NCBI RefSeq assembly: GCF_041468085.1
Contig: NZ_CP121017.1
Span: forward strand, 4,685,501 to 4,749,500
Length of the DNA stretch: 64,000 nucleotides
Reading direction: 5' to 3'
From: Tistrella mobilis
Lineage (GTDB): Bacteria; Pseudomonadota; Alphaproteobacteria; Tistrellales; Tistrellaceae
Below, piece after piece: positions 1-64,000 of the stretch; position 1 is the first letter of the stretch, and the number at the start of each line of letters is the position of its first letter. Under the pieces are notes generated by a model. That model saw only the letters and a program-made list of their open reading frames with translations. It did not search any database and was not told the DNA's origin. The position numbers were made by a program, and so were the translations under genes.

Positions 1-779
1 CTGGCGGCGAGGCCCAGCCCGCCGACCAGGCCGGCAGCCAGATCCGAGAGGATGTCGCCGTTCATGTTGGTCATGACCGCGACGTCGATCTGTTCCGGCG
101 CCACCACCAGCTTGTGGGCGCAGGCATCGACGATCATATGGTCGGTGGTGATGTCGGGATAGCCGGCGCCCACCGCCTCGACCGTGCGCTTGAACAGGCC
201 CTCGGTCAGCTTCAGGATGTTCGCCTTGTGCACAGCGGTCACGCGGCTGCGGCCCTCGCGCCGGGCCAGTTCATAGGCTGCGCGCGCGATCTTGGCAGAG
301 CCGCGCCGGGTGATCAGCTTCAGCGCCTGGGCGGTGTCCGGCGTCTGCATGTGCTCGATGCCGGCATAGAGGTCTTCCACATTCTCGCGCACGATCACCA
401 TGTCGATGCCGCGGCCCGAGAACGGGGTGGTGATGCCGGCCAGTTCCTTCACCGGCCGGATATTGGCGTACATCTCGAACAGCTTGCGCAGCGTCACATT
501 GGCGCTTTTGCCGCCATGGCCGACCGGGGTTTCCAGCGGCGCCTTCAGCACCAGACGGGCGCGTTCGATCGCATCCACCGTCTCGGCCGGCACGCCGGTC
601 GCGACACCGGCCGCGAAGGCACGGCCACCGGCGACTGCCGGTGTCCATCTCACCGGGGCGGCCGCCGCCTCGAAGATCAGCCGCACGGCTGCGGCAATCT
701 CGGGTCCGATCCCGTCGCCTTCGATCAGCACCACGTCGTGGGTGACGGGCTTGACGGGCTCAGTGGTCGTGGACGGCAT
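1..779 (-). CDS. Isocitrate/isopropylmalate dehydrogenase family protein (N-terminal part)
   Basis: This gene starts at ATG 779 and runs off the left edge, so about 260 N-terminal residues are visible. The translation opens with a dinucleotide-fold strand ([13 protein letters not shown]). It then has [40 protein letters not shown] and [19 protein letters not shown]. These are hallmarks of the decarboxylating beta-hydroxyacid dehydrogenases and most resemble, from memory, the Thermus-type isocitrate dehydrogenase. The family oxidises isocitrate to 2-oxoglutarate with NAD or NADP in the cytoplasm. Cofactor preference cannot be judged because the C-terminal part is missing. A GAGGAG ribosome binding site lies about nine bases upstream of the ATG. 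Tartrate or isopropylmalate dehydrogenase is a less likely alternative. Confidence 0.85.
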
Positions 780-1138
780 GTTCCGGCTCTCCTCGATACG
801 GGGCGCGCATCACCGCGGCATCCCCCCGACACCGTTTCGGCCGCGCGCCCGCGCGGCATTTGGGCACAGATCCGCCGTTTGTAAAGTTGCTTCAATCACA
901 GTTTGCCGCCGCAGGACCAAAGTCGGGGGCAGATTGAACCCGCGGGCGCAGCCACATCGCACCCGTCCGACCCTCGCGTTCATGATGCAGCGCGGCAAAT
1001 TGTCGCTCGATGTCAAGTGACCGGGCGCCGAAGGCCCCAGGCTCGTGGATGAACATCGCAAACGACGCCGACCACGGCGCAAGGCATGTGGCACGGGACA
1101 CGCGGGGAGCGGGTCGCCGGGCCGCAGACGGGGGTCTC
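780..1138. promoter_or_regulatory. Divergent intergenic region (IDH / amino-acid permease)
   Basis: This 359-base spacer separates the minus-strand dehydrogenase from the plus-strand permease and must hold both promoters. I see no convincing -35/-10 pair, no tRNA and no credible small gene. An in-frame plus-strand extension from 1010 is possible for the permease. It is Arg/Gly-rich and does not look like a permease N-terminus, so I leave it out. Confidence 0.4.
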
Positions 1139-2602
1139 ATGTCCACGATCACGGAAGCATCCGGTGCCAAGGGCCCGGCTGCGCCGGCGGCCGGCTCGCT
1201 GCGCCGCGACGCCGTCGGCGTCTCGCACATCGTCTTCTTCGTCCTGGCTGCTGCGGCGCCGCTGACCGCAGTGGTCGGCGCCTCGCCCGCGGCCTTCGCC
1301 TTCGGGAACGGCGCCGGCGTCCCCGGCACCTATCTGCTGGTGGGGGCACTCTATCTGCTGTTCGCCGCCGGCTTCACCGCCATGAACCGCTTCGTCAGTT
1401 CGGCCGGCGGCTTCTATCCCTTCATCGCCGCCGGCCTCGGCAAGCCGGTCGGCGTGGGCGGCGCGCTGATCGCGCTCGCCACCTACAACGCCATCGACAT
1501 CGCGGTCTTCGGCCTGTTCGGCTTCTTCATGGCCGATACCACCGGCGGCCTGCTGCCCTGGTGGGCCTTCGCGCTGGCACTGGGCATCGCCGTTCATGTC
1601 TGCGGCATGCGTCGGATCGAGTTCAGCGGCCGGGTGCTCGGCATCTGCATGGCCGCCGAGATCCTGATCCTGCTGGTGCTGGACCTCGCAATCGTCGCCA
1701 CCGGCGGTGGCCCTGAAGGCTTCACCGCCACCAGCTTTGCCCCCGCCACCATCGCCGGCGAGGGGCTGGGCATCGGTCTGGTCTTCGTCGTCGCCTCGTT
1801 CATCGGCTTCGAAGCCACCGTCATCTTCGGCGAAGAGGCCCGCGATCCGCGGCGGACCATCCCGATCGCCACCTATGTGGCGGTGGTGGTGATCGCCTGC
1901 TTCTATGCCTTCTCGACCTGGGCGATCACCCAGTATTACGGCCCGACCGCCATCGTCGCCGCCGCCACCGAGCACACCGCGACCCTGTTCTTCGATGCCT
2001 CGGACGCACTGCTCGGCCCGGCGGTGACCACGATCATGAACCTGCTGCTGATCACCAGCCTGTTCGCCTGTGCCCTGTCGTTCCACAACACCATCAACCG
2101 CTACTTCTTCGCCATCGGCCGCGAAGGGCTGGCCTGGGCCGGCCTTGCCCGCACCCATATCGATCACCAGTCTCCCCATGTGGCAGGGCTGGTGCAGACC
2201 GGTCTTGCCATGGCTGCGGTGATCCTGTTCGCACTCTCGGGTCTCGACCCTTTCGCCGTGGTCTTCGCCTGGATGAGCACCTTCGCCAGCATCGGCATCC
2301 TGGTGATGCAGATCCTGGTCTCGCTGTCGGTGCTGGGCTTCTTCCGCAGCGACGCCCGCGGCGTCCGGCTCTGGAACAGGGCGATCGCGCCGGCGCTTTC
2401 GGGGCTCGGGCTCGCCGTCTGTCTCTGGCTGGTGATCGCGAATGTCGAGCTGGTCAGCGGATCGGATTCAAGCCTGGTCGCCGCCTTCCCGCTGCTGATC
2501 CTGGTGATCGGCGGGCTCGGCATCGCCTTCGCCCTCAGCCTGCGTGTCCGCAGGCCCGCCGTCTATGCCCGCATCGGCAAGGCCTTCGAAGAGATCGCCT
2601 GA
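1139..2602 (+). CDS. APC superfamily amino acid/amine permease
   Basis: This 487-residue inner-membrane protein has about twelve hydrophobic segments. It has the APC-type first helix (GVSHIVFFVLAAAAPLTAVVG) and a glycine-rich FVSSAGGFYPFIAAGLG loop. GFEATVIFGEEARDPRRTIP resembles the conserved helix 6/loop of amino-acid and putrescine permeases. It probably imports an amine or amino acid by cation symport. I chose ATG 1139 because the 43 residues before it (from 1010) are low-complexity and uncharacteristic. It lies 93 bases upstream of a copper amine oxidase in the same direction. That suggests it supplies the substrate of that enzyme. The substrate itself cannot be read from the sequence. 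Confidence 0.85.
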   Translation: MSTITEASGAKGPAAPAAGSLRRDAVGVSHIVFFVLAAAAPLTAVVGASPAAFAFGNGAGVPGTYLLVGALYLLFAAGFTAMNRFVSSAGGFYPFIAAGLGKPVGVGGALIALATYNAIDIAVFGLFGFFMADTTGGLLPWWAFALALGIAVHVCGMRRIEFSGRVLGICMAAEILILLVLDLAIVATGGGPEGFTATSFAPATIAGEGLGIGLVFVVASFIGFEATVIFGEEARDPRRTIPIATYVAVVVIACFYAFSTWAITQYYGPTAIVAAATEHTATLFFDASDALLGPAVTTIMNLLLITSLFACALSFHNTINRYFFAIGREGLAWAGLARTHIDHQSPHVAGLVQTGLAMAAVILFALSGLDPFAVVFAWMSTFASIGILVMQILVSLSVLGFFRSDARGVRLWNRAIAPALSGLGLAVCLWLVIANVELVSGSDSSLVAAFPLLILVIGGLGIAFALSLRVRRPAVYARIGKAFEEIA

Positions 2603-2695
2603 CCGGCTCTCCGCCCCCGCAATCCCCCGCGCCCGCACACCCATTCCCCGCCCTCCGCGTCTCTTTTCGACGTCACGCCTTCAGGAGTTCGCCCC

Positions 2696-4618
2696 ATGGA
2701 TTGCTGCCACGGCCAGGCCACCCGCACCCTCGACGTGCTGCACCCGCTGCGTCCGCTGTCCCCCGAAGAAATCCGCAAGGCGGTCTCGATCATCCGCACC
2801 CGGCCGGACCTGGCCGGGCTCGCCATCGAGACCGTCGAACTGAAGGAGCCCGACAAGGCCGCCTATCGGGCCGGCAGCGCCGTCCCGCGAGAGGCGCGGG
2901 TCAACCTGTTCAGCCTGCACCGGCTGGGCGTCACCCGCACCGTGGTCGACCTGGATGCGGGCGCCGTCACCGCCGTCACCGAGGCGCCCGATGCCCGGCC
3001 GATGATCCAGCTGGAACAGTTCATGGCGATTGAGGACATCGTGAAGGCGAGCCCCGATTTCGTCGCCGCCTGCGCGAAGCGGGGCATCACCGACATGGCG
3101 ATGGTCTGCGTCGACCCCTGGTCGGCGGGCAATTTCTCGGTGCCGGGAGAGGAAGACCGCCATCTCTGCCACACCTTCGCCTGGCTGCGGCTGCGCGAAA
3201 ACGAGAACTTCTACGCCCATCCGATCGAGGGCGTGAATGCGGTCGTCGACCTGAAGACGCAGGAGGTGATCCGGGTCGACGATTACGGCGTCGTGCCGGT
3301 GCCGATGGGGGAGCACAATTATGAATCCCAGTTCCGCGACAGTTTCCGTCCGGCACTGAAACCGCTCAACGTCGTTCAGCCCGAGGGTGTCAGCTTCCGG
3401 CTCGACGGTCCCGTGCTCAGCTGGGACAAATGGTCGCTGGTGGTGGGCTTCAATGCCCGCGAATCGCTCACGCTCCACGACATCCGCTATGACGGCCGGC
3501 CGATCATCCACCGCGCCTCGCTGGTCGAAATGGTCGTGCCCTATGGCAGCCCCGATAACGGCCATTTCCGCAAGAACGTGTTCGACATCGGCGAATACGG
3601 CATCGGCAAGCTTGCCAATTCGCTGAAACTCGGCTGCGACTGCCTGGGTGCCATCGAATATCTCGACGTCCATCTCGCCACCATGAGCGGCGAAGTGATG
3701 ACGATCGAGAAGGCGATCTGCATCCACGAAGAAGATTCCGGCCTGCTCTGGAAGCATTGGGACTTCCGCACCGAACGCGCCGAGGTGCGGCGGGCGCGCA
3801 AGCTGGTGGTGTCGTGCATCTGCACGGTCGGCAATTACGAATATGCGCTCTACTGGTACTTCCATATCGACGGCACGATTGAGTTCGAGATGAAGGCGAC
3901 CGGCATCATCAACACCGCCGCCTGCATCCCCGGCCAGCCGCCGAAATATGGCCGCGAGGTGGCGCCGGGCGTGGTCGGCCATATCCACCAGCACATCTTC
4001 TGTGCCCGGCTGGACATGGCGGTCGATGGTGATGCCAACAGCTTCGTCGAGTGCAACACCTATGCCGAGGCGCCGGGCCCCGACAATCCCTATGGCAATG
4101 CCTTCTACGAGGCCCAGACCGTGCTGAAGACCGAGCTGGAGGCCTGTCGGCGGATCGAACCCGCCACCCATCGCTATTGGAAGGTGATCAACCCCGGCCG
4201 GCTGAACCATGCCGGCACGCCGGTCGCCTATAAGCTGGAACCTGGCCATTGCGTCACCCCCTTCGTCCATCCCGACAGCCCCTCGGGAAAACGGGCGGGC
4301 TTCGTGCAGAACCATGTCTGGGTCACCGCCTATGATGCGGAAGAGCGTTTCCCGGCGGGCGAGCATATGAACCACTCGACCGGCGCCGGCGGCCTGCCCG
4401 ATTTCGTGCGGCAGGACCGGCCGATCGAGAATGCCGACATCGTGCTCTGGCATGTCTTCGGCCTGCACCACCCGGTCCGGATCGAGGACTTCCCCGTCCA
4501 GCCCTGCGTGATGACCGGCTTCAAGCTGATGCCGTCCGGCTTCTTCAACGGCAATCCCTGCATCGACATGGCGCCCGAGACCAACGCCGCCAGCTGCTGC
4601 GCCCACGCCTCCGCTTAA
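2696..4618 (+). CDS. Copper-containing (TPQ) primary amine oxidase
   Basis: This 640-residue enzyme deaminates primary amines to aldehydes with release of ammonia and hydrogen peroxide. The topaquinone precursor is Tyr381 in GNYEYALYW, and the catalytic base is Asp297 in NVFDIGEYG. The copper ligands are His431 and His433 (HQH) and His592 (GLHHPVRIEDFP). These numbers almost coincide with those I recall for Arthrobacter globiformis amine oxidase. There is no signal peptide, so the enzyme is probably cytoplasmic, unlike periplasmic E. coli TynA. The ATG at 2696 is preceded by an AGGAG site. The APC permease upstream and the AraC regulator downstream form a plausible amine-catabolism set. Aldehyde dehydrogenase is not nearby. 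Confidence 0.95.
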   Translation: MDCCHGQATRTLDVLHPLRPLSPEEIRKAVSIIRTRPDLAGLAIETVELKEPDKAAYRAGSAVPREARVNLFSLHRLGVTRTVVDLDAGAVTAVTEAPDARPMIQLEQFMAIEDIVKASPDFVAACAKRGITDMAMVCVDPWSAGNFSVPGEEDRHLCHTFAWLRLRENENFYAHPIEGVNAVVDLKTQEVIRVDDYGVVPVPMGEHNYESQFRDSFRPALKPLNVVQPEGVSFRLDGPVLSWDKWSLVVGFNARESLTLHDIRYDGRPIIHRASLVEMVVPYGSPDNGHFRKNVFDIGEYGIGKLANSLKLGCDCLGAIEYLDVHLATMSGEVMTIEKAICIHEEDSGLLWKHWDFRTERAEVRRARKLVVSCICTVGNYEYALYWYFHIDGTIEFEMKATGIINTAACIPGQPPKYGREVAPGVVGHIHQHIFCARLDMAVDGDANSFVECNTYAEAPGPDNPYGNAFYEAQTVLKTELEACRRIEPATHRYWKVINPGRLNHAGTPVAYKLEPGHCVTPFVHPDSPSGKRAGFVQNHVWVTAYDAEERFPAGEHMNHSTGAGGLPDFVRQDRPIENADIVLWHVFGLHHPVRIEDFPVQPCVMTGFKLMPSGFFNGNPCIDMAPETNAASCCAHASA

Positions 4619-4620
4619 GG

Positions 4621-4664
4621 CGCAGGGAAGGGAAGGGGAGAGGTAGAGGGAGAGGGAGAGGGTC
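4621..4664 (+). repeat. Homopurine G/A tract between amine oxidase and membrane protein
   Basis: The whole intergenic space after the amine oxidase stop is nearly all G and A, made of repeated GGGA and GAGAGG units. It ends just before the downstream ATG at 4665. It provides several overlapping Shine-Dalgarno-like sequences. Repeats of this kind can slip or form triplexes, so it could tune translation of the downstream gene, but nothing here proves that. Confidence 0.6.
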
Positions 4665-5372
4665 ATGGCCGTTCTGCCGACCTTCATGGGCGGGCTGCTG
4701 CTGGGGCTGGCCGGCAGCCTGCATTGCGCCGGCATCTGCGGCGGCATTGCCTCGGCCACCCTGCTCGCCGCCCGGCCCGCCGCCACGGCGCGCGGCCGGG
4801 CCGGGGCGCTTCTCCGCATCCAGTCGGGGCGGGCGCTCACCTACACTCTGGCCGGCGCCGTGGCCGGGACCGGCTCGGCCGGGGTCGCCGGGCTGCTCGA
4901 TCTGGCCGGCGCCAATCAGCTGCTCAGGATCGCGGCGGCGCTGAACCTGCTCTGGCTGGGGGCCGCCCTGGCCGGCATCGGCCGGGGGCCCCGGCTGCTC
5001 GACGGCCTGGCACGGCGGGCGGGTGCCGCCGCAGCCGGGCTGCTGCCGCAGCCGGTTCCGGCCGGCCCCGGTATCCGCGCCGTCGCATTGGGGGCGGTCT
5101 GGGGGCTGATGCCCTGCGGCATGGTCTATGCCGCCCTGCTCACCGCCCTGCTTGCCGGATCCGCCACCGGCGGCGCGCTGGTGATGGCGGGCTTCGCCCT
5201 CGGCACCATGCCGGCGGTCGCCGCCGCGGCACTCGGGGCGGGCGGTCTCATCGCCCGGGCCCGCCATGGCGCACCACGGCTGCGGCTGGCGGCGGGTGTC
5301 GGTCTGGGTCTGATCGGCCTCGTCACCCTGGCGGTGCCGCCCGCCCTCCTCACCGAAATCTGCCTGTTTTAG
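4665..5372 (+). CDS. TauE/SafE/UreH-like (DsbD_2-type) membrane protein
   Basis: This is a 235-residue protein of six or so hydrophobic helices, extremely Ala/Leu/Gly-rich. Two signature motifs are visible. LAGSLHCAGICGGIAS is near the N-terminus, and WGLMPCGMVYAALLTALL starts the second half. They match the sulfite-exporter-like/DsbD_2 transmembrane family, often annotated as urease accessory UreH-like or heavy-metal transport proteins. Such proteins are linked to metal or thiol transfer across the inner membrane. The gene starts 46 bases after the copper amine oxidase and is preceded by a homopurine tract that also supplies its ribosome binding site. A role in copper handling for the oxidase is my inference. 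The exact substrate is unknown. Confidence 0.7.
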   Translation: MAVLPTFMGGLLLGLAGSLHCAGICGGIASATLLAARPAATARGRAGALLRIQSGRALTYTLAGAVAGTGSAGVAGLLDLAGANQLLRIAAALNLLWLGAALAGIGRGPRLLDGLARRAGAAAAGLLPQPVPAGPGIRAVALGAVWGLMPCGMVYAALLTALLAGSATGGALVMAGFALGTMPAVAAAALGAGGLIARARHGAPRLRLAAGVGLGLIGLVTLAVPPALLTEICLF

Positions 5373-5551
5373 ATGCATTATTCCTGGAATCATTCTGAAT
5401 GACCAAAAACAGGGCAAATAAGTCCGGAGAATCGGCCCCGCCCGGCGGTTTTATCCCGCAGTTCGGGCCGTTCTCTCGCCTCTCGAAATAACGGTACGTA
5501 TTTTGCAAGACGAGATGGCCCCCGACTCCGAATAAAACGAGAGTCCGGCCC

Positions 5552-6562
5552 ATGATCTCGCCCCATCACTTCGGCACCATCACCTCGGGCGCCATTGACG
5601 GACTGACCTCGATCATCAGGTCGAAAGGCGGCAGGCCCGAAGAGGTCTATGCCCGGATCGGCCTGCCGGCCGATCCGGGCGACACCGAGGTTCTGCCGCT
5701 CGCCAGTTTCACCGCGACGCTGGAAGCCGCAGCCGCCGATACCGGCTCCACCACCTTCGGGCTCGATTACGGCCGGGTCTTCGACATCCGCCGGCTGGGT
5801 GGGGTGGGAGAGGTTTTCCACTGCGATCTGACCGTCGGCGGCGCGCTGGAAAAGTTCTGCCGCTATCTGCCCACCGCCCAGGACAACACCCGGGTCCGGC
5901 TTGAGGTTGCGGGCGATCTTGCCCGGCTGTCCTACGAGATCGAGGATCCGACGGTGCATGAACGGGTTCAGGACGCCAATTTCACCCTGGCGCTGCAACA
6001 TCATGTGGTGGCCTGGCTGGCCGGGCCGCGCTTCCGGGCAAGCCGGGTGGAGTTCCGCCATCAGCCCCAGGGCGATGCGCCCGACTATCGCCACCATTTC
6101 GACTGCCCGGTCCGCTTCGGTGCGCGGGAGAACGCGCTGCTCTTTCCCGCCCACTGGCTGGATGCCGCAATCCCGACCGCCGATCCCGGCCGCTGCCGGC
6201 GGGTGGAAGACGATCTTGCCCGCCGGATGGCCCGGCACACCGCCCGCATCGATTTCACCGCCGGCATCGAGGCCTGGATGGTCGAGGCGCTGCATCGCGG
6301 CACGCCGATCGAACTGCCGTACCTCGCCGCCGATCTGGGCATGAGCCCGCGCACCCTGCAACGCAAGCTCGATGCCGTGGGTGTGGCCTTCGCCGATCTC
6401 CGCAACCGGGTCCGGCTGCGCCTTGCCCGGGCCATGCTGACCGGAACCCGCATGCCGGTCACCCAGATCGCACTGCATCTGGGCTATAGCGAAACCAGTG
6501 CCTTCACCCGCGCCTTCAAGGCCATGACCGGCCAGTCACCCGCCGCCTTCAGGGCGGCATAA
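5552..6562 (+). CDS. AraC-family transcriptional regulator (ornithine/arabinose-type N-domain)
   Basis: This is a 336-residue regulator. The first 190 or so residues look like the Arabinose_bd N-domain found in OruR/ArgR-type AraC regulators (TFGLDYGRVFDIRRLGGVGEVFHC). The C-terminal 100 residues form the double helix-turn-helix. The pieces are LPYLAADLGMSPRTLQRKL for the first HTH, and VTQIALHLGYSETSAFTRAF with the final PAAFR for the second. It lies 179 bases downstream of the membrane protein in the same direction. I infer that it controls the amine oxidase cluster and senses an amine or amino acid. A GAGAGTCC-type site precedes ATG 5552. Confidence 0.88.
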   Translation: MISPHHFGTITSGAIDGLTSIIRSKGGRPEEVYARIGLPADPGDTEVLPLASFTATLEAAAADTGSTTFGLDYGRVFDIRRLGGVGEVFHCDLTVGGALEKFCRYLPTAQDNTRVRLEVAGDLARLSYEIEDPTVHERVQDANFTLALQHHVVAWLAGPRFRASRVEFRHQPQGDAPDYRHHFDCPVRFGARENALLFPAHWLDAAIPTADPGRCRRVEDDLARRMARHTARIDFTAGIEAWMVEALHRGTPIELPYLAADLGMSPRTLQRKLDAVGVAFADLRNRVRLRLARAMLTGTRMPVTQIALHLGYSETSAFTRAFKAMTGQSPAAFRAA

Positions 6563-6645
6563 CTCCGGATCGCCGGCTGCCGGGCTTGTTTCCGGCAGCC
6601 GGGTCCGCGAAGATCGGCGACCCGTCCTTGCCGGAGACCCCGCCG

Positions 6646-7452
6646 ATGACCGACCGCCTGCGCCTGATCACCTGGAATATCAATTCGCTGCGGCTGCGCA
6701 TGCCGCTGCTGGGCCGGGTGGTCGAGGAGACCCGCCCCGACGTGGTCTGCCTGCAGGAGACCAAGGTCGACGATGCCAACTTCCCGCTGGAGGCCGTGAA
6801 GGCGCTGGGCTTCGCGCATGTCTCGTTCCGCGGCGACAAGGGCTATAACGGCGTCGCCATCCTGTCGAAGCGACCGATCGAGCCCGCCGGCCACCGGTTC
6901 TGGGGTGGCGTCGAGGATGCCCGCCACATCTCGGCCCGCCTGCCCGACGGTATGGTCGTGCACAATTTTTACGTGCCGGCCGGTGGCGATGTACCCGACC
7001 CCGAGGCCAACCCCAAATTCGCCCACAAGCTGCGTTTCCTGGACGATCTCACTGCCTGGGGGCCTGAAATCGCCGCCAGCACCGCGCCGCGGATCATGGT
7101 CGGCGATCTCAATATCGCGCCGCTGGAAACCGATGTCTGGAGCCACAAGCAGCTGCTGAAAGTGGTCAGCCACACGCCTGTCGAGGTCGAGAAGCTGGAC
7201 GCCGTCCAGGCCGCCGGCGCCTGGGTCGACGTGGTCCGCCAGGTCATCCCGCCCGAACAGAAGCTCTATTCCTGGTGGTCCTACCGCGCCCGCGACTGGG
7301 CCGCCGCCGACCGCGGCCGCCGGCTCGACCACATCTGGACCGATGCGACCCTGGCCCCCCGGGTGCGCGGCGCCCTGGTCCTGAAAGAGGCCCGCGGCTG
7401 GGAACAGCCCTCCGACCATGTGCCGGTGATGGTCGACATCGATCCGGCCTGA
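6646..7452 (+). CDS. xthA: Exodeoxyribonuclease III
   Basis: This 268-residue apurinic/apyrimidinic endonuclease and 3'-5' exonuclease acts in base-excision repair. The family motifs are all present: LITWNINSLRLR at the N-terminus (metal-binding Asn), VVCLQETKVDD (metal-binding Glu) and NGVAILSK. They continue with MVGDLNIAPLETDVW (catalytic Asp/Asn), WSYRARDWAADRGRRLDHIW, and SDHVPVMVDI with the catalytic His near the C-terminus. Length is typical. I chose ATG 6646 because family members begin a few residues before the first strand. An in-frame ATG at 6586 would add an unsupported 20-residue tail. No operon partner is evident. Confidence 0.95.
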   Translation: MTDRLRLITWNINSLRLRMPLLGRVVEETRPDVVCLQETKVDDANFPLEAVKALGFAHVSFRGDKGYNGVAILSKRPIEPAGHRFWGGVEDARHISARLPDGMVVHNFYVPAGGDVPDPEANPKFAHKLRFLDDLTAWGPEIAASTAPRIMVGDLNIAPLETDVWSHKQLLKVVSHTPVEVEKLDAVQAAGAWVDVVRQVIPPEQKLYSWWSYRARDWAAADRGRRLDHIWTDATLAPRVRGALVLKEARGWEQPSDHVPVMVDIDPA

Positions 7453-7513
7453 TCCGGCAGGGCCGCCGGACGGGACGCAGAACGCCCGTCCGGCAGGGAT
7501 TCGAGGAATGTCC

Positions 7514-9010
7514 TCAATCCGCCCAATACATGTCGGTCAGCGGGGTGATCAGCTCCGGCGCGTTCTTCCAGTAGCCGCGCAGCTTCGCGTCGTAGACGCC
7601 GGCCTGGGCCAGCTGGAACAGGAAGCCGTGCACGGCATCATCGGCCAGTTTGGTCTGCAGGCCCTTCAGCTTTTCGATCTGCTGCTGCGGATCGACCGTT
7701 TTGCGGAAGTCGTCGTACATCGCGCGGAATTCGGGGCTGTCATAGCCGTAGAAGTACTCCGTGCCCTTGATGTAGTTCGACAGGTCGCGCGGCGAGACAT
7801 GCGCGATGATCGTCATGTCGTAGAGCTTCTTCTTGTAGACCTCCGACAGCCAGAACGGGAATTCCACGTTCGCCAGCTGGACGCGGATGCCGCCGGCGGC
7901 CAGCTGTTCGCGGATGATCTCGCCAGAACGACGGGCATAGGGCGGCGGCGGCAGCTGCAGGGTGGTCTCGAAGCCGTTCGGGAAGCCGGCCTCGGCCAGC
8001 AGTTCCCTGGCCTTGGCGACGTCATGGGGATAGCGGCCGGTCAGGTCGACATAGGCCGGGTTGTGGGGCGGGAAATGGCTGCCGATCGGGGTGCCGTAGC
8101 CCGACATGGCCCCGTCGACGATCTCCTGGCGGTCGAGCAGATGGCTGATCGCCCGGCGCACGCGGATGTCGTTGAAGGGCGGCTTGGCGTTGTTCATCGC
8201 CAGGATGACCTCGCCCTCGGTCGTGCCCGAGACAACGACGAAGCGCTTGTCCTGCTTGAACTGCTCCAGCGTCTCGGGCGCCGGGATCACCGGGAAGGCG
8301 TTGATGTCGCCCGAGAACAGGGCCGCCGCGGCGGTGTTGGGATCGGGGATCACCCGGAAGCTCACCTCGCGCAGCTTCGCATTCGCCGCCAGCCGGTTGG
8401 CGTCGTTGCGCTCCAGCACCACGCGATCGCCGCGCACCCATTCCTTCACCTTGTAGGGGCCGGAGCCGACCGGGGTGGTCTTGTTGCTGGCGGCCGTGTC
8501 GGGATGCACGATCGCCGCATCGCCCATCGCCAGATTGGCGAGGAAATAGGCGTCCGGCTCCTTCAGCCGGATGACCACGGTGGTGGCATCCGGGGTCTCG
8601 ATACCGGTGATCAGCGCGAAGATCGTCTTGCTGGGATTGGTGCTGTCCGGCGCCATCGCCCGTTCGAAGGCGAATTTGACGGTAGAGGAATCGAGAGGCT
8701 TGCCGTCGGTGAAGGTCACACCTTCATTCAGCTTGAAGGTATAGACCGTGCCGTCCGGCGATACGTCCCACGACTTCGCCAGCAGCGGCTGCACCGTGCC
8801 GGTCTGATCGGCAGTGGTCAGCGTCTCGAACACGCTCCGGGTCAGGATGGTGTCGATCGACGCGGTGGCGTCCGACGTCGGATCCAGCGAGGTCGGCTCC
8901 TGCTGGATGCCGATCACGAGGGTATCGCGGGGGGCGGCCTCGGCCGCCATGACTGCGCCGAACACCGCGAAGGCGGCGACCACGGCAGCTTTAAGCGTGC
9001 GACGGTGCAT
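7514..9010 (-). CDS. ABC-type peptide/nickel family solute-binding protein (SBP_bac_5)
   Basis: This is a 498-residue periplasmic binding protein of the DppA/OppA family. The ATG at 9010 begins a clear signal peptide (basic MHRRTLK, hydrophobic stretch, AEA cleavage near residue 25). The mature part has DTLVIGIQQEPTSLDPTSDA, WDVSPDGTVYTFKLNEGVTFTDG and VGSGPYKVKEW, all typical of the family. C-terminal NAPELITPLTDMYWAD is near the end, and the length is normal. No permease or ATPase genes adjoin it, so it is an orphan receptor in this window. A near-perfect PHO box lies about 110 bases upstream, which suggests phosphate-starvation control. The ligand cannot be told from the sequence. Confidence 0.9.
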   Translation of the reverse strand: MHRRTLKAAVVAAFAVFGAVMAAEAAPRDTLVIGIQQEPTSLDPTSDATASIDTILTRSVFETLTTADQTGTVQPLLAKSWDVSPDGTVYTFKLNEGVTFTDGKPLDSSTVKFAFERAMAPDSTNPSKTIFALITGIETPDATTVVIRLKEPDAYFLANLAMGDAAIVHPDTAASNKTTPVGSGPYKVKEWVRGDRVVLERNDANRLAANAKLREVSFRVIPDPNTAAAALFSGDINAFPVIPAPETLEQFKQDKRFVVVSGTTEGEVILAMNNAKPPFNDIRVRRAISHLLDRQEIVDGAMSGYGTPIGSHFPPHNPAYVDLTGRYPHDVAKARELLAEAGFPNGFETTLQLPPPPYARRSGEIIREQLAAGGIRVQLANVEFPFWLSEVYKKKLYDMTIIAHVSPRDLSNYIKGTEYFYGYDSPEFRAMYDDFRKTVDPQQQIEKLKGLQTKLADDAVHGFLFQLAQAGVYDAKLRGYWKNAPELITPLTDMYWAD

Positions 9011-9118
9011 GCGGATGCGATCCTGTTCTTGTCTGCAGCCTGAAGACGGCGGCAACGCCGGGGGAGTGCCGGTGAGCCAGAGAATGGTAGCGGATCGCGA
9101 CGGAAGTTCTGCAAAAAT

Positions 9119-9136
9119 ATGACAGTTATATGACAG
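9119..9136 (-). promoter_or_regulatory. PHO box (PhoB binding site) upstream of the solute-binding protein gene
   Basis: On the minus strand these bases read CTGTCATATAACTGTCAT. They form two CTGTCAT half-sites 11 bases apart with an A/T-rich centre, matching the PhoB consensus CTGTCATAWAWCTGTCAY as I remember it. The box lies 109 bases before the ATG at 9010, in the position expected for an activator site. An A/T-rich stretch follows it in the direction of transcription. It stands out from the GC-rich surroundings. Confidence 0.75.
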
Positions 9137-9138
9137 CA

Positions 9139-9163
9139 CCCGCATCGATCCTTTCGATGCGGG
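9139..9163 (-). terminator. Hairpin terminator downstream of hslU
   Basis: A perfect 10-bp stem (CCCGCATCGA with TCGATGCGGG) and a five-base loop lie 55 bases after the hslU stop (9219, minus strand). There is no long T run immediately after it, so it may act as a weak intrinsic terminator or RNA 3'-end stabiliser. It also abuts the PHO box of the next gene. Confidence 0.55.
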
Positions 9164-9218
9164 CGCCGTTTGGATCCAGAATATTACCCGCCGGTTGCGA
9201 CCGGCGCCATCCCTGGTA

Positions 9219-10535
9219 TCAGAGGATGAACTTCGACAGATCGGCATCGCGCGAGATGCCGCCCAGCTGCTTCTCGACATAGGCCGCGTCGATCGCGACC
9301 GTCTGGCCGGAATGGTCGGTTGCGCCGAAGCTCACCTCGTCGAGCAGCCGTTCCATCACCGTATGCAGCCGGCGGGCCCCGATATTCTCGACACCGCGAT
9401 TGATCTCGGCGGCGATGTCGGCGATGGCGGCGATGCCATCGGCCTGGAAGTCGAGCGTGACGCCTTCGGTGCCGAGCAGGGCGGCATACTGGCGCACCAG
9501 GCTCGCCTCGGGCTCGGTCAGGATCCGGACCAGATCGTCGCGCGACAGCGCTTCCAGCTCCACCCGGATCGGCAGACGGCCCTGAAGTTCGGGCAGAAGG
9601 TCCGAGGGCTTGGCGACATGGAAAGCGCCCGAGGCGATGAACAGGATATGGTCGGTCTTGACCGCGCCGTGCTTGGTGGCGACCGAGGTGCCCTCGATCA
9701 GCGGCAGCAGGTCGCGCTGCACGCCTTCGCGGCTGACATCGGCCCCGCTGCGGCCTTCGCGGGCGCAGATCTTGTCGATCTCGTCCAGGAAGACGATGCC
9801 ATTCTGCTCAACCTGGGCCAGCGCGGTGCGGGTGATGTCTTCCTGGTCGAGCAGCTTGTCGCTCTCTTCGGTCAGCAGCAGCTCCATGGCCCGCTTCACC
9901 GCCAGCTTGCGTCGTGCCTGACGGCCGCCGAACATCTTCGACATCATGTCCGACAGGTTGACCATGCCCATCTGGCCGGGCGGCATGCCGGGCACCTCGA
10001 AGGCCGGCGCCGCGACCGAGGCCTCGGCGACCTCGATCTCGATCTCGCGATCGTCGAGCGTGCCTTCGCGCAGCATCTTGCGGAATTTCTGCCGGGTGTC
10101 GGCATTGGCGTTCTCGCCGACCAGCGCGTTCAGCAGCCGCTCTTCGGCGCCGAGTTCGGCCCGGGCGCGGACATCGCGCCGGCGCTGCTCGCGCACCTGG
10201 ACCAGCGCCACCTCGACCAGATCGCGGACGATCTGTTCGACATCGCGGCCGACATAGCCGACCTCGGTGAACTTGGTCGCCTCGACCTTCAGGAAGGGCG
10301 CGTTGGCGAGCTTGGCCAGCCGGCGGGCGATTTCGGTCTTGCCGACACCGGTCGGGCCGATCATCAGGATGTTCTTGGGCAGAACCTCCTCGCGCAGACC
10401 TTCCGGCAGCTGCTGGCGGCGCCAGCGGTTACGCAGCGCCACGGCCACGGCCCGCTTGGCCTGGCCCTGGCCGACGATATAGCGGTCGAGTTCCGAGACG
10501 ATCTCGCGCGGGGTAAAGGCGGGGGTGTCCATCAC
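9219..10535 (-). CDS. hslU: ATP-dependent protease ATPase subunit HslU
   Basis: This 438-residue AAA+ unfoldase pairs with HslV in the cytoplasmic HslUV (ClpYQ) protease. It begins with [16 protein letters not shown]. It has Walker [16 protein letters not shown] and the pore-loop/I-domain entry [17 protein letters not shown]. The Glu-rich I-domain spans about 120-230. Walker B is [10 protein letters not shown], and the sensor regions and C-terminal tail ([11 protein letters not shown]) needed for HslV activation are present. The start codon overlaps the hslV stop (ATGA), so the two are translationally coupled. Length matches alphaproteobacterial HslU. Confidence 0.97.
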
Positions 10536-11092
10536 GCGGTCTCCAGCGTCTCGACGACGACTTCGTGGTTGGTGTAGACGCAGATGTCGGCCGCAACCTT
10601 CATCGACTTGCGGGCGATGGTCTCGGCGTCCAGACCTTCGATATCGGCCAGCGCCCGGGCGGCGGCCAGGGCATAGGTGCCGCCGGAGCCGATGCCGATG
10701 ATGCCGTCCTGCGGCTCCAGCACGTCGCCATTGCCGGTCAGCACCAGCGAGACTTTGGCATCGGCCACGGCCATCATCGCCTCCAGCCGGCGCAGATAGC
10801 GGTCGGTGCGCCAGTCCTTGGCCAGTTCCACGCAGGCACGCGCCAGCTGCTTCGGGTGCCGTTCGAGCTTCGCTTCCAGCCGCTCGACCAGCGTGAAGGC
10901 ATCCGCCGTGGCGCCTGCGAAGCCCACGATCACGCTGCCGTCGCCGATGCGCCGCACCTTGCGGGCATTGGCCTTCATCACCGTCTGACCGAGCGACACC
11001 TGCCCGTCACCCGCGATCACCACCCGGCCGCCCCTGCGCACCGAGAGGATCGTGGTGCCGTGCCATGTCGTCGTCGTCTCGCCGTTGCTCAT
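10532..11092 (-). CDS. hslV: ATP-dependent protease proteolytic subunit HslV
   Basis: This 186-residue N-terminal-nucleophile peptidase is related to proteasome beta subunits. The catalytic threonine should be Thr13 in [10 protein letters not shown], exposed by removal of a short propeptide. [39 protein letters not shown] and the substrate-site [26 protein letters not shown] are all present. It is the first gene of the hslVU pair and overlaps hslU by four bases. A candidate heat-shock-type promoter lies 60-90 bases upstream. Confidence 0.97.
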
Positions 11093-11155
11093 CGTCTGCA
11101 GAGCCTGTCCTCGATGGGAGGCCGGCGGGATCGATCACCGCCGGAATGCCCGCTC

Positions 11156-11184
11156 ATGTGGTCGAGATCGGCCGGGCGGTCAAG
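11156..11184 (-). promoter_or_regulatory. Candidate sigma-32-type promoter of hslVU
   Basis: Read on the minus strand, CTTGAC (11184-11179) is followed after 17 bases by CCACAT (11161-11156). This resembles the heat-shock pattern CTTGAA...CCCCAT and lies at a sensible distance from the hslV start at 11092. HslUV is a classic heat-shock protease, which raises the prior. The match is imperfect. Confidence 0.35.
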
Positions 11185-11203
11185 AGCAACCGCCCGGGAG
11201 GCG

Positions 11204-12874
11204 TCAGTCGTGATGGTCATGGCCCATGGCGGGCAGGGGCTCGTCGCGGGAATCCGCCCCCACCAGATGCCGCACCGCAGGTGGAGTGTCGCCCTTGTGG
11301 AACCGGTTCACCCCGGCCTGAAGGTCGGCATCGGCACGGGTGACCCGGCGGTGATGGCGCAGATGTTCCAGCCACGAGGCGGCGAAGAAGATCTCTTCGA
11401 AACGGGTCGGATCTTCCGCATCTTCCAGCACCCGCCAGCCGAAAGCACCGTCGCGGCGGCGGATGCGGGCGAGTTCGTGGACCGCTTCGAGGAAGGCGCG
11501 GCGATCGGCCGGATCGATCCGGTAGGCGATGCTGACCAGCACCGGGCCGCGATCGCCCGGAACCGGCGCCGCCGAGACCGGATCCGGCCAGTGGCGCGAG
11601 GGGGTTAGATCGTCGGTGCCCGCTGGCAGCTTCACCAGCCGGGCGAGGGCAAGGCCGGCAAGGCTGCCACCGATGGCGGCGATGACCAGCGCCACCTCGA
11701 TCCCGGCGCTCTGGGCAACCAGGCCCCAGACCGTGGAGCCGGCGGTCATGGCGCCGAAGAACACCATCAGATAGACCGCAAGACCGCGGGCCCGCACCCA
11801 GTCGGGCAGGGTGGACTGGGCCGCGACGTTGAGCGTGGTCAGCACCGCGATCCAGGCGGCACCCGCCACCGCCAGCGCGCCGGTCGCCGCCCAGCGATCC
11901 TGAACCAGCGCCAGGACAAGGGTGACCAGCGCAGTCACCAGCGTACCGCCCGGAACCAGAACATGGCCCGGCAGTTTCAGCTTGGGCAGGGCGACAGCAC
12001 CCGCCACCGCACCGGCGCCGATTGCGGCCAGCAGCACGCCATAGCCCGCGGCATCGACCATCAGCCGCTCCCGGGCGATCAGCGGCAGCAGCGCCCAATA
12101 GGCCGAGGCGAAGAGGAAGAAGCCGCCGGCCCGGAGCAGCACCCGGCCGAGCGCGCGGGAGCCCGCGGCATAGCGCAGCCCCGCCCGCATTGCCGGCAGA
12201 AAGCTTTCGGGCGGCAGGTCCGATGTCCGGGCCGGGCGCCGCCAGAGCAGGAACACCCCGACCACCGCCAGATAAGAGATGGCATCGAACAGATAGGCGG
12301 CGGCAACGCCGGCGGTGGCGACGATCAACCCGCCCAGCGCCGGGCCGATCGCCCGCGAGATGTTGAGCCCCAAAGAGTTCAGGGCGACGGCAGAGCGCAG
12401 TTCGCCGCGGCCGACCACCTCGGGCACGATCGCCTGAAAGGCGGGGCCCGACAGGGCGGCGCCGGCGCCGGCCACCAGGATCAGCACCAGCAGCAGCCCC
12501 GGCGACATCAGCCCCAGATGGGCCGAGAGGGTCAGCGCGGCACCGACCACCAGCAGGCCCGACTGCACCGTGATGAGCAGCCGTCGCCGGTCGACGATGT
12601 CGGCGAGCGCACCCGCCGGGACCGAGAGCAGGAAGACCGGCAGGGTGGTGGCGGCCTGAACCAGCGAGACCAGCAGCGGCGAGGGCGAGAGGTCGGTCAT
12701 CAGCCAGCCCGAGGCGACATCGCGCACCCAGGTGCCGGTGTTGGAGACCAGCGCCGCCAGCCAGATGGCGAGGAACACCCGGTTGCGCAGCGGCGCCCAG
12801 GCACCGGGGGCGGCCGATCCGGCGGCGCCCGATCCGGGGGAGGCATCGGATGGGTCGGTCCGGGTGGTGGCCAT
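11204..12874 (-). CDS. MFS_3-type efflux transporter with C-terminal cytoplasmic domain
   Basis: This 556-residue protein has about 400 residues of MFS transporter (FLAIWLAALVSNTGTWVRDVASGWLM, GALADIVDRRRLL, PEVVGRGELRSAVALNSLGLNISRAIGPALGG). A roughly 100-residue soluble tail follows (LVSIAYRIDPADRRAFLEAVHELARIRRRDGAFGWRVLED... FHKGDTPPAVRHLV). That combination defines the enterobactin-exporter-like MFS_3 family (PF05977), where the tail resembles an antibiotic-biosynthesis-monooxygenase-like fold. It is the last gene of a minus-strand trio with the isochorismatase and haloperoxidase-like genes, 96 bases from the former. It may export a small molecule that these enzymes process. Confidence 0.85.
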   Translation of the reverse strand: MATTRTDPSDASPGSGAAGSAAPGAWAPLRNRVFLAIWLAALVSNTGTWVRDVASGWLMTDLSPSPLLVSLVQAATTLPVFLLSVPAGALADIVDRRRLLITVQSGLLVVGAALTLSAHLGLMSPGLLLVLILVAGAGAALSGPAFQAIVPEVVGRGELRSAVALNSLGLNISRAIGPALGGLIVATAGVAAAYLFDAISYLAVVGVFLLWRRPARTSDLPPESFLPAMRAGLRYAAGSRALGRVLLRAGGFFLFASAYWALLPLIARERLMVDAAGYGVLLAAIGAGAVAGAVALPKLKLPGHVLVPGGTLVTALVTLVLALVQDRWAATGALAVAGAAWIAVLTTLNVAAQSTLPDWVRARGLAVYLMVFFGAMTAGSTVWGLVAQSAGIEVALVIAAIGGSLAGLALARLVKLPAGTDDLTPSRHWPDPVSAAPVPGDRGPVLVSIAYRIDPADRRAFLEAVHELARIRRRDGAFGWRVLEDAEDPTRFEEIFFAASWLEHLRHHRRVTRADADLQAGVNRFHKGDTPPAVRHLVGADSRDEPLPAMGHDHHD

Positions 12875-12970
12875 GGGCTCGGTCTCCCTTCGGAAAGAAG
12901 ACGGGCCGGCCGGGGCCTGGAGGCTCCGGCCGGCCCGGGGTGGATCAGGCGGCGTCGGGCGAGGGGGGCG

Positions 12971-13684
12971 TCACGCCGGCTTGAAGGGGGTGGCGGGGAC
13001 ATGGGTCGCCGGCACCGGATCGAGGGTGGGGCCGTGGGTCACCCGCTCAGGCGCGCCATGGACCATGGTGTAGGCGTAGTCGACGCCCATGCCATAGGCA
13101 CCGGAATGCTCCTTCACGATCGAGATGACCGCGTCATAGGTCTCCTTGCGGGCCCAATCGCGCTGCCATTCCAGCAGGACCTGCTGCCAGGTCACCGGCA
13201 CCACACCGGCCTGGATCAGCCGCTGCATGGCATAGTCGTGAGCCGCCTTGCTGGTGCCGCCCGAGGCATCCTCGACCATGTAGATCTCGTAGCCGCCGTC
13301 GAGCATCGCCGAAAGCGCGAAGGTGGTGTTGCAGACCTCGGTCCAGAGCCCCGAGACCACGATCTTGCGGCGACCGGCAGCGGCCAGCGCGTCACGGACC
13401 TTCTGGTCGTCCCAGGAATTCATCGAGGTCCGTTCCAGGATCGGCTGTTCGGGGAAGACCGAGAGCAGTTCCGGATAGGTGTGGCCCGAGAAGCCCAGCG
13501 TCTCGACCGAGGTGATAGTGGTCGGCACCCCGAAGACCTTCGCCGCCTTGGCCAGGCCGACGACATTGTTCTTCAGAACCTGGCGGTCGATGGACTGCAC
13601 GCCGAAGGCCATCTGCGGCTGCTGGTCGATGAAGATGAGCTGGCTGTTCTGGGGGGTGAGGACTTCGAGCTTCGCGTTCGACAT
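12971..13684 (-). CDS. Isochorismatase-family hydrolase (YcaC-like)
   Basis: This 237-residue cysteine hydrolase has an alpha/beta/alpha fold. The catalytic residues are visible: Asp in LIFIDQQPQM, Cys118 in GLWTEVCNTTFA and the expected cis-peptide segment just before it. The extended C-terminus (WARKETYDAVISIVKEHSGAYGMGVDYAYTMVHG) is typical of the YcaC-like subgroup of unknown substrate, not of true isochorismatases. It lies 55 bases downstream of the haloperoxidase-like hydrolase and upstream of the MFS gene, all on the minus strand. This three-gene arrangement suggests a shared role in detoxifying or modifying a small molecule. Confidence 0.88.
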   Translation of the reverse strand: MSNAKLEVLTPQNSQLIFIDQQPQMAFGVQSIDRQVLKNNVVGLAKAAKVFGVPTTITSVETLGFSGHTYPELLSVFPEQPILERTSMNSWDDQKVRDALAAAGRRKIVVSGLWTEVCNTTFALSAMLDGGYEIYMVEDASGGTSKAAHDYAMQRLIQAGVVPVTWQQVLLEWQRDWARKETYDAVISIVKEHSGAYGMGVDYAYTMVHGAPERVTHGPTLDPVPATHVPATPFKPA

Positions 13685-13739
13685 GACCGTCGTCTCCTGA
13701 GTTTTTCTGTTGGTGGGGGTGGGAAAGACAGGAGCGGGA

Positions 13740-14570
13740 TCAGCTCTGCAGGAAGGCGAGCATGTCCTGGTTCAGGCGGTCGGCATGGGTGTCGGTGATG
13801 CCGTGGGGGCCGCCTTCGTAGACCTTGAGCTCCGCATGGGGCACCAGACGCTTCGAGGCCCGGCCGGCGGCGTCGATCGGCACGATCTGGTCGTCATCGC
13901 CATGGACGATGAGCGTCGGCCGGTCGAACTTCTTCAGGTCTTCGGTGAAGTCGGTTTCCGAGAAGGCCTTGATCGAGTCGAAGGTGTTCTTGTGGCCGCC
14001 GGTCATGCCCTGGAACCAGAAGGCATCGATCATGCCCTGAGAGGGCGTGACGCCCGGGCGGTTGAAGCCGAAGAAGGGGCCCGAGGCGATGTCCTGGTAG
14101 AGCTTCGACCGGTCGGCCAGGCTGCCGGCGCGGATCCCGTCGAAGACCTCGATCGGCAGGCCGCCGGGATTGGCCTCGGTCTTGAGCATCAGCGGCGGCA
14201 CCGCCGAGATCAGGCCCAGCTTTGCAACCCGGCCGGTGCCGTGACGGCCGACATAGCGGGTGATTTCACCACCGCCGGTCGAGAAGCCGAAGAGCGACAC
14301 GTCGTGCAGGTCCAGGGCCTGGATCAGCTGGGCAAGGTCGTCGGCATAGTGGTCCATATCGTTGCCGTCCCAGGGCTGGCTGGACCGGCCATGGCCGCGG
14401 CGGTCATGGGCGATGACCCGGTAGCCGGCATCGGCCAGGAACATCGCCTGGCGGTCCCAGCTGTCCGCATTCAGCGGCCAGCCATGGCTGAGGATCACCA
14501 CCGGGCCGTCCTTCGGGCCCCAATCCTTGTAGTGGATCTCGACATTGTCGCGGGTCAGGATGCTGGGCAT
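13740..14570 (-). CDS. Alpha/beta hydrolase, cofactor-free haloperoxidase-like
   Basis: This 276-residue alpha/beta hydrolase has oxyanion-hole [13 protein letters not shown], the nucleophile elbow GFSTGGGE with Ser97, Asp in [14 protein letters not shown] and His near the end in [22 protein letters not shown]. The spacing and the [26 protein letters not shown] stretch match non-haem chloroperoxidase/perhydrolase-type enzymes (esterases that form peracids in vitro). The natural substrate is unknown. I chose ATG 14570 ([16 protein letters not shown]). A longer in-frame upstream extension lacks homology-like features. It heads the operon with the isochorismatase and MFS genes. Confidence 0.88.
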
Positions 14571-14900
14571 GACACGTTTCCCTCTGAAGAAGCGCAAACC
14601 GGTCCCGTTGCGGCCGTGAAGATTTTGCGGCCGGAGGCGTGATCGCGGTGATGTTTCGTTGAGCGGAGAGGCCGGGATCCCTGAAGTCACGGCCATATTC
14701 CCGGCCGATCGGGATCGGAAAATTTCTCTGTGAGAGGCAGTCCCGGAAGAAGTGTAACCCAATTCTGTTTCGTCTTCGGGTCTGTCTCGTCGTTGTTCCG
14801 TGTCTTCAGAATAGCCGGATAAGCCCGAACTGCAAATTGCGATGCTGCAAGACAATCCTTGCAGAAATGCCGTTGAACCGTGTTCCCGCATGCCCGAACG
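14571..14900. other. Upstream region of the hydrolase operon, no gene seen
   Basis: This stretch lies upstream of the minus-strand hydrolase operon and presumably holds its promoter. I see no convincing gene in it. Open frames crossing it (for example minus 14687-15061) have odd composition and run into the tandem repeats. Together with the terminator and repeats to the right it forms a 739-base gene-free segment. Confidence 0.5.
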
Positions 14901-14903
14901 CAA

Positions 14904-14938
14904 ACGGCCCGCCCCCCGAAATCCGAGGCACGGGCCGT
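14904..14938 (-). terminator. Hairpin terminator for the GNAT-EamA-GNAT operon
   Basis: ACGGCCCG and CGGGCCGT form a perfect 8-bp stem around a 19-base loop. On the minus strand the stem is followed by TTTGCG. It is the first terminator-like element after the stop of the minus-strand acetyltransferase gene at 15310, beyond the three repeats. Confidence 0.45.
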
Positions 14939-14970
14939 CTGTTCAGAAGCCTCCCGAAGAGGCCGCACCC

Positions 14971-15303
14971 GCCCGGCGAGGGCTACGGGATCAGACGTCA
15001 GAGACAAGCCCCGCACCCGCACACCCGTGCGGGTGCAAGCCGCCATTGCGGCGGCGGCCAAGGGCGCGGCAGCGCCCGCCCGGCGAGGGTCACAGGGTCA
15101 GACGTCAGAGACAAGCCCCGCACCCGCACACCCGTGCGGGTGCAAGCCGCCATTGCGGCGGCGGCCAAGGGCGCGGCAGCGCCCGCCCGGCGAGGGCCAC
15201 AGGGTCAGACGTCAGAGACAAGCCCCGCACCCGCACACCCGTGCGGGTGCAAGCCGCCATTGCGGCGGCGGCCAAGGGCGCGGCAGCGCCCGCCCGGCGA
15301 GGG
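14971..15303. repeat. Three tandem 107-bp repeats with strong hairpins
   Basis: Three copies start at 14971, 15078 and 15185, followed by a 12-base partial copy (GCCCGGCGAGGG) at 15292-15303. Copies 2 and 3 differ at one position. Copy 1 differs from them at four or five, all within the first 22 bases. Each copy carries a perfect 10-bp hairpin, GCACCCGCAC - ACCC - GTGCGGGTGC, at 15013-15036, 15120-15143 and 15227-15250. A second small GCCGC/GCGGC stem follows. The array is intergenic, directly after the acetyltransferase stop on the minus strand. The period and near identity point to recent tandem duplication of an extragenic palindromic element. Confidence 0.9.
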
Positions 15304-15309
15304 CCAAAA

Positions 15310-15762
15310 TCAAAGACTCTTCCGGTACTGCACGAAGCCCGACCGGTCCGCGACCTTGTCGTAAAGCTGCATGGCGGTGGTGTTGGTCTCGTGCGTCAGC
15401 CAGTAGACGCGGGCGCAGCCGGCCGCGTGGGCGATGTCGTAGACATGCCCGATCAGCCGGCGCCCGACGCCACCGCCGCGGATGTCGGCTGCGACGAACA
15501 GGTCCTGGAGGTAGCAATAATCGCCGGTCGTCCAGCAGGAGCGGTGGCGGATGTGATGCACCAGCCCGACCGCACGATCGCCCTGCCAGGCGAGCGCCCC
15601 GCCCATGGGTTCGGTCGGATCCAGCAGCCGCGCCCAGGTGACGGCCGAGACCTCGTCGGGGATGTCGGTCTGATAGAAACTCTGATAGCCGCGCCAGAGC
15701 GGCATCCAGGCGGCGTGGTCGGCCGGCCCGAGCGGCCGGATGACGATATCGGTGGCGGTCAT
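15310..15762 (-). CDS. GNAT-family N-acetyltransferase
   Basis: This 150-residue acetyl-CoA-dependent transferase contains the acetyl-CoA pyrophosphate-binding motif (LQDLFVAADIRGGGVGRRLIGHVYDIA, the Q/RxxGxG/A loop). ARVYWLTHETNTTAMQLYDKVADRSGFVQYRKSL follows, as in spermidine/diamine acetyltransferase-like GNATs. The target is unknown. ATG 15762 begins at TATDIVIRPLG, a typical GNAT start; the frame is open further upstream but overlaps the transporter. Its start is four bases from the EamA stop. The same operon holds a second GNAT. Confidence 0.88.
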   Translation of the reverse strand: MTATDIVIRPLGPADHAAWMPLWRGYQSFYQTDIPDEVSAVTWARLLDPTEPMGGALAWQGDRAVGLVHHIRHRSCWTTGDYCYLQDLFVAADIRGGGVGRRLIGHVYDIAHAAGCARVYWLTHETNTTAMQLYDKVADRSGFVQYRKSL

Positions 15763-15766
15763 GGGG

Positions 15767-16690
15767 TCAGGGCCTCGAACGGAAGCGTGAGAAGAGGGTT
15801 GCAGGGGCAAGGGCGGCCAGGGCCGCGAGCGAGATGAGGGCAAAGCCGGCAAGATCGGTGGCATCGGGCCGCTCGCCCAGCAGCAGAACCGAGGCCACGA
15901 CGCCCACCGCCGGCACCAGCAAGGTGCCGAGGCCGGCAACGCTGGCCGGCAGCCGGGCGACCGCCTGAAACCAGAGCAGATAGGCGAGGGCCGAGCCGAT
16001 CAGGGTGTTGTAGGCAAGACCCAGCGCCGGCAGCAGATGCAACCCGTCACCCGTCTCGGCGCCGTCGAGCAGGAAACCGATCGTCACCGCCACCGTCCCC
16101 GCCACCAGCTGCCAGGCGGCGATGGCAATCGGATGACCCTGGATTCCTGCCCGTTTGAGCCAGACCGTACCCGCCGCCCAGCTGACGGCGGAACCGAGCG
16201 CAAAGACCACGCCCAGCGGCAGGCCTTCCGCCATCAGCGGCTGCATCAGCACGGCGAGGCCGGCGATCCCGAGCACAAGGGCTGCGATCCGCCGCCGGTC
16301 CAGCCGCTCGCCCAGGAACAGGCAGGCGAGGGCCGTTGCCCAGATCGGCATCGTATAGGCGCAGATCGCCGTGCGGCTGGTGGAGGTGCCGAGCTGGGCG
16401 AAGGCCGCCAGGATGCCGAAGCCGCCGGTGTTGAGCAGGCCGGCGATGGCCAGATCCAGCCGCTGGCGGCGACCCTCGATCCGCAGGCTGACGCCACGCC
16501 TGCGGGCCACCGCCATCAGCACCGCGGCGGCACAGCCGAACGACACCACGCGCAGCGCCCAGGGCGACAGATCCTGAAGCGCCAGCCGGCCGGCCGGCCA
16601 GTTCAAGCCCCAGACCACCGTCACCAGCAGCATCGAGGCACGGGCGGCAAGATCGGTGCGCGGGCCCTCCGCCCTGGCAGCGGTGGTCAC
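15767..16690 (-). CDS. EamA/DMT-family transporter
   Basis: This is a 307-residue inner-membrane protein of ten predicted helices formed by two EamA repeats. The first starts at LVTVVWGLNWPAGRLALQDL, the second at FALGSAVSWAAGTVWLKRAG. FLGERLDRRRIAALVLGIAGLAVL and LLLGERPDATDLAGFALI are the matching end-of-repeat signatures. Family members mostly export amino acids or metabolites. Its start overlaps the stop of the upstream GNAT gene by four bases, and it is followed four bases later by the second GNAT. Transport is therefore probably linked to acetylation of the same compound. Confidence 0.88.
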   Translation of the reverse strand: MTTAARAEGPRTDLAARASMLLVTVVWGLNWPAGRLALQDLSPWALRVVSFGCAAAVLMAVARRRGVSLRIEGRRQRLDLAIAGLLNTGGFGILAAFAQLGTSTSRTAICAYTMPIWATALACLFLGERLDRRRIAALVLGIAGLAVLMQPLMAEGLPLGVVFALGSAVSWAAGTVWLKRAGIQGHPIAIAAWQLVAGTVAVTIGFLLDGAETGDGLHLLPALGLAYNTLIGSALAYLLWFQAVARLPASVAGLGTLLVPAVGVVASVLLLGERPDATDLAGFALISLAALAALAPATLFSRFRSRP

Positions 16691-17391
16691 GAAACGTTCA
16701 GCCGCGTGCGCTGCCGGCCCTCCGCATCGAAATTTGCCGGGTCGAGCCAGGCCAGATAGCCGGGCTTCAGCCGCGACCAGTCACCATCGGTCATGCCGAA
16801 CCAGGCCGTGTCGCGATTGGCGCCCTTCACCACCATGTGCTGGCGGAAGATACCCTCGAAACTGAAGCCGAAGCGCTCGGCCGCCCGCCGGGACGGGGCG
16901 TTGTCGGCATTGCACTTCCATTCGAAGCGGCGATAGCCCATCCGGAAGATCAGATCGGCGAACAGGAACAGCGCCTCGGTCGCAACCCGGCTCCGCGCGA
17001 TCGCCGGTCCCCACAGGATGCTGCCGATCTCGATCACGCCATGGGTGGTGTCGATCCGCATCAGGGCCTGGCGGCCTTCGGCACGGCCGGTCGCGCGGTC
17101 GATCACCGCAAAGAACAGCGGATCGGTCTTCGCCTGCGCCGCCTCTGCCCAGGCCTGAAAGGATGCCGCGTCCACGGGTGGTTCCTCGAACAGATAGCGG
17201 AAGCGCGCCTCCGCTCCCGGAGCGGCCGAGGCCTCGAACAGCGCCGCCGCATGGATGTCGGCATCGAGCGGTTCGAGCCGGGCATAGCGCCCTTCGATCG
17301 GTGCCCGGTCCGGGCGCGGCACGCCCGTCCAGGTCGACAGATCGCGGGCGCCGGAAAAATCACGGGAGGCAGGCTGGTCGGTGGCGGTCAT
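16687..17391 (-). CDS. GNAT-family acetyltransferase (RimJ/RimL-like)
   Basis: This 234-residue enzyme has RYARLEPLDADIHAAALFEAS at the N-terminus and GVIEIGSILWGPAIARSRVATEALFLFADLIFRMGYRRFEWKCNADNAPSRRAAERFGFSFEGIFRQHMVVKG in the core. This is the typical RimJ/RimL-type GNAT of the acetyltransf_3 family. The acyl acceptor is unknown; related proteins acetylate amino termini, antibiotics or amines. The ATG at 17391 is preceded by a 113-base divergent promoter region shared with the MocR regulator. It is the first gene of the GNAT-EamA-GNAT operon. Confidence 0.88.
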   Translation of the reverse strand: MTATDQPASRDFSGARDLSTWTGVPRPDRAPIEGRYARLEPLDADIHAAALFEASAAPGAEARFRYLFEEPPVDAASFQAWAEAAQAKTDPLFFAVIDRATGRAEGRQALMRIDTTHGVIEIGSILWGPAIARSRVATEALFLFADLIFRMGYRRFEWKCNADNAPSRRAAERFGFSFEGIFRQHMVVKGANRDTAWFGMTDGDWSRLKPGYLAWLDPANFDAEGRQRTRLNVS

Positions 17392-17504
17392 GGCGCAAGC
17401 GTTCCACAGAATGATCCGGTTTCTGAAAATTGCGCCGTCGACAGGTCCGATGTAAACGTCCACTTCCAGGATATCAGGCAGACCAATTGTGAAGGGGGCG
17501 GGCA

Positions 17505-18908
17505 ATGGCGGCGATTCCGGCCTGGCTGGCGCTGGACCGTGCGGCCGGTGATCTGGAAGGGCAGATCTATCGCAGCCTCCGCGACCGGATCCTCGACGGC
17601 CGGCTGACTGCGCCGCAAAGCCTGCCGCCCAGCCGCGCGCTCGCCGCGGCGCTGGGTGTCGCCCGCTCCACCGTGGTCAATGCCTATGACCGGCTGAAGG
17701 CCGAGGGCTATCTGGAGGGGCGCCCCGGCTCCGCCACCCGGGTGGCCGCAGTGGTGCCGCGCCCGACGGCACCGGCGGCCGCCGCCGCCATCGCACCGGC
17801 ACCCGGGGCCGGCGCGCCACGCCACCGCTTCTCACCGGGCGTGCCCGATCTCGGATCCTTCCCCTATGCCGACTGGGCGGCCTGTCTCAGATCGGCGGCG
17901 CGATCGGTCCGCGCCGCCGATCTGGGCTATGCCGGCACCGCCGGCCTGCCGGAACTGCGCGCGGCGATCGTCGACCATGTCGCGGCGATGCGCGGTGTCT
18001 CGGCCACCCCTGAACGTGTGCTGGTCCTGCCCTCCACCCGGGCGGCCGTCGATCTTCTTGCGCGGGTGCTGCTGCCGCCGGGCGGCACGGTGTGGATGGA
18101 GGAACCGGGCTATGCCTCGGCGCGTGCGGTGTTTCAGGCGGCAGGTGCCCGGCTGGTGCCGGTCGCCTGCGATGCCCAGGGGATCGATGTCGCCGCGGCC
18201 GCAGGGGCACCGCCGCCCGGGCTGATCTACACCACCCCCTCGCACCAGTATCCGACCGGGGTCACCATGACCCTGCCGCGCCGGCTGGCCCTGCTCGATC
18301 TGGCACGCATATCGGGGGCCGTGGTGGTGGAAGACGATTACGACAGCGAATTCCACTATGCCGGCCGGCCGATCGCCGCCCTGCAGGGCATCGACCGGGC
18401 CGGGGTGGTGGTCTATCTCGGCACTTTCTCCAAAACCCTGGCCCCGGGGCTTCGCGTCGCCTACCTGATCGCTCCGCCCGCCCTGCTGCCGACGCTGGCA
18501 GAGGCCCATCGCCGGGGCGGTGCCGCGGTCTCGGGCCATGTTCAGGCGGCCCTCGCCCGCTTCATGCGCGACGGAAGGCTGCGTGCCCATCTCAGACGGA
18601 TGATCCCGGCCTATGCCGAACGCCGGGCCGCGGTCACGACGGCGCTGGAGGCCCGCCTCGGCCATCTGCTGACAACCGGCCCCACGGCGGAGGGCGGGTT
18701 GCAGCTCGCCAGCTGGTTCCGCGACCCCGCCACCGACGATGCCGCCGCCGCCCGCCGGCTCGCCGCCGAAGGCTACGGCCCTGAGCCGATGTCGGGCTTC
18801 CATCTGGGCCCGCCACGGCCGGGCCTGCTGTTCGGCATCGCCGATGTCGACCCCGCCCGCATCGATGCCGCCATGGCCCGCATCGCGGCCATCCTGGAAC
18901 GCCGCTAG
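17505..18908 (+). CDS. MocR/PdxR-type GntR regulator with aminotransferase domain
   Basis: This 467-residue fusion regulator has a GntR winged helix (about 15-85; LEGQIYRSLRDRILDGRLTAPQSLPPSRALAAALGVARSTVVNAYDRLKAEGYLEGRPGSATRV). An aminotransferase class I-like domain with the PLP-binding Lys310 in LGTFSKTLAPGLR follows. VVVEDDYDSEFHY carries the conserved Asp. Such proteins sense PLP or an amino compound through the aminotransferase fold. Here it diverges from the GNAT-EamA-GNAT operon with 113 bases between starts, so it probably controls that operon. An AAGGGGG site precedes ATG 17505. Confidence 0.93.
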   Translation: MAAIPAWLALDRAAGDLEGQIYRSLRDRILDGRLTAPQSLPPSRALAAALGVARSTVVNAYDRLKAEGYLEGRPGSATRVAAVVPRPTAPAAAAAIAPAPGAGAPRHRFSPGVPDLGSFPYADWAACLRSAARSVRAADLGYAGTAGLPELRAAIVDHVAAMRGVSATPERVLVLPSTRAAVDLLARVLLPPGGTVWMEEPGYASARAVFQAAGARLVPVACDAQGIDVAAAAGAPPPGLIYTTPSHQYPTGVTMTLPRRLALLDLARISGAVVVEDDYDSEFHYAGRPIAALQGIDRAGVVVYLGTFSKTLAPGLRVAYLIAPPALLPTLAEAHRRGGAAVSGHVQAALARFMRDGRLRAHLRRMIPAYAERRAAVTTALEARLGHLLTTGPTAEGGLQLASWFRDPATDDAAAARRLAAEGYGPEPMSGFHLGPPRPGLLFGIADVDPARIDAAMARIAAILERR

Positions 18909-19843
18909 CTGCCGCCATGCCCTTCGATGCCACGCCCTTCAATGAACGGCCGGCGCTTCGTCAGCGCTGCCGCGCAATACTCCAGAAAGACATGCACCCG
19001 GCCGGATTTGCGCAGATCCGGATGGGTCAGCAGCCAGAGCCCGTCCGACAGGCTGTCCTCGGCAGGGGCGAGGCGGGCAAGATCGGGCAGGGCATCGCCC
19101 ACCAGGCAGGGCAGCCAGCCGGCCCCCAGCCCCGCGACCAGCGTGGCCGCCATGCCCTGCACCGTGTTGGTCCGGAACACGATCCGTTCCGCCGGCACCT
19201 GCGCCTGCAGATGGCGATTGGCCTTCAGCCCGACCAGTTCGTCGCAATAGGCGGTCCAGGCCAGATCCTCGGGCACGCAACCGCCCGCCTCGTCATGGGC
19301 CCGGCGCTGGCGATAGGGTGCCCAGGCGATCCGGGCCACGCGCCGGCCGACCAGATTTTCGGGCGGATCGTCGGTCGCCCGGATCGCGACATCGCTTTCG
19401 CCGCGGGCGAGGTTGAGCGCGCTGTTGCCGACCACCACCTCGACCCGCGCCCCCGGATGCAGGGCGGTGAAGCCGGCCAGCACCGGCGGCAGCAGCCAGG
19501 TGGCGAAGGTATCGCTGGTCGCGATCCGGATCTCGCCGGCCTCGTCCTGGTCCTGACCGGTGATCCGCCGGGTGACAGCGACGATGTCGACCTCCAGCCG
19601 CTGGGCCAGCGCCACCAGCTCTTCACCCGCCGGGGTTGCGACATAGCCGCTGCGCCGGCGTTCGAACAGCGGCCGGTCGAGCACGGCCTCGATTTCGCCC
19701 AGGCGGCGGAAGGCGGTGGAGGTGTTGATGCCGATCCGGCTGGCCGCCGCCGCCAGGTTGCCGGCTTCCCCGATCACCTTCACGATGCGCAGATCGTCCC
19801 AGGACAGTTTTTTCAGCGGGTCGTTCAAGAGCGGGTCTCGCAT
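18905..19843 (-). CDS. LysR-family transcriptional regulator
   Basis: This 312-residue regulator has an N-terminal winged HTH (LSWDDLRIVKVIGEAGNLAAAASRIGINTSTAFRRLGEIEAVLDRPLFERRRSGYVATPAGEEL). An effector domain follows, beginning at GEIRIATSDTFATWLLPPVLAGFTALHPGARVEVVVG. ATG 19843 was preferred over an upstream in-frame ATG at 19903 because the extra 20 residues are not family-like. It stands divergently to hisB with 137 bases between starts. Its stop overlaps the MocR stop by four bases on the opposite strand. The target is unknown; three GAATTT repeats lie in the shared intergenic space. Confidence 0.9.
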   Translation of the reverse strand: MRDPLLNDPLKKLSWDDLRIVKVIGEAGNLAAAASRIGINTSTAFRRLGEIEAVLDRPLFERRRSGYVATPAGEELVALAQRLEVDIVAVTRRITGQDQDEAGEIRIATSDTFATWLLPPVLAGFTALHPGARVEVVVGNSALNLARGESDVAIRATDDPPENLVGRRVARIAWAPYRQRRAHDEAGGCVPEDLAWTAYCDELVGLKANRHLQAQVPAERIVFRTNTVQGMAATLVAGLGAGWLPCLVGDALPDLARLAPAEDSLSDGLWLLTHPDLRKSGRVHVFLEYCAAALTKRRPFIEGRGIEGHGGS

Positions 19844-19888
19844 CGCAGACGGGTCACCCGCATCATAGCGCGCCCTGCGGCTGCCTGT

Positions 19889-19936
19889 GAATTTGCACCG
19901 CAACGAATTTCAATTGGGTTTTCCCGCGGAATTTCA
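19889..19936. promoter_or_regulatory. GAATTT direct repeats in the LysR / hisB divergent promoter
   Basis: GAATTT occurs at 19889, 19905 and 19929, the last two as GAATTTCA 24 bases apart, in an A/T-rich patch between the LysR gene and hisB. Spaced repeats in such a position are candidates for regulator binding, for instance by the LysR protein itself. The function is inferred only from the position. Confidence 0.4.
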
Positions 19937-19980
19937 TACATCTACACCGCACCTGCGGCGACGACCCCAGTGGAGACGAG

Positions 19981-20586
19981 ATGAGCCAGCGCACCGCCAC
20001 GATCACGCGCAACACCCGTGAGACGCAGATTTCCGTGACCGTCGATCTCGACGGCCAGGGCCGCTATGACGTGAAGACCGGCATCGGCTTTCTCGACCAC
20101 ATGCTGGAGCAGCTTTCGCGCCATGGCCTGATCGACCTCACCGTGCGTGCCGAAGGCGACCTGCACATCGATTTCCACCACACCACCGAGGATACCGGCA
20201 TCGCCATCGGCGAGGCGGTGGCCAAGGCGCTGGGTGACCGGCGCGGCATCACCCGCTACGCCCATGCCTATATCCCGATGGACGAGACCCTGACCCGGGT
20301 GGCGCTGGACCTTTCCAACCGGCCCTATCTGATCTGGAAGGTGAATTTCACCCGCGACAAGCTGGGGGAGATGGATACCGAACTCTTCAAGGAGTGGTTC
20401 CAGGCCTTCGCCCAGGCGGCCGGTGTAACGCTGCACGTGGAAAATCTCTACGGCGAGAACAATCACCACATCGTCGAGTCGTGCTATAAGGGTCTGGCCC
20501 GGGCGTTGCGCCAGGCGATCTCGATCGACCCGCGTGCCGCCGGCTCGGTGCCCTCGACCAAGGGCGTGCTCGGCGGCTCGCTCTGA
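19981..20586 (+). CDS. hisB: Imidazoleglycerol-phosphate dehydratase
   Basis: This 201-residue monofunctional HisB performs the sixth step of histidine synthesis, imidazoleglycerol phosphate to imidazoleacetol phosphate. The manganese-binding histidine motifs are present: [34 protein letters not shown] and [23 protein letters not shown]-rich [20 protein letters not shown] is the usual N-terminus. A GGAGACGAG site is just upstream. It opens the plus-strand his cluster hisB-DUF2628-hisH-hisA-hisF-hisI-hisE. Confidence 0.97.
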
Positions 20587-20626
20587 CCTCTTCCGTCCGT
20601 CACACCCTTCCCTCATCCCGAAGCCC

Positions 20627-21085
20627 ATGCGCATCTATTCGGTTCACGTCCCCCCTCTGGTCAGCCCGGTCGACCGCGCCCGCGTCGTCGCAGAAGGCTT
20701 TTCGTGGGCGGCCTTCGTGCTGGGTGTGCTCTGGGCGCTCTGGCACCGGCAATGGGCGGCGGCGGCGGTGATCCTGGTCGGCGGCATGGTGCTGGCAGGC
20801 ATTCTGGGGGCGCTCGGCGCCGGAGAGGCCACCGTCACCATCGCGACCGTGGCGGTGCAGGCGATTTACGGCGTCGTCGCCAACGACCTTCGCCGCCGGC
20901 GCTATGACCGTCTGGGCTGGCGCGAGATCGGCCCGATCGCCGCCGATGATGCGGACGAGGCGCTCTATAAGGCCGCGATCCTGCATCGCGACGCCGCCAT
21001 CCGCCGTGATGCGCGCGGCTACGACCAGGGAGGGCGGGGTCCCGCTCCCGGTGCCTTCGGCCACGCCGGGGGCCTTGGCGCCTGA
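20627..21085 (+). CDS. DUF2628-type small membrane protein
   Basis: This 152-residue protein begins with [10 protein letters not shown] and has two or three hydrophobic segments ([37 protein letters not shown] and [29 protein letters not shown]). This pattern, soluble N-terminus then WxLWxRxW, matches DUF2628 proteins that alphaproteobacteria often carry inside the his cluster. The function is unknown. It lies 40 bases after hisB and 139 before hisH, in the same direction. The C-terminal 30 residues are low-complexity. Confidence 0.8.
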
Positions 21086-21224
21086 GGGCCTGACGGTCCC
21101 GGCGCCCGGGCCCCGAAACCAGACCGGTCGCGCCCGCAGGAAGCGACCACGGCCTCTGTGCCGGTCCCCCGCCCGGCTGTCTGACCCGGCCACGACCAAG
21201 TCTGGCCCCTACCCGGAAGCACCC

Positions 21225-21869
21225 ATGAACATCGTCGTCATCGATTACGGCTCCGGCAACCTCAGGTCTGCCGCCAAGGCCTTCGCCCATGCCGCAGACG
21301 AGGCCGGGATCGCCGCCGAGGTGCTGGTAAGTGCCGATCCCGCCCGCATCCTGGCGGCCGACCGGCTGGTCCTGCCCGGCCAGGGTGCCTTCGCCGACTG
21401 TCGTGCCGGGCTGGATGGCGCCGACGGCCTCGCCGAGGCGCTGACCGAGGCGGTCACCACCCGCGGCACGCCCTTTTTCGGCATCTGCGTCGGCATGCAG
21501 CTGCTCGCCACCAGCGGCTTCGAGCACCGCATCACCCCGGGGCTCGACTGGATCGGCGGCCGGGTGGAGGCGCTGGCGCCGTCGGATCCGTCGCTCAAGA
21601 TCCCCCATATGGGCTGGAATGCGCTCGACTTCGAACCGGGCCGCCATCCGGTTCTGGAGGGGGTGGAGCCCGGCGCGCATGTCTATTTCGTGCACTCCTA
21701 CGCCATGACCGTCGATGATCCGGCGCATCTGCTCGCCACCGCCGATTACGGCGGCCGCGTGACCGCGATCGTCGGCCGCGACAACCTGATCGGCACCCAG
21801 TTCCACCCGGAAAAGAGCCAGGCGGTGGGCCAGCGGCTGATCGCCGGCTTCCTGCGCTGGCGGCCCTGA
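21225..21869 (+). CDS. hisH: Imidazole glycerol phosphate synthase, glutamine amidotransferase subunit
   Basis: This 214-residue class I glutaminase supplies ammonia to HisF. It has [17 protein letters not shown] at the N-terminus and oxyanion region [10 protein letters not shown]. The nucleophile Cys is in GICVGMQLL. The His/Glu of the triad are in [10 protein letters not shown] near the end. I chose ATG 21225 because HisH proteins begin immediately before this strand. It is followed by hisA after 85 bases and works as a heterodimer with HisF further downstream. Confidence 0.97.
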
Positions 21870-21954
21870 GCGGTCCGGGCATGAGCAGCCCGGTCCGCAC
21901 CGGTCAAAGATCCCTTCCTTGCGACTTCCGCGACTTCGACAGGACCAGAGCCCC

Positions 21955-22686
21955 GTGATCATCTATCCCGCCATCGATCTGAAGGACGGCGCCTGCGTGC
22001 GCCTGGTGCAGGGCGACATGGACCGTGCCACGGTCTTCGCCGACGATCCCGGCGCCCAGGCCGCCCGTTTCCGCGATCAGGGCTTCGCATGGCTGCATGT
22101 GGTGGATCTGAACGGCGCCTTCGCCGGCCGGCCGGTGAACGCGGCCGCGGTGGAGGCGATCGTGAAGGCGGTGGATCTGCCGGTGCAGCTGGGCGGCGGC
22201 ATCCGCGATCTCGCCACGGTCGAGGACTGGCTGTCCCGGGGTCTCGCCCGCGTCATCCTGGGCACGATCGCGGTGCGTGATCCGGCGCTGGTGCGCGAGG
22301 CCTGCCGGCTGTTTCCGGGCAAGGTCGCGGTGGGCATCGATGCCCGCGACGGCATGGTCGCGGTCGAAGGCTGGGCCGAGACCTCGACCATGAGCGCGGT
22401 GGATCTGGGCCTCGCCTTCGAGGATGCCGGTGCCGCCGCGATCATCTACACCGATATCGGCCGCGACGGCACGCTTCAGGGCCATGATGCCGAACAGACC
22501 GCGCGTCTGGCCGAGCGGCTGACCACCCCGGTGATCGCCAGCGGCGGCGTCGCCTCGATCGACGACATCCGCGCGATCAAGGCGGTGGAATCCCGCGGTG
22601 TCGCCGGTGTCGTTACCGGCCGCGCGCTCTATGACGGCCGGCTGGATCCCGCCGCGGCCCTGGCCGTCGCTGCCGGCCGCGCCTGA
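21955..22686 (+). CDS. hisA: ProFAR isomerase HisA
   Basis: This 243-residue (beta/alpha)8 barrel isomerises ProFAR to PRFAR in histidine synthesis. The start is a GTG at 21955, giving [21 protein letters not shown], the canonical HisA N-terminus with the catalytic Asp. An AGGA site lies ten bases upstream. The second catalytic Asp lies in [16 protein letters not shown], and phosphate-binding [13 protein letters not shown] is present. An ATG twelve codons upstream would add unsupported residues. Confidence 0.96.
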
Positions 22687-22740
22687 TCCGACCCTGCCTT
22701 CTTCCCAAGCGGACGTCCCTTTCCTGCCGAGGACCCGGCC

Positions 22741-23508
22741 ATGCTGAAGACCCGCATCATTCCCTGCCTGGACGTGAAGGACGGCCGCGTGGTCAAGGGC
22801 GTCAACTTCGTCGGGCTGCGCGATGCCGGTGATCCGGTCGAACAGGCCCGGCTTTACGATGCGGCCGGCGCCGACGAACTCACCTTCCTCGACATCACCG
22901 CCTCGCACGAGAACCGCGGCACCATCCTGGATGTCGTCGCCCGCACGGCCGAACACTGCTTCATGCCGGTGACGGTGGGCGGCGGCGTACGGGCGCTTGA
23001 GGATATCCGCGCCCTGCTGCTGGCCGGCGCCGACAAGGTCTCGATCAACTCGGCCGCGGTCGCCCGCCCCGAACTGGTCGCGGAAGCCGCCGGCAAGTTC
23101 GGCAGCCAGTGCATCGTGGTCGCGATCGACGCCAAGCTGGGCGACAGCGGCCGGTTCGAGATCTTCACTCATGGCGGCCGCAGGCCCACCGGCATCGATG
23201 CGGTGGAATGGGCGGTCCGGATGGCGGAATACGGCGCCGGCGAGCTGCTGGTGACCTCCATGGACCGTGACGGCACCCGGGCGGGCTTCGATCTGCCGCT
23301 GACCCGGGCCATGGCCGATGCGGTGCCGGTGCCGGTGATCGCGAGCGGCGGTGTCGGCACGCTCGACCATCTGGTCGACGGGGTGCGCGAGGGTCATGCC
23401 TCGGCGGTGCTGGCCGCCTCGATCTTCCATTTCGGCCAGCACACCATCGCAGAGGCCAAGCTGCACATGGCGGCAGCCGGCATCCCGGTCCGCCTGCCGG
23501 GCCAGTGA
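22741..23508 (+). CDS. hisF: Imidazole glycerol phosphate synthase cyclase subunit
   Basis: This 255-residue barrel enzyme joins PRFAR with ammonia from HisH to give IGP and AICAR. It has [32 protein letters not shown] with the catalytic Asp, and [28 protein letters not shown] is present. [19 protein letters not shown] carries the second catalytic Asp, and [13 protein letters not shown] is the phosphate loop. Length and motifs are standard. It is followed 129 bases later by hisI, with an inverted repeat in between. Confidence 0.97.
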
Positions 23509-23572
23509 GCCCTCCGCGTCACACGCGCGCCTGAACCTCCCGCCTTTGATGAATATCCCATGACGGTGGCGT

Positions 23573-23590
23573 ATCTGGTTGGAACCAGAT
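23573..23590. promoter_or_regulatory. Inverted repeat between hisF and hisI
   Basis: ATCTGGTT - GG - AACCAGAT is a perfect 8-bp dyad with a two-base centre, 64 bases after the hisF stop and 47 before the hisI start. An outer TGAC...GTCA pair adds symmetry. It could be an operator for a separate hisI promoter. As an RNA hairpin its loop would be too tight unless the stem opens, so a DNA-binding site is more likely. Confidence 0.4.
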
Positions 23591-23637
23591 CGCAACTGTC
23601 ATAATTTTCCCCCTGTTGTTCCAAGGAACCGCATCCC

Positions 23638-24096
23638 ATGTGCTCCACCCACGACACCGATGCGACTGTGCCGGCCGGAACCGGCGCTGCAGACCGTTTC
23701 GACGCGGCGGTGGCACGCATCCATTTCAACGCCGACGGTCTGGTGCCGGCCATCGCCCAGGATGCCGCGACCGGCGAGGTGCTGATGATGGCGTGGATGA
23801 ACGAAGCGGCGGTGCGCGAGACTCTGGCCACCCGCCGCGGCGTCTACTGGTCCCGGTCCCGCAAGGGGCTGTGGCGCAAGGGCGAAAGCTCGGGCCAGAT
23901 GCAACATCTGAAGGCGTTCCGCATCGACTGCGACGGCGATACGGTGCTGCTGCTGGTGGACCAGCATGGCGTCGCCTGCCACACCGGCCGGCGCAGCTGT
24001 TTTTTCGACGAGGTGAACCCGGAGACCGGCGACATCACCACCATCATGACCCCAGAGATCGACCCGGAGACGCTGTATGGCCGACGGACGGACTGA
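23638..24096 (+). CDS. hisI: Phosphoribosyl-AMP cyclohydrolase
   Basis: This 152-residue monofunctional HisI opens the adenine ring of PR-AMP in the third histidine step. Zinc and substrate motifs are visible: [43 protein letters not shown] and [13 protein letters not shown] with the metal-binding Cys residues. The N-terminal 20 residues are variable. Its end overlaps the start of hisE by 20 bases, so the two early-step enzymes are coupled though not fused. Confidence 0.96.
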
Positions 24097-24451
24097 ACCC
24101 ATCAAGACCAAGAACGACACCGCCGGCCAGACCGACTGGGACGTGCTCGACCGCCTGGTGACGACCATCCGGTCGCGCAAGGGCGCCGACCCGTCCAGTT
24201 CGTATGTCGCCAAGCTGCTGGGCAAGGGCCGGTTGAAGATGGCCCAGAAGGTAGGTGAAGAAGCGGTCGAAGTCGCCATCGCCGCGGTCGCCCAGGACAA
24301 GGATGCGCTGGTCGACGAAAGTGCCGACCTGCTCTTCCACCTGATGGTGCTCTGGGCCGATGCCGGCCTGGACCCGGCCGAGGTGATGGCAACGCTCGGC
24401 CGCCGCGAGGGCCGCTCGGGCATCGAGGAAAAGAAGAACCGCAAGAACTGA
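24077..24451 (+). CDS. hisE: Phosphoribosyl-ATP pyrophosphatase
   Basis: This 124-residue all-alpha MazG-like pyrophosphatase performs the second histidine step. [48 protein letters not shown] carries the EExxE-type metal site. [41 protein letters not shown] completes the family signature. The start lies inside the hisI end (20-base overlap). It closes the his cluster here; hisG, hisD and hisC are not in the window. Confidence 0.96.
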
Positions 24452-24564
24452 AGACGTCAGGGCCGGCATGGGCCGCCAGGGGCGACGGCCAGGGTTGACG
24501 AATCGGGGCGGTGCGCCGGAACATGGCGGCCGACCTCAGACCGTCCATCCGGAGCCGTCCTCCC

Positions 24565-24933
24565 ATGGCCTATGATCCGAACAACATCTTCGCCCGCATC
24601 CTGCGCGGCGAGCTGCCCTGCAAGACCGTCTATGAAGACGAGCATGTGCTCGCCTTCAGCGACATCCGGCCGCTCGCCGATGTCCATGTGCTGGTGATCC
24701 CGAAGGGCGCCTATGTCTCGCTCGACGATTTCACCGCCGGGGCCGGGGCCGAGGTGGTCGGCCACTTCTTCAAGGTGGTGGGCGAGATCGCCCGTATCAC
24801 CGGCGTCGCCGAAACCGGCTACCGGATCATCTCCAATATCGGCGCCCATGGCCATCAGGAGGTACCGCACCTCCATGTGCATGTGATCGGCGGCCGGCCG
24901 CTGGGCCGGATGCTGCCCGACGCACGCGGCTGA
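24565..24933 (+). CDS. HIT-family (histidine triad) hydrolase
   Basis: This 122-residue Hint-type protein has NIFARILRGELPCKTVYEDEHVLAFSDIRPLADVHVLVIPK, then GYRIISNIGAHGHQEVPHLHVHVIGGRPLG with the HxHxH triad. Hint proteins hydrolyse AMP-lysine-like phosphoramidates and acyl-adenylates; the physiological target is unclear. A downstream location after hisE is common in alphaproteobacteria. I chose ATG 24565 (AYDPNNIFARIL); an upstream in-frame ATG at 24511 is less family-like. A strong intrinsic terminator follows. Confidence 0.93.
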   Translation: MAYDPNNIFARILRGELPCKTVYEDEHVLAFSDIRPLADVHVLVIPKGAYVSLDDFTAGAGAEVVGHFFKVVGEIARITGVAETGYRIISNIGAHGHQEVPHLHVHVIGGRPLGRMLPDARG

Positions 24934-24954
24934 CGGTGCGACCGGCCTGACGCA

Positions 24955-24984
24955 ACGGCGGATACCCCGGTATCCGCCGTTTTC
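24955..24984 (+). terminator. Rho-independent terminator after the his/HIT cluster
   Basis: ACGGCGGATACC - CC - GGTATCCGCCGT forms a perfect 12-bp stem followed by TTTCC, so the T tract including the last stem base is four long. It lies 21 bases after the HIT gene stop. It should end transcription from the his operon before the flavoprotein gene. Confidence 0.85.
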
Positions 24985-25019
24985 CGTTGGCAGGGCGGAG
25001 AGATGGGGGGCGAGGGGAG

Positions 25020-26366
25020 ATGGGGGACAGATTGAAGAAGGTCCGACGCCGTCTGGCCGCCATGGCACCGGGATGGTGGCTGACATTGGCGGCTCTCGCC
25101 GTCACCACCCTGCTCTGGGGACTGGGGCATGCGTCCATCCCCGATGCCGATCCTCTGCCTGCCGGCCCTCTTCCCGACTGGCGGCCACCGAGCCTGCTGC
25201 TCTCTGCCTGGTCGATCACCCTGATGGCGGTGCTGCTGCTCTCGACCGCTCGCGCCCGCAGCATAGAGCCGCTGTTCGGCGGTCTGGACCGCGCGGTCCG
25301 GCTGCACCGGCAGCTCGGTCCGCTCGCCATCGGTCTGGTGCTGGTGCACGTCGCCCTCTACATCCCGTTCGAACTGCGCCCCGGCGGCTCGGTCGCCGGG
25401 CTGCTGATCCCGTTCTGGTCTGCGGGGGCTGCAGGCTTTAACGCCCTGATCCTCTGGGCGGTGATCCTCTGGACCGGGCTCGCCTATAGCGGCCGGCTGC
25501 GCTACGAACACTGGCTGTCGCTGCATGGCCTGCTGGGGCCGATCTTCATCGCCACCTCGGCCCATGCCCTGGGCAGCGGGCCGACCATCACCGCCTATGA
25601 ACCGCTGCGCTTCTGGATGTGGGCGCTGGTGCTGACCGGCGCCGGGGCCTGGGTCTGGCGGGTGCTGCTCTACCGGCGGCTGGCACCGCGCTACCCCCAT
25701 CGGCTGCGGGCCCTGCGGCAGGTCTCCGACGACACGCTCGATCTGGTGCTGCGCCCCACCGCCCGACGGATGATCTACGAGCCGGGTACCTTCGTGTTCA
25801 TCGCCCGGCCCGGCCTGGCGGAACTGCACCCGTTCTCGATCTCTTCCTCGCCGGCCGAACGCGATCTCCGGGTCTCGATCCGCATGGCGGGCGATTTCAC
25901 CCGCGGGCTGGTCACGCTCGCCCCCGACGATCCGATCGACGTCTTCGGTCCCTTCGGCGGCTTCTCTCCCCATCGCTACGGCCGGCACCGGCGGATGATC
26001 TGGATCGGCGCCGGCATCGGCATCACGCCCTTTCTCGGCATGCTGCGCTTCGAAACCGTCAACGACGATTTCCGCCGGGTCTGGCTGTGGTATCTGGCCC
26101 GCGATGCGGCACACGCCCCCTATGACGCCGAGATCCGCGAGACCGTCCCCAAGGCGGAGTCCTGGATCGACTACGACCTCTGGACCACCGCCGATCGCGG
26201 CCGGCTGACCGCCGCCCGGGTGCTGGAAACCGTGCGGCCGCTCGATGACGGCATCGCCGTCATGCTCTGCGGCACGCCCGATTTCGTCCGCGACATGACC
26301 CGCCAGTTCCTGGCCGAGGGCTTAGCCCCCGACCGGATCATCGCCGAGGATTTCCGCTTCCGTTGA
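25020..26366 (+). CDS. Ferric reductase-like transmembrane flavoprotein
   Basis: This is a 448-residue membrane oxidoreductase. The N-terminal 210 residues form about six helices with histidines placed as in haem-binding ferric reductase domains (LHRQLGPLAIGLVLVHVALYIPF, HWLSLHGLLGPIFIATSAHALG). An FAD-binding ferredoxin-reductase-like domain follows (FSISSSPAERDLRVSIRMAGDFTRGLV, VFGPFGGFSPHRYG). An NAD(P)-binding domain comes last (MIWIGAGIGITPFLGMLR, VMLCGTPDFVRDMTRQFLAEGL). It would move electrons from NAD(P)H across the membrane, perhaps to metal ions. ATG 25020 has a GAGGGGAG site just upstream. No partner gene adjoins it. Confidence 0.88.
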   Translation: MGDRLKKVRRRLAAMAPGWWLTLAALAVTTLLWGLGHASIPDADPLPAGPLPDWRPPSLLLSAWSITLMAVLLLSTARARSIEPLFGGLDRAVRLHRQLGPLAIGLVLVHVALYIPFELRPGGSVAGLLIPFWSAGAAGFNALILWAVILWTGLAYSGRLRYEHWLSLHGLLGPIFIATSAHALGSGPTITAYEPLRFWMWALVLTGAGAWVWRVLLYRRLAPRYPHRLRALRQVSDDTLDLVLRPTARRMIYEPGTFVFIARPGLAELHPFSISSSPAERDLRVSIRMAGDFTRGLVTLAPDDPIDVFGPFGGFSPHRYGRHRRMIWIGAGIGITPFLGMLRFETVNDDFRRVWLWYLARDAAHAPYDAEIRETVPKAESWIDYDLWTTADRGRLTAARVLETVRPLDDGIAVMLCGTPDFVRDMTRQFLAEGLAPDRIIAEDFRFR

Positions 26367-26439
26367 GCGGCCGGACCGGTCAGCATCCGGGGGTCGGGGC
26401 GCGTGCCCTGCCTGCCTGACCCAGCGGCATGGTGACCAG

Positions 26440-27354
26440 ATGCACGATACAGCCTTCATCGCCCTCGACTGGGGCACCAGCAGTTTCCGGCTCTGGCTGA
26501 TCGGCCATGACGGCCGGGTGCTCGCCGGACGCCGCAGCGCCGAGGGCATGACCACGGCCGCCGCAACCGGTTTCGAGGCGGTGCTTGAAGGCCACCTCGC
26601 CGATCTGGGCGTGCCCGCCGCGGTGCCGGCGCTCGCCTGCGGCATGGTCGGTGCCCGCCAGGGCTGGGTGGAGGCCGGCTATATCGACACGCCCGCCCGG
26701 CTGGCCGGATTGGCGGCCGGTGCGGTGCGCGTACCCGGCATCGCCCGCGATGTCCGCATCCTGCCCGGCATCGCCCGGCGCGATCCGGCCGCACCCGACG
26801 TGATCCGTGGCGAGGAGACCCAGATCCTGGGCGCCCTCTCTGCCCACGGCCTGGATGACGCCACCGTCTGCATGCCCGGCACCCATTCGAAATGGGGCCG
26901 GGTCGCGGACGGCCGGCTCAACGCCTTCAGCACCTTCATGACCGGCGAGCTTTTTGCCGCCGTCACCGGCCACACCATCCTCGCCCATGCGGTGGCCGGC
27001 GCCCCCGAGGACGAGGATATGGAGGCCTTTCGCCAGGCCGTCGCCACGGCCCTCGCCGCACCGGCGCGGATCGCCAACCTGCTGTTCCAGGTCCGCAGCG
27101 GCCAGTTGTTGTTCGGCCGGGGGGCCGCAGCTGCGCGGGAGACGATCTCGGGCAGCCTGATCGGGCTCGAAATCGCCGGCGGCCACACGGCCGATGGCAG
27201 CGATCTGGTGCTGATCGCCTCTGGGCACCTCGCCCGGCTCTATGGCGTGGCGCTCGGCGTGGCGGGCCTGCCCCATCGGGTGATCGATGCCGATGCCGCC
27301 GTGCTGGGCGGCCTCTCGCTTGCCGCCCGCAGCCTCTGGCCATCGCGTATCTGA
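26440..27354 (+). CDS. dgoK: 2-dehydro-3-deoxygalactonokinase
   Basis: This 304-residue kinase phosphorylates 2-keto-3-deoxygalactonate in the De Ley-Doudoroff galactose route. The N-terminal FIALDWGTSSFRLWLIGHDG is the ASKHA phosphate loop. MVGARQGWVEAGYIDTPA, VIRGEETQILGAL, VCMPGTHSKWGRV and FSTFMTGELFAAVTGHTILAH are DgoK signatures. It is followed after 43 bases by the aldolase DgoA. The galactonate dehydratase and regulator are not nearby, so the set is partial here. Confidence 0.93.
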   Translation: MHDTAFIALDWGTSSFRLWLIGHDGRVLAGRRSAEGMTTAAATGFEAVLEGHLADLGVPAAVPALACGMVGARQGWVEAGYIDTPARLAGLAAGAVRVPGIARDVRILPGIARRDPAAPDVIRGEETQILGALSAHGLDDATVCMPGTHSKWGRVADGRLNAFSTFMTGELFAAVTGHTILAHAVAGAPEDEDMEAFRQAVATALAAPARIANLLFQVRSGQLLFGRGAAAARETISGSLIGLEIAGGHTADGSDLVLIASGHLARLYGVALGVAGLPHRVIDADAAVLGGLSLAARSLWPSRI

Positions 27355-27397
27355 CGGTCGAAAATCTGACCGGCCCCCACCGACGGAGATCTGCCTG

Positions 27398-28030
27398 ATG
27401 GACCGCATTCCCTTTCCGCCGATGGATCGGCCGCTGATCGCCATCCTGCGCGGCATCCAGCCCCACGAAACCGAAGCGGTGGTGACAGAGCTGATCGAGG
27501 CCGGGCTGACCGCGATCGAGATCCCGCTGAACTCGCCCGATCCCTTCCGCTCGATCGGGATCGCGGCGCGGCTGGCGCCCGACCATGTGATCGTCGGTGG
27601 CGGCACGGTCCTCACCCCGGCCGATGTCGCCCGCCTGCACGCGGCCGGCGGCCGGCTGCTGGTCACCCCCAACAGCGACCCGGTGGTGATCCGCACCGCC
27701 CATGGTCTCGGCATGGTCTCGATGCCGGGCGTGTTCACCGCCACCGAGGCGCTCGCTGCCGCGGCCGCCGGCGCCACCGGCCTCAAATTCTTCCCGGCCA
27801 GCGTGCTCGGCCCTCAGGGCATCAACGCCATCCGCGCGATCCTGCCGCCGGAACTGGTGATCGCCGCGGTGGGTGGCGTCTCCGACCGCAATTTCGCCGA
27901 TTACATGTCGGCCGGCATCACCGCCTTCGGCCTTGGCACCAGCCTCTACAGGCCGGGCATGACGGCGGCGGATGTCCGCGCCCGTGCCGATGCCACCATC
28001 GCCGCCTACGACGCCTGCCGCGGCGGTTGA
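27398..28030 (+). CDS. dgoA: 2-dehydro-3-deoxy-6-phosphogalactonate aldolase
   Basis: This 210-residue class I aldolase cleaves KDPGal to pyruvate and glyceraldehyde 3-phosphate. The motifs are PLIAILRGIQPHETEAVV (catalytic Glu region), VIVGGGTVLTPADVARLHAAGGRLLVTPN and GLKFFPASVLGPQGI with the Schiff-base lysine. It ends with GTSLYRPGMTAADVRARA. It is co-directional with dgoK and converges on the methanobactin operon: its stop is directly adjacent to the mbnC stop on the other strand. Confidence 0.93.
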   Translation: MDRIPFPPMDRPLIAILRGIQPHETEAVVTELIEAGLTAIEIPLNSPDPFRSIGIAARLAPDHVIVGGGTVLTPADVARLHAAGGRLLVTPNSDPVVIRTAHGLGMVSMPGVFTATEALAAAAAGATGLKFFPASVLGPQGINAIRAILPPELVIAAVGGVSDRNFADYMSAGITAFGLGTSLYRPGMTAADVRARADATIAAYDACRGG

Positions 28031-28621
28031 TCACAGCGGCAGATCCCGCCAGCCGGGGAAATGGTCCAGCGACCAGGTGGTGGTCGTGAACCAGCCGAAG
28101 GGGGTTGCCGGGTCGGGCAGGGGGTCTTCCAGCTCCAGGGTCTCGATCTCGCGCCCGCCTTCAAGATCGGCGGGCTTCCAGCCGGCCACCAGCGGCAATG
28201 GCCCGCGATCGGCGCTCCGGGTGCCGATCACCAGCCCCACGGCCGGGCTGCGATCGGTCACCGCCCAGCGTGCCGCCGCGGCCCCGATCAGGGTCAGGCG
28301 CAGGTCGTCGTCCACCCGGTCGCGAAACCCTGAGCCCTGCAGCCAGACATCCACCCAGAGATAATACGTCCAGTCGAAACTCAGCCCGCGCTCGGCCGCA
28401 AAGGCCATGAAGGGGCGGAAGATACTCATGCCGTCCGACGGTTGGCCATCCTCGCCGTCCAGCCTCAACAGTCCCGGGCAGATGTCGAACAGGGTGTGCC
28501 AGTAGATCCTGAGGCTGGTATCCACCCTGACCCAGGCCCGCGAGCCGACGCCCAGTTCGTCATGCCGCGCCGGCACGGTCAGATGGTCGAGCAGGTCGCT
28601 GTCGATCCGCCGCTCAGACAT
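28031..28621 (-). CDS. mbnC: Methanobactin biosynthesis partner protein MbnC
   Basis: This 196-residue protein is the partner of MbnB; the MbnBC complex converts Cys residues of the precursor to oxazolone/thioamide pairs. It matches MbnC as I remember it: RVDTSLRIYWHTLFDICPGLL near residues 32-52, then FRPFMAFAAERGLSFDW and YYLWVDVWLQGSGFRDR. The C-terminal half is less conserved (TDRSPAVGLVIGTRSADRGPL). It lacks obvious metal sites and probably recognises the leader peptide. The start ATG at 28621 overlaps the mbnB end by eight bases, indicating coupled translation. It is the last gene of the operon and converges on dgoA. Confidence 0.9.
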   Translation of the reverse strand: MSERRIDSDLLDHLTVPARHDELGVGSRAWVRVDTSLRIYWHTLFDICPGLLRLDGEDGQPSDGMSIFRPFMAFAAERGLSFDWTYYLWVDVWLQGSGFRDRVDDDLRLTLIGAAAARWAVTDRSPAVGLVIGTRSADRGPLPLVAGWKPADLEGGREIETLELEDPLPDPATPFGWFTTTTWSLDHFPGWRDLPL

Positions 28622-29420
28622 GGGCCGGCTCCCGCCCCATCACCGCACGCAGCGTATCGATATCGGCGATGATCCGATCCTCGTCCAGGTCGTCGTCGCG
28701 CTCATAGGTGATGGTGGCTTCGGGGTCGGTCACCAGCGCACGGCAAAGGGCCAGGGCCGCGCGGGTATCGGCCGCCAGCGCCCGGTCATGGGTGTCGAGC
28801 ACGATCGGCGGCTGGCCGACCGAGTGGTCATAGCCGGCGACATGAAACTGCCGGGCACTGCGGATCACCTCTGTCCAGGCCTCGAACGGCAGGCCGCAAT
28901 TATGGGTCGCACAGACCGCGTTCGAGACGTCGAACAGCACCGTGCAGCCGGTCCGTGCGGTCAGGCGCCGGAAGAAATCCGGCGCATCCCGCCCGCCATC
29001 CATGATCGAGGGATAGTTTTCAAAAGCGATGGTGCAGCCCAGCCGGTCCTGCCAGCGCGCCACCCGGTCCGCCACCCGCTCGAACGCGCCCGGATAGTCG
29101 ATCTCGGCCAGATGCAGCAGATGCCGGCCCCGATGGGTGAAGCGGGCGATGTGGTCCGACACATAGATCGGCCGGGTTTCGCGGATGATCGCCGTCAGCC
29201 GCATGGCCAGCTCGTCCAGCTCCGCCTCGGGCCGTTCCATGAATTTCGAGAACATGATGTGCAGCCCCACCGGGGCATCGAAGGCGGCCGCGATCTGCGC
29301 CGGCGGCACCGCCAGGAAATTGTCGACCAGCAGCTCGACATAGTCGATCCGCCCGGCCGCAATCAGCCGCCGCACCATCGGTGCGGTTGCCCCCAGGGTG
29401 AAGTTGAAGCCGATCCGCAA
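28614..29420 (-). CDS. mbnB: Methanobactin biosynthesis oxidase MbnB (MNIO / DUF692)
   Basis: This 268-residue TIM-barrel multinuclear non-haem iron oxidase should turn precursor Cys residues into oxazolone-thioamide pairs with O2. Metal-ligand motifs include His54 (LHIMFSK), Asp89-His90 (VSDHI), Glu134 (FENYPSIMDG), DVSNAVCA, FHVAGY, DTHD and TYERD. RIGFNFTLG and EIDYPGAF match MbnB as remembered from Methylosinus. I chose the TTG at 29420 because it gives the family N-terminus and has GGAGG seven bases upstream. The frame is open up to 29690, but that part covers the precursor gene and is not protein-like. Bufferin-type and other MNIOs are less likely given MbnC next door. Confidence 0.93.
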   Translation of the reverse strand: MRIGFNFTLGATAPMVRRLIAAGRIDYVELLVDNFLAVPPAQIAAAFDAPVGLHIMFSKFMERPEAELDELAMRLTAIIRETRPIYVSDHIARFTHRGRHLLHLAEIDYPGAFERVADRVARWQDRLGCTIAFENYPSIMDGGRDAPDFFRRLTARTGCTVLFDVSNAVCATHNCGLPFEAWTEVIRSARQFHVAGYDHSVGQPPIVLDTHDRALAADTRAALALCRALVTDPEATITYERDDDLDEDRIIADIDTLRAVMGREPAHV

Positions 29421-29443
29421 GGCGGCACCTCCATCGTCAGGGA

Positions 29444-29470
29444 CGGGGAGCGGCATCCGGCCGCTCCCCG
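29444..29470 (-). promoter_or_regulatory. Intercistronic hairpin between mbnA and mbnB
   Basis: CGGGGAGCGGC - ATCCG - GCCGCTCCCCG is a perfect 11-bp GC-rich stem, 15 bases after the mbnA stop and 23 bases before the mbnB start. No T run follows it on the minus strand. A hairpin placed here commonly gives partial termination or protects the precursor mRNA, so that the peptide is made in excess over its enzymes. Confidence 0.65.
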
Positions 29471-29485
29471 CCCGGTCATGTCCGA

Positions 29486-29575
29486 TCAGCCGGCAACGGC
29501 ACAGATGGTGGCGCAGCGGGCACCGGCGCGACCGGTAACCTGCAGGGTCTTGCGGGCGTTGATCTTGATCGACAT
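29486..29575 (-). CDS. mbnA: Methanobactin precursor peptide MbnA
   Basis: This 29-residue precursor is too short for usual gene calling. The leader (residues 1-19) is basic, begins MSIKI and ends GRAGA, matching the MbnA pattern of an IKI start and a GRAxA region before the core. The core is RCATICAVAG, with Cys21 and Cys25 separated by three residues as in the two-ring methanobactin of Methylocystis SB2 (remembered core RCASTCAA). MbnBC would convert Arg-Cys and Ile-Cys into oxazolone/thioamide pairs that together bind one Cu(I). A strong AAGGAGA site lies upstream of ATG 29575. mbnB and mbnC follow. Only two cysteines are present, so no extra disulfide is possible. Confidence 0.9.
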   Translation of the reverse strand: MSIKINARKTLQVTGRAGARCATICAVAG

Positions 29576-29744
29576 CGGATTGTCTCCTTCTTGGCAATAA
29601 TAATTGGATCCGGATGATGTATTCATCCGGGACTTTCATCTGCATCAGACGCTGAATCGTCTTTTGATGCTTCCTGGACTCTATGTTCATCCTGCTTTTG
29701 AGTCGACTCGTATTTTCGTCATGCGGTGAGTCTTCAAAATTAAT
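29576..29744 (-). promoter_or_regulatory. A/T-rich promoter region of mbnABC with dyads
   Basis: This spacer between mbnH and mbnA is much richer in A/T than its surroundings and contains no gene. It holds a perfect dyad CCGGATGA - TGTAT - TCATCCGG (29610-29630), 35-55 bases before the mbnA start, and a palindrome GAGTCGACTC (29700-29709). I cannot point to a confident -35/-10 pair. The dyad is a candidate operator for a copper-responsive regulator. There is no clear terminator after mbnH, so transcription may also read through from the receptor genes. Confidence 0.55.
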
Positions 29745-30863
29745 TCAATCCTGGGGCGCGGCATGCCGTGGGTCGGTCAGAAACTGCGCATCGGTCAGGG
29801 TCTTCAGGAAGGCGACGATGTCGGCGCGGTCGCGTGCGTCCAGATCGATGCGGACGATCAGATCGCTCTTCCACGGATTGCGCCGGCCGTCGCCCCGGTC
29901 GGGGCCGCCGGTGATCTGCCGGCCGCCGGCGGCATAGATCTCCAGCACCTCTTCCAGCGTGCCGACGCTGCCGTCATGCATATAGGGGGCGGTGACCGCG
30001 ACATTGCGCAGCGATGGCGCCCGAAAGGCGCCCATATCCCCGGCGCGGCCGGTCATCTCGATCAGCCCGCGATCCGTGGCCGGATAGGCGCCGGCCCCGT
30101 CCAGGTCATAGAGTCCGGTGTTGTGGAAGGCGCGGTCGACCACGCGGCTGCGCGCGTGCACCACCTGATCGTTGAAGTTGAAGCTGCCATGGCAGTGATG
30201 GCATTCGGCCTTTTCGCCGAAGAACAGGTCATGGCCGCGCCGCTCGGCCTCGGTGAAGCGCTCCTCGCCCGCCAGCCAGCGGTCATAGCGCGACGAGAAC
30301 GAGACCAGGCTGCGTTCGTAGGCGGCGATCGCGCGGATGATCGATGTCAGGCTCACCGGTGCCGCGACCTCCGGAAAAGCGGTCCGGAAGGCGGCGACCA
30401 TCTCAGGGTCGGACCGGAAGCGGTTCAGCACCGTCTCGCGATTGGCATCGGTCAGGCCCATCTCGACCGGGTCGGTGCCGAACAGCGGTACGGCCATCTG
30501 CGCCTCCAGCGTGACCAGGGCCGGGTTGGCCCAGGTCAGGCTGGCATTCCAGGCGACATTGGCCAGCCCCTGGGCATTGCGCCGCACGACATCACCGGCA
30601 GACCCCACCGGATGGGCACGGCCATCGGCGAAGCCCAGCGCCTGGAGATGACAGCCCGAACAGGCGAGCCGGCCATTGCCCGACAGTCTGGGGTCGTGGA
30701 ACAGCCGCCGGCCAAGCTCCACCTTGGCCGGGGTCATGGGGTTGTCGGCCGGCACACGCGGCGGCGGGACATGGGACGGCAGATCCCAGACCCAGCCCTC
30801 CGCCCGGGCGCCGCCGGCCACCGCCAGCGAAAGCGCGGCCAGGGCCAGCAGCCGCCGGATCAT
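29745..30863 (-). CDS. mbnH: MbnH-type di-haem cytochrome c peroxidase/MauG family protein
   Basis: This 372-residue periplasmic protein has a signal peptide to about residue 21 (ARA-EG) and two haem c motifs, C68SGCH72 and C221HHCH225. LGRRLFHDPRLSGNGRLACSGCH, SLRNVAVTAPYMHDGSVGTLEEVLEIYAAGG and a C-terminal DIVAFLKTLTD are typical of the MauG/cytochrome c peroxidase superfamily. MbnH enzymes are known to oxidise a tryptophan of MbnP to kynurenine, creating a copper site. Its start overlaps the mbnP stop (ATGA), as expected for such a pair. Annotation as plain cytochrome c peroxidase is possible, but the context argues for MbnH. Confidence 0.9.
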   Translation of the reverse strand: MIRRLLALAALSLAVAGGARAEGWVWDLPSHVPPPRVPADNPMTPAKVELGRRLFHDPRLSGNGRLACSGCHLQALGFADGRAHPVGSAGDVVRRNAQGLANVAWNASLTWANPALVTLEAQMAVPLFGTDPVEMGLTDANRETVLNRFRSDPEMVAAFRTAFPEVAAPVSLTSIIRAIAAYERSLVSFSSRYDRWLAGEERFTEAERRGHDLFFGEKAECHHCHGSFNFNDQVVHARSRVVDRAFHNTGLYDLDGAGAYPATDRGLIEMTGRAGDMGAFRAPSLRNVAVTAPYMHDGSVGTLEEVLEIYAAGGRQITGGPDRGDGRRNPWKSDLIVRIDLDARDRADIVAFLKTLTDAQFLTDPRHAAPQD

Positions 30864-31717
30864 TTCTCCGCCACCCGAAAGGCGGCGGCGGCGCTCCCGG
30901 CCAGCCCCAGCCGTTCAAAAAGCGCCGGGCAGTCGGCATCGTCGGGGGCGCTCATGCAGCCCACCGCGCCCCCCTGGTCGCGGGTCAGATCGGTGGCGGC
31001 GAACAGCACGGCCAGATCCAGCACCACGCGCGCACGGGCGGGATCGAAGGGCCTTGTCGTTACCGCCGATCGGTTGGGCCGGTCGCAGCGGACGATCTCA
31101 CCCGTGACCGGGTTGCCGGTGCAGCCGGTGGCGCCCAGATGCAGGAACCAGGTGGTGGCGCGGCCGCCATCCGGCCGCGCCACCCCGCCCTCGGGCAGAA
31201 GTTCCAGCTTCACGTATTTGCGCCCGGCCTGCCATCCCCAGCCCATGGCCGCCAGATCAAGCGGCGGCGGCGCCAGGTCGGTGGCGGTATGGTTCAGCCC
31301 CGGCGGCACGCCCAGGGTGAAGGCCAGCTGCCAGGGGCCGGCCCCGGCCCCGTCGTCCACCCGGCCGGTCACGACGGTATTGGTCTCGGGCGTGCCCTCG
31401 CGGCACGCGCCGGTGGCGTCTTCGGCATCGATCAGGGCAACGCCGTCATGCTGCCAGAGCGTTTCGTCCAGCATGACCGGCCAGGCTTTGCCGGCCGCAT
31501 CGATCAGGGCCAGGTCGTGGAGATAAAAGCGGGCATCGCGCAGGCCGGCTGCAACCGCAGGCCTGCCCAGCGCTGCGGCAGGGGGGGCGCAGCCGACCGG
31601 CGCCGCCCCGGCGACGATGCCGAAGCCGATGGTGACGCTCCGCTCCGCCGCCAGGACAGGCCCGGCGGCGAGCAGAAGCAGAAGGATGGCAAGGCGGGTA
31701 AGGCGGCAGGTCATCAT
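30860..31717 (-). CDS. mbnP: MbnP-type copper-binding periplasmic protein
   Basis: This 285-residue exported protein of the metallo-mystery-pair (four-Cys motif) family has a signal peptide to about residue 23 (VLAAE). Family features are GLRDARFYLHDLALIDAAGKAWPV, an AGRKYVKLEL strand, TTWFLHLGATGCTGNPVTGEIVRC and a terminal Cys pair GCMSAPDDADCPALFERLGL. In MbnP the copper site uses histidines and a kynurenine formed from Trp by MbnH. Candidate Trp residues occur at ETLWQHDG and MGWGWQAG. It starts eleven bases after the receptor stop and overlaps mbnH by four, so the three form one unit. It may accept copper released from methanobactin. Confidence 0.88.
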   Translation of the reverse strand: MMTCRLTRLAILLLLLAAGPVLAAERSVTIGFGIVAGAAPVGCAPPAAALGRPAVAAGLRDARFYLHDLALIDAAGKAWPVMLDETLWQHDGVALIDAEDATGACREGTPETNTVVTGRVDDGAGAGPWQLAFTLGVPPGLNHTATDLAPPPLDLAAMGWGWQAGRKYVKLELLPEGGVARPDGGRATTWFLHLGATGCTGNPVTGEIVRCDRPNRSAVTTRPFDPARARVVLDLAVLFAATDLTRDQGGAVGCMSAPDDADCPALFERLGLAGSAAAAFRVAEK

Positions 31718-31728
31718 GAGCCCCCGCC

Positions 31729-33783
31729 TCAGAACCGTGCGGTCAGGCGCAGATTGATGCTGCGGCCTTCCTCGTAGGCATAGGTTTCGGCCAGCGACTG
31801 GCGGTAGGTGACATAGGCCTCGTCGAAGAGGTTGGTCACCGCCACATCCACGCGGTACCAGTCGCGATCGAAGGCCACGCCCAGGTCGTGCACGGCATAG
31901 CCGCTGCGCCGCCGGAGCGGGGTCGAGTCGTAATCCTGGGCCGCCGCATAGATGCCGGCATACCAGAGCCGCCAGTCCTGGTTCACGGCATAGCCGATCC
32001 CGGCCGCGACCTTGTCCGGCGGCGCGTAGAGCTGGGCGCCGGTATCGGCATCCTTGGCACGCAGCTTCGAATAGGCGAGGGAGACATCCACCGGCCCGGC
32101 CTGATAGCTGGCCTCGGCCTCGATGCCGCGGCGCCTGGCTTCGGCGACGTTGCGGCGCTGGAAGATCAACCCGGTGCCCGAGAAGGGCGGGGTGCGGGTG
32201 AAGGTGCCGACCACCTGGCTGTCGATCAGATCGTCGACCCGCTCGTGAAACACGGTCGCCTTGAAGCGCAGCGCATCGCCAGGCCAGGCGAGATCGTCGA
32301 AGGCGAGCGTGAAACCGGCCTCGGTGGTATGGGCAGTCTCGGGCTGAAGTTGGGGATTGGGGATGAAATTGAACAGCGCCCGGGTGGCCGTCAGGTTCGG
32401 ATACATCTCGGCCAGGGTCGGGGCGCGGAAGGCCTCGCCATAGCCGACGAACAGGCCCAGCGCCGGCGTCGCCTGCCAGTGCAGCGCCAGCTTGGGCGAC
32501 AGCCGGTCGTGGGACGAGGATGCCTGGCCTTCCGGGTCGATTTCATAGCGGTCGTGCCGCAGGGCCCCGATCAGGGTCCAGTCCTCGAAGATCGTCAGCT
32601 CGTCCTGGATGAAGACGCCGGTGGCGGTCAGATCGCCGTCCGGCAGCACCACATTCGCCGAACCCGCCGTCCGGTTGGTGCTGGTGTCGACATAATGGTC
32701 CACACCATAGGTCAGCTTATGCGCCAGCGCCGCCCCGGTCTCGAACCGGCTGGTGTTCTGAAGCGACAGGCCGCGGGTCTCGGTTTCGGTCGAGGTGGCG
32801 TCGAAGGGCGGGGTTTCGCGGCTCGTCGTGTCGAAGCGCAGTTTCGTGTAATAGAGCTGCAGGCTGCCGTCCAGCCAGCTGCGATCCGGGTCGGCGAAGG
32901 ACCAGCGGCCGGAATACTGATCCTGGCGACGCTCCAGCAGCTGCGCATAGGGGAAAAGGGCGCTGCCGCCGGGATTGTTCGGCCCGGTCAGATCGTCGTC
33001 GAAACGCTGATACGAGATGTCGATCCGATGGTCGGGGCCAAGATCGACCCCGCCCTTGAACAGGCCCGAGAGCAGATCGCCTTCGTTCTCCAGCTTCTCG
33101 CCGGTGCCGGTGCGGATGTTGTCGGTGCTGCGATAGGTCAGCGCGGCCAGCAGGTCGCCATCCGCCGTGCGGGTGGTGCCGGCCACATGGCTCGAAAATG
33201 CGTGATTGCCGCTCCGCCAGCCCAGGCTCGCCCGGCCGCCGGTGGTTTCCCCCGGTGCCAGCAGATCCTCGGGCTCCAGGGTGCGGATCGCCATCACGCC
33301 GCCCAGCCCGCCGCTGCCATAGCTCGCGGAAACCGGGCCGCGCACCACGTCGATGGCGCCGATCATGTCGGGATCGATCAGCAGCGGCGAGAACACGCCG
33401 CCCTCGTTGTTCCGCCGCACCCCGTCGACCGACAGAATGATCCGTGGGCCGATGAAGCCGCGGATCGACGGGTTCTGCGCGGCAGGGCGCGGGCCGCCGC
33501 CCATGTCGACATTGGGCAGGCGGCGCAGGATGGTGAGGTCAGCCGCCTGGGCATCATCCAGCGCCGCACGATCGACCTGAGAGACGGAAGCCGGCAGATC
33601 GAAGGCCGAGGCTTCGGTGCGGGTGGCGGTGACGGTGATCGCCTCAAGCCGGCTGACCGGAGCGGCGGTCTCTTCGGCACGGGCAGGAGCGGGCTGGACG
33701 GCCAGGCCGAGCAGAAGGGTGGCGGCGGTGGTGCCGGCAAGCGGCAGTCGGCCGCGCATCGAACATGCGGCAGGTCGGGTCAT
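31729..33783 (-). CDS. mbnT: TonB-dependent outer-membrane receptor, putative MbnT
   Basis: This is a 684-residue receptor. The signal peptide ends near residue 36 (ARAEE). A TonB box-like LEAITVTATRTEAS leads to a plug with NPSIRGFIGPRIILSVDGVRRNNEGG and VVRGPVSASYGSGGLGGVMAI. A 22-strand barrel and terminal phenylalanine (LRLTARF) follow. There is no N-terminal STN signalling domain, in keeping with the absence of FecI/FecR genes. Barrel motifs (GYGEAFRAPTLAEMYPN, NPQLQPETAHTTEAGF) resemble haem/siderophore receptors. Co-transcription with mbnPH and position before mbnABC suggest it imports copper-methanobactin. ATG 33759 is an alternative start. Confidence 0.8.
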   Translation of the reverse strand: MTRPAACSMRGRLPLAGTTAATLLLGLAVQPAPARAEETAAPVSRLEAITVTATRTEASAFDLPASVSQVDRAALDDAQAADLTILRRLPNVDMGGGPRPAAQNPSIRGFIGPRIILSVDGVRRNNEGGVFSPLLIDPDMIGAIDVVRGPVSASYGSGGLGGVMAIRTLEPEDLLAPGETTGGRASLGWRSGNHAFSSHVAGTTRTADGDLLAALTYRSTDNIRTGTGEKLENEGDLLSGLFKGGVDLGPDHRIDISYQRFDDDLTGPNNPGGSALFPYAQLLERRQDQYSGRWSFADPDRSWLDGSLQLYYTKLRFDTTSRETPPFDATSTETETRGLSLQNTSRFETGAALAHKLTYGVDHYVDTSTNRTAGSANVVLPDGDLTATGVFIQDELTIFEDWTLIGALRHDRYEIDPEGQASSSHDRLSPKLALHWQATPALGLFVGYGEAFRAPTLAEMYPNLTATRALFNFIPNPQLQPETAHTTEAGFTLAFDDLAWPGDALRFKATVFHERVDDLIDSQVVGTFTRTPPFSGTGLIFQRRNVAEARRRGIEAEASYQAGPVDVSLAYSKLRAKDADTGAQLYAPPDKVAAGIGYAVNQDWRLWYAGIYAAAQDYDSTPLRRRSGYAVHDLGVAFDRDWYRVDVAVTNLFDEAYVTYRQSLAETYAYEEGRSINLRLTARF

Positions 33784-33919
33784 GGGGTGCGGATCCGAAG
33801 GGCAGCGGGCGTGCGGCAGCCCGGGCGCGGATCTGTGCGCAGCCCATGGGCCTGCCGGACCGGACGCCCCGTCCAGCCGCCGGACAAGCGGCCGACAGGG
33901 GCGGCTCTTGGAGGTCGGA

Positions 33920-34372
33920 TCAGGCCCCGATCGGGGGTGCCCTGGCCTTGAGTGTGGCCAGATACCAGCCGGCCGCGATCAGCCCGCCGGGCAGGCGCGT
34001 GGCATCGTGAAGCCGCACCAGCCGTGGTGCCGGCGCCAGGATCGGCAGCGGCGGCGTGGAACTGCCCTGCACCAGCAGGCAGAGCGGGCAGTCATCGGCC
34101 GATGGCAGCGCCTGATCGGGCCGGCCATCGGCATCGCTATCCGCGGCCTGGTCGTCCCCGGCCTGATCGGCCAGAACCAGCCGCACGCCTTCGGCGGTGC
34201 AGATCGGCGTCAGCAGCCCGAAGGCCATGGCCGGGGCATAGATCGACCAGATCATCATCTGGAACAGGAAGGCGAGCGCGCCCGCGAGCAGCCCCGCCCG
34301 GCGCAGCCGCTCCCGAAGCCGACCGCGCGGCCCCGTGCTCCGATGAGGATATGAAACCCGGCGATGCTGCAT
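33920..34372 (-). CDS. DUF2946-like membrane-anchored protein
   Basis: This 150-residue protein has one N-terminal hydrophobic helix (GLLAGALAFLFQMMIWSIYAPAMAFG). A Cys near the start of the periplasmic part (PICTAEG), a DCPLCLLVQG motif and a C-terminal TLKARAPP follow. DCPLC and the R-x-PP end are the signatures of DUF2946 proteins, which often accompany copper-transport genes and TonB receptors. It is 136 bases upstream of the receptor on the same strand and is probably the first gene of the operon. Copper binding by the CxxC is inferred. The exact start (34372) is uncertain because no good ribosome site is visible. Confidence 0.7.
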   Translation of the reverse strand: MQHRRVSYPHRSTGPRGRLRERLRRAGLLAGALAFLFQMMIWSIYAPAMAFGLLTPICTAEGVRLVLADQAGDDQAADSDADGRPDQALPSADDCPLCLLVQGSSTPPLPILAPAPRLVRLHDATRLPGGLIAAGWYLATLKARAPPIGA

Positions 34373-34449
34373 CCGATGACGCTACACCGGCTCGCGTCCT
34401 GCGCACAGGGCTTTTGCATCATGCGACCCATCGTCGCAGATGGCACCCC

Positions 34450-34974
34450 TCAGGTGGGCAGGCCCAGGCGGATGCGCATGGCGGTTTCGGAAACCTCCAG
34501 CCGGGTCGCCAGATCACGGATCTCCGTCACGCCCTCGCTGTTGAGCGCCCGGATCAACGGCCAGGGCATCAGCAGCTGTGCCGCGAAACGGTTGGCCTCG
34601 GTTTCGATCGCCCCTGAGAGATGGCTGCGATAGAAGGCATCGTCCTGAACACCTCCTGTCGCGACGTCCCGATGCAGCAGGAAATGCGCGATTTCATGGG
34701 CAATGGTGAAACGGCGTCGGACTTTGACATGCCGCGCATTGACCACGATCGCCCAGCCAGAGGGGCCGCCCCGTTCGGCATCCCGCACCAGCTTGCCCGA
34801 AAGCGACTCCGGCAATGGCTCGGTCCAGACCCGCAGCCCAAGATCCCGTGCCAGCGCAACGATCTTGACCGGTGCCGACTGCTGATGGCGGGACACGACG
34901 TCAGGCACCGCCACGTCCGCAGTGACCGGCGCATCCAAGGCGGCAGGCCACTCCCGCACGGCATCTTCAATCAT
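34450..34974 (-). CDS. ImmA/IrrE-family metallopeptidase
   Basis: This 174-residue zinc peptidase has the HExxH motif in RRRFTIAHEIAHFLLHRD and the downstream Glu region ETEANRFAAQLLMPWPLIRAL, both characteristic of ImmA/IrrE. Relatives cleave phage- or stress-type repressors. I chose ATG 34974 because it overlaps the upstream gene by eight bases (ATGATTGA). The longer frame to 35046 starts with a very basic tail. There is no adjacent XRE repressor, which such peptidases usually target; instead the partner is a small membrane protein. Confidence 0.85.
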   Translation of the reverse strand: MIEDAVREWPAALDAPVTADVAVPDVVSRHQQSAPVKIVALARDLGLRVWTEPLPESLSGKLVRDAERGGPSGWAIVVNARHVKVRRRFTIAHEIAHFLLHRDVATGGVQDDAFYRSHLSGAIETEANRFAAQLLMPWPLIRALNSEGVTEIRDLATRLEVSETAMRIRLGLPT

Positions 34975-35335
34975 CCGACGTGGTCTCCTGAGGTCCGGGC
35001 GCGCCCGGTCTCTGTTCTTCTGCGGCAACGACATTGGCCGAGGCAACTCCCGCGATTCCGCGGTCGATCAGAGCTGCCATGCGCGCCTGGAATTCGGGAC
35101 CGTCAAGATAGGCCCTGACGGCGCTGCCCAGGGCCTTCTCGGCAACCATCTCCGCCTGGCGTGCCGCCTTACGAGTAATATAGGTGGCACCGAACAGCGC
35201 CACCACCGCTATCAGAAGCGCCACCGCCCCAAGCACGATGGTCGCCGCGGTCATGACGATGGTGGCGGTCTCCACCGAACTGAACTGGGGTGCACTGCGC
35301 AGAACGGCACCGGCAGCCGCCTCGATCGAGTCCAA
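34967..35335 (-). CDS. Small single-helix membrane protein, function unknown
   Basis: This 122-residue protein starts at TTG 35335, which has GGGAGG six bases upstream. One long hydrophobic helix (about 27-50: IVMTAATIVLGAVALLIAVVALFGATYIT) is followed by a positively charged amphipathic segment (RKAARQAEMVAEKALGSAVRAYLDGPEFQARMAALID). I do not recognise a family. It overlaps the ImmA/IrrE gene by eight bases, so the two are probably expressed together, perhaps as a defence or addiction-like pair. An A/T-rich promoter region precedes it. Confidence 0.6.
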   Translation of the reverse strand: MDSIEAAAGAVLRSAPQFSSVETATIVMTAATIVLGAVALLIAVVALFGATYITRKAARQAEMVAEKALGSAVRAYLDGPEFQARMAALIDRGIAGVASANVVAAEEQRPGAPGPQETTSDD

Positions 35336-35457
35336 GCTCGCCTCCCCTCAGGATCTACGAGGGGCAGTCTCCGTAAACGGATCGCGAACATCAAGTTCAT
35401 TTGATGATATTCAACTATAAGATTTAAATTTTTATTTATCAAATAATTGTAGGGATG
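35336..35457. promoter_or_regulatory. A/T-rich promoter region before the membrane protein/ImmA pair
   Basis: About 60 bases (35395-35455) are dominated by A and T (ATTTAAATTTTTATTTATC), in sharp contrast to the GC-rich chromosome. It lies between the stop of the AraC gene and the TTG start at 35335. It should contain the promoter of the pair and may mark recently acquired DNA. Confidence 0.5.
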
Positions 35458-36444
35458 TCAAGCCACTGGCGGCGTACTCCGCACCGCCCCCGGCGACTGC
35501 CCCGTCACCCGCTTGAACGCCCGGCTGAACGCCGCCTGCGAGGCATAGCCCAGCCGGTCGGCGACCGTATCGATCGGCAGCCGGTCGCGGCCGATCCAGC
35601 GGATGGCAAGGCGCATGCGCAGGCCGGCCAGATAGCGCAGCGGCGTGGTGCCGGTGGCGGCCAGGAAACGTTCGGCGAACACCGAGCGCGAGGCGCCGGC
35701 AAGACCGGCCAGCTCCGCCACCGTCCAGTCGCGACCGGGATCGCGATGCAGGGCCGTCAGCGCCCGGCCCAGCCGCGGATCGCGCAGCGCCTGCACCCAG
35801 CCCGAGGCCTCGCCACAGCCGTTCTCCACCCAGCCGCGCAGGATCGAGGCCGCGACCACATCGGCCAGCCGCGCCAGGATGGCGGCAAAGCCGGCCCGTT
35901 CGGCGCAGGCCTCGCGCTCCATCGCCTCCAGCATCGCCAGGATTTCGGGCGTGCGGTCGATCAGGGTGGCGACCAACATCACCTCGGGCATCAGCGCCAC
36001 CAGCGGCTGCATACCGCCCAGATCGAAGCTCATGCAGCCGCTGAACACCACCGCCCCGGCGGTGGGGCAGCACTCCGCGTCGCAGGCGCGCACCGCCTCC
36101 ACCTGCGCACAGAGCGTCCGGGCGGCGAAATCGTCGAGATCCTGTCCAGGCTGGCCGGGATCGGAGAGCAGGGCATGGATGCCGCCGCGGGGCAGCAGGG
36201 CCGCATCGCCGGGCCCCAGCCGCAGCAGCTCGCCCGAGGGGCTTTGCAGGAAGACCTCGCCGCGGGCGACGAAATGGAACTGCGCCCGCCCCTCTTCGCT
36301 GCGGCCATCATCAGAGAGGTTTTTCTCCGGCGGCCCGAACCGCACCCCGCGCGGGCGGGCGATCTGGATCCGCCGATAGCGGATGCCGTCGAGCCGCATG
36401 CCCATCAGCAGCTCGCTTATCGGGTCGGACAGAAGGTCGGCCAT
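35458..36444 (-). CDS. AraC-family regulator with cupin N-domain
   Basis: This 328-residue regulator has an N-terminal cupin-type sensor (FHFVARGEVFLQSPSGELLRLGPGDAALLPRGGIHAL). The C-terminal tandem HTH is WTVAELAGLAGASRSVFAERFLAATGTTPLRYLAGLRMRLA, then IDTVADRLGYASQAAFSRAFKRVTGQSPGAVR. This matches the Cupin_6/AraC group that usually controls a neighbouring transporter. Divergent orientation with an MFS gene (110 bases between starts) fits that pattern, so it likely regulates efflux. The inducer is unknown. Confidence 0.92.
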   Translation of the reverse strand: MADLLSDPISELLMGMRLDGIRYRRIQIARPRGVRFGPPEKNLSDDGRSEEGRAQFHFVARGEVFLQSPSGELLRLGPGDAALLPRGGIHALLSDPGQPGQDLDDFAARTLCAQVEAVRACDAECCPTAGAVVFSGCMSFDLGGMQPLVALMPEVMLVATLIDRTPEILAMLEAMEREACAERAGFAAILARLADVVAASILRGWVENGCGEASGWVQALRDPRLGRALTALHRDPGRDWTVAELAGLAGASRSVFAERFLAATGTTPLRYLAGLRMRLAIRWIGRDRLPIDTVADRLGYASQAAFSRAFKRVTGQSPGAVRSTPPVA

Positions 36445-36554
36445 GGTTCCGGACTTTCGATCAAATCTTCCGGAGGAGATGGCATGGATCGTCCGGAGAG
36501 TCCAGCCTACCTTCCGATCTCCCTTCCCAACCTCTCCCCGTCGACGAGGATCAG

Positions 36555-37772
36555 ATGATGAACGAGGCTGCAGCGACGGCCGACCGGGCCGGCAGCGCTG
36601 CCCCCGCCTGGGGGGCCGTGTTCTCCATGGCGCTCGGCGTCTTCGGACTGGTGACCGCCGAATTCCTGCCCGCCAGCCTGCTGACGCCCATGGCCGCCGA
36701 ACTGGGCGTGACCGAGGGCCTGGCCGGGCAGGCGGTCACCGCCACCGCCGCCATCGGCCTCATCGCCAGCCTGCTGGTTCCGGCCGCGACCCGCGGGCTG
36801 GACCGGCGGGTGGTGCTGCTCGCCTTCTCAGCCCTGCTCGTCGCCTCCAACCTGCTTGCGGCGATGGCCTCGACCCTGCCCGTGCTGATCGCGGCCCGTC
36901 TGGTGCTGGGCGTGGCACTCGGCGGGTTCTGGGCCATGTCGACCGCGACCGTGATGCGGCTGGTACCGGAAGCCGCGATCCCGAAGGCGCTGTCGATGGT
37001 CTTCGGCGGCGTTTCTGCCGCCACCGTCGCCGCGGCCCCGCTCGGCAGTTTCCTGGGCGATCAGCTGGGCTGGCGGGCGGTCTTCCTGATGGCCGCCGCC
37101 CTCGGCCTCGCCGCCTTTCTGGTCCAGTACGCCACCCTGCCGCGCATGGCCGCCTCGGCGACCACCCGGCTCGGCACCCTGATGCTGGTGCTGCGCCGGC
37201 CCCGGGTCGGGGCCGGGATGATCGCGGTGCTGATGGTCTTCACCGGCCATTTCGCCGTCTTCACCTATATCCGGCCCTTCCTGGAGACGGTCACCGGCGT
37301 GGGCATCGAAGGCGTGTCGGCCATCCTGCTCGGCTTCGGCCTCGCCAACTTCCTCGGCACCGGCCTCGCGGGGCCGGCCATCGCCCGCAACCTGAAGGCG
37401 GTGCTGGTGGCGATGCCGGTGCTGATGATCGTGTTGGGCCTGGGGCTGGTGCTGGCCGGCGGCACCGTCTTCGGCGATGCGGTGATGCTGGCCCTCTGGG
37501 GCATGGCCTTCGGCGCGGTGCCGGTTGCCTGGTCCACCTGGCTGACCCGGGCAGCCCCCGACGAGGCCGAAAGCGGCGGCGGGCTGATCGTGGCCGCCAT
37601 CCAGCTCGCCATCGCCACCGGTGCCGCCGCGGGCGGGGTGATCTTCGACCTGAACGGCGCACCGGGGGTCTTCCTGGCGGCGACCCTGGTTCTGGCCGCC
37701 GCCGCCCTGCTGATCCTGACCCGGGTCAGGATCGGTCCGCGGGCCGGGGTCAGTCCGCAGGCAGGGATCTGA
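36555..37772 (+). CDS. MFS efflux transporter (AraJ/YdeA-like)
   Basis: This 405-residue transporter has twelve hydrophobic segments. It has FGLVTAEFLPASLLTPMAAELGVTEGLAGQAVTATAAIGLIASLL at the start and the signature helix ARLVLGVALGGFWAMSTATVMRLVPEAAIPKALSMVFGGVSAATVAAAPLGSFLG. These match the arabinose-efflux/purine-efflux MFS group. It should export a sugar, nucleoside or drug by proton antiport. It is divergent to the AraC gene and its last 23 bases overlap the convergent PfkB kinase gene. Confidence 0.9.
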   Translation: MMNEAAATADRAGSAAPAWGAVFSMALGVFGLVTAEFLPASLLTPMAAELGVTEGLAGQAVTATAAIGLIASLLVPAATRGLDRRVVLLAFSALLVASNLLAAMASTLPVLIAARLVLGVALGGFWAMSTATVMRLVPEAAIPKALSMVFGGVSAATVAAAPLGSFLGDQLGWRAVFLMAAALGLAAFLVQYATLPRMAASATTRLGTLMLVLRRPRVGAGMIAVLMVFTGHFAVFTYIRPFLETVTGVGIEGVSAILLGFGLANFLGTGLAGPAIARNLKAVLVAMPVLMIVLGLGLVLAGGTVFGDAVMLALWGMAFGAVPVAWSTWLTRAAPDEAESGGGLIVAAIQLAIATGAAAGGVIFDLNGAPGVFLAATLVLAAAALLILTRVRIGPRAGVSPQAGI

Positions 37773-38622
37773 GCACGCTGCCTTCGGTCTGCACCGCCTG
37801 CGCACCGAAGGCACTGCCCCGCGCCAGCGCCTGGCCCATGTCCAGCCCACGCAGCCAGGCATCGGTCAGCCCGCCGGCAAAGGCGTCGCCGGCGCCGGTG
37901 GTGTCGATCACGTGGTCGACCATCCGGGCCGGGCAGCGGATCCGCCGGCCATCGGCGGCAAAGGCTTCCGAGCCCTCGGCACCGTGGGTGACCACCACCC
38001 AGTCCAGCCGGTCGCCGGCAAGCCGCCTGGCTGCGGCGAGCGGATCCGCCGCCGCAGCCGGCGCCAGATCGTCGATCGAGGCCACGAAAACCTGTGCCGG
38101 CCAGCTGCCGGCGGGCAGGGCCGGCTCGTGTTCCGCCGGCGGAATCTGGGCGATCGCCGGCAGGCCACGGGCGGCAGCAGCCACCAGCAACTGCCCGGCA
38201 GCCGGATTGCGGCTGTTCAGGAACAGGGCATCCACGCCGTCGAGCACGCTTTCGGGCGGTACCCAGGCCAGATGGTGGCCGATCTTCAGGATGGTGCGCT
38301 CGCCTTCGGGATCGAGCAGAAGCATGGTTTCGGGCGAGCGGTCGAGATTGCGGTCGAGCTTCGACACATCCAGCCCGCAGGCGGTGACATCCGCCACCAG
38401 CCGGTCGCCCAGCGCATCATGGGCGACGCGGGTGATCAGCTGGGCGTGATGGCCGGCAAGGGCCAGGGCGGCGCCGACATTGGCGCCCGACCCGCCGATG
38501 CGCGGCCCTTCATCCACCCCGCGCGGCCGCCCGCCCGAAACGATGGGCCGGTCCAGACGGATCACCCGATCGGCATTCAGGCTGCCGACGACGGCGATAC
38601 GGGCAGGGAAGGGGGCAACCAT
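37750..38622 (-). CDS. PfkB-family sugar kinase
   Basis: This 290-residue ribokinase-like enzyme has ARIAVVGSLNADRVIRLDRP and GPRIGGSGANVGAALALAGHHAQLITRVAHDALG. The PfkB C-signature VIDTTGAGDAFAGGLTDAWLRG contains the catalytic Asp. The substrate is unknown (ribose-, fructose- or nucleoside-like). ATG 38622 was preferred over an ATG at 38652: AGGAGG lies eleven bases upstream and the first strand follows closely. It converges on the MFS gene and follows the XRE regulator on the same strand. Confidence 0.9.
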   Translation of the reverse strand: MVAPFPARIAVVGSLNADRVIRLDRPIVSGGRPRGVDEGPRIGGSGANVGAALALAGHHAQLITRVAHDALGDRLVADVTACGLDVSKLDRNLDRSPETMLLLDPEGERTILKIGHHLAWVPPESVLDGVDALFLNSRNPAAGQLLVAAAARGLPAIAQIPPAEHEPALPAGSWPAQVFVASIDDLAPAAAADPLAAARRLAGDRLDWVVVTHGAEGSEAFAADGRRIRCPARMVDHVIDTTGAGDAFAGGLTDAWLRGLDMGQALARGSAFGAQAVQTEGSVLRSLPAD

Positions 38623-38648
38623 GGGCAGGACATCCTCCTGAGGTCGGG

Positions 38649-39047
38649 TCAATCGGGTGACCGGTCTTCGGTCTGATCAGTCTGACCACCGGAACGCGTC
38701 GCGTCGAGGATCGCGAGCAGCCGGTCGAGGGTCGGCCCGTCGAGGGTTGCGATCCGCTGCGCCACCAGATTGGCGAGGCGGGTGGCCCGGGGGTCGAGAC
38801 CGCCGGTCTCCACCGTCACCTTCGGGTCGGAAAGCCCGGCCAGCCGCTCCAGTTCCTCGGCCTCGTCCCAGATGATGTTGAAATAGGTGCAGATCTGGAT
38901 CAGCAGCGACCGGGTCGGCACGCCGCGCCGCCCGTGTTCCAGGGCCGAGAGATAGGCGTTGGAGATCTGCAGGTCACGGGCCATCTGCTTCTGGCTGATC
39001 CCGCGCGCGGCCCGAAGCTGGCGCAGGCGCTCCCCGAAAGGCGTCAC
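38649..39047 (-). CDS. XRE-family helix-turn-helix regulator
   Basis: This 132-residue protein has an N-terminal HTH_3 domain (FGERLRQLRAARGISQKQMARDLQISNAYLSALEHGRRGVPTRSLLIQICTYFNIIWDEAEEL). A short C-terminal tail follows that may mediate dimerisation. The start overlaps the Smr gene stop by four bases. Alphaproteobacteria frequently have this small regulator right after mltA-smr in the origin region. The target is unknown. Confidence 0.9.
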   Translation of the reverse strand: MTPFGERLRQLRAARGISQKQMARDLQISNAYLSALEHGRRGVPTRSLLIQICTYFNIIWDEAEELERLAGLSDPKVTVETGGLDPRATRLANLVAQRIATLDGPTLDRLLAILDATRSGGQTDQTEDRSPD

Positions 39048-39922
39048 CGTTCGCGCTTGAGCAGGATATAGGCGGCGCCGAAACCGCCATGTATCTGCCG
39101 GGCCTGGGTGAAGGCCAGCACCTTCGACCGGGTTTCGGGCTCGTTCAGCCAGCGCGGCAGTTCGCTGCGGATCACGCCGGCCGGATTGGTCGCCCAGGGC
39201 TCGCGTGGCGGCTCGGGGGTCTCGGGGCCGGCCATGCCGCGCCGGCGCACCACCGGCTGCGGTCTGGGTCCTCCCTTGCCGGTGATCACCAGCACGCAGC
39301 GCAGGCCGCGGGCGTGGGAGCGGGCAATGAAATCCACCAGCATGCCGCGGGCCACCTCGCGACCATGGCCGTGAAGATCCAGCATCGCCTCCACCGGCAT
39401 CGCGCCGCGGCGCAGCCGGGCCTGGCTGCGACGGTCCAGCCCGTCGAAGGCCTTGCCGGTCAACGCCTGAAGCGGCTCGGGCGCCGCCGGCCGCCGGCCC
39501 GGGGATGCCGGGGCGGGGCCGGCCGCGGCACCCCCGCCCGCCGGCAGTTCGGGCACGGGCGGCGGCGGTGGTGGCGGGAGCGGCACCACCGGTGCATGGC
39601 CCGAGAGCGGCTTCACATCGCTCATGGCCGATCCGAACAGCTCCAGCTCCCGCCGGCTGATGCCGCGGGCGGAGCGTGGCACCGGCTTCGCCTGGGGGGC
39701 AGGTGGCGGTACGGCGGCCGTGCGCCGGCGGGTGGCCGGCGCCACGCCCTGTTCGTCCCCCGCCGCCGCGGTCGCATGGACCGAGGGCAGGTCGGGACCG
39801 CGCAGCGACGAGCGTTCGGCGACGTCTTCCGAGCGCATCGCCCGTTCGAACAACCGCGCCTCGGCCTCGGGATCGGGCCGAAGCGCGTCCTGGTCGCCGG
39901 TTCGGGGAGGACGTGCGGGCAT
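39044..39922 (-). CDS. Smr-domain (MutS2-type) nuclease-like protein
   Basis: This 292-residue protein has a long proline/alanine-rich, probably disordered N-terminal half (residues about 1-145, with a PPPPPPP run). A C-terminal Smr domain follows: MPVEAMLDLHGHGREVARGMLVDFIARSHARGLRCVLVITGKGG ... HGGFGAAYILLKR. LDLHG and the GKG motif define the Smr fold; relatives nick DNA or cleave RNA. It sits eight bases after the lutC stop. In many relatives smr directly follows mltA; here the lut genes are inserted between them. Confidence 0.9.
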   Translation of the reverse strand: MPARPPRTGDQDALRPDPEAEARLFERAMRSEDVAERSSLRGPDLPSVHATAAAGDEQGVAPATRRRTAAVPPPAPQAKPVPRSARGISRRELELFGSAMSDVKPLSGHAPVVPLPPPPPPPVPELPAGGGAAAGPAPASPGRRPAAPEPLQALTGKAFDGLDRRSQARLRRGAMPVEAMLDLHGHGREVARGMLVDFIARSHARGLRCVLVITGKGGPRPQPVVRRRGMAGPETPEPPREPWATNPAGVIRSELPRWLNEPETRSKVLAFTQARQIHGGFGAAYILLKRER

Positions 39923-39930
39923 GGGCAGGG

Positions 39931-40626
39931 TCAGACCTCGTCGACGATCACCACATGCAGCCGCCGCGGGCCGTGGGCACCAAGCTCGATCTGCTGCTCG
40001 ATGTCGCCGGTGCGGCTGGGGCCGGTGATCAGGTTGAAGGTGCGGGGCGGGGTGCCCCGTTCGATGCGCAGCCTGGCCCAGACATCCTCGTAGGCACGCT
40101 CTACCCTGGAGGCGGGCAGCACCACGATATGGGTCTCGGGCAGGAAGTTCAGCGTGGTCGGATGCTCGGGCCCCGATGCCAGCGCCAGCGTGCCGGTTTC
40201 GGCGATGCCGGCGAAAGCCGCGGTCACCGACACCTCGTCGGCCGCCTCGGCCGGGCCGGCACGCAGGGTCAGCATTGGTGCCGACCCCGCCCAGTCGATG
40301 CGATCGAGCAGCGGATCCGGCGCACGGCCGGCAGCCATCGGCAGGTTGCAGGCCGCCATGTAGTCGACCACCGCCGCCGGCACCTCGTCCAGACGGGCGA
40401 CCCGGGTCACCGTGCCCGCTACCTTCTGCAGCTGGTCGATGAACAGCGACACGCGTCCGGCCGGGTCCAGATCGGCCCGGGCCGGGATGGTGTTGGGGCG
40501 GTGAGCCTCGATGCGCGCGGCAACGCGCGCCCGTGCCTCGGCCTCGTTCGCCGGATCGCGGCGGATGCCGGCGCGCACCGCGCCCAGAATGCGGGCGCGG
40601 GCATCGTCGCCATGGGACATGGTCAT
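39931..40626 (-). CDS. lutC: Lactate utilization protein LutC (LUD domain)
   Basis: This 231-residue protein of the LutC/YkgG family is part of the LutABC complex oxidising L-lactate to pyruvate. The LUD domain motifs are DEVSVTAAFAGIAETGTLALASGPEHPTTLNFLPETHIVVLPASRV and a terminal NLITGPSRTGDIEQQIELGAHGPRRLHVVIV. It overlaps the lutB stop by four bases. It lacks Fe-S motifs and presumably holds the third subunit role. The order on the minus strand is lutA-lutB-lutC. Confidence 0.93.
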   Translation of the reverse strand: MTMSHGDDARARILGAVRAGIRRDPANEAEARARVAARIEAHRPNTIPARADLDPAGRVSLFIDQLQKVAGTVTRVARLDEVPAAVVDYMAACNLPMAAGRAPDPLLDRIDWAGSAPMLTLRAGPAEAADEVSVTAAFAGIAETGTLALASGPEHPTTLNFLPETHIVVLPASRVERAYEDVWARLRIERGTPPRTFNLITGPSRTGDIEQQIELGAHGPRRLHVVIVDEV

Positions 40627-42104
40627 CGGCCCTGCTCCTTCGCAGACCCGCGATGGCGGCGGGCGGTGGCGGCCCCCGGCGCCTCGGTCGGGCGGCCATC
40701 GGCCTTCCAGGCGGCCACGAAGCTGCGGCCTTCAGGCGCCGGCATGTCGCGGACACGGGTCCAGCCACCCGCCAGCGGCAGCCGCTTCAGCCGACCCTGA
40801 GACCGGCCCATCCGCCCGAGCAGGGCGGCCGCGGTGCGCGCGACGAGGCGATAGGCCCGGGGCCGCTTCGCGAACCAGGCCCAGACCCCAAGCCCCCAGC
40901 GCTGCGAGGCGGGGCTGAGATGGCGTTCGAATTCCCGGGTGCGCCAGGCACGCATCATCCGCGGCAGCGGGATCCGCACCGGGCAGACCTGTTCGCAGCG
41001 CCCGCAGAAGGTTGAGGCATTGGGCAGGTGGCCGGCCTCTTCCACGCCGATCAGCGCCGGGGTCAGCACGGCCCCCATCGGCCCCGGATAGACCCAGCCA
41101 TAGGCATGGCCGCCGACGGTGCCATAGACCGGGCAGTGGTTCATGCAGGCGCCGCAGCGGATGCAGCGCAGCATGTCCTGAAACTCGGTGCCGACCATGC
41201 CCGAGCGGCCGTTGTCCAGCAGCACCACATGGAACTCCTCGGGCCCGTCCAGATCGCCCTCGCGCTTCGGGCCGGTGACCAGCGTGGTGTAGGACGAAAA
41301 CTCCTGCCCCGTGGCCGACCGCGCCAGCACCCTCAGCATGGTCGAGGCATCTTCCAGCGTCGGCACCAGTTTCTCGATGCCGGCCAGCACGATATGGCGC
41401 TTCGGCAGCGACAGGGTCAGGTCGGCATTGCCCTCGTTGGTCACCAGGATGATCGATCCGGTCTCGGCGACCAGAAAATTGGCGCCGGTGATGCCGACAT
41501 CGGCGTCCAGATATTTCTGGCGCAGCACCTCGCGCGCCTCGCGGACCATGTCGGTCGGCTCGGTCAGACGCTCGGTTTTGCCATAGCGGCCGTGATGGCG
41601 CAGGAACAGCTCCGCCACCTGTTCCTTGGTCTTGTGGATCGCCGGCGCGATGATGTGGCTCGGCGGCTCCTTGGCCAGCTGGATGATGTATTCGCCGAGA
41701 TCCGTTTCGATCGGCTCGATCCCGGCCTTCTCCAGCGCGTCGTTGAGCGCGATCTCTTCCGTCACCATCGACTTGGACTTGGTGATGGTGCGGGCATTGC
41801 CGGCGCGCGCCAGGTCCAGGATGATCCGCCGGGCATCGGCCGCGGTTTCGGCCCAATGGACCTTGCCGCCGCGGGCCTCCACCGCCTCGGCGAAACGTTC
41901 CAGATAGATGTCGAGATGGCCGAGCACGTGGTTCTTGATGTCGCGCGCCTGGTCGCGCAGCGTCTCGAACTCGGGCAGAGCCGCCGCGGCGGCGGCCCGC
42001 TTGGGCACGAAGCCCGAGCGGATCTTGGCGAGCGAGGCCTGAAGATTGGCATCGCCCAGGGCCTCGTGGACATTGTCCTTGAAGCGGTGGCTGGTGGCCT
42101 CCAT
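40623..42104 (-). CDS. lutB: Lactate utilization iron-sulfur protein LutB
   Basis: This 493-residue subunit has an N-terminal LUD domain (about 60-300; TKSKSMVTEEIALNDALEKAGIEPIETDLGEYIIQL, ANFLVAETGSIILVTNEGNADL). Two 4Fe-4S ferredoxin motifs follow, CIRCGACMNHCPVYG and CGRCEQVCPVRIPLPRMM. It transfers electrons from lactate oxidation. The basic C-terminal tail (about 400-493) is typical. It is 16 bases downstream of lutA and overlaps lutC. A lactate permease is not adjacent. Confidence 0.95.
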   Translation of the reverse strand: MEATSHRFKDNVHEALGDANLQASLAKIRSGFVPKRAAAAAALPEFETLRDQARDIKNHVLGHLDIYLERFAEAVEARGGKVHWAETAADARRIILDLARAGNARTITKSKSMVTEEIALNDALEKAGIEPIETDLGEYIIQLAKEPPSHIIAPAIHKTKEQVAELFLRHHGRYGKTERLTEPTDMVREAREVLRQKYLDADVGITGANFLVAETGSIILVTNEGNADLTLSLPKRHIVLAGIEKLVPTLEDASTMLRVLARSATGQEFSSYTTLVTGPKREGDLDGPEEFHVVLLDNGRSGMVGTEFQDMLRCIRCGACMNHCPVYGTVGGHAYGWVYPGPMGAVLTPALIGVEEAGHLPNASTFCGRCEQVCPVRIPLPRMMRAWRTREFERHLSPASQRWGLGVWAWFAKRPRAYRLVARTAAALLGRMGRSQGRLKRLPLAGGWTRVRDMPAPEGRSFVAAWKADGRPTEAPGAATARRHRGSAKEQGR

Positions 42105-42120
42105 CGGATCGCCCTCCCGC

Positions 42121-42939
42121 TCAGCGCCGGCCCGCGCCGGCGGCGGTGTCGCCGATGGCTGCGGTGTCGGTCATATCGGCCAGAACCTCGGCCACGTGGC
42201 GGACCTGGATGGTCGAGCCTTCGCGCTTCAGCCGCCCGGCCATATTCAGCAGGCAACCCATATCGCCCGCCAGCAGCAGATCGGCATTGGTCGCCCGGAT
42301 GTCGGCCACCTTGTTGGAGACCATGCGGCCCGAGATTTCGGGGTATTTCACGCAGAAGGTGCCGCCGAAACCGCAGCATTCCTCCGCCCCCGGCAGCTCG
42401 TTCAGGGTCAGCCCCTCAACCGTGCCCAGCAGTTTGCGCGGCTGCGCCTTCACCCCCAGCTCACGCAGACCGGAACAGCTGTCGTGATAGGTGACGGTGG
42501 CGTCAAGCTTCGCCTTCACCCCTTCCAGGCCGCGGACATCGACCAGGAAGGCCATCAGCTCATAGGTCTTCGCCGCCAGCCGGCGTGCGCGCGGCCCCCA
42601 ATCCGGGTCGTCGCGCAGCAGCTCGGGATAATGGTGCGAGATCATGCCGCCGCAGGATCCCGACGGCACGACCACGTAATCGAAGGGCTCGAAGGTGGCG
42701 ATCACCTCGCGGGCGATCGCGCGGGCATCGGCCCGGTCGCCCGAATTGAAGGCCGGCTGGCCGCAACAGGTCTGGCTGTCGGGCACCACCACCCGGCAGC
42801 CCGCCTCTTCCAGCAGCTTCGCGGTGGCAAACCCCACGCTCGGCCGGAACAGATCCACCAGACAGGTCGCGAACAGGCCGACCGTGGCCGGCGCGCGCGC
42901 ACGGGCGGGCTTTCCCGCCGTCTCGGTTGGGGTATTCAC
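42121..42939 (-). CDS. lutA: Lactate utilization (Fe-S) oxidoreductase subunit LutA
   Basis: This 272-residue CCG-domain protein has two cysteine-rich repeats: VPDSQTCCGQPAFNSGDRADA with VVPSGSCGGMISHHYP, and LPGAEECCGFGGTFCVKYPEISGRMVSNKV with GDMGCLLNMAGRLKR. These resemble heterodisulfide-reductase/GlcF subunits. I chose GTG 42939 because it has AAGGA nine bases upstream and starts just before VGLFATCLVDLFRP. The frame continues to 43134, but that part is Arg-rich and unlike the family. It leads the lutABC operon. Confidence 0.93.
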   Translation of the reverse strand: MNTPTETAGKPARARAPATVGLFATCLVDLFRPSVGFATAKLLEEAGCRVVVPDSQTCCGQPAFNSGDRADARAIAREVIATFEPFDYVVVPSGSCGGMISHHYPELLRDDPDWGPRARRLAAKTYELMAFLVDVRGLEGVKAKLDATVTYHDSCSGLRELGVKAQPRKLLGTVEGLTLNELPGAEECCGFGGTFCVKYPEISGRMVSNKVADIRATNADLLLAGDMGCLLNMAGRLKREGSTIQVRHVAEVLADMTDTAAIGDTAAGAGRR

Positions 42940-43060
42940 CGTCTCTCGTCCTTCTGAAGCTTCGGACAGGCACCGCACAAGGGCGATGCCGGCCGGCATT
43001 TGCGGACGAGGATGGGGCGATGTGGCCGCGGAGGCAAGCCTGCCGGTCACTTCACCGGGC

Positions 43061-44353
43061 TCAACTGCCCGCTGACGGCGTCTCCGGCGCAGGCGGCGTC
43101 GACGGATCGATGGCGAGCGGCAGCAGCACCGCATAACCGCCGCGTTCCTTCATGCGTCCGGCGACCAGTTCGGCAAAATCGCCCGGCCCCCAGAACACGT
43201 CGCCGCGCACCGCCCCCTTGATCGCCCCGCCGGTATCCTGGGCGATCATCAGCCGGCGGAGCGGCGTTTCCGAAAGCGCACCGACGCCTGCGGGATAGCG
43301 CGCATCCAGCCAGACCGGCGCGCCCAGCGGCAGCATCGAGCGGTCGACCGCAAGCGACCGGCCCGGGCTCAGCACCGCGCCCATGGCGCCCAGCGGTCCG
43401 TCGTCGTCCAGCAGCCGGAAGAATACATAAGAGGGGTTCTGATCCAGGATCGAGGCCATCCGGTCAGGATGGGCGGCCAGCCAGGCGCGCAGGCTCTGCA
43501 GCGACACGTCTTCCGGCTTCATCTCCCCCTGATCGATCAGCACCTTGCCGATCGAGCGATAGGGCCGGCCATTGGCCCCGGCATAGCCCACCCGCAGCAC
43601 CCGCCCGTCGGGCAGCCGCACCCGGCCCGAGCCCTGGATCTGCAGGAAGAAGGCATCGACCTGATCATCCACCCAGAGCAGTTCCAGCCCGCGGCCGTCG
43701 AGCACGCCATCGGCGATCGCCGCGCGGTCGTAATAGGGGGCGAAACGGCCGTCGGCCACCCGCCCGACCAGGCGGCGGCCGTCGAGTGCCTCGTCGAACG
43801 CCCCCAGATCCGCCACCACCAGATCTTCCGGCAGGCGGTAGAGCGGCACGTCATGGCGGGTGTCGGGGGTCAGGGATCCGGCCAGTTCCGGTTCATAATA
43901 GCCGGTGAACAGGCCGCTGGTGTCGCCATCGGGCTTCGCCACCTGCCAGGCGTTGAAATGGCGCTCGAAGAAAGCCCGGGCGGCACCGGCATCGTCCAGC
44001 GGCAGATCCACCGCCGCGCCACAGACATCCCGCCAGTGGCCGACCGTGCCGAAGCGCCCGCCCCGGTCGATCGGGGCCTCCACCGGCCGGCGCAGCATGA
44101 TCCGGCACGAGATCTGGAAGGCGCCGAGTGCGGCCGACTGGTCGTCGTCGTCCCAGCCCGGCAGGTCGCCGAAGGCGATGCGGGTGAAGCGCGGCCCCTC
44201 ACCCGTCACCGCCGGCGGGGGGGCAGGGGGTGCCTCTGGCGCCGGCAGATTGCGGGTTGTGAGATACCAGCCGCCGATCAGCGCCGCCCCGGTCAGCGCA
44301 AGCACGGCGAAGGCGCCCGCAAGGCGCAGGCTGCGGCCGCGCATTGCGGTCAT
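43061..44353 (-). CDS. mltA: Membrane-bound lytic murein transglycosylase A
   Basis: This 430-residue periplasmic enzyme, anchored by an N-terminal helix (LRLAGAFAVLALTGAALIGGWYL), cleaves peptidoglycan with formation of anhydro-MurNAc. Signatures are SGLFTGYYEPELAGS, FFLQIQGSGRVRLPDGRVLRVGYAGANGRPYRSIGK and the catalytic-Asp 3D region MIAQDTGGAIKGAVRGDVFWG. Its start overlaps the Tim44-domain gene stop by four bases. No lipobox is evident, unlike E. coli MltA, so a transmembrane anchor is more likely. Confidence 0.93.
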   Translation of the reverse strand: MTAMRGRSLRLAGAFAVLALTGAALIGGWYLTTRNLPAPEAPPAPPPAVTGEGPRFTRIAFGDLPGWDDDDQSAALGAFQISCRIMLRRPVEAPIDRGGRFGTVGHWRDVCGAAVDLPLDDAGAARAFFERHFNAWQVAKPDGDTSGLFTGYYEPELAGSLTPDTRHDVPLYRLPEDLVVADLGAFDEALDGRRLVGRVADGRFAPYYDRAAIADGVLDGRGLELLWVDDQVDAFFLQIQGSGRVRLPDGRVLRVGYAGANGRPYRSIGKVLIDQGEMKPEDVSLQSLRAWLAAHPDRMASILDQNPSYVFFRLLDDDGPLGAMGAVLSPGRSLAVDRSMLPLGAPVWLDARYPAGVGALSETPLRRLMIAQDTGGAIKGAVRGDVFWGPGDFAELVAGRMKERGGYAVLLPLAIDPSTPPAPETPSAGS

Positions 44354-45036
44354 TCGCCGCTGCGGGTCGCGGTCAGGATCCAGTTGGGATCGCTCGACCG
44401 GGTATCGCGCTCAAAGGTCCAGAGGTCGATCAGGTCGATCTCCTCGGCACCGCCGGCAACCACGCGACCCTCGGCGTCCAGCGTCTGGTTGATCTGGGTG
44501 GTGGAGAAGCGCACCGTCACCTGCGCCATGCTGCCGGCCAGCCGGGCTTCGGCGATCCGCGGCTCCCGCACCGATACGATCCGGGTGCTGTGGGTCTCAC
44601 CCGCCCGCTCCCGCGCATCGATCGCCTGATTGAAGCCGGCCAGCACCTGCGGCGACAGCAGCATGGCCAGCGTCTGGCGGTCGCCTCGGGCGAAGGCGTC
44701 GATGATCATCTCGAAGGCCTGCTGGGCGCCGTCTAGGAAGCCCTTGGGATCGAAACTGCGATCGGCGCGACGGATGTATTCCACCCCTTCCAGCGCCGGC
44801 TGGTCGATCAGCGACATCACCTTCTCGGACATCGGGAAGGGGAGCACGCGTGCAGGGCCCGGCTGAGCACCGGCCTCGGCGGCCTTCGGCTCGGCCCGGC
44901 GGGGAGAGAGCGGGTTGCGCGTCTCTTCCGGCGGCCGTTCATGGCCGGTACGTGTGCCCAGAACGCCACGCAGGCGCAGGGCCACGAACACGGCGACGAG
45001 GGCGAAGAAGAGGATGTCGAGATATTCCATGGACAT
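44350..45036 (-). CDS. Tim44-domain membrane protein (TimA-like)
   Basis: This 228-residue protein has an N-terminal transmembrane helix (EYLDILFFALVAVFVALRLRGVLG), a proline/alanine-rich linker and a C-terminal Tim44-like domain. The domain includes FLDGAQQAFEMIIDAFARGDRQTLAMLLSPQVLAGFNQAID, then VTVRFSTTQINQTLDAEGRVV and IDLIDLWTFERDTRSSDPNWILTATRS. Alphaproteobacterial homologues are related to mitochondrial Tim44 and sit next to mltA and secB, as here. ATG 45036 or 45030 could be the start. It diverges from fxsA. Confidence 0.9.
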   Translation of the reverse strand: MSMEYLDILFFALVAVFVALRLRGVLGTRTGHERPPEETRNPLSPRRAEPKAAEAGAQPGPARVLPFPMSEKVMSLIDQPALEGVEYIRRADRSFDPKGFLDGAQQAFEMIIDAFARGDRQTLAMLLSPQVLAGFNQAIDARERAGETHSTRIVSVREPRIAEARLAGSMAQVTVRFSTTQINQTLDAEGRVVAGGAEEIDLIDLWTFERDTRSSDPNWILTATRSGE

Positions 45037-45237
45037 CAGGACCTGGCCGTCGGAGACGTCCGCACGAAGGATTTCGGCGGCGGAACACGATCGGTCGGCC
45101 GCGTCCGGCCGGCATTCGCACCCGCGGATCCCGGCACCCGATGGACCGGGCAGGGAAATGGGGTCGCACGAACGCGACGAGGGTTGGACGGCGCCGCCTC
45201 CACCCTTACATAAGGGTCGGTTCAGGAAAGGGCAAGC
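45037..45237. promoter_or_regulatory. Divergent promoter region between the Tim44-domain gene and fxsA
   Basis: This spacer holds both promoters. A short dyad CCCTTA - CA - TAAGGG lies at 45203-45216, 22 bases before the fxsA start, and could be part of a promoter or operator. Nothing else stands out. Confidence 0.4.
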
Positions 45238-45756
45238 ATGGTCGCCGCAGTCTCTCTGCTTCTCGCAATCCTCTTCGTGCCGCTGATCGAGGTCTTCCTG
45301 TTCATCCAGGTGGGCAGCGAGATCGGCGCCCTGCCGACGGTGGCGCTCTGCGTGCTGACCGCGGTGGCGGGTGCCGCCATGCTGCGCCACCAGGGTCTGA
45401 AGGCCATGACCGAGGCCCGTGCCCGGCTCAACCGCAACGAGGCACCGGTCGATCAGGTCTTCGACGGGCTGTTCCTCGCCCTGGCGGCCGTTCTGCTGAT
45501 GGTGCCGGGTTTCTTCACCGATGCGATCGGCGCCCTGCTTCTGGTGCCGCCGGTCCGCCGGCTGATGCAGAAACAGATCCTGGCCCGCACCCGTTTCGTG
45601 ATGACCGGCCGTCCGGGGCCGGGCCAGCCCGGCAGCCAGTGGCGCAGCCGTGACGGCAGCGTGATCATCGAGGGCGAGTACTCCACGTCCGCAGATCGCC
45701 CGGGCAGCCCTGGCCGCCGCCCCGAGGACGACGAGCCGCCGCTGATCGGCCGCTGA
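45238..45756 (+). CDS. fxsA: FxsA-family membrane protein
   Basis: This is a 172-residue inner-membrane protein with hydrophobic segments at about 5-30 (VSLLLAILFVPLIEVFLFIQVG), 35-55 and 80-100 (LFLALAAVLLMVPGFFTDAIGALLLVPPVRRLM). FLPLIE and MVPGFFTD are FxsA signatures. In E. coli, FxsA overexpression alleviates F-plasmid phage exclusion; the general role is unknown. The C-terminus is polar and disordered. It precedes secB, the usual alphaproteobacterial order. Confidence 0.93.
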   Translation: MVAAVSLLLAILFVPLIEVFLFIQVGSEIGALPTVALCVLTAVAGAAMLRHQGLKAMTEARARLNRNEAPVDQVFDGLFLALAAVLLMVPGFFTDAIGALLLVPPVRRLMQKQILARTRFVMTGRPGPGQPGSQWRSRDGSVIIEGEYSTSADRPGSPGRRPEDDEPPLIGR

Positions 45757-45896
45757 CCCGGAAGGCAGCGGTCGACCGCCGGTCATCATCTCCGGCGCTG
45801 TACTTGCACCGGGCCGGCGCACATGTTACGCCCGACTTGGCCGGCGATCCGATCGGCCCCAGATCAACACCTGCGTCACCCGGAGACCAGCACCCC

Positions 45897-46379
45897 ATGG
45901 CCGACACCCAGACGCCCGAGGGCAACGGCGCAGCCGGCGCCGAGGCTTCGCCGCGCTTCCGCCTTGCCATTCAGTACATCAAGGACCTGTCGTTCGAGAA
46001 CCCGAACGCGCCGCGGTCGCTGATCGCCTCGGCCCAGAGCCGGCCGAACATCCAGGTTTCGGTGAATGTCGGCGCCCAGCCGCTCGGCGACGACAATTAC
46101 GAGGTCGAGCTGAAGCTGTCGGCCTCGGCGAAGCACGAGGAAAACACCACCTTCCTCTGCGAGCTGTCCTATGCCGGCGTGTTCATGCTCGAAAACTTCC
46201 CGCAGGAGCAGATCCAGCCCTTCCTGCTGATCGAAGGCCCGCGCCAGCTCTTCCCCTTCGCGCGGCGCATCATCGCCGATGCCACCCGCGACGGTGGCTT
46301 CCCGCCGCTGATGCTGGACCCGATCGATTTCGTGCAGCTGTTCCAGGCCGAGCAGCAGCGCCGCGCCCAGCCGCAGTGA
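45897..46379 (+). CDS. secB: Protein-export chaperone SecB
   Basis: This 160-residue cytoplasmic chaperone keeps preproteins unfolded for SecA. It has FRLAIQYIKDLSFENPNAPRSL, NVGAQPLGDDNYEVELKLSASAKHEENTTFLCELSYAGVFMLENFP and FARRIIADATRDGGFPPLMLDPIDFVQLFQ, all SecB landmarks. ATG 45897 follows a GGAGACC site. A strong terminator follows the gene. Confidence 0.97.
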   Translation: MADTQTPEGNGAAGAEASPRFRLAIQYIKDLSFENPNAPRSLIASAQSRPNIQVSVNVGAQPLGDDNYEVELKLSASAKHEENTTFLCELSYAGVFMLENFPQEQIQPFLLIEGPRQLFPFARRIIADATRDGGFPPLMLDPIDFVQLFQAEQQRRAQPQ

Positions 46380-46424
46380 ATGGCGTGAGCGCCGGCCCCG
46401 CCGTCGCTCCGCAGCCGCCTGCAT

Positions 46425-46461
46425 GAAACGCCGCCGCCCTGATCAGGGGCGGCGGCGTTTC
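46425..46461 (+). terminator. Rho-independent terminator after secB
   Basis: GAAACGCCGCCGCC and GGCGGCGGCGTTTC form a stem of about 14 bp around a short loop containing GATC. It is 45 bases after the secB stop and followed by a GTTTG stretch. The A/T ends make it potentially bidirectional, but dnaQ on the other strand ends 99 bases away. Confidence 0.8.
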
Positions 46462-46559
46462 GTTTGCGGCATCGCCTGCTTTCCCGATCGGTATCCGTCC
46501 GCGGTCATGCGGATGTCGTCGGGTGATCCCGGGCCGGGCGGCAGATGGCGGCCGGTGGC

Positions 46560-47246
46560 TCAATCCTCCGCCAGCCAGATCGCCGCCTTCACCTCTTTCA
46601 GGATGAAGGCCTGATGGGCTTCCAGCTCGGCCGGGGTGGGGGTGTGGATCCGGGGCGGCCGGGCGACCGTGCGGCGGCGGCCACCGGTCTCGCCGGGGCC
46701 CCCCCGACGGTCGGCGGCCAGGTCGAAACCGCGCTGGCGGTCGCCCAGAAGGTGCAGATAGACCTCGGCCAGCAGCTGGGCGTCGAGCAGCGCGCCGTGC
46801 AGCAGGCGGTTGCTGTTGTCGACGCCGAAGCGGCGGCAGAGCGCATCCAGGCTGGCCGGCGCGCCCGGAAAGCGGATGCGGGCCATCTGCACGGTGTCGA
46901 TCGATCGCGACATCGGGATGGGCTCCCGCCCAAGCCTGGTCAGCTCGGCATTGATGAAGCGCATGTCGAAGGCGGCGTTATGCGCCACCAGCGGTGCATC
47001 ACCCACGAACTCCAGGAAGCGGTCGGCGACCTCGGCAAAGACCGGTTCGGTCTTCAGCCGTTCGGCCGTCAGCCCGTGCACAGCCACCGCCGCCTCGGGC
47101 ACGTCGCGCTCGGGGTTGATATAGACATGGAACTCGGCACCGGTGCGCGCCTGATCCAGGATCTCCACGCAGCCGATCTCGACCAGCCGGTCGCCGGTGG
47201 CAGGATCGAAGCCTGTGGTTTCGGTGTCGAAGGCGATCTCGCGCAA
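46560..47246 (-). CDS. dnaQ: DNA polymerase III epsilon subunit (proofreading exonuclease)
   Basis: This 228-residue DnaQ has Exo I IAFDTETTGFDP (metal Asp/Glu), Exo II PLVAHNAAFDMRFINAEL and Exo III LLHGALLDAQLLAEVYL. It is the 3'-5' proofreader of the replicase. I chose TTG 47246 because the exonuclease fold begins right there (LREIAFDTETTG) and GAGGAG sits eight bases upstream. A longer frame to 47357 begins with a Pro/Ala-rich segment unlike the family. It is the last gene of ppsR-maf-aroE-coaE-dnaQ. Confidence 0.93.
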   Translation of the reverse strand: MREIAFDTETTGFDPATGDRLVEIGCVEILDQARTGAEFHVYINPERDVPEAAVAVHGLTAERLKTEPVFAEVADRFLEFVGDAPLVAHNAAFDMRFINAELTRLGREPIPMSRSIDTVQMARIRFPGAPASLDALCRRFGVDNSNRLLHGALLDAQLLAEVYLHLLGDRQRGFDLAADRRGGPGETGGRRRTVARPPRIHTPTPAELEAHQAFILKEVKAAIWLAED

Positions 47247-47287
47247 GCTCGAAGCTCCTCGTTCGACAGAAGCGGACCGGGGCGCCG

Positions 47288-47956
47288 TCAGCCGCCGGGG
47301 CGGCGGCGTGGGCCGGCCGGCCGCCGGATCCGCGGCCGGTGCCAGTGATGCTTCCACATCTCGTGGCGATGGCGGCTGAAGCCGTCCAGCGCCAGTTTCA
47401 GGGACCGGAAGGCATGGCCATGGCCAAGCCCGGTCTGGATCACGGCATCGGCGCCGCGGCGCTTCTCGGCATCGGGCACCTGTTTCGACAGGATGTCGCG
47501 AAACTTGGCCCGCGTCATCCCCGGACGGGCCAGCACCCGGCGGGCCTGGATCCAGTTGGGTGCGCTCACCACCAGTACCGCATCGACATGGGCATCACCG
47601 CCACCCTCGAACAGCAGCGGGATGTCCAGCACCACCATGGGCGCGCGCCGACGGGCATGGGTTGCGATGAACCGGCGCTGCTCGTCACGCACCAGCGGAT
47701 GGATGATCCGCTCCAGCGCACGCAGCTCCGCCTTGCGGCCGAACACCCGGGCGCCCAGCGCCACCCGGTCGATGCGCCCGTCCTTCAGCGCCTCGGGGAA
47801 GCGCTCGATCACCGGCCGGAAGGCCCGGCCACCCGGGGCGAGCAGGGCATGGACCGTGGCATCGGCGTCGAAGACCGGCACGCGCAGCCGCCGGAACATC
47901 TTCGACGTCGTCGATTTGCCCATGCCGATGGAGCCGGTCAGACCGATGATCAGCAT
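47288..47956 (-). CDS. coaE: Dephospho-CoA kinase
   Basis: This 222-residue P-loop kinase performs the last step of coenzyme A synthesis. It has LIIGLTGSIGMGKSTTSKMFRRLRVPVFDADATVHALL (Walker A and substrate Asp), VVLDIPLLFEGGGDAHVDAVLVVSA and LARPGMTRAKFRDILSKQVPDAEKRRGADAVIQTG. The basic C-terminal tail is family-typical in alphaproteobacteria. It overlaps the end of aroE by seven bases. Confidence 0.95.
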   Translation of the reverse strand: MLIIGLTGSIGMGKSTTSKMFRRLRVPVFDADATVHALLAPGGRAFRPVIERFPEALKDGRIDRVALGARVFGRKAELRALERIIHPLVRDEQRRFIATHARRRAPMVVLDIPLLFEGGGDAHVDAVLVVSAPNWIQARRVLARPGMTRAKFRDILSKQVPDAEKRRGADAVIQTGLGHGHAFRSLKLALDGFSRHRHEMWKHHWHRPRIRRPAGPRRRPGG

Positions 47957-48849
47957 GGCGCCGGCTCCCCGATCAGAAGATCGGCGGCGACATGCCGGCG
48001 CAGCGCTGCATCCACCACGGGCCGCACGCCGAACCAGCGCTCGAAACCCGGCACCGCCTGATGCAGCAGCATGCCGAGCCCGTCGACCGCGACCAGCCCG
48101 CGGGCGCGGGCGGCCTTCAGGATCGGCGTCTCCAGCGGGTCGTAGACGATGTCCGACACCACCAGCCGGTCATCCGCCAGGCCCAGATCGATGTCGAGCG
48201 GCGGCTGGCCGTGCAGCCCCAGGCTGGTGGTGTTGACCAGCGTGCCGCAACCGGCAAGCAGATCGGACCTCGCGGCCCAGTCCACCGCCTCCAGCACCGT
48301 CGCCGGGCAGTGGGGCGCCAGATCGCGGATCAGGGCCGCGGCCCGCTCCGCCGTGCGATTGGCGATCAGGATCCGCGCGGCGCCGGCCTCGGCCAGGGCG
48401 TAAACCACCGCGCGCGCCGCGCCGCCCGCCCCCAGCACCAGGGCGGGTGCCGCCGCATCGCGTGCCGGCGCCCCGGCCGCCAGTGCGGCACCGAAGCCCC
48501 AGGCATCGGTATTGGTGCCGGTGATGCGGTGGTCCTCGCCGAAGATCAGGGTGTTGACCGCACCGATCGCACGGGCCACCGGTTCAACCTCGTCGCAGAG
48601 CGGCAGCACCAGTTCCTTGTGCGGCAGGGTCAGATTGACGCCGCGAAAGCCCATCCGGGGCAGGGCCGGCAGCACCTGCGCCAGATCCTCGGGTCGGATC
48701 GCAAGCGGCAGATAGGCGCCGTCGATCCGGTGGCGTGCCAGCCAGAAGCCGTGCAGGCGCGGCGAACGTGAATGGGTGACGGGGTGGCCGATCACGCCGG
48801 CCAGGCGTGCGGCGCCGCTGATCCAGACGGGGTGCAGGGTTTCGGTCAT
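47950..48849 (-). CDS. aroE: Shikimate dehydrogenase
   Basis: This 299-residue NADP-dependent enzyme of the shikimate pathway reduces 3-dehydroshikimate. The substrate site is visible in RLAGVIGHPVTHSRSPRLHGFWL, GVNLTLPHKELVL with the catalytic Lys, and TNTDAWGFGAAL. The nucleotide-binding GAGGAARAVVYALAEAGAARILIANRT and NTTSLGL motifs follow. It is 15 bases downstream of maf and overlaps coaE. Confidence 0.95.
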   Translation of the reverse strand: MTETLHPVWISGAARLAGVIGHPVTHSRSPRLHGFWLARHRIDGAYLPLAIRPEDLAQVLPALPRMGFRGVNLTLPHKELVLPLCDEVEPVARAIGAVNTLIFGEDHRITGTNTDAWGFGAALAAGAPARDAAAPALVLGAGGAARAVVYALAEAGAARILIANRTAERAAALIRDLAPHCPATVLEAVDWAARSDLLAGCGTLVNTTSLGLHGQPPLDIDLGLADDRLVVSDIVYDPLETPILKAARARGLVAVDGLGMLLHQAVPGFERWFGVRPVVDAALRRHVAADLLIGEPAPC

Positions 48850-48864
48850 CGGGCGTCCGTCCGC

Positions 48865-49503
48865 TCAGCTCTCGATCACGCCGCGCACGCGCAGGAAGTC
48901 CAGCAGCTCGATCAGCGGCAGGCCAAGAATGGTGAAATAGTCACCCTCGACTTTCGAGAACAGCTGCGCGCCCAGCCCCTCCAGCTGATAGGCGCCGACC
49001 GAGCCCAGCACGGCCTCGCCGGCCCGGTCGAGATAATGCTCGATGAAGGCGGGGGAGAGCGGGCGCATGGTCAGCCGGGCACGGCCGATGGCATGCCAGA
49101 CCCGGGCGCCGTCGATGGTCACCACCGCGGCCGAGATCAGCTCGTGCCGCCGGCCCGACAGGGCTTCCAGCGTTGCGCGGGCGCCGTCGCGACCGGTGGG
49201 CTTGTCGAACCAGCGGCCGTCCGCCACCAGCATCTGGTCGCAGCCCAGCACCGGCACACGGCCGGCACGGCCCGAAATCCGGCGCGCCTTCATCTCGGCC
49301 AGCATCACCGCCACATCCTCGGGCGGCGCGCCCTCGGCGGCCATCGCCTCCTTGACCGCCGCCTCGTCGATACGGGCGGGCAGGGCCAGGAAATCGAGCC
49401 CGGCGCCCGCCAGCAGTTTCGCGCGGGCGGCACTCTCCGAGGCCAGGATCAGCCGCGGTTCCGCAGTCGCATCGGTGTCGTCACGGGTCGAAACAGGGGT
49501 CAT
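48865..49503 (-). CDS. maf: Maf-family nucleoside triphosphate pyrophosphatase
   Basis: This 212-residue protein has LILASESAARAKLLAGAGLDF at the N-terminus, PVLGCDQMLVADGRWFDKP and YFTILGLPLIELLDFLRVRG at the end. The Maf fold hydrolyses non-canonical or modified nucleotides. The usual SxSPRR start appears as SESAARAK, which is common in the alphaproteobacterial subgroup. It lies four bases downstream of ppsR and just before aroE. Confidence 0.92.
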   Translation of the reverse strand: MTPVSTRDDTDATAEPRLILASESAARAKLLAGAGLDFLALPARIDEAAVKEAMAAEGAPPEDVAVMLAEMKARRISGRAGRVPVLGCDQMLVADGRWFDKPTGRDGARATLEALSGRRHELISAAVVTIDGARVWHAIGRARLTMRPLSPAFIEHYLDRAGEAVLGSVGAYQLEGLGAQLFSKVEGDYFTILGLPLIELLDFLRVRGVIES

Positions 49504-49507
49504 CGGA

Positions 49508-50461
49508 TCAACTCTCGCCCAGGTGGCGCAGATACATCTGATAGATCGCCGCCGCGGTCTCTTCGATCGAACGGCGGGTCACGTCGATCACCGGCCAGCC
49601 CTTCCGCTCGAACAGGCGCCGGGCGGCGATCACCTCGGTGCGAACTGCATCGATGTCGATATATTCCCCGTCATCGGGCTGGTTCAGGCTCAACAGCCGG
49701 TTGCGCCGGATCTGCACCAGCCGTTCGGGGCTGGTGGTCAGGCCCACGATGAACGGACGGGTCGCGGTTTCCACCTCGGCCGGCAGGGGCTGGCCCGGTA
49801 CAAGCGGCACATTGGCGGCCTTCACCCCACGATTGGCCAGATAGATCGCGGTCGGCGTCTTGGAGCTGCGCGATACGCCGACCAGGATCACATCGGCATC
49901 ATCGATGTCCCAGAGCGACTGGCCGTCATCATGGATCAGGGCAAAATGCATCGCGTCGATCCGGGCGAAATACTCCTGGTCGAGCATGTGGCGCCGCCCG
50001 GGCCGGCGGGAGACCGAGACCCCCAGATAGCCGCTGACGATATCGGTGATCTGGTCCAGCACCGGCACGCAGGGCACTTTCAGCCGCCGGCAGGCCTCTT
50101 CCAGCCGCTCGCGCAATTCACTGAGCGCCAGCGTGTACATGACCAGGCCCGGATGGGCCTCGATCGACTGGATCACCTTTTCCAGCTGCGCCGGAGAGCG
50201 GACCAGCGACCAGACATGCTCGCGCGCATCCACCCCGTCGAACTGCGCCAGCACCGCGCGGGCGACGGTGTTCACGGTCTCGCCGCTTGAATCCGACACC
50301 AGATGCAGGTCGAACAAGACCTGCTGGCGATGCAGATCTGCACCATGTCCGCCCCCGCGCAATGCCGGCGCGGCACCTGCTGCACGGGCGGCAGAGGGGC
50401 CGGGCCCGGGCAGGGCAGGGGTGGGGAGCGGCAGCTCCACGGTCGGCTCGTCGTCGGCCAT
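49508..50461 (-). CDS. ppsR: PEP synthetase/PPDK regulatory protein (DUF299, origin-flanking)
   Basis: This 317-residue bifunctional kinase/pyrophosphorylase is a regulator of pyruvate phosphate dikinase or PEP synthase. The N-terminal FDLHLVSDSSGETVNTVARAVLAQF and P-loop GVSRSSKTPTAIYLANRGVKAANVPLVPG are diagnostic. A disordered stretch (residues about 1-45) precedes the domain. ATG 50461 has GGAG six bases upstream. The gene is the left flank of oriC, as DUF299 genes are in Caulobacter and Rickettsia. Confidence 0.93.
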   Translation of the reverse strand: MADDEPTVELPLPTPALPGPGPSAARAAGAAPALRGGGHGADLHRQQVLFDLHLVSDSSGETVNTVARAVLAQFDGVDAREHVWSLVRSPAQLEKVIQSIEAHPGLVMYTLALSELRERLEEACRRLKVPCVPVLDQITDIVSGYLGVSVSRRPGRRHMLDQEYFARIDAMHFALIHDDGQSLWDIDDADVILVGVSRSSKTPTAIYLANRGVKAANVPLVPGQPLPAEVETATRPFIVGLTTSPERLVQIRRNRLLSLNQPDDGEYIDIDAVRTEVIAARRLFERKGWPVIDVTRRSIEETAAAIYQMYLRHLGES

Positions 50462-51211
50462 CCGGATCTCCAGCAAGCGTCATCGGGACGATGTTCGCGC
50501 CCTGTTCACGTCCCGTTCACGGCTGTGGATAACCCGGAATCACGGGGGCCGAACGGGGTCGGACGTCGGGCGCTCATATTGCGTCACCGCTCTTCATCTG
50601 TCATCCGCCGAGCCGTCTCCATGTGGGCCGAACAGGACCGGTGGTGCCGGCAGAGTGAGGACGGCAGCCGGGCGGCGTGAAGTTTTCCACGTTATCCACG
50701 ACATTATCCCCCGAGACTCCGCACGAGACTCCGGAGTTATCCACCCATGCCCCCGACCGATGGCCCGGGATCGTCCACATGGGGGCTTTTCTGTGGATGG
50801 TTTGTGAATGGGTGGGGATCCCCGATATCCACAGGCACCCTCTATCCTCTACAACCTTTCTATCCCGAATCCCCTACCTTCTGTAGATGGGGGCTTGTCC
50901 ACAGGGCGAGAGAACTGCAGTCTGTGCCCGGAACATGCGGTTCGCATGGTTCGAATGAAAGCCGGAGCGCAACACGGTTGCGCAGCCGAACGGGTAGCTT
51001 TTGCCCTCATCGGCCGTTGCCGAAACGGCAACGGCATGCCGGTCCAGCAACACCAGGGACATTCGGTCGCGGCCGAAAACGAAAATCCGCCGCGGACTCC
51101 GCTGGAATCGAATCCGCCGAACGGGCATGATCCGCGGCACCGGCGGCAGGGCCGGCCGACCGTCTTTGCCGACGCGGCCGTCTGCCTGCCAGAGATCCGA
51201 GGACCGCATCG
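50462..51211. other. Chromosomal replication origin (oriC) with DnaA boxes
   Basis: This 750-base gene-free space lies between ppsR and hemE, the conserved origin position in alphaproteobacteria. DnaA-box matches to TTATCCACA are: 50524-50532 (perfect, minus), 50683-50691 and 50692-50700 (adjacent), 50737-50745, 50825-50833 and 50895-50903 (each one mismatch). Weaker ones lie at 50704, 50771 and 50792. GANTC sites occur at 50537, 50715, 50727 and 50867, and twice near 51102-51112. A pyrimidine-rich stretch (50838-50880, TCTATCC/CTACAACC) may be the unwinding element. No real gene is seen in it. Confidence 0.85.
51013..51035 (+). promoter_or_regulatory. Hairpin in the hemE leader / origin right end
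   Basis: GCCGTTGCCG - AAA - CGGCAACGGC is a perfect 10-bp stem with a three-base loop, about 175 bases before hemE. It could shape the hemE leader RNA or act in the origin. There is no T run, so it is not an obvious terminator. Confidence 0.5.
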
Positions 51212-52264
51212 ATGACCGAGACCACCAAGCCGCTGCTCGCAGCCCTCAAAGGCGGGCATCCGGACCGGACCCCGATCTGGCTGATGCGTCAGGCCGGCCG
51301 CTATCTGCCGGAATATCGCGAGCTCAGGGCGCGCTCGAAGGGTTTCCTCGATCTCTGCTACAGCCCGGATCTCGCCACTGAAGTGACCCTTCAGCCGCTG
51401 CGCCGCTTCGATCTGGATGCGGCGATTCTGTTCTCCGACATTCTGGTCGTGCCGCACGGGCTGGGCCAGAAGGTCTGGTTCGCAGAAGGCGAGGGGCCGC
51501 GGCTGGAACCGATCCGCGATGCGGCGGGGCTCGCCGCCCTCGATCCCGAACGGGTCACGTCTTTTCTGGCGCCGGTCTACGAGACCGCGGCACGGGTGCG
51601 GGCGGCCCTGCCCGACGGCCGGGCATTGATCGGTTTTGCCGGCGCCCCCTGGACCATCGCGACCTATATGGTCGAAGGCGGTTCCAGCAAGGATTTCCTG
51701 AACACCAAGCGCTGGGCCTATGGTGACCCGGATGGCTTTCAGCTGTTGATCGACCTGATCGTCGATGCGACCGTCCGTCACCTGGAGGCGCAGATCGCGG
51801 CGGGTGCCGAGGCGGTACAGATCTTCGACAGCTGGGCCGGCGCGCTGGATGAAGACGCGTTCGAGCGCTGGACGATCACCCCGATCCGTACCATTGCCAG
51901 CCGGATCCGCGCCCGGCATCCCGATCTGCCGATCATCGGCTTTCCGAACCGCGCCGGCACGCTATATGAGCATTTTGTCCGGAATGCCGGTGTCGATGCG
52001 GTCAGCGTCGACCCGACCTGGAGCGTGGAGGCGATTGCCACCCGTCTCCGGCCGCATGTCGCGGTTCAGGGCAATCTCGATCCGGGCCGTCTGGTCGCGG
52101 GCGGGCCGGATCTCACCCGCCGGGTGCGGAAGATATGTGACCGGCTGGCGCCTATGGGCGGCTTCGTCTTCAATCTCGGCCATGGCGTCCTGCCGCCGAC
52201 CGATCCCGGCCATGTCGCCCAGGTGATCGCAGCAGTGCGCGAGGCCGATGCCGCGAGAGTCTGA
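51212..52264 (+). CDS. hemE: Uroporphyrinogen decarboxylase
   Basis: This 350-residue enzyme decarboxylates uroporphyrinogen III to coproporphyrinogen III. Signatures are TPIWLMRQAGRYLPEYRELRA, AILFSDILVVPHGLG, GFAGAPWTIATYMVEGGSSKDF and IQIFDSW-type EAVQIFDSWAGAL. VQGNLDPGRLVAGG and NLGHGVLPPTDPGHV are near the end. It is the right flank of oriC and starts the hemE-hemH-hemJ-rho group on the leading strand. Confidence 0.97.
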   Translation: MTETTKPLLAALKGGHPDRTPIWLMRQAGRYLPEYRELRARSKGFLDLCYSPDLATEVTLQPLRRFDLDAAILFSDILVVPHGLGQKVWFAEGEGPRLEPIRDAAGLAALDPERVTSFLAPVYETAARVRAALPDGRALIGFAGAPWTIATYMVEGGSSKDFLNTKRWAYGDPDGFQLLIDLIVDATVRHLEAQIAAGAEAVQIFDSWAGALDEDAFERWTITPIRTIASRIRARHPDLPIIGFPNRAGTLYEHFVRNAGVDAVSVDPTWSVEAIATRLRPHVAVQGNLDPGRLVAGGPDLTRRVRKICDRLAPMGGFVFNLGHGVLPPTDPGHVAQVIAAVREADAARV

Positions 52265-52272
52265 GTCAGGTT

Positions 52273-53364
52273 ATGATCAAGGAACGTGACTATAAAGAAA
52301 CGGGACGAATTGCTGTCCTGTTGTTCAATCTCGGCGGACCCGACGGGCCGGATGCCGTTCAGCCGTTCCTGTTCAACCTGTTCTTCGATCCGGCGATCAT
52401 CTCTCTGCCCTTGCCGCTGCGCTGGGCGATCGCAAAGCTGATCAGTACCCGCCGCGCCCCCTTCGCCCGGGAAAATTATGCGCTGATGGGCGGCGGCTCG
52501 CCGCTTCTGCCGGAAACCTTGAGCCAGGCCCGGGCGCTGGAAGCCGAGCTTGAGGGCCGCGGGCTGACCGTCCGGGCCTGGCCGGTCATGCGCTACTGGC
52601 ATCCCTTCGCGCCGGAGGTGGTGGCCGAGGTGAAGGCCTGGGCGCCCGACCGGATCATCGCCCTGCCGCTCTATCCGCAGTTCTCCACCTCGACCAGCGC
52701 CTCGTCGCTCAAGGACTGGGACCGGGCTGCCCGCAAGGCCGGGCTCAGGGCGCCGACTTCGACCGTCTGCTGCTGGCCGGTCGAGCCCGGTCTGGTCGAG
52801 GCGCATGCGAGCCTGATCGTGGAGCGCTGGCGCCAGGCAGAGGCAGAGGCGCCGGGCCGGCCGATGCGCATCCTGCTGTCGGCCCACGGCCTGCCGAAGA
52901 AGATCATCGAGCGGGGCGATCCCTATCAGTGGCAGGTGGAGCAGAGCTGTGCCGCGGTGATGGAACGGGTGGCGGCCCTGCTTGGCCGGCCGCTCGATAC
53001 CATCGACTGGCAGGTCTGCTATCAAAGCCGGGTCGGGCCGCTGGAATGGATCGGGCCGTCGACCGATGCCGAAGTCGAGCGGGCAGGGCAGGACGGGCGC
53101 GGCCTGATCCTGGTGCCGATCGCCTTCGTCTCGGAACATGTCGAGACCCTGGTCGAGCTGGACGTCGAATACCGTCATCTGGCCGAAAAATCCGGGGCCT
53201 TGCCCTATCTGCGGGTACCGACCCCCACCACCCATCCGGCCTTCATCCGTGGCCTGGGTGATCTGGTGATCCAGGCGGCAGGGCGCGAGGGCGTGGCGCC
53301 TGATGCCGCCGGCCCGTCCTGTCCGGCGGGCTTCGGCCGCTGCGCCTGTCGCGCCGGCACCTGA
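52273..53364 (+). CDS. hemH: Ferrochelatase
   Basis: This 363-residue enzyme inserts Fe(II) into protoporphyrin IX. It has IAVLLFNLGGPDGPDAVQPFLFNLF, VMRYWHPFAPEVVAEVKAW, LPLYPQFSTSTSASSLKDW and LLSAHGLPKKIIERGDPY with the catalytic His. SRVGPLEWIGPSTDAEV and PIAFVSEHVETLVELDVEY follow. The C-terminus SCPAGFGRCACRAGT carries three Cys residues that resemble the [2Fe-2S] site of some bacterial ferrochelatases. It starts eight bases after hemE and is presumably membrane-associated. Confidence 0.95.
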   Translation: MIKERDYKETGRIAVLLFNLGGPDGPDAVQPFLFNLFFDPAIISLPLPLRWAIAKLISTRRAPFARENYALMGGGSPLLPETLSQARALEAELEGRGLTVRAWPVMRYWHPFAPEVVAEVKAWAPDRIIALPLYPQFSTSTSASSLKDWDRAARKAGLRAPTSTVCCWPVEPGLVEAHASLIVERWRQAEAEAPGRPMRILLSAHGLPKKIIERGDPYQWQVEQSCAAVMERVAALLGRPLDTIDWQVCYQSRVGPLEWIGPSTDAEVERAGQDGRGLILVPIAFVSEHVETLVELDVEYRHLAEKSGALPYLRVPTPTTHPAFIRGLGDLVIQAAGREGVAPDAAGPSCPAGFGRCACRAGT

Positions 53365-53405
53365 CGCATCCGCATCCAGCCATCCGAGACGAGGCAGCCA
53401 ATCCC

Positions 53406-53852
53406 ATGATCGACGCATTCGCCGGCGCCTATCCCTGGTTCAAGGCCCTGCATGTGATCTCGGTGATCGCCTGGATGGCCGGGATGTTCTATCTGCCGCG
53501 GCTGTTCGTCTATCATGCCGATGCCGCACCAGGCTCCGAGCTGTCCGAGCGTTTCAAGGTGATGGAGCGCCGGTTGCTGAAGGCGATCATCAATCCGGCG
53601 ATGGTCGCCACCTGGCTGTTCGGCATCCTGATCCTGACCACCGGGGCGGTGTCGCTGTCCGAAGGCTGGCTGCATGCCAAGATCGCCCTGGTGCTGATTA
53701 TGTCGGGCATGCATGGCGCGTTCAGCGCCTGGCGCCGGGCCTTTGCCGAGGATCGCAACCGCCATTCCACGCGCTTCTATCGCTGGATGAACGAAGTGCC
53801 GACGGTGCTGATGATCGGCATCGTGATCCTGGTGATCGTGAAGCCGTTCTGA
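53406..53852 (+). CDS. hemJ: Protoporphyrinogen oxidase HemJ
   Basis: This 148-residue integral membrane protein of four helices oxidises protoporphyrinogen IX before ferrochelatase. FKALHVISVIAWMAGMFYLPRLFVYH holds the conserved His and Arg. EGWLHAKIALVLIMSGMHGAFSAWRRAF and KTHRFYRWMNEVPTVLMIGIVILV-like elements (here TRFYRWMNEVPTVLMIGIVILVIVKPF) complete the UPF0093 pattern. It follows hemH after 41 bases in a haem-end-steps cluster. Confidence 0.95.
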   Translation: MIDAFAGAYPWFKALHVISVIAWMAGMFYLPRLFVYHADAAPGSELSERFKVMERRLLKAIINPAMVATWLFGILILTTGAVSLSEGWLHAKIALVLIMSGMHGAFSAWRRAFAEDRNRHSTRFYRWMNEVPTVLMIGIVILVIVKPF

Positions 53853-54536
53853 TCCGGCCCAACCGGCGGCACCCGCCCCGATCGCGGGGGAAGAGGGCGT
53901 GACAATTGCACGATTTCGCCGGAAATCGACCAAGGTCGTATCGTTTTCCGGCGTATCGGGTTTGACAGCGGCCATGCGACGCGCTAACTGATTAGGCATC
54001 GGCACGGTTGACGTGTCGGTGAAGCCGGTAGCGCGACGTTCGTCCCATGCCTGCGGCATGCCGGGACGGAACGGACAGACGAACGTCGCCGGGCGACATG
54101 CTTCACCCGTTACCACCCGCGCCGCCACATTGGCCGGGCGGTGGGTCTTCAGGGATCGCAGTCGCGGGTACCGGTGCGGGTCGCCAGGCTGTCAACGCCG
54201 ACGCGGTCTTTCAGTCCTCTCCTCGTCGATCGAACCCCTTCAGGACCACATCCCTTTCCGGAACCGAGCCGGGCCGTTACCGGTTCGTGATCGACGTCGG
54301 TGATCATCGACGTCTCCGCACACATGGCTTGTGTCCGGCCGGCGCCCTGCCGGCCTGTTCTGGATGGCCGGTCAATCCCGGGTGGTTCGATACGACCATT
54401 CGATACACAACGTGCTGCCCGTCTGCCGGGCCCGCGCAAAACAGGTGAGCCAGGCTTTGACCCGGCTTCGTCGTTGAACGGGATCCTGCCATTCCGGCGT
54501 TCCCCGTCCGTCGACCCCCGATCGGAAATCCATCGC
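53853..54536 (+). promoter_or_regulatory. Long rho leader with promoter and structured RNA
   Basis: This 684-base gap between hemJ and rho contains no credible gene. A perfect -35 TTGACA at 53962 is followed after 17 bases by TAACTG, a weak -10, so transcription may start near 54000. An 11-bp long-range stem (GCGACGTTCGT at 54033-54043 with ACGAACGTCGC at 54079-54089) encloses smaller stems. A leader of about 540 bases is consistent with autogenous control of rho. A plus-strand open frame joined to rho from 54300 exists, but its residues are not Rho-like. Confidence 0.55.
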
Positions 54537-55796
54537 ATGAACCTTCAGGAACTGAAGACGAAAACCCCGGCGGAGCTGCTCCAGTACGCCGAGACCCTGG
54601 GCGTCGAGAACGCCGGCACGCTGCGCAAGCAGGATCTGCTGTTTGCGATCCTGAAGCAGTCGGCCGAACAGAATGTCGCCATCCATGGCGGCGGCGTGCT
54701 CGAAGTGCTCCAGGATGGTTTCGGCTTCCTGCGGGCGCCCGAGAGCAACTATCTGGCGGGGCCGGACGACATTTATGTCAGCCCCCAGCAGATCCGCCGT
54801 TTCGGCCTGAAGACCGGTGATACCGTCGACGGTCAGATCCGGGCCCCCAAAGAGGGCGAGCGCTATTTCGCGCTGCTCAAGGTCAACAGCATCAATTTCG
54901 ACGTGCCGGACAATGCCCGGCACAAGGTCAATTTCGATGATCTGACGCCGCTCTATCCCAATCAGCGGCTGAATCTGGAACTCTCGGACCCGTCGAAGAA
55001 GACCACCACCGCCAGCCGGGTGATCGATCTGGTGGCGCCTTTCGGCAAGGGCCAGCGCGCGCTGATCGTGGCGCCGCCGCGTACCGGTAAGACGGTTCTG
55101 CTTCAGAACATCGCCCATGCGATCGCCACCAACCACCCCGAGTGCTATCTGATCGTCCTGCTGATCGACGAGCGCCCGGAAGAGGTCACCGACATGATCC
55201 GGTCGGTGAAGGGGGAGGTGATCAGCTCGACCTTCGACGAGCCGGCCTCGCGTCATGTCCAGGTCGCCGAGATGGTGATCGAGAAGGCCAAGCGTCTGGT
55301 CGAGCACAAGCGCGATGTCGTCATCCTGCTCGACTCGGTCACCCGCCTTGCACGCGCCTACAACACCGTGGTGCCGTCGTCGGGTAAGGTGCTGACCGGC
55401 GGTGTCGATGCCAATGCCCTGCAGCGCCCGAAGCGCTTCTTCGGTGCCGCCCGCAACATCGAAGAGGGCGGGTCGCTGACCATCATCGCCACCGCGCTGA
55501 TCGATACCGGTTCGCGCATGGACGAGGTGATCTTCGAAGAGTTCAAGGGCACCGGCAATTCCGAGCTGATCCTGGACCGCAAGCTGGCCGACAAGCGTAC
55601 CTTCCCGGCGATCGATATCGGCAAGTCGGGTACCCGCAAAGAAGAGCTGCTGGTCGATCGCGGCACGCTGTCGAAGATGTGGGTGCTGCGCCGCGTGCTC
55701 ATGCCCATGGGCACGATCGATGCCATGGACTTCCTGCTCGACAAGCTCAAGCACACCAAGAGCAATGCCGATTTCTTCGATTCCATGAACAGCTGA
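54537..55796 (+). CDS. rho: Transcription termination factor Rho
   Basis: This 419-residue hexameric RNA helicase ends transcription. The N-terminal domain is [37 protein letters not shown]. The RNA-binding cold-shock fold is [39 protein letters not shown]. Walker [14 protein letters not shown], Walker [17 protein letters not shown] and the Q-loop region [29 protein letters not shown] follow. ATG 54537 gives the standard start. A terminator flanked by two parS sites follows. It is the last of the hemE-rho group. Confidence 0.98.
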
Positions 55797-55803
55797 CCGC
55801 CGC

Positions 55804-55819
55804 TGTTCCACGTGGAACG
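55804..55819. other. parS-like site 1 (ParB binding)
   Basis: TGTTCCACGTGGAACG lies eight bases after the rho stop. Its centre GTTCCACGTGGAAC is a perfect 14-bp palindrome matching the bacterial parS consensus TGTTNCACGTGAAACA apart from one or two bases. Such sites load ParB and segregate the origin region. Confidence 0.85.
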
Positions 55820-55828
55820 CCGTATGAA

Positions 55829-55864
55829 AAAGGCCGCCGCCCCAGGGATGGGACGGCGGCCTTT
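55829..55864 (+). terminator. Rho-independent terminator after rho
   Basis: AAAGGCCGCCG and CGGCGGCCTTT form an 11-bp stem with a 14-base loop, followed by CTCG. The run of A on the left and T on the right makes it usable on both strands. It lies between two parS-like sites. Confidence 0.8.
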
Positions 55865-55872
55865 CTCGTCTG

Positions 55873-55888
55873 TGTTCCACGTGGAACG
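55873..55888. other. parS-like site 2 (ParB binding)
   Basis: TGTTCCACGTGGAACG is identical to the site at 55804-55819, 69 bases further on, on the other side of the rho terminator. The pair is about 5 kb from oriC, a usual distance for parS. Confidence 0.85.
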
Positions 55889-55914
55889 ATATGGTCGCCC
55901 GATCCCCGGGGCGC

Positions 55915-56889
55915 TCAGGGCAGCAGTACGGTGGCGCCCGTGGTGGCGCGGGCCTCCAGATCGCGATGGGCCTGGGCGGCTTCGGCCAGCGGATAGGTAC
56001 GGGCGGCACCGACCTTGACCTTGCCCGAGCCGACCACGTCGAACAGATCTTTCGCCGTGGCGCGCAGCTCTTCCTTGGTCGAGGTGTAGTGGAAGAGGGA
56101 GGGGCGGGTGACATAAAGGCCGCCGCGCTGGTTCAGCACCACCAGATCCACCGGGCCGACGGGGCCGGAGGACTGGCCGAAGCTCACCATATAGCCGCGC
56201 GGCTGCAGGCAGTCGAGCGAGGCCATGAAGGTGTCCTTGCCGACCGAGTCATAGACCACCGGCACGCCCTTGCCGCCGGTCAGCTCCTTCACCCGGGCCA
56301 CCAGATCTTCCTCGCGATAGAGGATCGGGTGGTCGCAGCCATGGGCACGGGCCAGCTCCGCCTTCTCGGGCGAACCGACGGTGCCGATGACGGTGGCGCC
56401 CAGCGCCTTGGCCCACTGGCAGGCGATCAGGCCGACACCGCCGGCGGCGGCATGGATCAGGATCGTCTGGCCGGCCTGGACCGGGAAGGTGCGGCGCAGC
56501 AGATACTGCGCGGTCATGCCCTTCAGCATCATCGAGGCGGCGGTCTGGTCGTCGATGGCGTCCGGCACCGGCACAACCCGGTCGGCTGGCATCAGCCGCT
56601 CTTCCGAATAGCTGCCCATCGGGCCGCTGGCATAGGCGACGCGGTCGCCGGGCTTCAGATCATCGACGCCGTCACCGACCGAGACCACCACGCCGGCGCC
56701 TTCCATGCCCAGGATCGCGGGCAGCGGGGCAGGGTAGAGACCGGTGCGGAAATAGACGTCGATGAAGTTCAGGCCGATCGCCGTGTGACGGATACGGATC
56801 TGGCCGGGCCCGGGTTCACCGACCTCGACCTCGACAAAGTCCATCACCTCGGGGCCGCCGGTCCGTTCGATCCGGATCGCCTTCACCAT
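55915..56889 (-). CDS. Zinc-independent quinone oxidoreductase (Qor-type)
   Basis: This 324-residue MDR-superfamily enzyme has a GroES-like N-domain ([37 protein letters not shown]). Rossmann motif [34 protein letters not shown] and [30 protein letters not shown] follow. No structural-zinc Cys cluster is present, as in NADPH:quinone reductase. It reduces quinones or alkenals using NADPH. ATG 56889 starts at [15 protein letters not shown]. It is transcribed toward rho. Confidence 0.9.
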
Positions 56890-57082
56890 CGGGTGTCTCC
56901 TCCATATGGGGCACGTCTCTGGGGACGCAGGGGTGTTTCGGTTCCCGATGATCGGCGAGGCCGGGCGATCGTGCAATGCTCCTGCCGGATCCGTCGCCGG
57001 AACGGCCTGTTTCCGCCGCGACAAAAGAAAGGGGACAGCCCATCCGGACCGTCCCCCTCTGTCTGCATCATGCCGTCGTCTG

Positions 57083-57769
57083 TCAGGCGATCGTGTTCTT
57101 CAGGAAGGCGAGGGTGCGGTCATCGGCCGTCAGCGCCGCGTCCTGCACGAAATTGGCACCACCCGGGCGGGCAAAGGCGTGGTTGCAGCCTTCGTAGACA
57201 TGCAGCTCCACCTTCGGGTTGTCGGCCAGCGCCGACTTGATCTTCTCCTGCGACTCCGGCGGCACGAAATCATCCTTGGCCGCGACATGCATCAGCAGCT
57301 TGCCGCCGATCGACGCCGCTTCGCCGAGATTGTCGTCCAGCGCCACGCCGTAATAGCTGACGGCCGCATCGATATTGGTGCGCGCCGCGGTCAGGAAGGC
57401 CAGACGGCCGCCCAGGCACCAGCCGATGGCGCCGACCTTGCCGGTGCTGCTCTGGCCGCGGATGTAATCCACCGTCGCGGCGATGTCCTCGACGCCCTTG
57501 TCCGCGTCGAAGCCCTGGAACAGCTGGAAGGCTTTCTGCCAGTCGGCCTCGCTCTGATCGGTGATCATCACGCCCGGCTCCTGCCGCCAGAACAGGTCGG
57601 GGACGATGACGGTGAAGCCCTTGGCGGCGAAGCAGTCCGCCTGATAGCGCATCAGGTGGTTGACGCCGAAGATCTCCTGAATCAGCACCAGCGCCGGGCC
57701 GCTGCCGCCCTGTGCTGTCGCCAGATATGCGTCAAACGTACCGCCATCCCTGGCGGTGATCTGCACCAT
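57083..57769 (-). CDS. Dienelactone hydrolase family protein
   Basis: This 228-residue alpha/beta hydrolase has the cysteine nucleophile Cys118 in GAIGWCLGGRLAF. The Asp is in HVAAKDDFVPPESQ and the catalytic His in YEGCNHAFARPGGANF. LVLIQEIFGVNHLMRYQADCFAAKGFTVIVPDLFWRQEPG is typical of carboxymethylenebutenolidase-like proteins. The real substrate is unknown. ATG 57769 begins right at VQITARDGGTFDAYLA; the frame runs on upstream but overlaps ogt in another frame. Confidence 0.9.
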   Translation of the reverse strand: MVQITARDGGTFDAYLATAQGGSGPALVLIQEIFGVNHLMRYQADCFAAKGFTVIVPDLFWRQEPGVMITDQSEADWQKAFQLFQGFDADKGVEDIAATVDYIRGQSSTGKVGAIGWCLGGRLAFLTAARTNIDAAVSYYGVALDDNLGEAASIGGKLLMHVAAKDDFVPPESQEKIKSALADNPKVELHVYEGCNHAFARPGGANFVQDAALTADDRTLAFLKNTIA

Positions 57770-57878
57770 GCTGCCCACTGTTCGGCCCCTTTGCTTGTCT
57801 GGTCGGGATGCGGAAAGAACGGCCCGGCGCCAGGTTTCCGTGGGGCAGCCTGCTTTCCGGTGTGCGGAACACAAGGCG

Positions 57879-58457
57879 TCACAGAAGCCGCGGCTGCCGT
57901 TCCGGCGTCCGGGCCCGCTCAAGGTGAAGCAGAAACCGTTTGGTGTCAACGCCACCCCGTGCAGAGAAACCTCCGATTGAATGACCACCCCCCACCACCC
58001 GGTGGCAGGGGATGACGATCGGGATCGGATTGGCGCCACAGGCGCCGCCGACGGCACGGGCCACCGAGCCGACCCGGCGGGCCATATCGCCATAGGTTTC
58101 CGTCTCACCATATGGAATATCCAGCATCGCGGTCCAGACCGCGCGCCTGAATTCGGTACCGGCGGGGGCGAGCGGCAGATCGAACCGGTCCAGTTCACCC
58201 GCGAAATACCGCCGGAGCTGGGCCTCGGTCTCGTCCAGAATGCGGGCTGCCTGCGGGCCGGCCTCTGCGGCCAGCATGGCCTCTGCGACATCGGCCGGAT
58301 CGATCCAGTCCAGCGCCAGCAGCGCGTCGTCACCGGCCGCCAGGCGGATCGGCCCCAGCGGGGTATCGGCGATCAGCCGGGTTCCGACGGCACGGGTTCC
58401 CGTCGTGCGGGAGATGGCATTGCGGATGCGGGCACCTGGCGGCGTGGATGTCATCAT
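57879..58457 (-). CDS. ogt: Methylated-DNA-protein-cysteine methyltransferase
   Basis: This 192-residue suicide repair protein removes O6-alkyl groups from guanine. The active-site Cys151 is in [33 protein letters not shown]. The helix-turn-helix [28 protein letters not shown] precedes it. The N-terminal RNase H-like half ([18 protein letters not shown]) is present, so it is a complete Ogt. ATG 58457 overlaps the YyaL gene stop by four bases. It is probably translationally coupled to that gene. Confidence 0.93.
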
Positions 58458-60499
58458 CGGGCAGGCTCCGGAGCAAGGGCGGCGGCCAGTGCCGCGGGAT
58501 CGTGCAGCGGCAGCCCGCAGCGCGGGCCCCGGCAATGATAGGCCGTGACCCGCCCGCCCGCCATGCCCTTGCCGGCAGCCGGATGTCCGGCGGGCAGGGG
58601 GGTGTCGGGATCGATCTGCCGCAGATCCAGCAGCGGCCGGCCGCTTGCCGCCGCGGTGCGGAGCAGGGCGCGGGTCGCCATGTCGCCCGCGGGGCCCACC
58701 ACCACCACCTGATCCGCGGCATTGAGCAGCAGGGCGGCGACCATCAGCGACGCCACCCCGAACGGATTGCCGTCCACCTCGGCGCCGAAGGCCGCGATCG
58801 TTGCGCGCGCCGCCTCGGCATAGGCCGGATTGCCGGTGGCGAGTGCCAGCCGGGCCAGGGCCTGGGCCATCAGTCCGTTGCCCGAGGGCTGGGCCGTATC
58901 CGTGCCGGGGCGGCTGCGTACCGGCAGCACCTCGGCATCATCGGCCGTCATGTGCCAGCCGCCGCCCTCGGCCATGTGATGCCGCATCACCACCTCCGCC
59001 CAGCCTTCCGCCCGGGGCAGGCGTGCGGTGCCGCCCTCTGCCCGGTCCAGCGCCAGAGCCGCCAGAATCATTGCCGCATGATCGTCCAGCAGCCCCGGCC
59101 AGACCAGCCGTCCGGCCCGTGCCGCATGGCCCAGCCGGCCGTTGCGGTCATGGCTTGCCACCACCGCATCGAAGGCGCGGGCGGCCCGTGCCACCTGGTC
59201 CGGCCGGTCGAAGATCATGCCGGCTTCGGCGAGGCCCGCGATCATCAGCCCGTTCCAGTCGGCCAGCACCTTGTCGTCGCGGCCCGGATGGCTGCGCGAC
59301 CAGCGCCGCTCGTGCAGCCGTGCCGCCATCGCCTCAAGCCGCGCCTCGTCCTCGCCGCTCAGCGGGTCGGGATGCGCCAGCCGGTTGGGGATGGCGCGGC
59401 CCTCGAAATTGCCGCCCGGCCGGATGTCGTAGACCCGGCCGAAGAGGGCGGCGTCGTCCGCGCCCAGAACCGCCGCGATCTCCTCGGCCGTCCAGAGGTA
59501 ATAGAGGCCTTCTTCGCCCTCGCTGTCGGCATCCAGGCTGCTTGCAAAGGCGCCGTCGCCGGCATCCATCTGACGCGCCAGCCAGGCCATGATGCCGGCT
59601 GCGGCATCGGCGAAAACCCTGGCATGGGGCTCCGTTCTGGCTCTTGCCCAGGCACGGGCGTAGAGCGGCAGCAGCTGGGCGTTGTCGATCAGCATCTTCT
59701 CGAAATGCGGCACCAGCCAGTCGGCGTCGACCGAATAGCGGGCGAAGCCGCCGCCCAGATGGTCGTGAATGCCGCCCGCGGCCATGCGGCGCAGCGTCCG
59801 GTCCAGCGCCGCGCCCGCGGCCTCGGCCCGGGAGCTGCCATCCGCCGCTATGGCGTCGAACAGGGCGAGCAGGGGAGCGTTCGGAAATTTCGGTGCGCCG
59901 CGCACACCACCACGCTCCGGGTCGAACACCCCGGCGATCCGGGCAGCCGCACCGGCCACCGTATCGGGCGAGGGCACGGGGCCGGGATGTCGGGCTGCCA
60001 GCCGGCCCAGCCGGGCGCCGATCGCCGATGCGTTGTGGCGGACGTCCTCGGCCTGATCGTGATATATTGTGGAGATCTGCCTGAGCATGTCACGAAAGGC
60101 GGGAAGACCGTGGCGAGGCTCGGGCGGGAAATAGGTGCCGCCCCAGAAGGGCGCACCATCGGGTGTGAGGAACATGGTGAGTGGCCAGCCCCCCGGCTGG
60201 CCGAGGGCCTGAAGAGCGGCCATGTATACGTCGTCGACATCAGGTCGTTCTTCGCGATCGACCTTCACGTTGACGAACAGCCGGTTCATGACGGCGGCGG
60301 TCTCAGGGTTCTCGAAGCTCTCATGGGCCATCACATGGCACCAATGGCAGGCGGCGTAGCCGATCGACAGCAGGATCGGCCGGTTCTCCGCCCTGGCGCG
60401 CGCGAAGGCCTCCGGGCCCCAGGGCAGCCAGTCCACCGGATTGTCCTTATGCTGAAGGAGGTACGGGCTGACTTCCCTGTGGAGTGAGTTTCCGGACAT
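58454..60499 (-). CDS. YyaL/DUF255 thioredoxin-fold protein
   Basis: This 681-residue protein has an N-terminal thioredoxin-like domain with [49 protein letters not shown] (Cys51 and Cys54). A six-hairpin glycosidase-like (alpha/alpha)6 domain follows ([10 protein letters not shown]..., [16 protein letters not shown]). It belongs to the SPATA20/YyaL family, whose function is not settled. [19 protein letters not shown] and [31 protein letters not shown] are the family signature. It overlaps ogt by four bases. Confidence 0.93.
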
Positions 60500-60629
60500 C
60501 TTTTAAACCCGAGAGTGTGTTGGCGCTTGCAATCGGTGCGGGGATCGCGGACTGTCCAGGGTACGTGGCGTCAGTGGCGACCATCGGCAAGCGCAGACGA
60601 GCCAAAGCAAAGATCAGGGAATCTGCCCG

Positions 60630-60884
60630 ATGAAGATCTCCATCGACCTCGATTGCACCCCCGAAGAGGCCCGCCGCGCCGTTGGCCTTCCGGATCTGAC
60701 GCCGCTGCACAACATGTTCCTGACCGAGATGCAGAAGCAGATGGCTCAGGCCATGAAGTCCATGGATGGCGATAACATCATCCGGAGCTGGATGCCGGGC
60801 GGGCAGGGCTGGGACCAGATGCAGAAATTCTGGTCGGGGCTCGCCACCGCCGGCACCACCGGGGGCGTGAAGAAGGACGGCTGA
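60630..60884 (+). CDS. DUF6489-type small protein, function unknown
   Basis: This 84-residue acidic protein, KISIDLDCTPEEARRAVGLPDLTPLHNMFLTEMQKQMAQAMKSMD..., resembles small conserved proteins of alphaproteobacteria annotated DUF6489. The Met/Gln-rich helix in the middle is notable. It lies one base before the GTG start of the ferredoxin-like gene, so the two are co-translated. The function is unknown; possible cofactor or regulatory role. Confidence 0.75.
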   Translation: MKISIDLDCTPEEARRAVGLPDLTPLHNMFLTEMQKQMAQAMKSMDGDNIIRSWMPGGQGWDQMQKFWSGLATAGTTGGVKKDG

Positions 60885-60885
60885 G

Positions 60886-61302
60886 GTGAGTGTGGTCCGC
60901 AACGATCCGCCGCTCTATTACGAGCGGCACATTTTCGTGTGCACCAACGAGCGGCCCGAGGGCCATCCGCGCGGTTGCTGCGAGGCCGGCGGGGCAACGA
61001 AGCTGCGCAACTACATGAAGGCCCGTGCCAAGGAAATGGGGCTCAAGGGCGTGCGGGTGAACAATGCCGGCTGTCTGGACCGCTGCGAGCTGGGCCCGAC
61101 GCTGGTGATCTATCCCGAAGGCGTCTGGTACGGCTATCGCAGCACCGACGATATCGACGAGATCCTGACCACCCATGTCGCCGAGGGCGGCCGGGTCGAT
61201 CGGCTGATGCTGAAGCCGGGCGATGACGAGATCGCCAAGGCCGACATCGCCGAGCGGCGGGCTGCCGAGAAGGCCGCCCGTCTGGCGGCGAGCGGCGGCT
61301 GA
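60886..61302 (+). CDS. Thioredoxin-like [2Fe-2S] ferredoxin
   Basis: This 138-residue protein starts at GTG 60886, which has an AAGGA site inside the end of the preceding gene. The four cysteines are in HIFVCTNERPEGHPRGCCEAGG and NNAGCLDRCELGPTLVIYPEG. They match the thioredoxin-fold 2Fe-2S (NuoE/Aquifex Fd4-like) pattern. YERHIFVCTN and GVWYGYRSTDDIDEILTTHV are the characteristic segments of this alphaproteobacterial protein. It is likely an electron carrier; the C-terminal 40 residues are a charged helix. Confidence 0.88.
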   Translation: MSVVRNDPPLYYERHIFVCTNERPEGHPRGCCEAGGATKLRNYMKARAKEMGLKGVRVNNAGCLDRCELGPTLVIYPEGVWYGYRSTDDIDEILTTHVAEGGRVDRLMLKPGDDEIAKADIAERRAAEKAARLAASGG

Positions 61303-61436
61303 CAACCGCACCCGTTCCGGTCGGCTGTTCAGGCCAACTGTTCAGATACGGTCATCGGGCTATGATGAGGCCGGCATCCCGGAAGACGGGGTGCCGGCCT
61401 CGTTTTTCTGCCTGCCCGATCGGATCCCCACCTCCC

Positions 61437-62822
61437 ATGACGACATCCACCACGTCGCGCCCCCGCACCATCTTCGCCCGGGCGACGCCGCCCGGGCGCG
61501 GCGCCGTGGCGATCATCCGCCTGTCCGGCCCCGACACCGATGCCGCCCTTGCGGCCCTGACGCCTGGCCGTGCACTGCCCGAACCCCGCCTGGCCAGCCT
61601 GCGCCGGATCGCCGATCCGGTCTCGGGTCGGGCGATCGACGAGGCGCTGCTGCTGCGCTTCCGGGCACCCGCCAGCTATACCGGCGAGGATGCGGCCGAG
61701 CTGCATCTTCATGGCGGCCCGGCGGTGGTGGCGGCGGTGATCGATGTGTTGGGCCGTCTGCCCGGGCTCCGGCCGGCGGAGGCGGGGGAGTTCACCCGCC
61801 GCGCGGTGCTGTCCGGCCGGATGGATCTGACTGCGGCCGAAGCGGTCGCCGACCTGATCGCCGCCGATACCGCCGGCCAGGCGGTTCAGGCCCTGGCCCA
61901 GCTGGGCGGGCGGCTGGGGCGGCAGGTGGAGGACTGGCGGGCACGGCTGATCCGCGCCGCGGCGATGATCGAGGCCGAGATCGACTTCCCGGATGAAGAG
62001 GTACCCGACGGCATCGCCCTGGCTGTTGCGCCCGAGCTTGAGGCGATCGCGACCGAGTTCCGCGCCTGTCTGGCCGATGGCCGGTCGGGGGAGCGGCTGC
62101 GCGAAGGTGTGGTCGTGGCGGTGGTCGGTCGCCCCAATGCCGGCAAGTCGAGCCTGGTGAATGCGCTGGCCGGGCGCGAGATCGCGATCGTCACCGATCG
62201 GCCGGGCACCACCCGCGATGCGATCGAGGTCGCGCTCGATCTGGACGGCGTGGCGCTGACCCTGATCGATACCGCCGGGCTGCGCGACACTGACGACCCG
62301 ATCGAGCAGGAAGGGGTGCGTCGCGCCCGGGCCCGCGCGGCCGAGGCCGATCTGCGCCTGGTGGTGATCGATCCCGAGACCGCCGATCCGTCCAAAGCGA
62401 TGATCGAGGCGGGAGCGCGTCCGGGAGATCCGATCGTCTTCACCCGCCGGGATCGTCTGGCGGCCGATGCCGCCGACCGGCTTCGGGCGGCCGTGGCCGG
62501 GGACCATCCGATGGTCCTGGTCTCCTGCGTCTCCGGTGCCGGCATGGGGGATCTGGCGGCGATGCTGGCCGGGCTCGCCGCCGGGCTCACCGGCGGCGGG
62601 GAGGGGGCGATGATCACCCGTGCGCGCCATCGGGCGGCGCTCGATCAGGCGGCGGCGGCCCTCGATGCCGCGGTGGCCGGGCTCACCCATCCGCTGCCGA
62701 TGCTGGAGCTGGTGGCGGAAGATGTCCGCCGGGCCTGTGATGCGCTGGGCCGGATCACCGGCCGGATCGATGTCGAACACCTTCTGGATGCGATCTTCCG
62801 TGAGTTCTGCATCGGGAAATGA
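61437..62822 (+). CDS. mnmE: tRNA modification GTPase MnmE
   Basis: This 461-residue GTPase works with MnmG to make cmnm5 or tm5-type modifications at U34. The N-terminal folate-binding domain has TIFARATPPGRGAVAIIRLSGP. The central helical region and G-domain have GRPNAGKSSLVNAL, DRPGTTRD and DTAGLRDTDDPIEQEG. The C-terminal CIGK has the catalytic cysteine. ATG 61437 fits the family start. It is upstream of mnmG with a parS site between. Confidence 0.97.
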   Translation: MTTSTTSRPRTIFARATPPGRGAVAIIRLSGPDTDAALAALTPGRALPEPRLASLRRIADPVSGRAIDEALLLRFRAPASYTGEDAAELHLHGGPAVVAAVIDVLGRLPGLRPAEAGEFTRRAVLSGRMDLTAAEAVADLIAADTAGQAVQALAQLGGRLGRQVEDWRARLIRAAAMIEAEIDFPDEEVPDGIALAVAPELEAIATEFRACLADGRSGERLREGVVVAVVGRPNAGKSSLVNALAGREIAIVTDRPGTTRDAIEVALDLDGVALTLIDTAGLRDTDDPIEQEGVRRARARAAEADLRLVVIDPETADPSKAMIEAGARPGDPIVFTRRDRLAADAADRLRAAVAGDHPMVLVSCVSGAGMGDLAAMLAGLAAGLTGGGEGAMITRARHRAALDQAAAALDAAVAGLTHPLPMLELVAEDVRRACDALGRITGRIDVEHLLDAIFREFCIGK

Positions 62823-62916
62823 TATCTGAAGGGCGAGCCCGCGCCGTATCCATCCCTTCAGACCGTGTCTGAACTGCCCCGGCTTTTCGTGTGTGGCACA
62901 GGGGGTTGGCGGCGGA

Positions 62917-62932
62917 TGTTCCACGTGAAACG
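62917..62932. other. parS-like site 3 (ParB binding)
   Basis: TGTTCCACGTGAAACG lies between mnmE and mnmG. It matches the parS consensus TGTTNCACGTGAAACA at all but the last base, better than the two sites near rho. parA-parB usually follow mnmG-rsmG just beyond this window. Confidence 0.88.
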
Positions 62933-63013
62933 CGGCGGCACCGCCGGCGGGTCCCAGGCCTGGCCGCCATCACCCGCCCGCCTGCCATCACCCGACGACC
63001 AGACGAGACCACG

Positions 63014-64000
63014 ATGCCCAGCGATCTGCCCCGTTCCATCCCGGCCACGCCAGAGGCCGTCGTCGATCCGTCGGCGGTCGACGTCATCGTCATCGGCGGC
63101 GGCCATGCCGGCGTCGAGGCGGCCGCCGCTGCGGCACGGGTGGGGGCGCGGACCATCCTCGTCACCCACACCTTCGCAACCATCGGCGCGATGTCGTGCA
63201 ACCCGGCGATCGGTGGGATCGGGAAGGGCACGCTGGTGCGCGAGGTCGATGCCCTCGACGGGCTGATGGCCCGGGTGATCGATCGGGCGGGGATCCAGTT
63301 CCGGGTGCTGAATGCCAGCCGCGGCCCTGCCGTGCACGGGCCGCGCGCCCAGGCCGATCGCCGGCTTTATGCCGCGGCGATGCAGAATCTCATCGCCGGC
63401 ACTGCCGGGCTCGACGTGGTCGAAGGCGCGGTCGATGACCTGATCATGGCGGAAGAGGGCACGGCCCCGCGGGTTGCCGGGGTGGTGCTCGCCGATGGCC
63501 GCCGGATCCGGGCGGCCGCCGTGGTGCTGACCACCGGCACCTTCCTGCGCGGCATGATCCATATCGGCGACGCGCGCATCCCTGCGGGCCGGGTGGGGGA
63601 GGCGCCGGCCGCGGCGCTGGGGGCGCGGCTCGAAGCTCTGGGCCTGCCGATGGGTCGGTTGAAGACCGGCACGCCGCCCCGGCTCGACGGCCGGACCATC
63701 GATTGGGCATCGCTGACGGAGCAGCATGGCGACACGCCGCCGAAGCCCTTCTCGGTGCTCACCGACCGGATCACGGTGCCGCAGATCGCCTGCCATATCA
63801 CCGCGACCACGCCGGCGGCTCATCAGGTGATCCGCGATCATCTGCACGAGAGCGCGGTCTATTCCGGCCGCATCGCCGGGCGGGGCCCCCGCTACTGCCC
63901 CTCGATCGAGGACAAGGTGGTGCGCTTCGCCGATCGCGACAGCCACCAGATCTTCCTGGAGCCCGAAGGCCTCGACGATCACACGGTGTATCCCAACGGC
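63014..64000 (+). CDS. mnmG: tRNA uridine-5-carboxymethylaminomethyl modification enzyme MnmG (5' part)
   Basis: The first 329 residues of MnmG (GidA) are visible; the gene continues past the right edge. It has the FAD-binding [31 protein letters not shown], then [24 protein letters not shown] and [43 protein letters not shown] and [27 protein letters not shown] follow. It uses FAD and methylenetetrahydrofolate with MnmE at tRNA U34. ATG 63014 is preceded by the parS region. Confidence 0.97.

Follow-up and report, generated by a model that had tools for sequence, protein, structure and literature searches.

The open reading frame at positions 29486–29575 on the minus strand of the window (the whole 64,000-nucleotide stretch of DNA analyzed here, from a genome of 6.3 Mb) is very probably a working methanobactin precursor gene, mbnA, belonging to a Tistrella methanobactin cluster. 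This reading, which was also that of the original prediction, holds because the encoded peptide passed the MbnA models TIGR04071 and PF25751, because mbnB and mbnC lie next to it and genes of the mbnT, mbnP, and mbnH types lie upstream, and because the iron ligands of MbnB are kept; the core of the peptide is also the same in all three Tistrella genomes compared. The gene is a known kind of methanobactin precursor, a close relative of which was reported in 2013.

The peptide of 29 residues, MSIKINARKTLQVTGRAGARCATICAVAG, starts at an ATG at 29575 and consists of the leader MSIKINARKTLQVTGRAGA and the predicted core RCATICAVAG, the cleavage site and core boundary being placed by analogy with characterized Methylocystis cores. 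As had been claimed, its translation has cysteines at residues 21 and 25, with three residues between them, and a ribosome site precedes it: the Shine-Dalgarno sequence AAGGAG (29584–29589, minus strand) lies 8 nt before the ATG and is spaced identically in the two other Tistrella genomes (G001 and G002). An upstream ATG in the same frame would give a product of 46 residues, but a 1-nt indel between both ATGs breaks that longer frame in the other two genomes, and the 29-residue start is therefore favored. The MbnA peptide scored 46.5 bits against TIGR04071 (cut-off 24, E=2.1e-12) and 35.7 bits against PF25751 (cut-off 27). It was the sole TIGR04071 match above the cut-off among the 150 of 241 first-look candidates scored in its own genome, where the next-best matches reached 13.9 and 13.0 bits. 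Weak matches at E<=1 were obtained in nine of 14 control genomes, none of them over the cut-off, and at E<=1e-4 its own genome alone matched among 398 genomes of the phylum, a search in which at most 20 first-look candidates were scored per genome and misses are possible. Residues C21-A22-T23 of the core form a C(G/A/S)(S/T) motif, of which MbnA cores carry at least one according to the rule given in the description of these cores by Kenney and Rosenzweig (2013, PMC3621798).

Directly downstream, mbnB (28614–29420, minus strand) encodes an MNIO iron enzyme that scored 409 bits against TIGR04159 (cut-off 325). Its start is most likely the TTG at 29420, 7 nt after a GGAGG; an alternative in-frame ATG at 29456 falls inside the hairpin between mbnA and mbnB and is not found at the same place in relatives. 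The eight residues given as iron ligands of VcMbnB (PMC8888699), H55, H91, E135, D165, N168, H194, D209, and E238, are all identical in the aligned MbnB of the window, and so is VcMbnB H211. Solved relatives of MbnB are found in 7fc0, 7tcr, and 7dz9, and those of MbnC, the leader-binding partner of MbnB, are 7fc0_F and 7tcr_C. The mbnC gene (28031–28621, minus strand) scored 261.6 bits against TIGR04160 (cut-off 185) and also matched TIGR04061; its end abuts that of a convergent aldolase-family gene (28030), so the cluster stops at 28031. On the other side of mbnA are mbnH (29745–30863), for a MauG-like di-heme enzyme with 472 bits against TIGR04039 (cut-off 363), and mbnP (30860–31717), for the copper-binding partner of MbnH with 256 bits against TIGR04052 (cut-off 140). 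MbnP and MbnH have a role in periplasmic copper handling. A TonB-dependent receptor gene (31729–33783), recognized by PF00593 and PF07715, follows and is the mbnT candidate by virtue of its position and of the 59% identity of its product to the receptor at the same place in the mbn cluster of A. cavernae. The further models that this receptor passed are of the heme/hemoglobin and lactoferrin type (TIGR01785, TIGR01786) and the siderophore receptor model TIGR01783 stayed below its cut-off, which calls for caution about the putative mbnT identity. All six genes are on the minus strand, in the order T-P-H-A-B-C.

Upstream of the receptor gene, positions 33920–34372 encode a DUF2946 protein. Relatives of it (36% and 43% identical) are located upstream of the receptor in both Azospirillum mbn clusters examined, and the protein may represent a component of these clusters that has yet to be named. 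A second MNIO-family stretch, at 1101649–1102140 of the same contig, scored 51 bits, far under the MbnB cut-off, and a similar stretch is present in both G001 and G002. The search for MbnB at class level gave matches at E<=0.001 in 142 of 385 genomes and matches over the cut-off in four; those below the cut-off are assumed to be other MNIO proteins.

The comparison within Tistrella comprised the source genome, G001, and G002, the last of which was treated as T. mobilis KA081020-065. In all three, MbnB is over its cut-off and the same mbn cluster is present, with intact genes and high identity (98% for MbnB and 95% for MbnH). The MbnA peptides of the other two genomes are MSIKISARKTLQIAGRAGARCATICAVAG and MSIKISARKALQIAGRAGARCATICAVAG; the core RCATICAVAG is identical in the three and both cysteines are invariant. 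It had been suggested that the peptide be looked for beside mbnBC in relatives and that a lack of conservation there would speak against it; no such lack is seen. Between the source genome and G001, mbnA differs by eight nucleotides in seven codons. The 19 leader residues account for three amino-acid changes and two silent codons, and the ten core residues for two silent codons and no amino-acid change, a pattern that fits constraint on the core in numbers too small for proof. The same identity disposes of the proposal that Thr-Ile-Cys and the AVAG tail define a new variant: the core is common to the third Tistrella genome and to T. mobilis KA081020-065, the MbnA of which was reported in 2013. 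That report places strain KA081020-065 in Group III, with an MbnA having 'only two non-adjacent cysteines' (Kenney and Rosenzweig 2013, PMC3621798), and the core that we read from NC_017956 presumably matches the published T. mobilis MbnA letter for letter. The literature searched yielded no product of the Tistrella methanobactin cluster and no later work on it, nor any match to the core string or to the name 'TmMbnA'; PMC9303977 and PMC11002830, in their parts on Tistrella, concern tmo, another cluster, and not mbn.

A pathway for the peptide can be proposed from the studied relatives. The leader (residues 1–19) would dock on MbnC, and the iron center of MbnB would oxidize the Ile-Cys at Cys25 and the Arg-Cys at Cys21, turning each into an oxazolone/thioamide pair with a loss of 4 Da. 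Some protease would then cut after GRAGA, no dedicated one being recognized in the mbn cluster. The peptide derived from RCATICAVAG would exit by an exporter unlike MbnM, bind one Cu(I) through two nitrogens and two sulfurs, and return through the TonB receptor. In the solved MbnABC complexes, the leader is bound by MbnC, with the core inserted into the cavity of MbnB (PMC8888699). As described in the same paper, RrMbnBC acts on Cys21 or Cys25 of RrMbnA, with losses of 2 and 4 Da and a band near 335 nm, and is active on MbnAs of Groups I–V. Since RrMbnA also has its cysteines at 21 and 25, rings at Ile-Cys25 and Arg-Cys21 would be expected here by analogy. With 4 H lost at both cysteines, the calculated monoisotopic mass falls from 2959.60 to 2951.54 for the full precursor and from 963.46 to 955.40 for the core RCATICAVAG ([M+H]+ 956.41). 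We lean toward the formation of both rings on Tistrella MbnA, and two oxazolone/thioamide pairs giving one N2S2 Cu(I) site are plausible on the same analogy.

The Tistrella cluster looks like a minimal mbnABC cluster. When MbnF of M. rosea was used as the query, the three Tistrella genomes gave weak, mostly partial matches (27–45% identity) and no orthologue; the best match in the source genome was 27% identical (E 2e-9). The same query found itself at 100%, a second Methylocystis genome at 67%, and a partial match of 30% in A. cavernae, and found none in R. rubra. According to PMC10167746, every operon with a known N-terminal pyrazinedione/imidazolone product contains mbnF, and the three with a known oxazolone lack it. 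Neither an aminotransferase (mbnN-like) nor a sulfotransferase (mbnS-like) domain was detected among the neighbors scanned at 26440–39047. The exporter ORFs of A. cavernae and M. rosea, named MbnM by their place after mbnC, had no match in any of the three Tistrella genomes or in R. rubra. As controls, the A. cavernae query recovered itself and Azospirillum B506 at 48%, and the M. rosea query itself, A. cavernae at 36%, and Azospirillum B506 at 33%. The MATE exporter MbnM, present in 13 of the operons in PMC3621798, is common but not universal. The Pfam MatE model scored 20.1 on the M. rosea exporter (cut-off 24.9) and did not report that of A. cavernae; in the source genome PF01554 gave nine matches in five MATE-type ORFs. 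Another exporter is thus possible, and the PF01554 search leaves the exporter unsettled because this model hardly detects the mbn exporter itself; the queries with the two exporter ORFs are the better guide.

How else could the gene and its surroundings be read? Short ORFs are common, 14 of at least 20 residues overlapping 29300–29800, and a chance small ORF without a product might occupy the gap between mbnH and mbnB. Such a chance origin is ruled out by the 46.5-bit score against a curated model, by its being the only one above the cut-off among the 150 of 241 candidates scored in the genome, and by the invariance of ribosome site and core in relatives; the place directly before mbnB also speaks against it, and we give it practically no weight. 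Alternatively, the cluster may have lost its exporter and may no longer make an exported chalkophore, as the unmatched exporter queries in the three Tistrella genomes (with controls matched) and the convergent aldolase-family gene abutting mbnC could suggest. However, the genes are intact and conserved to the degree given above, the source genome has five other MATE-type ORFs, and R. rubra matches neither exporter although its MbnABC are functional in E. coli (PMC8888699). We therefore consider such a loss quite improbable.

A stronger contender accepts the peptide as a true MbnA but has MbnBC install one ring, on Cys25 or on Cys21, with the other cysteine staying a thiol or needing an enzyme encoded elsewhere, so that a one-ring ligand results. 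It is disputed whether a single MbnBC installs both rings, and the passages on ring formation in PMC8888699 and PMC8788703 conflict. In OB3b, the C-terminal ring requires MbnC and the N-terminal ring does not (PMC8788703), and Cys21 alone of the four cysteines of MtMbnA (OB3b) was found modified by MbnBC (PMC8888699). Although the crystal of RrMbnABC has the iron contacted by Cys25 only, mass spectrometry in the same paper showed modification by RrMbnBC at either Cys21 or Cys25. The missing mbnF orthologue in the three Tistrella genomes and the missing aminotransferase among the neighbors examined would also suit a single ring, but R. rubra, likewise without an mbnF match, keeps both cysteines, as do the three Tistrella genomes. 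A one-ring product is thus possible, if rather unlikely, and two rings are the reading that we retain.

Several candidate control elements accompany the gene. A GC-rich hairpin with a perfect stem of 11–12 bp lies between the mbnA stop and the mbnB start (29444–29470, minus strand). Because a T tract is missing, the hairpin may serve to shield the mbnA transcript or to reduce read-through. Its fold z is −2.63 in the source genome, and longer pieces folded from the two Tistrella relatives gave −3.68 and −3.18; the end pair is C-G in the source genome and T-A in both relatives, one compensatory change. Outside Tistrella, four of 15 loci have a perfect stem of 6 bp or more in the mbnA–mbnB gap and the other 11 have none, so such a hairpin is not general. 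In the gap between mbnH and mbnA, a 19-mer, AAAATACGAGTCGACTCAA, containing the palindrome GAGTCGACTC (29698–29716, minus strand), is a candidate operator or promoter element. With up to three mismatches allowed, it has one site per genome, with none mismatched, in all three Tistrella genomes, and it has one site in the window and none in 100 shuffles. Upstream of the mbnA ribosome site, an inverted repeat, CCGGATGA-ATACA-TCATCCGG (29609–29631, minus strand), is a candidate 5'-leader hairpin or operator; it was found in the terminator-like scan, where it is listed on the plus strand, and is kept with one change in G001 and G002. Conservation of these elements among Tistrella is weak evidence of function because close relatives share much sequence by descent. 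The sigma-70 scan returned one site, on the strand opposite to mbnA, so the mbnA promoter is unplaced. A joint reading, offered tentatively, would have MbnBC on its own, without MbnN, MbnF, or MbnM, make an Arg-Cys oxazolone as the N-terminal ring and the second ring at Ile-Cys, the mRNA hairpin between mbnA and mbnB set the ratio of precursor to enzyme, and a Tistrella-specific operator control the unit.

The value of the finding is modest. The gene itself is not news, and its use lies in testing which enzymes make each ring. Since the cluster looks minimal, Tistrella mbnABC offers a natural and clean test case for the current controversy about whether MbnBC suffices for both rings. What decides between an oxazolone and a pyrazinedione/imidazolone at the N-terminal ring is also unsettled in the discussions of PMC8788703, PMC10167746, and PMC8888699, and Tistrella has a Methylocystis-like Arg-Cys N-terminus without an mbnF orthologue and with no aminotransferase among the cluster genes examined. 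A single structure of the Tistrella product would inform both ring number and ring type.

The wider comparison comprised 20 named mbn loci, in 17 of which MbnA could be read; none was read in L051, L052, or L058, the last having only 32 bases upstream. Among these 17, Ile before the second cysteine is peculiar to Tistrella: Thr or Ser fills this position in the other single-Cys cores; for doublet cores it is Ser or Cys, according to the pairing assumed for the cysteines. Cys-doublet cores (CCGSCC) occur in Azospirillum, Plasticicumulans, and a Chromatiales MAG, and single-Cys C-x3-C cores in Tistrella, Methylocystis, and Rugamonas. In the MbnB tree (22 of 23 rows, L046 being left out; midpoint root; Plasticicumulans on a long branch), Tistrella and Azospirillum split from the rest with support of 99/96. 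The type of core therefore does not seem to track the MbnB phylogeny, as Tistrella groups with the doublet-core Azospirillum yet has a C-x3-C core. Tistrella accordingly has the MbnB grouping of Group III but, with single cysteines at 21 and 25, not the Cys-doublet core; the account of Group III in PMC3621798 gives such a core to most members and names T. mobilis as the exception.

Closest to the cluster of the window is that of T. mobilis KA081020-065 (NC_017956), which has the identical core, the same gene order, and a 98% identical MbnB, and differs in four residues of the MbnA leader. Tistrella aside, the Azospirillum clusters (Group III) encode the closest MbnB in the 20 loci (60–64%), and A. 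cavernae shares the T-P-H-A-B-C order; unlike Tistrella, they have Cys doublets in the core and an exporter ORF after mbnC. Methylocystis SB2 and M. rosea (Group II, core RCASTCAATNG) share the Arg before the first cysteine and the C-x3-C spacing, whereas Tistrella has Ile instead of Thr before the second cysteine and the tail AVAG. MbnB of M. rosea is 56% identical, and Tistrella differs from it in having no mbnF orthologue and from Methylocystis Group II in having no sulfotransferase among the neighbors scanned. With MbnF, Methylocystis makes a pyrazinedione/imidazolone as the N-terminal ring, in contrast to the oxazolone that the joint reading would assign to Tistrella. The MbnA of Rugamonas rubra, MKIVIVKKVEIQVAGRTGMRCASSCGAKS, the structure of which was solved together with MbnBC (PDB 7fc0), differs in core and tail, and its MbnB is 56% identical; it nevertheless resembles Tistrella MbnA in its length of 29 residues, in Cys21 and Cys25, and in the Arg before Cys21, and, as in Tistrella, neither an mbnF orthologue nor a match to the two exporters was obtained in R. 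rubra.
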